Positions 1 through 32,658 of a DNA stretch of 32,658 bases are shown here, piece after piece. The notes beneath the pieces were generated by a model. It was not told where the DNA came from and ran no database searches. It worked only from the letters and a program-made list of their open reading frames with translations. The stretch comes from Flavobacteriales bacterium (GTDB lineage: Bacteria > Bacteroidota > Bacteroidia > NORP154). Numbering within the stretch: the first letter of the stretch is position 1; each line of letters begins with the position of its first letter. A program made the position numbers and the translations under genes. The stretch is taken from positions 1 through 32,658 of the forward strand of contig JAESRW010000165.1 in assembly GCA_016764395.1 (NCBI GenBank), given 5' to 3'.

Positions 1-160
1 TTCCACTTCCAACCACCATGATGTCAATGTCCTTCGTGTCTCTTCCCAAAATCAGATCGCGCACGTATCCACCAACCACATAGACTTCCTTGCCTTGTGT
101 ATCGGCGAGCGCTGTAATTTTTGTAAATATTGGATCGCGAAGTAATGTATTGATGTTCAT
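1..160 (-). CDS. CCA tRNA nucleotidyltransferase / poly(A) polymerase family, N-terminal fragment
   Basis: The first 53 codons of a minus-strand gene run off the left edge of the window. The ATG is at 158-160. The visible protein contains VYVVGGYVRDLILGR followed by TKDIDIMVVG, which is the GG(x)VRD plus DxD signature of the class II nucleotidyltransferase fold. In this fold the two Asp residues bind the catalytic metals. Family members add CCA to tRNA 3' ends or polyadenylate RNA; the head alone cannot tell the two apart, although Bacteroidota normally carry one CCA-adding enzyme of this type with a C-terminal HD domain. It is the last visible gene of the leftward group, 226 bp beyond the lipoprotein gene. 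The 5' end is complete and the 3' end is outside the window. Confidence 0.88.
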   Translation of the reverse strand, partial: MNINTLLRDPIFTKITALADTQGKEVYVVGGYVRDLILGRDTKDIDIMVVGSG

Positions 161-386
161 TGGTGAACTGAGTGTTGGTTTTTGGTTAATAGTTAATGAT
201 TTATTGTCGGCTACAAGGTATAATTGAAGCCACTTCCGAGCTGGTAGCATTTAACGGTTACCTATGAAAAGAAGCGCGATTTGGTTGTTTATTTCCCCTT
301 TGGTGGGTGACACCTATTTAATGTTTACATATTCGTTAATGTACTATATCAACCATTTGGTTATATCCACTATTCTATGCACTTTA

Positions 387-827
387 TTATTCCGCCCTGT
401 AGTATTTCTGACTGAATTCTTCTCTGTCAGACTCCGTCATTTTCTTAAATGAGTTTTTGTGTTCCGTTAGATACAATTTCGGAAAATATACCCATCCAGA
501 CATATATTCGCAATCAATATTTACGCTTTTACTCTTCAGAACTTTTTTCCCGTCAACTAATTTTAGATGATAACCATATCCGCACGGCTTTACATCAGAT
601 TTATATTTAAAAACCCATTGTTTTTGCATTCGTTTTAAAGTTTCGACATCATCGATATAGAAGTCCCTATAATCTTCAATCCATTCGCCTTCATCTCCGT
701 ATACCAGCAACTTATACCCCCCTGTATCAAAGTCACAATCCTCAAAAAACACATACTCAGCTTCAAGTTTTTCTTGACAACCAATTAGTAAAAGAATCAG
801 GAAGATGTTTAATAAGATCTGTTTCAT
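387..827 (-). CDS. small predicted lipoprotein, function unknown
   Basis: A 146-aa protein starting MKQILLNIFLILLLIGC. The short basic start, Leu/Ile-rich core and LLIGC lipobox (Cys17) are a type II signal peptide, so the mature protein is expected to be lipid-anchored in the periplasm or outer membrane. After the anchor the protein is acidic and rich in aromatic residues (YVFFEDCDFD, DYRDFYIDD), with three further cysteines that could form disulfides. No known domain was recognised. It follows the Sua5/YciO gene by 43 bp in the same direction, so it may be the tail of that transcription unit. The remaining 161-386 spacer holds nothing convincing. Confidence 0.75.
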   Translation of the reverse strand: MKQILLNIFLILLLIGCQEKLEAEYVFFEDCDFDTGGYKLLVYGDEGEWIEDYRDFYIDDVETLKRMQKQWVFKYKSDVKPCGYGYHLKLVDGKKVLKSKSVNIDCEYMSGWVYFPKLYLTEHKNSFKKMTESDREEFSQKYYRAE

Positions 828-870
828 TCAACTACATCAGAACTCTTAAGCTTTAACTAATAACCATTAA

Positions 871-1428
871 CTACCGGATCGTTTCAATCCCACCGCCTGG
901 CAAGATCCTAACAATTCGAGAGGGCTTTTGTGACATCAGTTCTGGCTCGTCCAAATTTATTACATATTGTACGGCTGACAAGAGGTTTTGATCGAGATCC
1001 TCAAAATTGGAAGGGGGAGCTTGATCTCTATAGTTCGCGGAAGTAGAAACTATCGGCTTGCCAAAGGCGCGTATCAACTGCTTGCAAAATCTGCTATGCG
1101 TAATTCGTATCCCTATAGTGTGATCAGAAGCCAGCACATTGGGTGGCAACAATTGATGTTCCGGAAACACCACCGTTGTGGGTGTGCTAGAGGAGACGAT
1201 CGAACTTAAAGCTGGCGTAATATGCCCAACATATTCCGCTAACATTTCCAAACCATCAACAAGAAGTACATAGCCTTTATCAGGAGCTCTACCTTTGAGT
1301 TTGCTTAGACGATCAACTGCAGCTTCGTTTGTTGCGTCACAACCGAGCGCCCATACCGTTTCAGTTGGATAAATAATGTTATCTCCATTCTCCAGATGAC
1401 TTACCGCTGTTACTATTTGTGTTTCCAT
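871..1428 (-). CDS. Sua5/YciO family threonylcarbamoyl-AMP synthase-like protein
   Basis: A 185-aa protein consisting of the Sua5/YciO/YrdC domain only. Visible signatures are YPTETVWALGCDA near residues 20-32, a LSKLKGRAPDK segment where the family carries KxR, STSAN around residue 130 and PSRIVRI near the C-terminus. In TsaC/Sua5 enzymes these residues bind threonine, bicarbonate and ATP to make threonylcarbamoyl-AMP, the donor for t6A37 on ANN-decoding tRNAs. The long-form Sua5 C-terminal domain is absent. It may be the genome's TsaC or a YciO-type paralogue, whose role is less certain, so no symbol is given. It lies 3 bp after the GT9 gene and is probably co-transcribed with it. Confidence 0.88.
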   Translation of the reverse strand: METQIVTAVSHLENGDNIIYPTETVWALGCDATNEAAVDRLSKLKGRAPDKGYVLLVDGLEMLAEYVGHITPALSSIVSSSTPTTVVFPEHQLLPPNVLASDHTIGIRITHSRFCKQLIRAFGKPIVSTSANYRDQAPPSNFEDLDQNLLSAVQYVINLDEPELMSQKPSRIVRILPGGGIETIR

Positions 1429-1431
1429 TCC

Positions 1432-2397
1432 CTAATGGACTATTTGATCTATATCAATGGTCTTCGCACAGTCAAAATGCCCCTTAGGGCATGCTTCAAA
1501 GCCGTGAAGGCCACAGGGTCGACAGTCGAGTTTTTTCTTTGTTTGAACAACCCTGGAGTTGGACGATAAAGGGCCAAATCCAAATTCAGGGACTGTAGAG
1601 CAATAGATGGCTGTAACCGGCGCGTCCATAGCAGAAGCGAGGTGCATTGGAGCCGAATCATTTACATAATTCATCAGCGAACCTTTCATCAATGCAGCAG
1701 TTTGAAGAAAGCTCAAGGTCCCAGCTAACACGGTAACGCTTCCGACCACGGCATTGACCAGCTCATTGCACCGCGCTGTGTCATCGGGACCTCCAAGGAG
1801 GTAAATCTGCTCCGAATGTTGCGAGATCACTTCCACCCACTTGTTTAAGGGTAATTGTTTGGTGAACCAGATGGAATTGGGCGCAATGCAAACATATGGC
1901 TCACGTTGGTACTTAGCCACGTGCTTAAAATCGTCTTCAGACGGGTACACCTTGGGTTTCGAGGCGCTACCATTAGTGAGATCTCTTATCAACCCTTGGT
2001 TGCGCTCCGTCTCGTGGATATTCTCCAAGGAATGCTCAATCCGTTTAGTAAAAGCAAATGCCCAGGGATTCTTTTTGAATCCTATTTTATCTTTTGCACC
2101 AGAGAATGCCGTGATCAGTCCCGATGAACCAAATCGATGGACGTTGATCACCGTATCATAACCGCCGCGCCTTACTGCGAGCATCATTTTGAACAAATTC
2201 CTCATTTTGTCCTTGGTCTTATCCCATATCAACACTCGATTGATATGTGGATTATTCTCCAGCAGGGCTTCATTACCTTTTCGCAAAAGAAAATCAATTT
2301 TGGATTTTGGATGCACCGTCGCTAGTTTCTCAACCAATGCCGTAGCGAGAATAACATCGCCAATGAAGGCTGTTTGTATAATGAGAAATTTGGACAC
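1432..2397 (-). CDS. glycosyltransferase family 9 (ADP-heptose:LPS heptosyltransferase-like)
   Basis: A 321-aa protein of GT-B fold. The N-terminus MSKFLIIQTAFIGDVILATA is the GT9 opening, with the IGD(V/A) nucleotide-sugar loop. The C-terminal half has VNDSAPMHLASAMDAPVTAI, the GT9 acceptor and ADP-sugar site (D-S-x-x-x-H-L-A). Relatives WaaC, WaaF and WaaQ transfer heptose to lipopolysaccharide core at the cytoplasmic face of the inner membrane. In Bacteroidota the exact sugar is often unknown, so only the family is claimed. A Cys-rich tail (CRPCGLHGFEACPKGHFDC) is present, as in several GT9 relatives. It sits 62 bp downstream of dapD and 3 bp upstream of the Sua5/YciO gene. Confidence 0.9.
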   Translation of the reverse strand: MSKFLIIQTAFIGDVILATALVEKLATVHPKSKIDFLLRKGNEALLENNPHINRVLIWDKTKDKMRNLFKMMLAVRRGGYDTVINVHRFGSSGLITAFSGAKDKIGFKKNPWAFAFTKRIEHSLENIHETERNQGLIRDLTNGSASKPKVYPSEDDFKHVAKYQREPYVCIAPNSIWFTKQLPLNKWVEVISQHSEQIYLLGGPDDTARCNELVNAVVGSVTVLAGTLSFLQTAALMKGSLMNYVNDSAPMHLASAMDAPVTAIYCSTVPEFGFGPLSSNSRVVQTKKKLDCRPCGLHGFEACPKGHFDCAKTIDIDQIVH

Positions 2398-2459
2398 AGT
2401 TTTAATGAAGGTACACGGTCAAACGCAATACTCGGTAAATAATTGGACAACCGTGGCGA

Positions 2460-3272
2460 TTATACGGCCACTTCGTGCTCTCGCAGTGCGTCATTTAAGG
2501 ACGTCTTCAGGTCCGTACTTTCTTTTCGTTGACCGATGATGAGTGCACAGGGCACACCGTATTCTCCAGCCGGAAATGATTTAGGCAAGGTACCCGGAAT
2601 AACCACGGATCGCGAAGGCACCAATCCTTTATATTCTCTTGGACTTTCACCAGTTACATCAATAATCTTGGTGGATTTCGTCAATACCACGTTGGCGCCG
2701 AGGACAGCCTCTTTTTCAATTCTTACCCCTTCCACAACAATGCTTCTTGATCCGATAAAACAGCCATCTTCAACGATCACAGGCGATGCTTGAACAGGCT
2801 CTAAAACGCCACCTATTCCAACACCACCACTCAAATGGACATCTTTCCCAATCTGGGCGCATGACCCAACCGTGGCCCAGGTATCGACCATGGTTCCACT
2901 ATCTACATAAGCACCAATATTGACATAAGATGGCATCATGATCACGCCTTTAGCAAGAAATGCCCCATATCGGGCGATTGCATGAGGCACAACCCGAACT
3001 CCCAGGGACTCGTAGCCTTTTTTAAGCGCAATTTTGTCATGGAACTCAAATGGCCCAACTTCCACGGTCTCCATCTGTTGAATAGGAAAGTATAAAATGA
3101 CCGCTTTCTTCACCCATTCATTCACCTGCCAGCCTTCTGACCCGGGGTTCGATACTCGAAGGCTTCCTTTATCAAGCTGTTCAATAACATTGCGAATCAC
3201 CCCAATTGTATCCGGTTCCTTCAATTTGGATCGGTCTTCCCATGCTGCTTCTATAACCTCAACTTCACTCAT
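2460..3272 (-). CDS. dapD: 2,3,4,5-tetrahydropyridine-2,6-dicarboxylate N-succinyltransferase
   Basis: DapD converts tetrahydrodipicolinate plus succinyl-CoA to N-succinyl-2-amino-6-oxopimelate in diaminopimelate and lysine synthesis, a cytoplasmic step that also feeds peptidoglycan. The 270-aa product has the helical N-domain and then the left-handed beta-helix built from hexapeptide repeats (VIMMPSYVNIGAYV, GTMVDTWATVGSCAQIG, HLSGGVGIGGVLEP), which is typical of DapD trimers. A longer reading starting at 3290 is possible, but a Bacteroidota -7 box (TATATTTG, minus strand, 3295-3288) would put transcription start downstream of that codon. The ATG at 3272, giving MSEVEVIEAAW, is therefore chosen. 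It heads the leftward operon and is divergent from ruvX. Confidence 0.95.
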   Translation of the reverse strand: MSEVEVIEAAWEDRSKLKEPDTIGVIRNVIEQLDKGSLRVSNPGSEGWQVNEWVKKAVILYFPIQQMETVEVGPFEFHDKIALKKGYESLGVRVVPHAIARYGAFLAKGVIMMPSYVNIGAYVDSGTMVDTWATVGSCAQIGKDVHLSGGVGIGGVLEPVQASPVIVEDGCFIGSRSIVVEGVRIEKEAVLGANVVLTKSTKIIDVTGESPREYKGLVPSRSVVIPGTLPKSFPAGEYGVPCALIIGQRKESTDLKTSLNDALREHEVAV

Positions 3273-3287
3273 ACTATAATTTTGCTG

Positions 3288-3295
3288 CAAATATA
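3288..3295 (-). promoter_or_regulatory. -7 box of the dapD promoter
   Basis: On the minus strand this reads TATATTTG, matching the Bacteroidota primary-sigma -7 consensus TAnnTTTG. Transcription would start near 3280, leaving a short leader to the dapD ATG at 3272. No convincing -33 TTG was seen at the right distance. Confidence 0.55.
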
Positions 3296-3356
3296 TAGAA
3301 ATTCAGGGGGTTGCCTTGTTCGCTCCACCCCTGACGGAAAATTGCTTACATATCCA

Positions 3357-3364
3357 TATCTTTG
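3357..3364 (+). promoter_or_regulatory. -7 box of the ruvX-def promoter
   Basis: TATCTTTG matches TAnnTTTG and lies 18 bp before the ruvX ATG. It is divergent from the dapD -7 box 60 bp away, so this spacer carries back-to-back promoters. Confidence 0.6.
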
Positions 3365-3382
3365 CATCATTATTAGATGTAG

Positions 3383-3802
3383 ATGGGAAGAATAATGGCG
3401 ATAGACTATGGCCAAAAACGGATTGGAATTGCAGTAACTGATCAGGAGCAGATCATTGCCTCTGCCTTGACTACTGTGCATGTTCAGGACATTTTCAATT
3501 TTCTAAAGAGCTATTTCGCAACAGAGGTTGTTGACTGTGTAGTGGTAGGTGAACCCAAACAAATGGACAATACGCCATCAGAATCTGCCAGGTTTATAGA
3601 ACCTTTTGTTAAGAAGTTTAGTTCTTTGTTCCCAGCTATACTTTTGCAACGGGTTGATGAGCGATTTACATCAAAAATGGCACGGCAGACCATTGCAATG
3701 AGTGGACTGCGTAAAAAAGCAAGACAAAATAAAGAGCGGGTGGACGCCGTTAGCGCAACTATAATCCTGCAATCGTATTTAGAACAAAAAACGTTGAGAT
3801 GA
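3383..3802 (+). CDS. ruvX: RuvX/YqgF family putative Holliday junction resolvase / rRNA-maturation nuclease
   Basis: A 139-aa protein with an RNase H fold. The opening IMAIDYGQKRIGIAVTD is the YqgF signature, with the first catalytic Asp in AIDYG. VVVGEPKQMD is the second conserved strand. RVDERFTSKMA carries the conserved DERxTS motif, and KERVDAVSATIILQSYL holds the last acidic site (DAxSA). The family is essential in many bacteria and is implicated in 16S rRNA 5' maturation and Holliday junction cleavage. The start is ATG at 3383, with an in-frame ATG at 3395 also possible. Its stop overlaps the def start by 4 nt (ATGA), indicating translational coupling. Confidence 0.93.
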   Translation: MGRIMAIDYGQKRIGIAVTDQEQIIASALTTVHVQDIFNFLKSYFATEVVDCVVVGEPKQMDNTPSESARFIEPFVKKFSSLFPAILLQRVDERFTSKMARQTIAMSGLRKKARQNKERVDAVSATIILQSYLEQKTLR

Positions 3803-4371
3803 TATTACCGATTGTAGCATATGGTGATCCGGTATTGAGGAAAATGTGTGAAGAGATTGCGCCCTCCTATCTGAATCTACAAGAATTGATCGATAACATG
3901 TATGAGACCATGAATGGAGCAAATGGGGTTGGGCTGGCTGCACCTCAGGTGGGCCAATCACTCAGACTGTTCATCGTAGACGCCTCTCCGCTTGCCGAAG
4001 AGGAGGATGATCCATCTTTAGTAGATTTCAAGAAGGTGTTTATCAATCCAGAAATGCTAAGTGAGGAAGGTGAACCCTGGGACTTTAATGAAGGTTGTTT
4101 AAGTATACCTGAAGTAAGAGAAGATGTGCGGAGAAAGCCGTACATCCAAATCAGGTACTTTGACCGAGAATTCAATCAGCATGTAGAGCGCTTTTCGGAC
4201 CTTCCGGCTAGAATTATACAGCATGAATATGATCATATTGAAGGGGTACTTTTTATAGATCATTTATCCCCGCTCAAGAAACGATTGCTTAAAAGAAAGC
4301 TCACTGATATCTCAAAAGGGAAAATTGAAGTTGGCTATAAAATGAAATTCCCTTTAATTAAAACCAGGTAA
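3799..4371 (+). CDS. def: peptide deformylase
   Basis: The 190-aa enzyme removes the formyl group from the initiator Met of nascent proteins, using a metal ion in the cytosol. All three family motifs are intact: GVGLAAPQVG (motif 1, near residue 40), EGCLSIP (motif 2, metal-ligand Cys) and QHEYDHIEGVLF (motif 3, HExxH-type with the two His ligands and the catalytic Glu changed in order as in all deformylases). The acidic insertion PLAEEEDDPSLVDFKK between motifs 1 and 2 is common in Bacteroidota type enzymes. It overlaps ruvX by 4 nt and the following lipoprotein gene by 1 nt (TAATG), so the three genes form one operon. Confidence 0.96.
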   Translation: MILPIVAYGDPVLRKMCEEIAPSYLNLQELIDNMYETMNGANGVGLAAPQVGQSLRLFIVDASPLAEEEDDPSLVDFKKVFINPEMLSEEGEPWDFNEGCLSIPEVREDVRRKPYIQIRYFDREFNQHVERFSDLPARIIQHEYDHIEGVLFIDHLSPLKKRLLKRKLTDISKGKIEVGYKMKFPLIKTR

Positions 4372-4898
4372 TGATAAACATCCTAAAAATCACGGGTTGG
4401 GTAGTCTTATTAACGTCCATGATCGCTTGTTCAACTCAGCGTGAAAGCATTGAAAAGATCGAAAAACTGGAGATCGAGCTCTACTCCAATTCAAAAACAA
4501 TGTTTAACCCTCAAACTGCTGAAAACCTGGTAAGCGAGTACGAAGCGTTTATCACAGCGCACCCAAAAGATTCGCTGGCGGCCCCTTACTTGTTCAAAGG
4601 TGCTGAAGTGTCTATGGGCATGGGTTCATCCTACAAAGCCATTGAGTTATACAAACGGGTTTATACAGAATATCCGGATTATGTAAAGGCTCCAACCTCC
4701 TTGTTTCTAATTGGATTTGTGAACGAGACCCAGCTAAAGAATTTGAGTGAGGCGCAGAAATACTATCGTAAGTTCATCGCTGAATTCCCTGCTCATACGC
4801 TGATCAAGGATGCGAAATTTTCGCTGAGCCATCTCGGTAAGTCTGATGAGGATATCATTAAAGAGTTTGAGGCCAAGAATGCCGGGGCCACTCAATAA
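4371..4898 (+). CDS. TPR-repeat lipoprotein (YbgF/BamD-like helical repeat)
   Basis: A 175-aa protein with a type II signal peptide (MINILKITGWVVLLTSMIAC, lipobox SMIAC). It is followed by paired helices characteristic of tetratricopeptide repeats, for example APYLFKGAEVSMGMGSSYKA, AIELYKRVYTEYPDY and AQKYYRKFIAEFPAH. The spacing of these last two segments resembles the TPRs of YbgF/CpoB and BamD, which act in envelope assembly at the inner face of the outer membrane. The protein is shorter than BamD and lacks its full five repeats, so a specific role is not assigned. It begins within the def stop codon and ends 13 bp from the convergent folP stop. Confidence 0.82.
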   Translation: MINILKITGWVVLLTSMIACSTQRESIEKIEKLEIELYSNSKTMFNPQTAENLVSEYEAFITAHPKDSLAAPYLFKGAEVSMGMGSSYKAIELYKRVYTEYPDYVKAPTSLFLIGFVNETQLKNLSEAQKYYRKFIAEFPAHTLIKDAKFSLSHLGKSDEDIIKEFEAKNAGATQ

Positions 4899-4911
4899 AA
4901 TAATCTTTAGA

Positions 4912-5742
4912 TCATTGAGGAAGTAGTCTGCTGTACAGTGCAACCATATCTTTTGCTTCCTTTATATCATGGACGCGCAAAACAGATGCACCTTCCAGCA
5001 GGCTAATGAGATTTAAAGCCATCGTGCCTTTCAAGGCATTCGCATCATCCTTTCCAAAGACTTTTTGAACCATCCCTTTTCTGGAGATACCCGCGAGTAT
5101 TGGGCATTCCAAAATTGAAAGCGCCCCTAACCGATGTAGCAACTTATAATTGCCGTCCACGCTCTTTCCAAACCCAAAACCAGGGTCAATGATGACGTCG
5201 TTCACGCCAAGCTCACGAAGCTGTGTAATTTTAATCCTAAAATAGTTAACAACCTCACTGATCAAATTGTCATAATGCGTGTTCTCTTGCATATTCTGGG
5301 GAGTACCTCTCATATGCATTAGAACATAAGGAACTTTCAGTTTTGCCACTGTACCGAACATTTTCGCATCCAAATTCCCTCCAGAGATATCATTAACCAT
5401 GCATGCACCGGCCTCCACCGCCTCTCTGGCAATTTCAGACCTGAAGGTATCAATGGAAAGAAGCAACTTTGGAAACTCCCATACAATTGCGCGAATGAAC
5501 GGCATTACCCGCTTCTTCTCTTCAGATTGGGAAATATGTTCAGCTCCTGGCCGGGAAGAATATCCACCAATATCAATCAGGTCCGCACCAGAATTCAACA
5601 TGTCCTCAACCCGTTTAATCACCAATTGTTCACTGAGGTATCGGCCACCATCGTGAAACGAATCAGGTGTCACATTCAATATACCCATCACCTTAGGCGT
5701 TGACAAATCGAGGATTTGACCCGCACAATTTAACGTCTCCAT
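4912..5742 (-). CDS. folP: dihydropteroate synthase
   Basis: The enzyme condenses p-aminobenzoate with 6-hydroxymethyl-7,8-dihydropterin pyrophosphate in folate synthesis and is the sulfonamide target. The 276-aa product is a TIM barrel with the diagnostic motifs KVMGILNVTPDSFHDGG (pterin/pyrophosphate loop), DIGGYSSRPGA (second signature), NDISGG, DPGFGFGKS and GISRKGM (the Lys and Arg that bind substrate). A longer reading from 5778 exists, but ATG at 5742 (METLNCAGQ) matches the usual start just before the first strand. It is convergent with the TPR lipoprotein gene and divergent from the DUF1599 gene. Confidence 0.96.
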   Translation of the reverse strand: METLNCAGQILDLSTPKVMGILNVTPDSFHDGGRYLSEQLVIKRVEDMLNSGADLIDIGGYSSRPGAEHISQSEEKKRVMPFIRAIVWEFPKLLLSIDTFRSEIAREAVEAGACMVNDISGGNLDAKMFGTVAKLKVPYVLMHMRGTPQNMQENTHYDNLISEVVNYFRIKITQLRELGVNDVIIDPGFGFGKSVDGNYKLLHRLGALSILECPILAGISRKGMVQKVFGKDDANALKGTMALNLISLLEGASVLRVHDIKEAKDMVALYSRLLPQ

Positions 5743-5756
5743 TTTGCAAAATATCC

Positions 5757-5764
5757 TATCTTTA
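5757..5764 (+). promoter_or_regulatory. probable -7 box for the DUF1599-DoxX-ABC-tpiA operon
   Basis: TATCTTTA differs by one base from TAnnTTTG and lies 35 bp before the preferred DUF1599 start. It is the only such match in the spacer facing right. Confidence 0.35.
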
Positions 5765-5798
5765 CCTTCGAGAATCAAGGCTTATGGTATTGGAAATA

Positions 5799-6374
5799 AT
5801 GAGTGACAAAACTACAACGGAATACACTCTAGCGGTGCAGAAATCGAAAGATATTTTCCTTAAAAAGATGGAGGATTATGGAACCGCATGGCGCATCTTG
5901 AGAACAAGTTCGATTACAGATCAGATCTTTATTAAAGCGAAGAGGATTCGGAGCATCGAGCAAAAAGCAGAACAACGTGTCGAAGAGGGAATCGAACCCG
6001 AATTCATCGGCATTGTAAATTATTCTATTATCGCGCTGATGCAATTGGAAATCGGAGAACTCGTTATGCATGAGGAGGATACTAAAATCCCCGAAGTCCC
6101 GAAGGATCAAGTTGAATCCAGGTACGATTATCACATTGGCTATGCATATAATTTAATGTCAGACAAAAACCATGATTATGACGAGGCATGGAGAGATATG
6201 CGAATCAGTTCACTTACAGATTTAATTCTCATGAAGTTATTGAGGGTCAAAGAAATAGAGAATAATAAAGGGCAAACCCTGATATCCGAAGGCATCGATG
6301 CCAACTATCACGATATCATTAATTATGCTATTTTTGCTCTGATTAAACTAGAGGGGGAAAGTACTAGCAGATGA
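5799..6374 (+). CDS. DUF1599 domain protein (two repeats)
   Basis: A 191-aa cytosolic protein made of two copies of the same unit. The first is DIFLKKMEDYGTAWRILR followed by SSITDQIFIKAKRIRSIE; the second is HDYDEAWRDMRISSLTD followed by LILMKLLRVKEIE. Each repeat ends in a NYxIxAL(I/M)xLE helix. This is the DUF1599 (nucleotide modification associated domain 1-like) arrangement seen throughout Bacteroidota. The biochemical role is not established. The start is set at ATG 5799 (MSDKTTTEY), because the longer reading from 5700 would overlap the folP start and has no family resemblance in its extra 33 residues; ATG 5784 is another option. Its stop overlaps the next gene by 4 nt (ATGA). Confidence 0.85.
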   Translation: MSDKTTTEYTLAVQKSKDIFLKKMEDYGTAWRILRTSSITDQIFIKAKRIRSIEQKAEQRVEEGIEPEFIGIVNYSIIALMQLEIGELVMHEEDTKIPEVPKDQVESRYDYHIGYAYNLMSDKNHDYDEAWRDMRISSLTDLILMKLLRVKEIENNKGQTLISEGIDANYHDIINYAIFALIKLEGESTSR

Positions 6375-7678
6375 ACATTTTCACTAACATTTCGAGGTTA
6401 GTTGTTGGCTCACTATTTATTGTTTCAGGACTAATCAAAGCCAACGACCCTGTTGGATTTTCTTATAAATTAAAGGATTACTTCGCACCTGATGTTTTGA
6501 ACCTCGAGTTCTTGGTGCCCTTTGTGCTCCCAATGGCCGTGTTGATCTGCGCGGTTGAAATCGTACTCGGTGTAGCGGCCTTGTTCGGATCTAAAATGAA
6601 GTTGGTGTCATGGATGTTATTACTCATGATTATATTCTTCACCTTCCTTACGTTCTATTCTGCTTATTTTGAAAAGGTTACAGATTGTGGATGTTTTGGC
6701 GATGCGTTGAAACTCACCCCTTGGGAGTCCTTTAGCAAGGATTTGGTGCTCCTGGTATTTGTTCTAATCATCTTCATTAGAAAGGGATCAATTGCGCTGA
6801 ATACGAGCAAAGAAGACATGCAACTATTACCTACCTCAATTGTGCTCATAGCCATATTTTCTTATGGTGTAATTTCGTGGGGATTTCCTGTCTACTTCTC
6901 AATTTCCCTTTTTGCCCTGGTCTGGTTCCTTAAAAACAAAGAACAACTTCGGGAGAAGATAACCTGGGTAACATTCGGCATTCCAGCGCTGGTCTCCTTA
7001 CTCTTTTCAGCCTACGTTCTCATGCATTTGCCGATCAGGGATTTCAGGCCTTATGCCATAGGCAAGAATTTACGTGAGGATATAAAAAGCTGCGTGGAGC
7101 TCGGAAAACAATGCCCCAAGTCGCTCACTTTTTATACTTTAAAACACAAAGAGACGGGTGAGATCAAAGAAATGGATAGCGACGCGTATGTATCCACCGA
7201 GATCTGGAAAGATAAGAGCTGGGAAATACAAGGGGACCTTACTACATCTAGAGAAGTGGAGGCTGGGTATACATCTCCCATCCATGATTTCACCATGACC
7301 TCTTTGGAGGATGGAATAGATATTACTGAGGATGTGTTGAACGACCCAAACTATACCTTTTTACTCATCGCTTATGATATCGAGAATAAAAATAACAATG
7401 CCGTAAGCGCTCAGGTAAATGCACTGGCGGAGAAGAGCATGACGAACCAAATGCGCTTCATCGGTTTGACTTCCTCTCTGTACGAAAATGTTGAAACGTT
7501 TCGCCATGAGGTTCAAGCCGGTTATGATTATTACACAACTGATGAAAAAACGCTGCAAACAATATTGAGATCCAATCCTGGGCTTATGCTTCTTCACGAT
7601 GGAGTTGTGATCGGTAAGTGGCACCACAATGATATTCCGGAGTATTCAGAAATTGAAAGCTTAATTAGCGGTTCTTAA
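6371..7678 (+). CDS. DoxX/MauE-type membrane protein of the BT_3928 type, with thioredoxin-like tail
   Basis: A 435-aa protein. The first ~140 residues are a four-helix DoxX/MauE-like membrane domain (RLVVGSLFIVSGLIKANDP, LPMAVLICAVEIVLGVAALF). It contains the conserved loop VTDCGCFGDALKLTPWESF, whose CxC pair is typical of the Bacteroidota branch and suggests quinone- or thiol-linked redox chemistry. More membrane helices follow to about residue 220. The soluble C-terminal ~200 residues (FLLIAYDIENKNN, then GLMLLHDGVVIGKWHHNDIP) resemble a thioredoxin-fold domain without a CxxC pair. The location is the inner membrane with the tail probably periplasmic. It sits in the compact DUF1599-DoxX-ABC-tpiA set. 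The reaction is unknown. Confidence 0.85.
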   Translation: MNIFTNISRLVVGSLFIVSGLIKANDPVGFSYKLKDYFAPDVLNLEFLVPFVLPMAVLICAVEIVLGVAALFGSKMKLVSWMLLLMIIFFTFLTFYSAYFEKVTDCGCFGDALKLTPWESFSKDLVLLVFVLIIFIRKGSIALNTSKEDMQLLPTSIVLIAIFSYGVISWGFPVYFSISLFALVWFLKNKEQLREKITWVTFGIPALVSLLFSAYVLMHLPIRDFRPYAIGKNLREDIKSCVELGKQCPKSLTFYTLKHKETGEIKEMDSDAYVSTEIWKDKSWEIQGDLTTSREVEAGYTSPIHDFTMTSLEDGIDITEDVLNDPNYTFLLIAYDIENKNNNAVSAQVNALAEKSMTNQMRFIGLTSSLYENVETFRHEVQAGYDYYTTDEKTLQTILRSNPGLMLLHDGVVIGKWHHNDIPEYSEIESLISGS

Positions 7679-7695
7679 AATCTTACAGAAGGCAG

Positions 7696-8775
7696 GTGAT
7701 AAAATTTTTAATCAAGCGTATCATTTATGGCTTCTTCGTTATGGCGGGGGTTGTTACAGTTGTATTCTTCATGTTCAACGTACTGCCAGGGGATCCGGCC
7801 CGGATGATGGGAGGCAATCGTATGGATTCGGTGACCATTGCCAATATTCATAGGGACCTCGGATTGGATAGACCCTTGCCAATTCAATTTGCGATGTACG
7901 TGAACGATCTCTCCCCCTTGTCGCTACACGAAACTGAAGACAATGAGCATTTTCTTTTTTTAAATAAAAATCGTTACCCTAACTATACTGAGTTGTTTGG
8001 GATAGGTAGCTCCAAAATCTTGGTGCTCAAACTTCCTTATCTGAGGCGCTCGTATCAGACTAAACGTAGAGTATCGGAAATTTTGGCTGACTCTCTGCCT
8101 GAAACGGCAATTTTAGCCACTACTTCGATGGCTTTCGCGGCCTTTGTGGGAATTATCCTGGGGATATTCTCAGCGATTCGAAAAGATAGCTGGTTTGACA
8201 ACTCTTCCCTGGTACTGGCAGTGCTGGGCATGTCAGCACCTTCATTCTTCTCAGGAATCATTATCGCATGGTTGTTTGGTTATGAATTAAGTGATTATAC
8301 TGGACTGAATATGACAGGGAGCTTGTATACCATAGACCCATTTGAAGGTGAAATATTGACACTAAAAAATTTAATCCTACCAGCTATAACGCTGGGTGTA
8401 AGACCCTTAGCGATTATCGTGCAACTTACCAGGAGCTCCTTACTCGATGTGCTCTCACAGGACTATATCAGGACGGCTAAATCAAAAGGGCTTTCATTTT
8501 ACAAGGTTATATTCAAACATGCACTAAAAAATGCATTAAATCCCGTCATCACTACCATGTCAGGGTGGTTTGCGTCTCTGCTGGCGGGGGCGGTATTTGT
8601 AGAATTTATATTTGGGTGGAAAGGAATTGGTTTGGAACTTTTTCAGGCATTGGAGAAATACGATCTTCCTGTAGCGATGGGAGTTACTTTATTTTTAGCA
8701 GTTGTATTTGTTGTTGTAAATATTTTCGTTGATATTATTTACGCTATTCTCGATCCAAGGGTCAGGTTAAGCTAA
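7696..8775 (+). CDS. ABC transporter permease, DppB/OppB type
   Basis: A 359-aa inner-membrane permease of the binding-protein-dependent peptide/nickel class. The N-terminus MIKFLIKRIIYGFFVMAGVV plus NVLPGDPARMMGG is the standard DppB/OppB start. About six membrane segments follow, and the EAA cytoplasmic loop that docks to the ATPase is seen as DYIRTAKSKGLSFYKVIFKH, with G in the usual position. Translation appears to start at GTG 7696 behind a good AGAAGG site (7687-7692). No partner permease, ATPase or binding protein is in this window, so it is an orphan here. Bacteroidota commonly place such permeases away from their partners. The substrate cannot be inferred. Confidence 0.88.
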   Translation: MIKFLIKRIIYGFFVMAGVVTVVFFMFNVLPGDPARMMGGNRMDSVTIANIHRDLGLDRPLPIQFAMYVNDLSPLSLHETEDNEHFLFLNKNRYPNYTELFGIGSSKILVLKLPYLRRSYQTKRRVSEILADSLPETAILATTSMAFAAFVGIILGIFSAIRKDSWFDNSSLVLAVLGMSAPSFFSGIIIAWLFGYELSDYTGLNMTGSLYTIDPFEGEILTLKNLILPAITLGVRPLAIIVQLTRSSLLDVLSQDYIRTAKSKGLSFYKVIFKHALKNALNPVITTMSGWFASLLAGAVFVEFIFGWKGIGLELFQALEKYDLPVAMGVTLFLAVVFVVVNIFVDIIYAILDPRVRLS

Positions 8776-8797
8776 TTGCTTCCTAACGGATTTTCTT

Positions 8798-9565
8798 ATG
8801 AGGAAAAAGATTCTTGCCGGCAATTGGAAAATGAACACCAATATATCGGATGGATTACAGCTATTTTTAGAGGTAAAATCAGCTTGGTCCCAGACTCAAA
8901 GCCACGGAATGCTTTGCATCATTGCACCCCCATCAACACATTTGGCACAGTTCAGCGCATCTCCTGAATTGGGATTACACACCGCAGGACAAAATTGCAG
9001 TGAACATGAAGCTGGAGCATTTACAGGTGAGACCTCCGCGGCAATGCTCAAATCCGTTAAAGCGGATTATGTTATTCTAGGACATTCAGAACGACGTGCA
9101 TTGTATGGGGAAGACAATACACTACTTAAGCGTAAAGTAGATACCGCATTCAGACATGACCTTATACCCATTTATTGTTGCGGTGAACTGGAGCATGAAA
9201 GGGAGGCTGGAATGCAGAATGAGGTCGTTAAACGGCAGCTTGAAGAAGCCTTGTTTCATCTGAACGCCTCTGATTTTGGTAAGGTAGTTGTTGCGTATGA
9301 ACCTGTGTGGGCCATAGGAACTGGAAAAACGGCTACACCAGTTGAAGCACAAGAAATACACAGCTTCATCAGATCTCGAATAGAAGACCGATACAATAAG
9401 ATTGTTGCAATGAATACATCCATATTATACGGAGGCAGTTGCAATCCCAACAACGCCGACGACTTATTTGCGAAGAAGGATGTAGATGGAGGCCTGATTG
9501 GAGGTGCTTCGTTAAATGCCTCAGACTTTATGCAAATAGCTAACAGCTTGAGCAAATGTATTTGA
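8798..9565 (+). CDS. tpiA: triosephosphate isomerase
   Basis: The 255-aa TIM-barrel enzyme interconverts dihydroxyacetone phosphate and glyceraldehyde 3-phosphate in glycolysis and gluconeogenesis. The catalytic set is complete: Lys in ILAGNWKMNT near residue 11, His in VILGHSERR, Glu in VAYEPVWAIGTGKTA with the flexible loop 6, and the phosphate-binding GGSCNPNNA and GGLIGGASL segments. The length is normal for a bacterial enzyme. It lies 22 bp after the ABC permease gene. Its stop overlaps the start of the next, very large gene by one base (TGATG), so the two are likely co-translated. Confidence 0.97.
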   Translation: MRKKILAGNWKMNTNISDGLQLFLEVKSAWSQTQSHGMLCIIAPPSTHLAQFSASPELGLHTAGQNCSEHEAGAFTGETSAAMLKSVKADYVILGHSERRALYGEDNTLLKRKVDTAFRHDLIPIYCCGELEHEREAGMQNEVVKRQLEEALFHLNASDFGKVVVAYEPVWAIGTGKTATPVEAQEIHSFIRSRIEDRYNKIVAMNTSILYGGSCNPNNADDLFAKKDVDGGLIGGASLNASDFMQIANSLSKCI

Positions 9566-12500
9566 TGAAGGCGGTGCTTAAAATATCATTGGCTGCCGTG
9601 CTCTTTTTCATCGCGTCATCCACCTCAGCTCAGACCTTGCGCAAATTCCCAACTGACCCGGATAAGTATTACGAGGCACTTTATGGATTTATGACAGCGC
9701 AATACGAGGGCGGTGAAGCACTTATGAGTGAATTTCATGCCATCTGGCAGTTAGACAGTTTATCCATAAAAGATCAAGAAAGAATATACAAGATAGCAAA
9801 CAGTGCGCTTAAAAGGCGGATGAAAGCTCAGGGTGACTCAATAGCTTTCCAATATGGGCCTAGTGCTAAAAAGCTTTCGGGTGAACAAATTGCATTCATC
9901 TCATCAACCTCTAATACACTTCTCAAAAAAAGGATGAAACCCACGCAGTTTAGTAGCTACCTCATGACCCTCATCAACTTTACTACCACAGAACAATCGG
10001 CGGAGAGTTTTTCAGGTTGGCAGGCAAGCCTTAATAAACTTATTGCAACTGCACGGGCAAGCAAAATATCCTCTTATTTAGAGTTCTCAAATGACCTCTT
10101 CGCGAGCAATGTACTTTACAAATCCGCTTCCGTTACATGGTTATCGAGTAACAAAAATTACTCATTTGAATTCGATAGCCTACCCAATGTCACCTTTAAG
10201 CAGCTGGATCTCAAATGTTTTTCAAAGGGTGATAGCTCCATAATTTATCACACATCAGGAACCTACTACCCAACCAACAGATATTGGAAAGGAAGTGGTG
10301 GAAACGTCAACTGGCTCAGGGCCGGAATTTCAAAAGATATTGTAAAGGCTTCCTTATCGGACTATTCAATAAAAGTCAAAAGTGCCTCGTATTCTGCGGA
10401 AAACGTTACGTTCTTCAACAAGAACTTCTTTGATTATGAACTCAAAGGTTCGCTCACCGATAAGATAAAAGCTAACGTAACTGTTGACAATGCATCCTAT
10501 CCTAGATTTGAGTCATATGATGCACGGTTGCGCATTGACAATATATTTGACAAGGTGAATTATATCGGTGGATTCTCCATGGAAGGTGCTAAACTGATAG
10601 GACTCGGAAACAAGGAGGAAGATGCATACCTGATCTTCAGGTGGGATTATGACAATGATACTATTAAAGCATCCGTAGAACGATTCCTTGTCGCAGCAGC
10701 CAAGAAATTTGTAATTGAAAAAGAAAGGATTTCTTCTTCACGCGTGGCCGTTACAATCTATCTGGATGAAGATTCTATCTATCACCCTCAACTAAGATTG
10801 CGATTTGCAGTTAAGAAGGTGAATGATAAGGTTGTTAGCCGCGAATTGATGCTCATTCGGGAGAAGGAAGGATTGGCCCAGAGTCCATACTTCAATTCTT
10901 ACCATGCTCTTGAAATGGATTTTGGAGCCATGTATTGGGACATTGATGACCCTCAAATAAAACTATGGAAGATGCTGGGAATCTCCAAGGAATCCAAAGC
11001 CGGTTTCACCTCGTCTGACTATTACCGTCACAATCTCTACGAACGAATTCAGGGAAAAGATCGATTTCATCCGCTGGTGAAGATCAAACAATTCTGCAAA
11101 CAAAATGCGGATACACGGGAGTTCTATGTAAATGAATATGCGGCGTTTGTACGATTGCCCATTGTTGATATCAGGCAGTTAATGATGAATCTGACCAATA
11201 TGGGGTTTTTGAACTTTGACTTTGCTGAGGACAGAGTGTATGTCAAGGAAAAAGTATTCGACTATCTGGCAGCCAATGCGGGGAAACAAGATTACGATGT
11301 AATCAATTTCCAATCCCGGACAAAAAACAATATAAATGCGAGCATTAACCTACTGAATTTCGACCTCAACATCAATGGTGTAAGACGTATATTCCTCAGT
11401 GATTCCCAGAAAGTTTATATCATTCCAGAAAAGCAGAAAATAACGGTTAAGAAGAACCGTGATTTCACATTTGCCGGAGTGGTTCACGCCGGCTTGTTTG
11501 ACTTCTTTGGAAGACAATTCTCGTTTGAGTACGATAATTTCAAAATCAACCTTAACAATGTAGACTCGCTGAGATTGAGTGTACATGGAGAAGTAAATCG
11601 AGCAGGAGAAAGAGAGCTAATTCCTATTAAAACTGTTATTGAATATATCAATGGTGAGCTTTTGGTCGACAAACCTTTCAATAAATCTGGATTTAAACCG
11701 TCACCAACCTATCCGATATTTAACAGTTTCAAAGACTCTTATGCTTTCTACCAGCGGTCATCAATTCAAAAAGGCGTCTACTTAAGGGACAACTTCTACT
11801 TCCACCTGGAACCTTTTACAATAGATAGTTTGGATAACTTTGATCCTGCTGCGATTGCGCTCGCTGGAACCTTCGCATCAGGTGGGATATTTCCCGACTT
11901 CGAAGAGTTCCTTGGTGTGATGCCCGATAATTCTCTTGGTTTTGTTCGTCCAACACCTCCGGCAGGGTTTGAAGTTTATGGTGGAGCTGGCCAATATACC
12001 AGCTCAATTTCTATGAGCCATCGAGGGCTACAAGGGGACGGCACGCTAGAGTACCTACGTTCCACCACCATTTCTGATGACATCTTATTTTTCCCTGACT
12101 CCATGAATGCCAATGCGCAGAGCTATGTTAACAAGGCGGCGATGGACCCAGTTGAATATCCCGAAGTTAATGCTGAAGACGTATTTATCCATTGGGAACC
12201 AAAGAATGAGGTGCTTTACACATATGATAAAGAAAAGCCAATGGTAGTATTTGGGGGAGAGGTAAAAGTGCAAGGGCGTCTGGCTCTTAAACCCGATGGA
12301 ATTGAGGGCTCAGGCTTGCTTAACTTCACCAAGGCACAGTTAAAAAGTAGGCTCGTCCAATTTAATAACATGTCTTTTGATGCAGATACGGCTGAATTTA
12401 TCCTTCTGTCAGAAATGGAATCAGAGTTTGCCTTTGCAACTGACGATGTACATGCGCATGTTGACTTTGTAGAACGGGTAGGCGTATTCAAATCAAATAT

Positions 12501-14175
12501 TGGTGGCTCTCTCGTTAAATTTGGCCCCAACCAATATATATGCTATGTGAGTGAATTCACATGGGACATGGATGAAGGAGATATTGCGCTTACCTCAGAC
12601 AATGTCGAAACCGTTATTGAAGGAGGAGAAGAAGTTCAACTTAAGGGTTCTCGATTTACCTCCGTTCACCCCAAACAAGATTCTCTTTACTTCTTTGCCG
12701 AAAGAGCCAACTATGACGTAAGGAATAAAATAATTTCGGCAGAACAAGTTGATTTTCTACATGTTGCAGATGCAAGGATCTATCCCGATAGTGGAAAGCT
12801 GGTCATTAGAAAGAAAGCCAAAATGGATCCACTTAAAAATGCCAAAATTATGGCCAACATCATTACCAAGTACCACAATGTATATGATGCTGACGTACAG
12901 ATACACGGTAGAAAGAGCTATGAAGGAACAGGAAAATACGATTACGTGGACAAAATGAAAAGGAAGCAAACAATTTTCTTCCAGGAAATCGGAGTGGACA
13001 GCGCCATTCAAACTTTCGCCCTAGGAGAGATAAGTGACACTGCCAATTTTGCATTCAGTTCCAACTTTGCATTTTCCGGTAAAGCAAAACTCATCGCCAC
13101 ACAAAAACATTTAAATTTTGAAGGTTTCTGTAAGATCAGTCACACCTGCGAAAAAGTTATAAGTCATTGGTTCCAGATCAATACCGAGATTGATCCGGAA
13201 GAAATATACATTCCTATATCGGATAAGACCCTCAACCTCACAGATGATGAATTATCCATGGGATTTTTACTAAATCAGGATTCATTTTTTGTTTATTCAA
13301 CATTTCTATCCCCAGTACAGGCTACCAAGGATTTACCAATGATTGAAGCAGAAGGATTTTTATTCTACGATAGAAGTTCCAAGGAATATCGGATTTCAAA
13401 CAAAGATAAACTGGTGGAAATCAGACAACCTGGAAACTATGTTAGCCTGAAGACCAATGATTGCATTGTATATGGTGAAGGAAGAATTGAATTCACGGAG
13501 AGCCTGGGGCAAGTCAAGTTGTCAACTGTGGGTATTGGCCAGCATTTTCTGGGCAAAGATTCGATAGATTTAGATCTTCTTATGAGTGTTGATTTTTTCC
13601 TAAGTGACCAAGCACTTAAAGTAATGGCGGTGAGCTTAAAGGACGACGAAGATCTAGATTATCTCAATTTTGACCGCCCGGTATATGAACGCGGATTAAT
13701 GGAATTAGTGGGTAAGGAGACCGCAGACAAATTAATTTCGGAAGTCAATTTATTGGGCTCATTCAAAAAGTTTCCTGAAGAATTGGAAAAATCAATTGTC
13801 TTTACTGATTTGAACATGAACTGGAATAAAGAGACCAATTCATACCTCTCATATGGTCCAATTGGCATTGGGAACATAGGAAAACGCCAGGTCAATAAGA
13901 ACGTAAAAGGGTATGTGGAAATTCTTAAAAAGCGAGGTGGGGATGTTTTGACAATTTACCTGGAACTCAACGAGGACAACTGGTATTTCTTCACCTACTC
14001 AAGAGGACTTATGCAGGCAGTATCGAGCAATGCAGATTTCAATAATCCAATTAAGGAAGAGAAGCCTGCCAAGCGAAAATCAAAAGTTGAGGTAAAAGGC
14101 GGAATGCCATATCAGTATATTATATCTTCAGCGCGTAAAAAGAAGGTCTTCTTGAGCAGGGTCCAGGGAACTTAG
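9565..14175 (+). CDS. very large exported protein, Bacteroidota-type, function unknown
   Basis: A 1536-aa protein. The ATG at 9565 gives a clean type I signal peptide (MKAVLKISLAAVLFFIASSTSAQ, cleavage after SAQ or SA) and overlaps the tpiA stop by one base; an ATG at 9556 is possible but adds only three residues. After an alpha-rich N-terminal ~150 residues, the protein is long, beta-rich and low in Cys, with repeated short strands such as VNYIGGFSMEGAKLIGLG, GVVHAGLFDFFGRQFSFEY and GSGLLNFTKAQLKSRLVQF that hint at stacked beta modules. No transmembrane helix is evident beyond the signal. The size, export and co-transcription with core genes suggest a periplasmic or surface structural role, but no named family was recognised. 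Confidence 0.85.
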   Translation: MKAVLKISLAAVLFFIASSTSAQTLRKFPTDPDKYYEALYGFMTAQYEGGEALMSEFHAIWQLDSLSIKDQERIYKIANSALKRRMKAQGDSIAFQYGPSAKKLSGEQIAFISSTSNTLLKKRMKPTQFSSYLMTLINFTTTEQSAESFSGWQASLNKLIATARASKISSYLEFSNDLFASNVLYKSASVTWLSSNKNYSFEFDSLPNVTFKQLDLKCFSKGDSSIIYHTSGTYYPTNRYWKGSGGNVNWLRAGISKDIVKASLSDYSIKVKSASYSAENVTFFNKNFFDYELKGSLTDKIKANVTVDNASYPRFESYDARLRIDNIFDKVNYIGGFSMEGAKLIGLGNKEEDAYLIFRWDYDNDTIKASVERFLVAAAKKFVIEKERISSSRVAVTIYLDEDSIYHPQLRLRFAVKKVNDKVVSRELMLIREKEGLAQSPYFNSYHALEMDFGAMYWDIDDPQIKLWKMLGISKESKAGFTSSDYYRHNLYERIQGKDRFHPLVKIKQFCKQNADTREFYVNEYAAFVRLPIVDIRQLMMNLTNMGFLNFDFAEDRVYVKEKVFDYLAANAGKQDYDVINFQSRTKNNINASINLLNFDLNINGVRRIFLSDSQKVYIIPEKQKITVKKNRDFTFAGVVHAGLFDFFGRQFSFEYDNFKINLNNVDSLRLSVHGEVNRAGERELIPIKTVIEYINGELLVDKPFNKSGFKPSPTYPIFNSFKDSYAFYQRSSIQKGVYLRDNFYFHLEPFTIDSLDNFDPAAIALAGTFASGGIFPDFEEFLGVMPDNSLGFVRPTPPAGFEVYGGAGQYTSSISMSHRGLQGDGTLEYLRSTTISDDILFFPDSMNANAQSYVNKAAMDPVEYPEVNAEDVFIHWEPKNEVLYTYDKEKPMVVFGGEVKVQGRLALKPDGIEGSGLLNFTKAQLKSRLVQFNNMSFDADTAEFILLSEMESEFAFATDDVHAHVDFVERVGVFKSNIGGSLVKFGPNQYICYVSEFTWDMDEGDIALTSDNVETVIEGGEEVQLKGSRFTSVHPKQDSLYFFAERANYDVRNKIISAEQVDFLHVADARIYPDSGKLVIRKKAKMDPLKNAKIMANIITKYHNVYDADVQIHGRKSYEGTGKYDYVDKMKRKQTIFFQEIGVDSAIQTFALGEISDTANFAFSSNFAFSGKAKLIATQKHLNFEGFCKISHTCEKVISHWFQINTEIDPEEIYIPISDKTLNLTDDELSMGFLLNQDSFFVYSTFLSPVQATKDLPMIEAEGFLFYDRSSKEYRISNKDKLVEIRQPGNYVSLKTNDCIVYGEGRIEFTESLGQVKLSTVGIGQHFLGKDSIDLDLLMSVDFFLSDQALKVMAVSLKDDEDLDYLNFDRPVYERGLMELVGKETADKLISEVNLLGSFKKFPEELEKSIVFTDLNMNWNKETNSYLSYGPIGIGNIGKRQVNKNVKGYVEILKKRGGDVLTIYLELNEDNWYFFTYSRGLMQAVSSNADFNNPIKEEKPAKRKSKVEVKGGMPYQYIISSARKKKVFLSRVQGT

Positions 14176-14217
14176 AGCGACCCGCGTAATAGCACCAATG
14201 CAATTTAGCTGATTTTA

Positions 14218-14225
14218 TATCTTTG
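14218..14225 (+). promoter_or_regulatory. -7 box of the plsY promoter
   Basis: TATCTTTG (TAnnTTTG) lies 17 bp before the plsY ATG, in the 67-bp gap after the 1536-aa gene, giving plsY its own start site. Confidence 0.55.
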
Positions 14226-14242
14226 GCCTCTCGTAGCAATTA

Positions 14243-14896
14243 ATGATTACTCTCGTAAATATTTTAGCATTGGTATTCGCCTATTTGATAGGCTCGGTCG
14301 CCTCTGCTGTATGGATTGGTCAGATATTTTATCGAATTGATGTTAGAGAGTATGGCAGCGGTAATTCAGGTGCTACAAATGCGTTTAGAATTTTAGGCAA
14401 AAAAGCAGGCGTAGCGGTTCTATTCATCGATTCATTTAAAGGATGGCTCTCCGTCAACCTGGCGACAGTGCTGAACATGGCAGGAATATCACATATGATA
14501 CCTGGCACCGCACCTTTTATTGATCTGCAGCTTGCATTGGGAATAGCCGCCCTTCTAGGACATATTTTTCCGGTTTATGTTGGCTTTAGAGGAGGAAAGG
14601 GCATTGCCACCTTGTTGGGAATTATCATGGCGGTACACCCAGCGGCAGCGCTCGCCTCGATGGGCGTATTTGTGATTGTTTTGCTCATTAGTAGATATGT
14701 TTCACTCAGTTCCATGATAGCGGCAACAACATTTCCGATTGTGGTCATTTTTATCTTCGAAACAACCATTTCATCTTTGGTCATATTTTCATTGATCATT
14801 GCGATCCTGGTACTGATAACACATCAAAAGAATATTGAGCGCCTGCTGCGCAAAGAAGAGGGTAAGGCCAATCTATTTGGTAAATCAGAGACCTAA
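14243..14896 (+). CDS. plsY: acyl-phosphate glycerol-3-phosphate acyltransferase
   Basis: PlsY transfers an acyl group from acyl-phosphate to glycerol-3-phosphate, the first step of phospholipid synthesis, in the inner membrane. The 217-aa product has the family pattern: an N-terminal helix (VNILALVFAYLIGSVASAVW), then the catalytic loop YGSGNSGATNAFRILGKK carrying the conserved Ser, Arg and Asn residues, then a second loop GFRGGKGIATLLG and further hydrophobic helices. It ends with the basic NIERLLRKEEGK tail. All three PlsY loops are recognisable. The gene stands alone, with its own -7 box and a 207-bp spacer before the next large gene. Confidence 0.95.
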   Translation: MITLVNILALVFAYLIGSVASAVWIGQIFYRIDVREYGSGNSGATNAFRILGKKAGVAVLFIDSFKGWLSVNLATVLNMAGISHMIPGTAPFIDLQLALGIAALLGHIFPVYVGFRGGKGIATLLGIIMAVHPAAALASMGVFVIVLLISRYVSLSSMIAATTFPIVVIFIFETTISSLVIFSLIIAILVLITHQKNIERLLRKEEGKANLFGKSET

Positions 14897-15103
14897 TCAG
14901 AAGGAATGGGGCAAAAAGTCAAGAGTTGGGGAATGTTGGGCCTGCCTGATCGGTCTCTAGGTAACTTTTTCGGCATTATCTTCGTAAGAAGAACGATTTA
15001 GTTAGCTGATTTACATAATACAATACAGTAACCCTGTCCCGAGTTAGTTTCTTACCAGCCATGTACTGATAAGAAATGCGATTTCGTGGCGGGGTTTAAT
15101 AAT

Positions 15104-18100
15104 ATGCATCAATTTAGTTCACATATGTGGATGAGAGTCATATTGCTCTTCATAGCATTATTGCTTGCACCGTTTACGCCCTCAAGCGTGGCGCTGGATG
15201 ATGATACGGAGGAGGAATTGATCAAACGAGCAAATAAGCTGTTCAATAAAGAACAGTATGTTGAGGCGTTCCCGCTCTATTCTTCTCTTCTCAGTAACTA
15301 TCCAAATAATGTTGACTATAACTTCAAGTTCTCTGTTTGCATGTTGTTCGCGGATGAGAACAAATCCAACGCAATCCAATATCTCGAAAAAGTCAAGGCC
15401 AATCCAAACTCTGACAAGCGAACCTACTACTACTTAGGATACGCCTACCATTTAAATTACCGGTTCAAAAAAGCCATCACAGCCTATAACCAATTTATAA
15501 ATAATGGTTCAAAGAAGGATGTACAAAAACTACAGGTTCAAAGGCGAATTGAAATGTGCGAAAATGGCCTCACCTTAATGCGCAATAGGGCTAAATTGGG
15601 GGTTATCAGCAAAACCGTCATCAAGGAAACAGAATATTTCCGAACCTATGACATGAAGCTGCTGACAGGTAGAATATTTGTAAAACCCGATGAATTCAAA
15701 ACACCCACCGATCTTGCAAAGGACGAGGAGTCCCTGGTGTACTTAGGGAAAAATGCCAAAATGCTTTTCTTCTCCAGTTATGGCCAAGGCGAAAACAGGG
15801 ATCTCTATATGGTGCTAAAAAAGGCTGATGGGTGGGGAACTCCACAGCGCCTACCGGATTACATCAACTCTCCATACGACGAGAATTTCCCCATCATGCA
15901 CCCCAATCGAAATGTGCTGTATTTCTCTTCTAATGGACATAACAGTATGGGTGGTTATGACATTTTCAAAGCAAGATATGATTCAGTAACCAATCGATGG
16001 TCGAAGCCAGTAAACCTCGATTTCGCCATCAACTCAGCTGATGATGACATCCTCTATTTACCAACAGCAGACGAGAGAACTGCTTTCTTCTCCTCCAAAA
16101 GGTCCAGTGTTCAGGGGGAGATTTCGGTCTATAAAATCAAACTCAAAGAAGTTCCAGGAAGGTTTGGTGATGAAGGAGCACCGGAAATTGCCTCCGCCAA
16201 CGCATCCTCAGAACAAATGACAATAGAAGAGATTCAATCTGAGGCGCAGCTAGATGTGAATGCGAAAGAAGAGGAGGTTGAAGCATCCAGCACAACCGCT
16301 TCTACAGCTGCAACTCCCCCTTCAGAATCGATACAAGCGGAAACGTTAATTGGCCTCGATGATGAGCAGTTGGTCGATGTAGGTTTTGAATATGCAGCTA
16401 AGTTCAAAGCTGAAGAGGAGAGAATTCAAAAAGAGGCCGAAGCATCATTCGAAATTGCCCGAACAAAAAAGGACCAGTCAACGACCAAAGCCAGCGAAGC
16501 CGCCGCTATCAGGTCCAGGCTCGACAATCTATCAGATTCTCAGCAGCGGGAAACGGCTTCCCAAAAAGCTGATATTCTCGAAAACGACGCTAAGAAACTC
16601 TCCAAACAAGCGGACCTGGCGTTTAAGATTGCGAAAGAGCTCACTTCAGAAGCCGAAGAGAAAAAGCAAGCCTCTCTTACAGCTGCCGCTACTGCCGAAA
16701 AAGTAAAAACAGCGGTATCAGAGGGAAAGAAGGACGATGCCATCCCAATGCTTATTGATGTTAAGGTCATGGCTCAAGATATGGACAATAACCCAAGTGG
16801 CGTTTCTCAGCGAGCAGATGACATTGAACTTCAGGCTAAATTGAAAGAGGCCGACGCTGGGGAAGCGCGTGAGAAGGCGCAGTTCATGGAAACTGAACTG
16901 ACAGAAATTGAGGACGCCATCACCAATTTAATCGAACAGGCAGATGGCATCAAAGATCCGGCAATCAAAGAAGAGTTGCTCTCTGAAGCTCAGGAGCTAG
17001 AGGCAGAAAAGACAGATACCAAAGCGGAGCTTACCAGAACCTATATGCAAGCCAACAAACTTGACTCACAAGCACGCTCTTTACGGCAAGCAGCAGACTT
17101 TCAAGAGGAACTCACAACAGAAATTCTCAGCACCTCACAAGGAATTGAGTTGGCGGCTACCTATAATGTATCATCTGACCCAAGCGTAGAAGTTGCCACA
17201 GCCGACGACCTGCCTTCACCAGGTGAAGATAACACCACCGCTGCTGCAACCGCTGCAGTTGAACCATCTTTGAACCTGGAAGATGATCCAGTGTCGGTGC
17301 AGGACCCTACTGCATCGGGTAATGAACTGAATTCGGGAAACAGCAGTGAATCTGAATCTACCACTCAACCTTCCTCGGAAGCATCTACCCCGGAAGAAAT
17401 CGTTGCCAGTACTGACAACCCAAACACGTCTTTAACAATTCCTGCAGACGGTGCTCTGGAAGAAAACACACCTGAAGAAAGTACATCTTCAGCAAATGTT
17501 CCAGCAGACAATATCCCGGTAGACGGGACACCTGAAGAGCGTACACTGGCAGAAAATAATCCGGAAAAAAACGCACCCGAAGAAAGTACATCGTTGGCAA
17601 ACGCAACTGAAGAAAACACACCACAAGAAGGCACAGCTGAAGGAAACATCCCAGAAGAAAGTACACTTGCAGAAAACATATCTGAAGAGGGCACACTTGC
17701 GGAAAACACCCTTGAAGGCAACGCGCCTGAAGAAAGTGCCCCAGGAGAAACGTTCGATATCTCACCAGAAACACTTAGAGACGTCATCATCAACGAGGAA
17801 AATGTTGCTGAAGAAATATTGGCAGTAGAGAAACTAACTGAAGAAGCGTCCGATTATGAACAAGAGGCACAAGATATCAGGGAGAAAGCCGCATCCGCTG
17901 ATCCAGCTTTCAGAGAAAATGCTTTAAAGGAAGCTGCGAAATTTGAAATTGCAGCTGAGCAGAAACGGAGCTTAGCTGCTGACGGAACATCCCTGCTCAA
18001 TATATATGCCTTCAGAACCACTGCGAGCCAATACGACGATATAACCTCGGAAAGCAAGTATCTAACCCCTGAAGACAAAGAAGCAGTAAGATTGAAACAA

Positions 18101-23101: not shown

Positions 23102-25777
23102 ATGGTTGTTATTAAATATCCGGTAGTTACAGCCTTTTTCTATTGTAAGTATAAAGCATATTTACTTCATAATTTATGTGGGAATTACACACCAACTGAG
23201 TATGAAGTTTTAATAGATAAAACAAAAGAAAAAGTGACGAACTCTTTTTACCAGAAAAACGAGGCTAGCACATATTTCGATGGAATCCTTAAGGAGGGAA
23301 AATATTTGGTCAAAAGTACCAGAATCAATCTCGGCCTCTTTGAATTTGATTGTAACTATCTACTGAAGAAAGAAGGTAAATCCAGGCTAGGAATGCATTT
23401 CTATGAACCCGGGATTTTTATCAGCTCAAACAAAATTTTGAAAGAAGATCGTTTACAGGTAACATATTTAGCCCTATTGCTTCAAAAGATTCAAGGTAAA
23501 TTACCCAGTCAAGCACATATAATATGTCGGGACGGTAAGCCTCACAGGATAAAGATGGGCAAGGCAATAAGTGAAATGAAAATATTACTCGAAGAAATAA
23601 TTCAACTTGAAAAGAACAAACCCAGATTATTTTTGAACAAGCATTGTTCTCAATGTGCCTTCAAAGAAAAATGCAAAGCAAAGGCCATAAAAGACGACAG
23701 TCTTACTTTGCTTAATCGAATTTCAGAGAAGCAAATTCACAAGTATGAAAGAAAGGGCATATTTTCAATTAAGCAACTTTCATTTTTATTTAAACCACGA
23801 AGGAAAAATAAGAGAACTAAGATTCCTATTTACTCTTACAAACCTGAATTGCAGGCATTGGCTATTCGCACAAAAAAAATTTATGTGAGTACATTACCAA
23901 ATTTATACAGGAAACCAATTGAAATTTTTCTTGATATCGAAAGTATTCCAGACGAAGATTTCTTTTACCTTTTTGGAATCCATATTTCCGATGCGAAATC
24001 CACAAAATATCAACCCTTTTGGTCAGATTCAATCGAAGAAGACAAAATGACTTGGATGGGGGTCCTGAAATTATTAAAATCCTATCCAGATTCATGGATA
24101 TATCATTATGGTCACTACGAACCTTATGTCTTTGATGTAATGGCCAAACGTTACGCTACAAATATCGATTGCCTCAAAAATAGGTTTGTAAACCTAAACA
24201 CTTTCATATTTGGTAAAATCTACTTCCCTACTTATTCAAATGGTCTAAAAGAATTATGCCAATCTTTTGGAATGAATTGGTCGAATAAGAAATCTTCCGG
24301 CCTACAAAGCATTGTTTGGCGAAAAAATTGGGAAACTGGAAGGAAAAACTTCAAAGAGACACTACTTCTATATAATAAAGAGGATTGCATGGCATTAAAG
24401 ACACTTTGTAACGAATTGACACGCATTCAAACATATTTCGATACAGCTGCTGATATTGAATCAAGTCAGAATCCCAAAAAAATTGCCTCAAAAAACAGCC
24501 ATAAAATGCATGGCCAATTTAACCTAGTCCTAAAATTTGCTCACAACCAGTACAACAAGAGAAAAATTTCTGTAGACCTTCAAAAAAGTAAGATCAAGAA
24601 GATACAAAAAAAGAAAAAAAGTAAGGGTGGATTTAGATGGTTGGGCAAAAAGCTAAACAAGCCAAACAAATCAATTTTCATGAAGGTTGATGAGTATTGT
24701 CGTAAACACACTGATCAAAAATTAACAAAATCGAAGAAGAAATTTAAAAAGGTGCAAATCGACCTAGTTTTTGGTAAAAATGGGATAAGAAAAACCACAA
24801 TTGAATATGTAGGAGAATGCGGCCATTGCCCCATTTGTAATAATGATTACGCATCTACCAAGTTTAAAGAATTAAGTAGAGAATTGTATAGTCATAATTT
24901 CAAAGCATGGTTTGTTTTCCAAAGAATAGAAATACAATTATCCTTTACCAAAATAAATAAAAGTTTAGTCGGTCTAATTGGTGATAAAGTAGGAGATTCT
25001 ACGGGACCTGAAGTCATTAAATGTTTCAGTTTATATTACAAAGACACAGCTAATCAAATTGTTCTAAATATTCTCAATAGTCCATTTATCCACGCGGATG
25101 AGACTACTGTTAGTATACGAGGTCAGCTTCAATACGTATGGATATTTACCACAGATAAACACGTTTCCTTCGTGTTATCGAAAAGTAGAGATGCGACTGT
25201 TATGAAAGATTTTCTTGCAAATTTTCGAGGGGTTTTGATTACCGATTTTTATGCTGGATATGATGCAATAGAATGTTCTCAACAAAAATGTTGGGTCCAC
25301 TTTATAAGAGATTTAAATAATGCTCTCTGGAAAAATCCATTTGATACAGAGTATGAGGAATTTGTTTCCAAAATTCGGGATATCATAATTCCCATAATTC
25401 AGTCGACATACCGCCATGGTCTAAAAACACGGTTTTTGGCAAAACATCAAAAAAACATCGACAAATTTTACGTTAGTGAAATTGATGATAAAACCTACAG
25501 TTCAGAATTGTGCCAATTATATCAAAAACGGTTTAAGAGGTATCGGAAAAGCCTATTTACATTTACACGGTTTGACGGAATAAGTTGGCACAACAACGCT
25601 GCAGAAAATGGTATTAGACATATTTGTGTACAAAGAAAAATATCAGGTTCCTTTGGAGGAGATCAGTTCCCACATTACCTAAGAATGGTTAGCATCATGA
25701 AAACTTGTAATTTACAGAATAAATCCTTTTTGAAATTTCTTCTTTCTAAACAAATGGATATAGACAGTTATAAATAG
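23102..25777 (+). CDS. RecB/Cas4-like nuclease + DEDD exonuclease-like + IS66-type transposase fusion
   Basis: One 891-aa reading frame with three modules. Residues 1-195 match the TM0106 RecB-like nuclease family: Cys15 with C182, C185 and C191 give the Cas4/AddB-type 4Fe-4S pattern, D83 (FEFD), E102 (YEP) and K111 are candidate metal or catalytic residues, and RLQVTYLALLLQKIQG is the conserved helix. Residues 272-440 are an RNase H/DEDD domain: DIES (D278, E280), YHYGHYEPYVFDVM and YNKEDC (D428). Residues ~570-880 are an IS66-type DDE transposase: a small CxxCxxC knuckle (C573-C579), HADETT (D666), TDFYAGYD (D715), KCWVHFIRDLNN, and NNAAENGIRH (E835). A Lys-rich linker (490-555) joins the parts. 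AT-rich codons set it apart from the core genes. No IS66 helper genes or terminal inverted repeats were found. Confidence 0.85.
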   Translation: MVVIKYPVVTAFFYCKYKAYLLHNLCGNYTPTEYEVLIDKTKEKVTNSFYQKNEASTYFDGILKEGKYLVKSTRINLGLFEFDCNYLLKKEGKSRLGMHFYEPGIFISSNKILKEDRLQVTYLALLLQKIQGKLPSQAHIICRDGKPHRIKMGKAISEMKILLEEIIQLEKNKPRLFLNKHCSQCAFKEKCKAKAIKDDSLTLLNRISEKQIHKYERKGIFSIKQLSFLFKPRRKNKRTKIPIYSYKPELQALAIRTKKIYVSTLPNLYRKPIEIFLDIESIPDEDFFYLFGIHISDAKSTKYQPFWSDSIEEDKMTWMGVLKLLKSYPDSWIYHYGHYEPYVFDVMAKRYATNIDCLKNRFVNLNTFIFGKIYFPTYSNGLKELCQSFGMNWSNKKSSGLQSIVWRKNWETGRKNFKETLLLYNKEDCMALKTLCNELTRIQTYFDTAADIESSQNPKKIASKNSHKMHGQFNLVLKFAHNQYNKRKISVDLQKSKIKKIQKKKKSKGGFRWLGKKLNKPNKSIFMKVDEYCRKHTDQKLTKSKKKFKKVQIDLVFGKNGIRKTTIEYVGECGHCPICNNDYASTKFKELSRELYSHNFKAWFVFQRIEIQLSFTKINKSLVGLIGDKVGDSTGPEVIKCFSLYYKDTANQIVLNILNSPFIHADETTVSIRGQLQYVWIFTTDKHVSFVLSKSRDATVMKDFLANFRGVLITDFYAGYDAIECSQQKCWVHFIRDLNNALWKNPFDTEYEEFVSKIRDIIIPIIQSTYRHGLKTRFLAKHQKNIDKFYVSEIDDKTYSSELCQLYQKRFKRYRKSLFTFTRFDGISWHNNAAENGIRHICVQRKISGSFGGDQFPHYLRMVSIMKTCNLQNKSFLKFLLSKQMDIDSYK

Positions 25778-25809
25778 GTTATGGATCTAATCGCTTTACA
25801 ACTCTAGGT

Positions 25810-25865
25810 ATTTCGGAGCAGACAGTGCCACCCATTTCGGAGTAAACCATGCCACTGATTTCGGA
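25810..25865. repeat. 24-bp tandem repeats resembling an IS21-type transposon end
   Basis: Copies ATTTCGGAGCAGACAGTGCC(ACCC) at 25810-25833 and ATTTCGGAGTAAACCATGCC(ACTG) at 25834-25857, then a third partial ATTTCGGA from 25858. The period is exactly 24 bp. Multiple TTTCGGA...TGCCAC transposase-binding repeats mark IS21-family termini in Bacteroidota (recalled pattern, not searched). No istA or istB is present, so this would be an orphan end. The rest of 25866-26121 is AT-rich without a recognisable gene. Confidence 0.5.
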
Positions 25866-26121
25866 TTACGCAACAACTCAACACAGTATCAACGAATATT
25901 CTGACTATGCTGAGAGTTTTTGCGTTTTCTTAGATTTGGGGATCTAAGTGTATTAATTTAATCATTCTATGATAACCCGTAACCGTCACCGGATTATCAA
26001 CTTCCACATCTTATAATAAATTATGCATGGGGCTAGTTCATATAGATCATTTTGATCTTGACAGCCGGACAAGCTGCAGCCTCGATTTATCAGCTAAAAA
26101 GAGGCAAACGGGAACTTTTAG

Positions 26122-26129
26122 TACTTTTG
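26122..26129 (+). promoter_or_regulatory. -7 box of the toxin-antitoxin operon
   Basis: TACTTTTG (TAnnTTTG) lies 19 bp before the antitoxin ATG at 26149. Confidence 0.55.
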
Positions 26130-26148
26130 CAACGTAAAACTACATGAA

Positions 26149-26307
26149 ATGGCTAAACCAATTAAAGAAACACCAGTTCTAAAAGGTAAGGACGCTGTTA
26201 ACTTCATCAAGTCCATGAAGAAGGCGGAAAAGACCAGGGTGGACAAATCTGTCAAAAAAAGGATGACGGATAACTTTAAGAGTTTGAACGCCATCGCCCA
26301 GTTTTAG
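26149..26307 (+). CDS. small basic protein, probable antitoxin of the GNAT toxin
   Basis: A 52-aa protein, MAKPIKETPVLKGKDAV then NFIKSMKKAEKTRV and a helical basic tail ending NAIAQF. It is too small for the DUF1778 ribbon-helix-helix antitoxins that usually pair with TacT-type toxins, and no DNA-binding motif is plain, although the Lys/Arg content is high. Its stop codon TAG shares its last base with the GTG start of the acetyltransferase gene (TAGTG), the tight coupling expected of a toxin-antitoxin pair. It has its own promoter box. An out-of-frame ATG at 26144 was discounted. The function rests on position and size. Confidence 0.7.
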   Translation: MAKPIKETPVLKGKDAVNFIKSMKKAEKTRVDKSVKKRMTDNFKSLNAIAQF

Positions 26308-26837
26308 TGGATTTATCGGAGCTAGCGTTAATACGACTGTCGGACTCCTACCCTATTAAACCATTCGATTGCGGCGATAACGATCTGAACGAATTCCTGC
26401 TAGGCGATTCCAAAAACTACTATTCTCAGTTACTGGCTGTAACTTACCTCCTTGAATTTGCTGAGGAAACGGCTGCATTTTTCAGCCTGCTCAATGACAA
26501 AATTTCAATTGAAGACGCGGATAGTAAAAGAAAGTGGCGGAAGATTTTCAGGGATATAATGCCGGAAGGAAAACGGTTTAAAAGCTATCCTGCGGTAAAA
26601 ATCGGACGACTAGGGGTCGGCAATACTTTTCAGGGTGATGGATTGGGAACCGTTATTTTGGATTATGTAAAAGAATTATTCATTGATAACAACAGGACTG
26701 GCTGCAAATACCTCACTGTGGACGCTTACCTTAGATCATTGAGATTCTACGAAAAAAATGGCTTCGAGTACCTTACCGAGAAAGACAAGGATTCAGAAAC
26801 CCGATTGATGTATTTTGATTTAACTGCGGTTGCTTAA
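26307..26837 (+). CDS. GNAT acetyltransferase, probable toxin (TacT-like)
   Basis: A 176-aa acetyltransferase starting at GTG 26307. The opening DSYPIKPFDCGDNDLNEFL matches the FxCGxxxLDxFL lead-in of TacT/AtaT-type toxins, which acetylate the amino group of charged aminoacyl-tRNAs and block translation. Motif A is RLGVGNTFQGDGLGTVIL (residues 101-118) with the QGxGxG acetyl-CoA loop, and YLRSLRFYEKNGF holds the conserved Tyr148 at the position of the catalytic Tyr in TacT. A charged insertion (residues ~63-92) separates the N-terminal sheet from motif A. The pairing with a 52-aa upstream protein supports a type II module. The target tRNA is unknown. Confidence 0.85.
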   Translation: MDLSELALIRLSDSYPIKPFDCGDNDLNEFLLGDSKNYYSQLLAVTYLLEFAEETAAFFSLLNDKISIEDADSKRKWRKIFRDIMPEGKRFKSYPAVKIGRLGVGNTFQGDGLGTVILDYVKELFIDNNRTGCKYLTVDAYLRSLRFYEKNGFEYLTEKDKDSETRLMYFDLTAVA

Positions 26838-26866
26838 TCTTGTCGGGAAAGCTGCTGTCCAACTAA

Positions 26867-26971
26867 GAAGCCACCAACAAAAAACTCATTGAAATATTTG
26901 AGCAAAAAATAAAGGATAGAATCGCTAAGGTATGGGGCACCTCGACTTCGCCCAGTGAAGGGAAGTAATTA
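26867..26971 (+). pseudogene. C-terminal fragment of an unidentified gene
   Basis: Directly after an in-frame TAA, the sequence reads EATNKKLIEIFEQKIKDRIA then KVWGTSTSPSEGK and a stop. Just upstream another frame reads NLVGKAAVQLR, which would join it smoothly if a frameshift is assumed. The helix EIFEQKIKDRIAKVWG looks protein-like, possibly the tail of a type I restriction specificity or related subunit, but I cannot identify it securely. There is no start codon and no usable length, so it is best read as debris of a deleted neighbour. Confidence 0.3.
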
Positions 26972-26978
26972 AATCGTC

Positions 26979-28478
26979 ATGGCTAAGAAAAAACAAGAAA
27001 TCAACCCTCGGGAATATATGGAGCTGGCCATATCCGTCATGAACCAATCCATACAGGAACCCCGCGAAGATAAAGTAAGCCCAAAAGTAGGTGCGCTATT
27101 AATAAAACCAGATGGCACCGTAGAATCGGCATGTAGAGGTGAACTGCGCCATGGAGACCATGCCGAATTCACTTTATTGGAACGCATGAATCGCTCTAAT
27201 CCATTAGACGGCTCCATATTATTTGCTACGCTTGAGCCCTGTGCTCCCGGTGCTCGCAAACACCCAAAACTGGGTTGTGCAGAAAGAATAGTAGCTGCAA
27301 GAATTAAAAAAGTTTGGATAGGCATTGAAGATCCAGACCCGGCTGTAGATAGAAAAGGAATCAAATACCTATTGGATAGTGGCGTAGAGGTGGAAATGTT
27401 TGATGCCGATTTGCAGGATGAAATTCGCAAAGCAAACAAGCAATTTATTTTGGAAGCAGAAGAACGGGCGAAAAAAGCAAAAGCAGAACCAATTGCAATT
27501 ATACTGTCCGAAAAGGAACGAGGGGAGCCAACTGCTGATTTAAAAGATCTTTCCTCAGCTAATCTTCATGCGTTCATTAAGAAGGCAAAACTGAACGTAG
27601 AGCTAGACACTCCTCAGTTTAATCGCATCTTCACACAGTTGGGGTTAATGGAAAATAAAGATGGCAAATACCTTCCAACGGGATTAGGTCTTTTACTCTT
27701 TGGAGATAGGCCACAACTCACCTATCCTCACGCCCTGATAAGAGCAACCTTTAAAACTGCGGGCAGAGGCGAAGATATTGATACCATTGAAGGGCCATTA
27801 ATAGAACAAGCTGACAAAATACAAAGCTGGTATGAGGCCCGGATCGGTAAGCAAATAGATCGCTCAAGCTCCAGTCGGAAAACGATTTATGATTATCCTT
27901 TAGTGGTATTTCGAGAGGCCATTATTAATGCTATTGTCCATAGAGACTACGATATTGATGGAGCGCCCATTTATTTTGAAATAAATGATGATGCCATTAT
28001 CATCAAAAGTCCTGGAGAGCCGGTAAAACCATTAAAAATGGAACAGATTAAACGCTTTAATGCACCTTCTCTCAGCCGAAATCCAAAAATCATGTATGTA
28101 TTTGACCAAATGGAATTGGTTGAGCAACGTGGTCTTGGTTTTCAAACGCTTAAGGAACTACCCGAAAAGTTTGACTTGCCACTTCCTTTAGTTTCTTATG
28201 AAGAGCCTTACATGGTATTTACTTTCCCGAGAACAGGTGATGCTTTGAAAGAGGTTTCAAGTAATGAAGGAGTTAAATCACTTACTAACGAGGAGCTAAA
28301 AGGATATAATTGGATTAGATCTCAAGAAGAAGTTGCGACCAAAAATTATGCAGATAAGTTTGAATATACCCAAAGAACCGCAAGCAGACATCTAGCAAAA
28401 ATGCTCGATTTAGAACTTATTGCAACGAATGGTGAAAGTAGCAAATCACCTAAATTAAGATACAGGGCCATTGAATAA
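26979..28478 (+). CDS. deaminase-GHKL ATPase-winged helix fusion protein
   Basis: A 499-aa protein. Residues ~10-160 are a cytidine/RibD-type deaminase: HAE at 61-63 (His ligand, catalytic Glu) and PC at 87-88 with C100 completing the zinc site. Residues ~180-260 are a linker with LSSANLHAFIKK and GLGLLLFGDRP, as in proteins annotated as putative DNA-binding or RecG-C-like. Residues ~300-400 are a HATPase_c_4/RecG-C-type domain: FREAIINAIVHRDY (N box) and EQRGLGF (G box). The C-terminus (~440-480) is a winged helix (EVATKNYADKFEYTQRTASR). No membrane segment. The reaction and the substrate are unknown. Fusion of a base deaminase with a nucleotide-binding sensor in an accessory region suggests a phage-defence or stress role (inference). 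Confidence 0.82.
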   Translation: MAKKKQEINPREYMELAISVMNQSIQEPREDKVSPKVGALLIKPDGTVESACRGELRHGDHAEFTLLERMNRSNPLDGSILFATLEPCAPGARKHPKLGCAERIVAARIKKVWIGIEDPDPAVDRKGIKYLLDSGVEVEMFDADLQDEIRKANKQFILEAEERAKKAKAEPIAIILSEKERGEPTADLKDLSSANLHAFIKKAKLNVELDTPQFNRIFTQLGLMENKDGKYLPTGLGLLLFGDRPQLTYPHALIRATFKTAGRGEDIDTIEGPLIEQADKIQSWYEARIGKQIDRSSSSRKTIYDYPLVVFREAIINAIVHRDYDIDGAPIYFEINDDAIIIKSPGEPVKPLKMEQIKRFNAPSLSRNPKIMYVFDQMELVEQRGLGFQTLKELPEKFDLPLPLVSYEEPYMVFTFPRTGDALKEVSSNEGVKSLTNEELKGYNWIRSQEEVATKNYADKFEYTQRTASRHLAKMLDLELIATNGESSKSPKLRYRAIE

Positions 28479-28636
28479 CATAGACACATAGACACAATCG
28501 ATGTCTATGTAGGGCAACCAATGAAAACCAGCAGCCCAAAACATAGACATTGCAACATTTGCAATGTCTATGTATGTTCAAGTAAGTAATGCCAGTGCCA
28601 ATGAGCTTGGACACAAGCTTAGACATAGTGTCCAAG
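28478..28636. repeat. cluster of palindromes built on ACATAGACA/TGTCTATGT
   Basis: Three inverted repeats lie in the convergent spacer: ACATAGACA (28478-28486) with TGTCTATGT (28502-28510); a perfect 15-bp arm pair ACATAGACATTGCAA/TTGCAATGTCTATGT at 28541-28573 with a 3-nt loop; and CTTGGACAC/GTGTCCAAG at 28606-28636 whose loop again contains TAGACATA. The motif AGACATAG recurs. A shorter palindrome ACGGAT-AC-ATCCGT is at 28676-28689. No T-runs follow the large hairpins. Confidence 0.7.
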
Positions 28637-28701
28637 TAAAGGCTAAAGAAGTGAATATACACGGAGGAAGAAACAACGGATACATCCGTCTAATTGGATA
28701 A
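28564..28701 (+). CDS. possible 45-aa small protein
   Basis: ATG at 28564 opens a 45-codon frame with protein-like composition: MSMYVQVSNASANELGHKLR, then HSVQVKAKEVNIHGGRNNGY and IRLIG. It begins inside the 15-bp palindrome and its last four codons overlap the stop end of the convergent minus-strand gene. It may be a real small gene, or the end of a decayed one because the frame stays open upstream to 28523. No family was recognised. Confidence 0.3.
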   Translation: MSMYVQVSNASANELGHKLRHSVQVKAKEVNIHGGRNNGYIRLIG

Positions 28702-29163
28702 TTTACGCCCCAGAACAATCCCCCCAACAAAAATCCCAACCCGCTCTATTCTACGCCAAAACTTCCTACGCCTTCTCTTTCGCTTAACCTCCATATTCCC
28801 CTCATGGTCAATCCTGATGTCCCCATATTCAGGTAGTGGGTATTCAGCAATCAAGGGCAACCCCTCCGGTGTAATAGTATGAATCTTCGCCAATTTAGGC
28901 GTGAGTTCTACGGAAGTTATCAATGTGTCCTTCTCGATACTCTCACGGTACACGGTATCGGTCTTATAAATGTAAATCTTGACTGGCTTTTCAACTTCAA
29001 CCTCTTTGATTACGATTTCCTTGTACGACCTATCAACATAGATAGTATCCGTTTGGATGAGGGTTGGAGCAGGGGAGTACAAACAACCTTCCGTCCAAAA
29101 GAGGTATAAGAGGAGACCACTGGCCAACACTCCCATCACAAAATATGTCACGCCCTGCTTCAT
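28690..29163 (-). CDS. membrane-anchored small protein, distal gene of the prophage-like cassette
   Basis: A 157-aa protein with an N-terminal membrane helix (YFVMGVLASGLLLYLFW), a single Cys at the end of the helix (EGCLY), a strand-rich charged middle (IVIKEVEVEKPVKIYIYKTD), a very basic patch near residue 130 (KRKRRRRKFWRR) and a short hydrophobic end (VGIFVGGIVLG). This layout is seen in small Bacteroidota phage or mobile-element proteins of unknown function. It starts within the stop of the RadC-like gene (ATGA), so the two are coupled. It may be a minor membrane or lysis protein, but that is a guess from context. Confidence 0.7.
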   Translation of the reverse strand: MKQGVTYFVMGVLASGLLLYLFWTEGCLYSPAPTLIQTDTIYVDRSYKEIVIKEVEVEKPVKIYIYKTDTVYRESIEKDTLITSVELTPKLAKIHTITPEGLPLIAEYPLPEYGDIRIDHEGNMEVKRKRRRRKFWRRIERVGIFVGGIVLGRKLSN

Positions 29164-29729
29164 AAATCACCTTCATCTGCAAATGAATAATGCCCTTCTT
29201 TGGTGAGAATAAAATGATCCAACAAAGCAATGTCAATCACTTTACTTGCTTCTTTGACTTTACGGGTCAATGAAAGATCCGCCTCACTTGGTTTCAGATT
29301 CCCGGATGGGTGATTGTGAGCAAGGATGATACTTGAAGCCAACGCCTCCAATGCCACAGAAAAAATCAATCGTATATCTGCGATGGTTCCACTAATACCG
29401 CCTTTGCTCAACAACTGGTAGCCCAATACACGGTTGGAACGATCTAACATCAGCACGACAAATTCTTCTCGGGCTTCAATCTGAGAACTCCAAACTGATC
29501 GCAACACTTCTACAGCTTCAGCAGATCTTGTGATTTTTGGGCGTTCGGAGGTCTTTAGCTTCTTGCTGTATACAATACGGATTTTCGGGGGGCGCAGTTT
29601 TTTGGCTGCACTGCCTAAACCTGCCTGCTTTACATTACGGGTTAAAAACCAAGTGACAATGAGTACGCCTGCTACGGTGTAAAAGGCAATGTTGCCAAGC
29701 TGCTTTCTTTTGGTTTTAGTCAATCGCAT
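29160..29729 (-). CDS. RadC/JAB-domain protein with N-terminal membrane anchor
   Basis: A 189-aa protein. The ATG at 29729 (MRLTKTKRKQ) is preferred because it clears the M15 stop; a GTG at 29768 would add 13 residues and overlap that gene. A membrane helix follows a basic start (IAFYTVAGVLIVTWFL). The C-terminal ~110 residues are a RadC/MPN+ domain: EEFVVLMLDR (upstream Glu), HNHPSG (two His of the zinc site) and SEADLSL with the Asp ligand, i.e. the complete JAMM pattern. Soluble RadC proteins are common on mobile elements, and their role is not settled. A membrane-tethered form is unusual. It overlaps the next gene by 4 nt. Confidence 0.85.
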   Translation of the reverse strand: MRLTKTKRKQLGNIAFYTVAGVLIVTWFLTRNVKQAGLGSAAKKLRPPKIRIVYSKKLKTSERPKITRSAEAVEVLRSVWSSQIEAREEFVVLMLDRSNRVLGYQLLSKGGISGTIADIRLIFSVALEALASSIILAHNHPSGNLKPSEADLSLTRKVKEASKVIDIALLDHFILTKEGHYSFADEGDL

Positions 29730-29733
29730 GGCC

Positions 29734-30366
29734 TTAGGCAAGATTGACGTATTCCCCTTGCCGGTCACCGCTTACATACAGATTTTGTAATTGAGCCAAA
29801 GACCTTCCGAAACGCATTTCAAAATGGGGTTTGTCCTTGATGCTTTTGAAGTCTCCGCCCCAGGCAAAGCCAATGCTTTTCCCAAGTTTGGCAATCTTAC
29901 TCCAGTTGGGGTTGCTCCACAGGGCTTTGCCCTCCTTGATCTCGACCACGTCAATGGCCAGACCGAAGTTGTGCAAACTCTGGCCACCCTTGGCATTGGT
30001 GACTATTTTTCCTCCTTCGCTACCGCTTCGGCGGACACGTCCAGTTTTGGTTCTTCCCTGAGCATATAGCCCGTCCTGCTCACTCCAGGTTCTTAGCGCT
30101 GATGTGACCCTCAGCTTAATACCGAGTTCTCTTTCAGCACGAATTATAAACTCTTTGGCTTTCGCCTGGATAAGTGGATGAAGTGTTCCAATTCGTCTGT
30201 CTGAAACAATGTCCCAGGTCTGTTCCAGGATGAAGTTGATGGTATCCATAGCTAAGCGTTTTAATTGTTTTCGTTTTCTATATGCAATGACTGTAATGAG
30301 CGCCAGTACCAGAGTTATGACAGCATATCCCACTGCGTTGGGCTTGAATTTTATTTCTGATGCCAT
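29734..30366 (-). CDS. M15 family peptidoglycan peptidase with membrane anchor
   Basis: A 210-aa protein. One membrane helix lies at residues ~11-30 (AVGYAVITLVLALITVIAY). The M15 zinc peptidase domain follows: SALRTWSEQDGLYAQGRT (Arg92 region), SLHNFGLAIDVVE (H132 and D139 as zinc ligands) and KPHFEMRFG (H181). Relatives are phage endolysins of the L-alanyl-D-glutamate type and D-Ala-D-Ala carboxypeptidases, which cut peptidoglycan peptides. Attachment through the N-terminus would hold the enzyme on a membrane, either host inner membrane or a virion membrane. It lies in the middle of the minus-strand cassette, 20 bp after the annexin-like gene. Confidence 0.9.
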   Translation of the reverse strand: MASEIKFKPNAVGYAVITLVLALITVIAYRKRKQLKRLAMDTINFILEQTWDIVSDRRIGTLHPLIQAKAKEFIIRAERELGIKLRVTSALRTWSEQDGLYAQGRTKTGRVRRSGSEGGKIVTNAKGGQSLHNFGLAIDVVEIKEGKALWSNPNWSKIAKLGKSIGFAWGGDFKSIKDKPHFEMRFGRSLAQLQNLYVSGDRQGEYVNLA

Positions 30367-30386
30367 AGTTCAATTCTTGCATCCGG

Positions 30387-30815
30387 TTAAGTGGCGATGT
30401 CATGCCAGTTCTGAAAGTCGTCAGCATCCAGTTCCTTTCTTAATCGGTCCGTGAGCGCTTCATTAAATTTCAGGCGGTATGCTGCAGCCACATCCGGAAG
30501 CCTGCCTTTGGTATCTCTTGCTAGTAGTTTGAGTGCTTCTTCATCCGTGCCGTCAAAATCTATCATCGCTTCAAAACCGGAAGGATTGGAAGCTGCCCGG
30601 TACCGTTGTGCCAATTGATTGACATCCTTGCCCTCGTTTCGATTGAACCTCTTTTCACGTCTGTTGGCTTGCCACTTTTTTACTCCACCCTTTATTATGA
30701 CAATCAGGGTGAAGATCACAATCCCGAGCTGCACGAACTTGTTACTCAATACTGCCTTGGTGGCCTTCAAAGCCCCATTTGCTGCCAATGCTATTGCTGG
30801 ATTTCCCAATGCCAT
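30387..30815 (-). CDS. membrane-anchored protein with one annexin-like repeat
   Basis: A 142-aa protein. The first 25 residues are Ala-rich, then comes a membrane helix (FVQLGIVIFTLIVIIKGGV, ~28-46) and a basic stretch (KKWQANRREKRFNR). Residues ~80-140 resemble one annexin repeat: DFDGTDEEALKLLARDTKG matches the GTDE calcium-loop helix start, and VAAAYRLKFNEALTDRLRK followed by ELDADDF matches the Y-x-x-x-F/Y-x-x-x-L...EL...F end of the repeat. The first Gly of the canonical GxGTD loop is missing. Real annexins use four repeats, so a single copy on a membrane anchor is odd. This assignment is from pattern reading only. Confidence 0.7.
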   Translation of the reverse strand: MALGNPAIALAANGALKATKAVLSNKFVQLGIVIFTLIVIIKGGVKKWQANRREKRFNRNEGKDVNQLAQRYRAASNPSGFEAMIDFDGTDEEALKLLARDTKGRLPDVAAAYRLKFNEALTDRLRKELDADDFQNWHDIAT

Positions 30816-30826
30816 ACCTTTTGTTT

Positions 30827-31075
30827 TTAAGAGAATCTTGTGAATGCCTTCCTTGCAATATTCAGGTAGTCTCCCATAGTGAGTTCCTGCCCATCTTCTG
30901 GGGCGACTTCCTTGATAAACTCAATGATCTCCGGGTTCTCAACAATGACATCGACGGCTTGTACCAAATCGTCGTGGTGCATGTTGTCCATTAAGTCCTG
31001 GAATGCCTGGAGCTTTTCTTCTAAAGCCTCGGGGCTCTCAGCTTCGATACTTAGGTTAACCGTATAAGTCTTCAT
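30827..31075 (-). CDS. small acidic protein, function unknown
   Basis: An 82-aa soluble protein starting MKTYTVNLSIEAESPEALEE. A predicted beta strand is followed by acidic amphipathic helices (KLQAFQDLMDNMHHDDLVQA, VIVENPEIIEFIKEVAP). There is no signal, membrane segment or Cys. It is spaced 11 bp from the annexin-like gene and 2 bp after the coiled-coil gene, so it is in the same transcription unit. No family recognised; small size and position suit an accessory or scaffolding protein. Confidence 0.72.
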   Translation of the reverse strand: MKTYTVNLSIEAESPEALEEKLQAFQDLMDNMHHDDLVQAVDVIVENPEIIEFIKEVAPEDGQELTMGDYLNIARKAFTRFS

Positions 31076-31077
31076 TC

Positions 31078-32112
31078 TTAGTTTGTTTTTGATTCTTCGT
31101 ATTGAAAATTGTCATCCTGTTCCTCTGCATTTTGCTCTGGTTCGAACTTAGCTGGAGGTTCCTGTTCAGTTAAGGGTTCTTCTTCGGATAAATCCACGGT
31201 GGACATGTCAGGTAACACCTCGTCGATCACATTCGGAACATGCTCCTGCTCTTCATACTTGGCGATCTCTTCTTCAATCTCCTGATCTAAATCATCCGTG
31301 TTGTGATTAGGATCGGGCTCAATGGAGAACTTTACTTTACTCCGTTTCCTGGGCTTTTCTTGTTCTTTGTCCGTGCTGCCTAATCCTTTCTCTGGGTTCC
31401 TTGCGCTGTCCTTGATCCAGTCCTTTACCATGCCTCCCAATGCATTGGGAATTACTTTCAAATATCCCTTTACATCGTCCTGGATCTCCCGCTGCTTTTC
31501 ATCGATCGACTGTTCAGCGAGTGCCAGGGTATGTTCCCTTTCGTTAAGGCGGTTTTCACGCTCTGCCAGTAGCATTTCCTTAAACTTGATGTTTTGCTCG
31601 ATCAGCTTGTTGTGCATGTCCTGTTTCATGCCTTCGTTCTTCAGCTCGTACTCTTTGCGCAAGCCGGTCAACTGCATATCCAGTTCATCCTTGAAGGCAA
31701 AGGGTTCCGCCTGAAGGACTCTTGGTTCAGGAGCCGGCTCTGGAGCCGATGTGGTGAGGTTGATATTGACATTTCCGTGTTTGTCCACGTCATGGGGCAC
31801 TCCGTTTATCTTGACCGTTTCATCAGATTCAGGTTCTAACCAGTCAATTTCTTCATTGATCTTGATAAAAAAGGGTGGGTTCTGTCTTGCAGACTGCTCG
31901 TTTGTACCGTATTTGATCTGCACTTCTGCATCTACACCGTCACTTATAATCTTATCAAGCACTTCAGAGAATGACTTGCTTTCCGGATTATTTTCATCTA
32001 CCGCGTTTATGGTGACGCCGTTATCATCCTTGACAGACCAGTACTTGTAGCGGGTGACCTTCTTTTTGGCCAGCTCAGCGTTGATATAGTTCTTAACTTT
32101 CTGCATTGTCAT
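31078..32112 (-). CDS. coiled-coil protein of the prophage-like cassette
   Basis: A 344-aa soluble protein. Residues ~1-115 form a mixed alpha/beta head (RYKYWSVKDDNGVTINAVDE, then FFIKINEEIDWLEP). A Pro/Ala linker (TSAPEPAPEPRV) leads into a long coiled coil, ~140-215 (GMKQDMHNKLIEQNIKFKEM, EHTLALAEQSIDEKQREIQD). A short amphipathic helix (IPNALGGMVKDWIKDSA) and a strongly acidic tail complete it. The start overlaps the preceding 133-aa gene by 20 nt; ATG at 32106 is an alternative. The head-rod-tail build would suit a scaffold, spike or structural protein, but no family was recognised. Confidence 0.75.
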   Translation of the reverse strand: MTMQKVKNYINAELAKKKVTRYKYWSVKDDNGVTINAVDENNPESKSFSEVLDKIISDGVDAEVQIKYGTNEQSARQNPPFFIKINEEIDWLEPESDETVKINGVPHDVDKHGNVNINLTTSAPEPAPEPRVLQAEPFAFKDELDMQLTGLRKEYELKNEGMKQDMHNKLIEQNIKFKEMLLAERENRLNEREHTLALAEQSIDEKQREIQDDVKGYLKVIPNALGGMVKDWIKDSARNPEKGLGSTDKEQEKPRKRSKVKFSIEPDPNHNTDDLDQEIEEEIAKYEEQEHVPNVIDEVLPDMSTVDLSEEEPLTEQEPPAKFEPEQNAEEQDDNFQYEESKTN

Positions 32113-32494
32113 CAGTAAATGTTACTCTTACATACCGAATGAAGAAGCCCGTTTTCTCTCCTACAAATCTGATCTTTACATTGCTCCAATGACGGCTGAT
32201 AAGTGGGCTTTCTATGTAATCGTAGTAGTTAATGGAGCTTTGGATTTTAGCCCGGTAATAGACCCTTGTGTTCTCTCGGTTGTAGCTGACCTTAGTAGTC
32301 CCTGAAACCAAATCGACCGTAAACGGATCTCGCTGCTTGGTGGAGAAATAGCAGACATACACAGCTTCGTTTGCGCCTACTTTGATCTGTTTAGGGTTTT
32401 CTGCTAATTCATCAGTCATATAGAAACAGGTAATGCCCTTTGTGAGCATGTCCTGTTTGATCATTTCCGTAAGCAGCGTATCGTTGGTATTCAT
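32093..32494 (-). CDS. 133-aa protein of the prophage-like cassette, beta-rich
   Basis: A 133-aa protein without signal or membrane segment. A helical start (NTNDTLLTEMIKQDMLTKGI) is followed by alternating strands (EAVYVCYFSTKQRDPFTVDL, NTRVYYRAKIQSSINYYDYI, VKIRFVGEKTGFFIRYVRVT). The beta-sandwich look is compatible with a small structural or capsid-accessory protein, but this is inference. Its ATG overlaps the stop of the upstream partial gene by 4 nt (ATGA) and its end overlaps the coiled-coil gene by 20 nt, so the whole set is translationally coupled. Confidence 0.75.
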   Translation of the reverse strand: MNTNDTLLTEMIKQDMLTKGITCFYMTDELAENPKQIKVGANEAVYVCYFSTKQRDPFTVDLVSGTTKVSYNRENTRVYYRAKIQSSINYYDYIESPLISRHWSNVKIRFVGEKTGFFIRYVRVTFTDDNAES

Positions 32495-32658
32495 CGGCTT
32501 TCAATTATCAGATACACATTGGCTCTCTGTTTGGTACGGCTCGTTACCATGCCTCTAATCACTTGTCCATGCAGCTCCAACCATGTCTTAACAATCCGGC
32601 TGTCAGGGGAGAAGTGGGGAGCATTGCCCGAAACATTCTGGTTGAATTTCAAATCGGT
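32491..32658 (-). CDS. C-terminal 55 residues of a gene cut by the right edge
   Basis: The frame is open from the right edge to TGA at 32491-32493. The visible end includes FNQNVSGNAPHFSPDSRIVK and TWLELHGQVIRGMVTSRTKQ, and it finishes ANVYLIIESR. It continues the overlapping minus-strand series, so it belongs to the same operon. The fragment is too short to identify; the polar strand-turn pattern would suit a virion or other structural protein. Confidence 0.7.
   Translation of the reverse strand, partial: TDLKFNQNVSGNAPHFSPDSRIVKTWLELHGQVIRGMVTSRTKQRANVYLIIESR

What the first reader, a model, noticed from the sequence alone, without database searches (positions are those of the whole stretch)
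23102..25777. Fe-S RecB/Cas4-like nuclease, DEDD exonuclease and IS66 transposase in one polypeptide
Three enzyme modules with apparently intact key residues (4-Cys cluster, D278/E280/D428, D666/D715/E835) share one 891-aa frame. Typical IS66 elements encode the transposase with small helper genes and lie between inverted repeats; neither was found. A self-contained protein that can both process DNA ends and make a DDE-type cut could be a new transposon class or a domesticated DNA-processing or defence enzyme. The separate TM0106 and IS66 families are known; whether the full fusion has been studied is unknown to me.
Basis: partly seen in the sequence, partly recalled or inferred. Interest (0 to 1): 0.75.

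Follow-up and report, generated by a model that had tools for sequence, protein, structure and literature searches.

The report
Conserved nuclease–transposase fusion protein
A single 891-residue bacterial protein joins a DNA-repair-type nuclease scaffold to a transposase; relatives with the same layout occur, rarely and usually one per genome, in Bacteroidota-type genomes and cyanobacterial plasmids, so it is a real and apparently undescribed protein family, but the evidence does not show it to be a transposon.

Summary
ORF 23102-25777 encodes one intact 891-aa protein: a TM0106-type part (RecB/Cas4-like Fe-S domain plus DEDD RNase-H-like domain), then a zinc ribbon and an IS66-type DDE domain. 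It is not a chimera: the architecture recurs in nine other full-length loci, including finished plasmids of Calothrix and Acaryochloris, at 29-50% identity, under purifying selection (dN/dS roughly 0.05-0.12 in three testable pairs).

Two corrections. (1) The four Fe-S cysteines are kept, but the PD-(D/E)XK motif of true TM0106 nucleases ("DTK") is absent in every member, so that module is probably a non-catalytic DNA-binding platform; DEDD and DDE sites are intact. (2) Nothing supports a classical transposon: no terminal inverted repeats at ten loci, no IS66 helper genes, usually one copy per genome. The gene sits in accessory regions: here low-GC, beside a tRNA; elsewhere sometimes beside AbiE, ThsB/Nmad2, SoFic or VapBC.

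Best reading: a horizontally spread, probably domesticated DNA-processing enzyme (defence or inter-element competition; role inferred). A one-gene mobile unit without inverted repeats remains open: in Nostocales plasmids homology breaks at the start and stop codons. Novelty: new variant of known kinds.

The parts
23102..25777 (+). CDS of the fusion protein, 891 aa
   Evidence: 33% GC against 43-44% in the flanks
23102..23701 (+). RecB/Cas4-like Fe-S domain (about residues 1-200); Cys15 at 23144-23146, Cys182/185/191 at 23645-23674
   Evidence: TIGR03491 match, Cas4 matches, invariant cysteines
23402..23425 (+). Place where ordinary TM0106 nucleases carry the catalytic D-x-K (YEVIDTKL); here YEPGIFIS, motif lost
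23924..24418 (+). DEDD-type RNase_H_2 exonuclease-like domain; D278, E280, E340, Y424, D428 kept
24698..24838 (+). Zinc-ribbon-like linker (C533, H536, C576, C579)
   Evidence: invariant C533/C576/C579
24884..25663 (+). IS66-type DDE domain; D666 25097-25099, D715 25244-25246, E835 25604-25606
22390..22464 (+). tRNA-Arg(acg), left limit of the accessory region
   Evidence: conserved in congeners whose right-hand sequence differs
22622..22645 (+). Imperfect second copy of the tRNA 3' end (att-like duplication)
26150..26837 (+). Small ORF (26150-26308) overlapping a GNAT acetyltransferase gene (26307-26837): toxin-antitoxin-like neighbour pair, not part of the fusion
   Evidence: the toxin-antitoxin reading is inference

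Best explanation
The gene encodes a self-contained DNA-processing enzyme that arose by fusion of a TM0106 (COG2251) nuclease with an IS66-type DDE transposase. Proposed working: the Fe-S RecB/Cas4-like domain, having lost its own catalytic motif, holds a DNA end or a single-/double-strand junction; the DEDD domain trims or degrades a 3' strand; the DDE domain, helped by the zinc ribbon, cuts or joins DNA there. It is not the transposase of a classical insertion sequence. It is passed horizontally as a single accessory gene in tRNA-linked islands, on plasmids and, in part, in defence islands. Its most likely job is to act on foreign or extrachromosomal DNA (defence or competition between mobile elements). 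Shown by sequence: architecture, kept and lost residues, purifying selection, accessory context, lack of inverted repeats. Inferred: every biochemical step and the biological role.
For: Same architecture in ten full-length loci incl. finished cyanobacterial plasmids; nuclease halves one clade against TM0106 (100/100); dN/dS about 0.05-0.12; DEDD and DDE residues kept, D-x-K lost throughout; no inverted repeats; one copy in most genomes; low GC beside a tRNA with an att-like duplication; defence or toxin-antitoxin genes adjacent in several loci: AbiEi/AbiEii twice, ThsB and Nmad2, SoFic, VapC; in one genus it takes the same slot, between shared flanking sequences, as an HsdM/HsdR module.
Against: Several loci show no defence neighbour and no matched control neighbourhoods were scanned, so enrichment is unproven. 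Truncated and deleted copies (L067, L070, L086, L004) also fit a mobile element. No biochemical evidence of any kind. The PD-(D/E)XK loss rests on sequence alignment; a shifted active site is not excluded.
Confidence: 0.5

Rival explanations
1. A one-gene mobile element without inverted repeats: the unit that moves is practically the ORF itself, cut and joined by the DDE domain, with the DEDD domain trimming flaps or gaps.
For: In Nostocales plasmids L005 and L067 are 94% identical to the stop codon and not beyond; the 5' match stops within about 5 bp of the ATG; L067 is an internal-deletion copy (22 bp + 235 bp); L070 has a 27-nt remnant ending at the same stop codon. L005 against the gene-free relative L066 breaks at the same left point. 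Patchy distribution, low GC, two copies in G973, triad kept.
Against: Few junctions, in plasmids that recombine freely. No inverted repeat or target duplication. Two G973 copies share about 190 bp upstream of the ATG, so the unit is not ORF-exact there, and that leader also precedes unrelated genes. Mostly single, long-diverged copies.
Confidence: 0.33
2. An ordinary IS66-type insertion sequence whose inverted repeats were missed.
For: Clear DDE_Tnp_IS66 match; IS66 subgroups without helper genes exist (ISBst12; own knowledge).
Against: Below the NCBIfam IS66 cut-off; no repeat at ten loci by alignment against shuffles; fusion conserved with a TM0106 half; single copy.
Confidence: 0.1
3. A chimera, frame-joined neighbour genes or an assembly artefact.
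For: The window comes from a 330-contig draft genome.
Against: Same fusion in finished plasmids and independent genomes, with the linker cysteines conserved.
Confidence: 0.01

Closest known systems
TM0106 family RecB-like putative nuclease (TIGR03491; COG2251: DUF83/Cas4-like + PF13482)
   Same: Whole N-terminal half: Fe-S cysteines, DEDD domain, domain order (family description in PMC3985635)
   Different: Catalytic D-x-K lost; IS66-type DDE domain where COG2251 proteins frequently have tandem AAA (helicase-type) domains
IS66 family transposase (PF03050, NF033517)
   Same: DDE domain with triad and zinc-finger-like cysteines upstream
   Different: Only about 20-25% identical to stand-alone IS66 proteins, under NCBIfam cut-off, no TnpA/TnpB, no inverted repeats, fused nuclease half
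Cas4 / Dna2 nuclease domain
   Same: Fold match (4r5q 4.5e-4, 5ean 4.8e-4) and four-Cys arrangement
   Different: Catalytic D/E-x-K absent; no CRISPR or helicase context
TnsA-TnsB type nuclease-transposase pairs (Tn7-like; from own knowledge, not tested)
   Same: A nuclease fold coupled to a DDE transposase
   Different: Different nuclease and DDE families; here the PD-(D/E)XK-like module appears dead and no transposon ends were found

Membership tests
IS66 insertion sequences | IS66-type DDE domain with intact triad | tested here: met
   PF03050 3.5e-31, D666/D715/E835 invariant
IS66 insertion sequences | Score over the curated IS66 transposase cut-off | tested here: not met
   165.8 bits against 180
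IS66 insertion sequences | Terminal inverted repeats | tested here: not met
   No consistent repeat in ten loci, nor in the window repeat scan
IS66 insertion sequences | Target-site duplication | tested here: inconclusive
   No clean pair of filled and empty site was found
IS66 insertion sequences | Helper genes tnpA/tnpB (absent in the ISBst12 subgroup) | tested here: not met
   No such neighbours; stand-alone IS66 loci L118 and L119 do show tnpB
TM0106 / COG2251 nucleases | TIGR03491 match over cut-off, with RNase_H_2 | tested here: met
   210 bits against 97.45; PF13482
TM0106 / COG2251 nucleases | Four Fe-S cysteines | tested here: met
   C15, C182, C185, C191 invariant
TM0106 / COG2251 nucleases | PD-(D/E)XK catalytic motif | tested here: not met
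   DTK replaced in all fusions compared
TM0106 / COG2251 nucleases | C-terminal AAA/helicase part (frequent, not universal) | tested here: not met
   Replaced by the DDE domain
Anti-phage defence genes | Location among defence genes | tested here: inconclusive
   Yes in L084, L087, L088, L059; no in L003, L005, L082; no control set
Anti-phage defence genes | Protection against phage | not testable with these tools
   Needs a plaque assay

The most novel reading that the evidence does not exclude
A new kind of single-protein DNA-mobilising or DNA-capturing enzyme: a DDE strand-transferase combined with its own DEDD end-trimmer and a dead Fe-S RecB clamp, which either moves an ORF-sized unit without inverted repeats or uses strand-transfer chemistry against invading DNA.
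Probability: 0.3. Interest if true: 0.82.

Novelty: new variant of a known kind. Interest (0 to 1): 0.55.

Why it matters
In this family the motor that often follows a repair-type nuclease is replaced by a transposase, and one of three catalytic sites is dropped while the other two are kept. If the DDE site is active without transposon ends, it would be a DDE enzyme used for something other than moving its own element, or a mobile unit that needs no inverted repeats. Both are directly testable with one protein.

Tried and rejected
Chimera or assembly error: rejected, finished plasmids carry the same fusion. Classical IS66 element: inverted repeats sought by repeat scan and by aligning up- and downstream sequence against shuffles; none consistent (single-locus hits at L003, L005, L082 and L087 with low p values lie at unrelated distances and share no sequence). 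Phage origin: no full-length relative in phages or IMG/VR. Solved relative by sequence: none. Empty-site comparison in Runella relatives: upstream genes conserved, but the insert is a 5.5-kb accessory stretch, so ends stay undefined. Empty-site comparison for G973 and G1037: gave a leader and trailer shared with a type I R-M module, not transposon ends; the 19-bp motif at the leader start occurs only on the left. Cyanobacterial chromosomes could not be searched (no genome handle). Wording of the samples: 2/396, 3/391, 5/395 and 4/294 genomes with a match, query genomes counted.

Full report
Observation. The window has an uninterrupted ORF at 23102-25777 (+), 891 aa. Pfam finds RNase_H_2 (275-439) and DDE_Tnp_IS66 (595-854). 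NCBIfam finds the TM0106 family nuclease (78-435, well over cut-off) and IS66 transposase (517-881, somewhat under cut-off). A model built from 11 related sequences has mean pLDDT 80.7 but pTM 0.51, so the domains are credible and their mutual placement is not. Its best solved matches are the ISCth4 DDE transposase, Cas4 Pcal_0546 and Dna2; its best viral matches are giant-virus RNase_H/YprB-type proteins.

A real family. Full-length relatives were found in a Runella MAG (49-50%), a Calothrix plasmid (41%), an Acaryochloris conjugative plasmid (32%), a genome of the Runella order (L059, 29%), and in G208 (31%), G973, G1128, G1266 and G1281. Partial or broken copies occur in L004, L085, L086, L088 and L090. 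About 1% of sampled genomes or fewer have it. The window's own genome has one copy. The nuclease halves of all fusions form one clade against stand-alone TM0106 proteins (100/100); the DDE tree is weak at its base (57/33) because the ordinary IS66 proteins used are very distant, but it recovers the same subgroups. One fusion event followed by joint inheritance is the simplest reading, better shown for the nuclease half than for the DDE half. Pairs close enough to test show dN/dS of roughly 0.05-0.12 (L084-L085, L084-L086, L087-L088; synonymous sites are near saturation, so these are rough), with constraint in every quarter compared. L060, L084 and L085 have extra C-terminal repeats.

Which sites are alive. 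All four Fe-S cysteines, the DEDD residues (with E340 at the middle motif, as in ordinary TM0106 proteins) and the DDE triad are invariant. In contrast, where stand-alone TM0106 proteins read YEVIDTKL or YEVTDTKL, the fusions read YEPGIFIS, YEPALFLG, YEPTIIIG, YAPILFHG, and the further members also lack a D/E-x-K at that place. The RecB/Cas4-like module is therefore probably a non-catalytic DNA-binding platform. [quoted passage not shown] that last part is replaced here by the transposase domain.

Mobility. IS66-type ends were sought at ten loci: no consistent inverted repeat. In the window the gene lies to the right of a tRNA-Arg; relatives share the M48 peptidase gene and the tRNA but not what follows. 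A partial tRNA 3' end is repeated about 160 bp further on and the gene is 33% GC between 43-44% flanks: an island, entered horizontally (inference). In Nostocales plasmids, L005 and L067 are 94% identical to the stop codon and not beyond, the 5' match stops within about 5 bp of the ATG, L067 is an internal deletion of 22 + 235 bp, and L070 keeps 27 nt ending at the same stop codon. This fits an ORF-sized mobile unit, but there are few junctions and these plasmids recombine freely, so it is recorded as the main rival. In G973 two copies share about 190 bp upstream of the ATG, and that leader, with a trailer, also flanks an HsdM/HsdR module in G1037, as if the gene were one of several cassettes in one slot.

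Context. Defence-type or toxin-antitoxin neighbours: AbiEi/AbiEii immediately downstream in G1128 and G1091 (AbiE proteins 47-49% identical, the fusion C-termini 87%); Nmad2 and ThsB in G973; SoFic in L059; VapC in Acaryochloris; a GNAT and small-ORF pair in the window. Other loci show none. No control neighbourhoods were scanned, so this is suggestive only.

Conclusion. The finding is genuine and, as far as the open library searched here shows, undescribed. It is best filed as a new variant: a TM0106-type protein whose RecB site appears dead and whose C-terminal partner is an IS66-type DDE domain. Most likely it works as a DNA-processing enzyme carried on islands and plasmids and directed at foreign or mobile DNA; whether it can also move itself is open.

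Noticed in passing
window 26979-28478 (+): 499-aa protein with a dCMP-deaminase-like N-terminal domain and a RecG-like/HATPase_c_4 C-terminal part; an unusual combination in the same accessory region.
   Followed up: no
window 25805-25865: 61-bp sequence, 93% identical to a place on contig C300 of the same genome, with short tandem repeats of 'ATTTCGGAG..TGCCAC'; looks like the end of another insertion sequence.
   Followed up: partly
window 22510-22645 and G000 contig C48 (L051): Degenerate copies of the tRNA-Arg 3' end and its downstream sequence recur on contig C48 near a tyrosine recombinase gene: scars of tRNA-targeted integration.
   Followed up: partly
L084 8442-8665, L113 5495-5633, L114 end, L116 3963-4068, L115 2751-2806: A shared leader starting with TGAGAGACTTAGGTATATT precedes unrelated accessory genes (fusion, HsdM, others) in one genus: possible cassette or integration site.
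   Followed up: partly
L067 5308-5361 (also L073, L074): 54-bp non-coding sequence, 96-98% conserved between unrelated places on several Nostocales plasmids and partly palindromic: possible recombination site.
   Followed up: no
L063 5001-5951 (Bradyrhizobium plasmid pCB82_1): A 316-aa hypothetical protein matches only the first 304 residues of the Calothrix fusion (29%): a stand-alone or truncated RecB-like half.
   Followed up: no
window 28690-32494: RadC, a VanY/endolysin-like peptidase and several unmatched ORFs on the minus strand suggest further mobile-element genes to the right.
   Followed up: no

Follow-up and report, generated by a model that had tools for sequence, protein, structure and literature searches.

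A compact minus-strand gene cassette as the probable late region of a tRNA-integrated, virus-like element of Bacteroidota

The Locus and Its Genes

The window, meaning the whole 32,658-nucleotide stretch of DNA analysed here, is one contig from a metagenome-assembled Bacteroidota genome. Its right end carries eight minus-strand open reading frames, which encode proteins of 157, 202, 210, 142, 82, 344 and 133 amino acids and a 55-residue product left open by the contig end (Table 1). An earlier note on this DNA had described a compact cassette at this place, and its description holds: all neighbouring frames are joined, either overlapping by 4–35 bp or separated by gaps of 2–20 bp, and four products (the 157-aa, RadC-like 202-aa, M15 210-aa and 142-aa proteins) each begin with an N-terminal hydrophobic span. 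Significant Pfam matches were limited to M15 (PF13539, 4.7e-14) and RadC (PF04002, 1.7e-38), and the catalytic motifs (SLHNFGLAID / PHFE and HNHPSG...D) are unbroken. The M15 endolysin family profile also matches the endolysin of P23-77 (6.1e-21), and the 157-aa protein is spanin-like in its position only. The place of the 344-aa gene is occupied in larger relatives by family F7, and the 109-aa protein truncated by the contig end is a paralogue of a pan-family 120-aa protein (hhalign 92% to F3).

A second copy of the cassette (G000:C5:3350-7306) is 88% identical across 3.94 kb. The dN/dS values between the copies are 0.02–0.17 for complete genes and 0.38 for the 55-codon partial gene, indicating purifying selection on the complete genes. 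The second copy and this selection argue that the cassette is not a chance arrangement. A search for the gene order in relatives, as the earlier note had proposed, recovered the same order in Aquimarina and other Flavobacteriales. The cassette is part of a larger integrated element that starts at position 22276, 6.4 kb to its left. Among the intervening cargo genes, the long frame at 23102..25777 would lie within the element, and the 52-aa protein and GNAT acetyltransferase suggest a toxin-antitoxin-like arrangement.

Table 1. Features of the integrated element in the window.
Position	Strand	Feature	Remarks
22249..22290	+	5' half of host tRNA-Arg(ACG), broken by insertion (att end)	joined with the half on contig C48
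22276..22290	.	attachment core CTTGACTACGGATCA, 15 nt, anticodon stem-loop	repeated on contig C48
22327..22366	.	TTTGCAAA repeats inside element end	similar repeats beside C48 integrase (4072, 4083)
22390..22464	+	intact tRNA-Arg(ACG), ~100 bp inside element end	absent from relatives' empty site
23102..25777	+	one frame: RecB/Cas4-like nuclease domain, RNase_H_2, IS66 transposase domain	cargo
26149..26837	+	52-aa basic protein and GNAT acetyltransferase	cargo
26979..28478	+	cytidine-deaminase domain and RecG-C/HATPase_c_4 protein	cargo
28690..29163	-	157-aa membrane-anchored protein, basic C-terminus	last late gene; homologues in L035, L057, L007
29160..29768	-	RadC-like JAB-domain protein, N-terminal membrane span	Pfam 1.7e-38
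29734..30366	-	membrane-anchored M15 (VanY-like) endolysin	Pfam 4.7e-14; PHROG endolysin 2.9e-41
30387..30815	-	142-aa single-span membrane protein, family F1	conserved across all branches
30827..31075	-	82-aa small protein	58-60-aa gene in same place in other branches
31078..32112	-	344-aa protein, predicted coiled coil	weak profile similarity to F7
32093..32494	-	133-aa protein, helix and small jelly roll (model)	AlphaFold2
32491..32658	-	55 aa of 109-aa protein, cut by contig end	complete in L007 3188-3517

Integration in a tRNA-Arg Gene

The left end of the element interrupts a host tRNA gene. The 5' half in the window and the 3' half on contig C48 together form a 75-nt tRNA-Arg(acg), and neither end gives a tRNA alone. 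The same 75-nt tRNA is unbroken in the sister genome G414, and in L102 it is intact and identical across the junction. The repeats just inside the element end are possibly arm sites of the integrase. The intact tRNA-Arg(ACG) further inside is probably a replacement tRNA; the assembly yielded no other Arg(ACG) gene. Contig C48 supplies a tyrosine integrase and a VapE-like helicase, and the element also has HTH genes. The features of an integrated prophage or island found here include an integrase, attachment sites and a relative with an empty site; across the contig gap, only the tRNA halves and the gene order of relatives tie the window to C48. No exact attachment repeats of at least 14 nt were present in the examined stretches flanking the Aquimarina elements.

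A Candidate Capsid Protein and Other Jelly-Roll Models

Beyond the point at which the contig ends, the second copy continues with a transglutaminase-like protein and then a 216-aa protein. The earlier note had placed any capsid and packaging genes to the right of the cassette. The capsid part of this proposal is supported by the 216-aa jelly-roll candidate. A packaging ATPase of the FtsK/HerA type was not seen in the examined stretches. The double jelly roll looked for did not appear either: the model of the candidate shows one jelly roll of ~150 residues. The model of the 216-aa family, a helix followed by a single jelly roll, is of middling confidence (pLDDT 68.5, pTM 0.65), and its best structural match is the capsid of Sulfolobus polyhedral virus 1 (SPV1), with a Z score of 8.4 over 143 residues, at the edge of the range that common beta folds reach. 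All of its top ten chains are capsid structures of icosahedral viruses (SPV1, PBCV-1, EhV-201, Faustovirus, SH1, HCIV-1, HHIV-2 and an iridovirus), and the predicted fold, at this moderate model confidence, fits an upright single-jelly-roll capsid protein. A Foldseek search of the model against the PDB gave nothing below 1e-3, the profile of the candidate found no match among PDB sequences, and profile searches of the element families against the capsid proteins of FLiP, PM2 and P23-77 revealed no significant sequence similarity. A 211-aa viral model among the BFVD matches of the candidate, I1ZBH9, may be a protein of Salisaeta icosahedral phage 1 (SSIP-1).

Fold prediction for the 133-aa protein, another of the proposed checks, gave a helix and a small jelly roll (AlphaFold2; pLDDT 85.7, pTM 0.77). 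The best matches of this model are nucleoplasmins (Z 7–8) rather than capsids, with SPV1 at Z 6.1 and the FLiP penton at Z 5.2. The model is compatible with a possible penton or minor capsid protein.

Links to SSIP-1 and Distribution of the Family

SSIP-1 has been described as almost devoid of similarity to other sequences (PMC6356626). The transglutaminase family matches its gp34, annotated as structural (hmmsearch 3.7e-18; hhalign 98%), and found no match when its profile was compared with the PDB. For the branch of the window, the SSIP-1 link consists of this one domain of one protein. The larger family members and both Persicobacter plasmids described below also encode a RadA-like ATPase, a relative of SSIP-1 gp40, which is annotated as a structural protein and ATPase (blastp down to 1.8e-14, with motifs common to both). 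No gp40-like ATPase was seen beside the module in the examined stretches of the window's branch, where the window's own element is partly unassembled, and among the genes of window-branch elements a classical Walker A motif occurs in the VapE-like helicase only. An ATPase-like match on contig C25 of the window's genome was considered as the module ATPase and set aside, as it sits outside the module in another context.

The module occurs in ~10% of the sampled genomes of the bacterial class, and a genome often carries it at least twice. The capsid candidate lies downstream on the same strand at 48 of the 53 transglutaminase loci, and 35 genomes hold both genes. Two circular Persicobacter plasmids, both typed as non-mobilizable, carry the module as well, and family members are seen both integrated and as circular plasmids. 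A tblastn search with the capsid candidate found no match in 50,697 phage records. In IMG/VR, searches with four capsid genes and one transglutaminase gene as queries matched 2 of 2.9 million contigs, and the window-type and L038-type capsid candidates matched none. A literature search that reached few subscription papers yielded no description of these elements. The family is widespread and almost unnoticed, and its members look like relatives of SSIP-1, which is a phage with a membrane and no tail.

Patchy relics are present at other places in the window's genome. Separately, matches on contig C83 to a 29-bp repeat were evaluated as CRISPR spacers and proved to be a short dispersed repeat instead.

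Interpretation and Alternative Explanations

The cassette is probably the late part, for virion and lysis functions, of a virus-like element that is lodged in a tRNA gene, looks like kin of a tailless membrane-containing phage and is known from its genes alone. The central claim of the earlier note, that the cassette represents the late genes of a virus without a tail and probably with a membrane, gained support from the jelly-roll candidate and the gp34 homologue to the right, and the tail or conjugation genes that would have spoken against it did not turn up. Formation of particles by the family may be supposed from these genes, and the several single-span proteins are what suggests an internal membrane in the virion. 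In the proposed mechanism, the integrase would recombine the 15-nt tRNA core and the VapE-like helicase would drive replication. The 216-aa jelly-roll protein would build the shell, with the 133-aa and 120/109-aa beta proteins as putative vertex or minor capsid proteins and the single-span proteins as components of an internal membrane. The transglutaminase-fold protein would belong to the virion and process or crosslink protein; its LPD1 part may enter along with the DNA. Breaching the cell wall would fall to the anchored M15 enzyme and the products of adjacent genes. A more specific proposal is tentative and less likely than not: the window-type elements might be a new kind of tailless virus, temperate in its life cycle, or a satellite that forms capsids. 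They would split a host tRNA-Arg gene in its anticodon loop, carry a replacement tRNA, and package DNA with the motor ATPase of larger SSIP-1-like relatives or with none at all.

A capsid-encoding satellite, in which the small window-type element parasitizes larger SSIP-1-like elements for their ATPase, is a somewhat unlikely explanation of the data. The integrase, HTH genes, VapE-like helicase and lysis genes resemble the gene set of a phage satellite apart from the capsid, the SSIP-1-type ATPase was not seen in the window branch, and Aquimarina mytili holds the small type (L059) beside two larger ATPase-bearing copies (L088, L089). However, no large element bearing the module was seen in the window's genome, where the only other ATPase-like match, on C25, lies in a different context, and tailless viruses without a packaging ATPase exist in FLiP and the Odin group (PMC5894146). 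The same property of FLiP, together with the shared hosts, a virion-borne lytic enzyme and a comparable operon in which small structural genes are grouped, would accommodate a FLiP- or PhiCjT23-like ssDNA phage with a double-jelly-roll capsid (PMC5894146); this is very improbable, as the model of the capsid candidate shows one jelly roll, the FLiP proteome gave no significant profile match, and no rolling-circle Rep was recognised, the element having instead a VapE-like helicase and a tyrosine integrase.

Iyer et al. (2017; PMC5512222) assigned the RadC and SMS/RadA polyvalent proteins of Bacteroidetes chiefly to conjugative elements or plasmids, a placement that favours an integrative element or plasmid of non-viral nature, such as a conjugative one, whose polyvalent proteins are merely virus-like. 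Two members do carry a plasmid annotation, but Pfam and PHROG scans found no relaxase, coupling protein or type IV secretion gene, both plasmids are typed as non-mobilizable, and the elements carry endolysins and a jelly-roll operon, so that this explanation is quite unlikely. The strong purifying selection on both copies, and the relics elsewhere in the genome, would also be expected of virus genes retained by the host as a bacteriocin-like particle or gene-transfer agent. Against such a domesticated remnant, which is quite unlikely, stand signs of mobility: integrase and helicase are intact, an empty site exists within the genus, and occurrence is wide and scattered. The least probable explanation, to be given almost no weight, is a tailed-prophage fragment: M15 endolysin and RadC genes do occur in such prophages, but no terminase, portal, tail or baseplate family was found in any scanned element (PHROG/Pfam), and one larger element, bounded from repressor to integrase, lacks such genes. 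PHROG scans of a representative large element likewise found no tail, portal, terminase or type IV secretion family.

If particles are made, a prophage type common in Bacteroidota has escaped notice, and its capsid is predicted to be of the upright single-jelly-roll kind known so far mainly from archaeal and Thermus viruses. Direct tests are feasible with Aquimarina strains in culture and the circular Persicobacter plasmids.

Comparison with Known Systems

SSIP-1, whose host belongs to the broader Bacteroidetes group, resembles the family in the absence of tail genes and in its gp34 transglutaminase-fold structural protein, which has clear homologues in the family; its RadA/KaiC-like virion ATPase, gp40, has clear homologues only in the larger members. 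The capsid candidate, its beta-rich neighbours and the lysins share no sequence similarity with SSIP-1. The window-type element is estimated at ~21 kb compared with 43.8 kb for SSIP-1 and, unlike it, has a VapE-like helicase and no gp40-like ATPase that was seen.

The closest structural matches of the capsid candidate model are the vertical single-jelly-roll capsid proteins of SPV1 (Portogloboviridae), the best match, and of SH1, HCIV-1 and HHIV-2 (Sphaerolipoviridae; Z 6.7–6.9), although none has sequence similarity to the candidate. These viruses infect archaea, and their replication and packaging genes differ from those of the element. The Flavobacterium ssDNA phages FLiP and PhiCjT23 share with the family Bacteroidota hosts, a small structural operon and a virion-linked lytic enzyme; prophage forms of PhiCjT23 are known, and the FLiP penton is weakly resembled by the 133-aa model. 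Their double-jelly-roll capsid, ssDNA and rolling-circle Rep were not found in the family. Phage satellites such as PICIs carry an integrase, an excisionase-like HTH gene and a VapE-like helicase as a module at one end. The element has the same module at one end and, unlike PICIs, carries candidate genes of its own for capsid, vertex and lysis functions.

The late gene cassette and the module it belongs to

The eight tightly packed minus-strand genes that an earlier note read as part of a candidate tailless, membrane-containing virus are present where it located them, and four of the encoded proteins carry an N-terminal hydrophobic span, matching the number it described as membrane-anchored. 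Among the cassette proteins, Pfam recognizes only M15 and RadC, to which PHROGs adds an endolysin label. Because the window is the entire contig C175 of an assembly of 5.18 Mb in 330 contigs, no sequence lies to its right within C175; a second copy of the cassette, 88% identical, is found on contig C5 of the same genome. Between the copies, dN/dS is low, at 0.02-0.17 in the seven complete genes and 0.38 in the partial gene of 55 codons, which indicates genuine genes that have been under selection. Upstream, the C5 copy extends into genes for the complete 109-aa protein, for proteins of 120 aa, 158 aa (coiled-coil), and 216 aa, and for a basic, transglutaminase-like protein of at least 505 aa. 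No fitting Pfam or PHROG family was found for the 216-, 120-, and 109-aa proteins. Decayed pieces of the last cassette gene on contigs C4 and C235, with a transglutaminase fragment on C288, imply that this genome was invaded several times.

Among 395 genomes of the class, 38 encode relatives of the 505-aa protein and 42 match the 216-aa profile; both families occur together in 35 genomes. Of 53 loci with the transglutaminase-fold family, 48 have a 216-aa family gene no more than 3 kb downstream in the same orientation. The gene order, sought in Bacteroidota genomes, recurs in two branches of the module, small elements like that of the window and larger relatives with a RadA-like ATPase. Gene-by-gene comparison gave a single order common to both: a membrane protein, the transglutaminase-fold protein, a 216-246-aa protein, a 120-130-aa beta protein, between one and three additional small proteins, a 270-450-aa protein, a 58-82-aa protein, a single-span protein, the lysin, and small membrane proteins. 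The full-length Aquimarina form of the transglutaminase-fold protein contains LPD1 and transglutaminase-like domains, and a Cys/His/Asp set is kept in all or nearly all sequences of the family. The nearest relatives of the window copy are from Aquimarina, other Flavobacteriales, and one Saprospiraceae metagenome-assembled genome.

Integration into a tRNA gene

On contig C48 of the same assembly, genes for a tyrosine integrase, an excisionase-like HTH protein, another small HTH protein, a 170-aa protein, and a VapE-like helicase are arranged as they are ahead of the structural module in Aquimarina. This integrase adjoins the 3' half of a tRNA gene; the 5' half lies in the window, with a 15-nt core common to both. 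When joined, the two flanks form a tRNA-Arg(ACG) accepted by ARAGORN, which accepts neither end alone; in a same-genus genome this tRNA is unbroken beside the same host gene and identical over the junction. The complementary halves and the intact tRNA indicate that the element probably runs from window position 22276 to the end of the contig, across a gap that relatives suggest is ~6 kb, and through 4.6 kb of C48, an estimated ~21 kb in all.

A further, intact tRNA-Arg(ACG) lies 100 bp inside the element end and is missing at empty sites; it most likely replaces the split host tRNA. Since no other Arg(ACG) gene was found in the assembly (92% complete, so that a second copy is possible), loss of the element might be costly.

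Coordinates of features in and around the element and of related fragments
Feature	Location	Observation
5' half of split tRNA	window 22249-22290	
Intact tRNA-Arg(ACG)	window 22390-22464	
Short repeats	window 22601; record L099 3480-4130	AGCACCAGGGATCAGCGTAGCAAA, AATCCCTCCACGCTCACTA; recur near tRNA genes and att ends
891-aa single frame	window 23102-25777	RecB/Cas4-like nuclease, RNase_H_2, and IS66 transposase domain; low GC (0.33)
Deaminase fusion	window 26979-28478	Cytidine-deaminase domain fused to RecG-C/HATPase_c_4 protein; resembles proteins of Argonaute-type defence systems (PADLOC)
Cassette	window 28690-32658, minus	
M15-gene insertion	window 30009-30037	In frame, ~30 bp, missing from C5 copy; TCCGCCGAAGCGATAGCGAAGGAGGA-like, twice more on contig C83; short dispersed repeat within coding frame
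Second cassette copy	C5:3350-7306	
Decayed cassette-gene fragments, same genome	L008 9137-9319; L009 12654-12845; L098 471-758	Mark older insertions

Candidate capsid proteins

Capsid genes, if present, had been expected to the right, and the 216-aa candidate is found upstream of the cassette genes in the C5 copy, its fold coming from a moderate-confidence model. Built from twelve sequences, this model has N-terminal helices followed, beginning at residue 61, by a beta sandwich (pLDDT 68.5, pTM 0.65). In VIA-align, the Sulfolobus polyhedral virus 1 (SPV1) capsid protein ranks first (Z 8.4, 3.7 Å, 143 residues), followed by those of PBCV-1, EhV-201, Faustovirus, SH1, HCIV-1, HHIV-2, and iridovirus. 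Since Foldseek gave no PDB match below 1e-3, the predicted capsid-like fold is a promising lead that falls short of proof. For the 133-aa window protein, model confidence was higher (pLDDT 85.7). The predicted fold is a small jelly roll; pentameric nucleoplasmins match it best (Z 7-8), and viral proteins rank lower (SPV1 6.1, KHP30 5.4, FLiP penton 5.2). This protein may be a penton or minor capsid protein.

Packaging and the larger relatives

No FtsK/HerA-type packaging ATPase, as looked for beside the capsid genes, was seen in the stretches examined. Window-branch loci whose sequence is continuous between the HTH genes and the lysin have no ATPase of the type in Salisaeta icosahedral phage 1 (SSIP-1) near the module. 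Packaging in this branch may therefore work in another way or rely on a larger relative. A packaging ATPase is absent from FLiP and the Odin group too (PMC5894146). One genome of Aquimarina mytili combines a small element lacking the ATPase with two larger ones that carry it, all of the same lineage.

A large element of ~26 kb in another genome (G033) has a serine integrase at one end, an XRE/ImmA-type repressor at the other, and an amidase endolysin, a RadC-headed polyvalent protein, and the ATPase; portal, terminase, tail, and T4SS families were not found in it. Module and ATPase are also borne by two circular Persicobacter plasmids that are unlike each other. These plasmids, pPP10 (L074/L106) and JZB09-Plasmid11 (L107), are ~50 kb, typed as non-mobilizable, and look like phage-plasmids. 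Bacteroidetes RadC and SMS/RadA polyvalent proteins were placed mainly with conjugative elements or plasmids by Iyer et al. (PMC5512222); we infer that at least some may belong to this virus-like family.

Relationship to known viruses

The window element is probably an integrated virus, tailless and membrane-containing, or a virus-derived satellite. The capsid candidate and the SSIP-1 gp34 homologue to the right in the second copy support the earlier proposal. The case is strong for gene content and mobility, whereas that for the capsid fold of the 216-aa family is moderate and particle formation is unproven. Among 50,697 phage records, neither the capsid candidate nor a larger-branch transglutaminase protein has a match; the full-length transglutaminase protein of Aquimarina matches SSIP-1 there, and its polyvalent part several tailed phages. 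Capsid-gene and transglutaminase-gene queries retrieved two IMG/VR contigs in total, and no description of these elements was found in the literature searched, which lay mostly outside subscription journals.

SSIP-1 is membrane-containing, with T=49, two capsid protein types that are possibly single jelly rolls, and PRD1-adenovirus architecture (reviewed in PMC6356626, PMC6260650). The transglutaminase-fold family matches its gp34, annotated as structural in the SSIP-1 record (tblastn 1e-6, hmmsearch 3.7e-18, hhalign 98%). The ATPase of the larger members, encoded downstream of the module, matches gp40, which is annotated as a structural ATPase (blastp 3.5e-13 and 1.8e-14); the two align at the Walker A, EE, DSV, and H.VD positions. 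The third match, to gp43, is weak (3.6e-5). The window element is part of a broad SSIP-1-related lineage.
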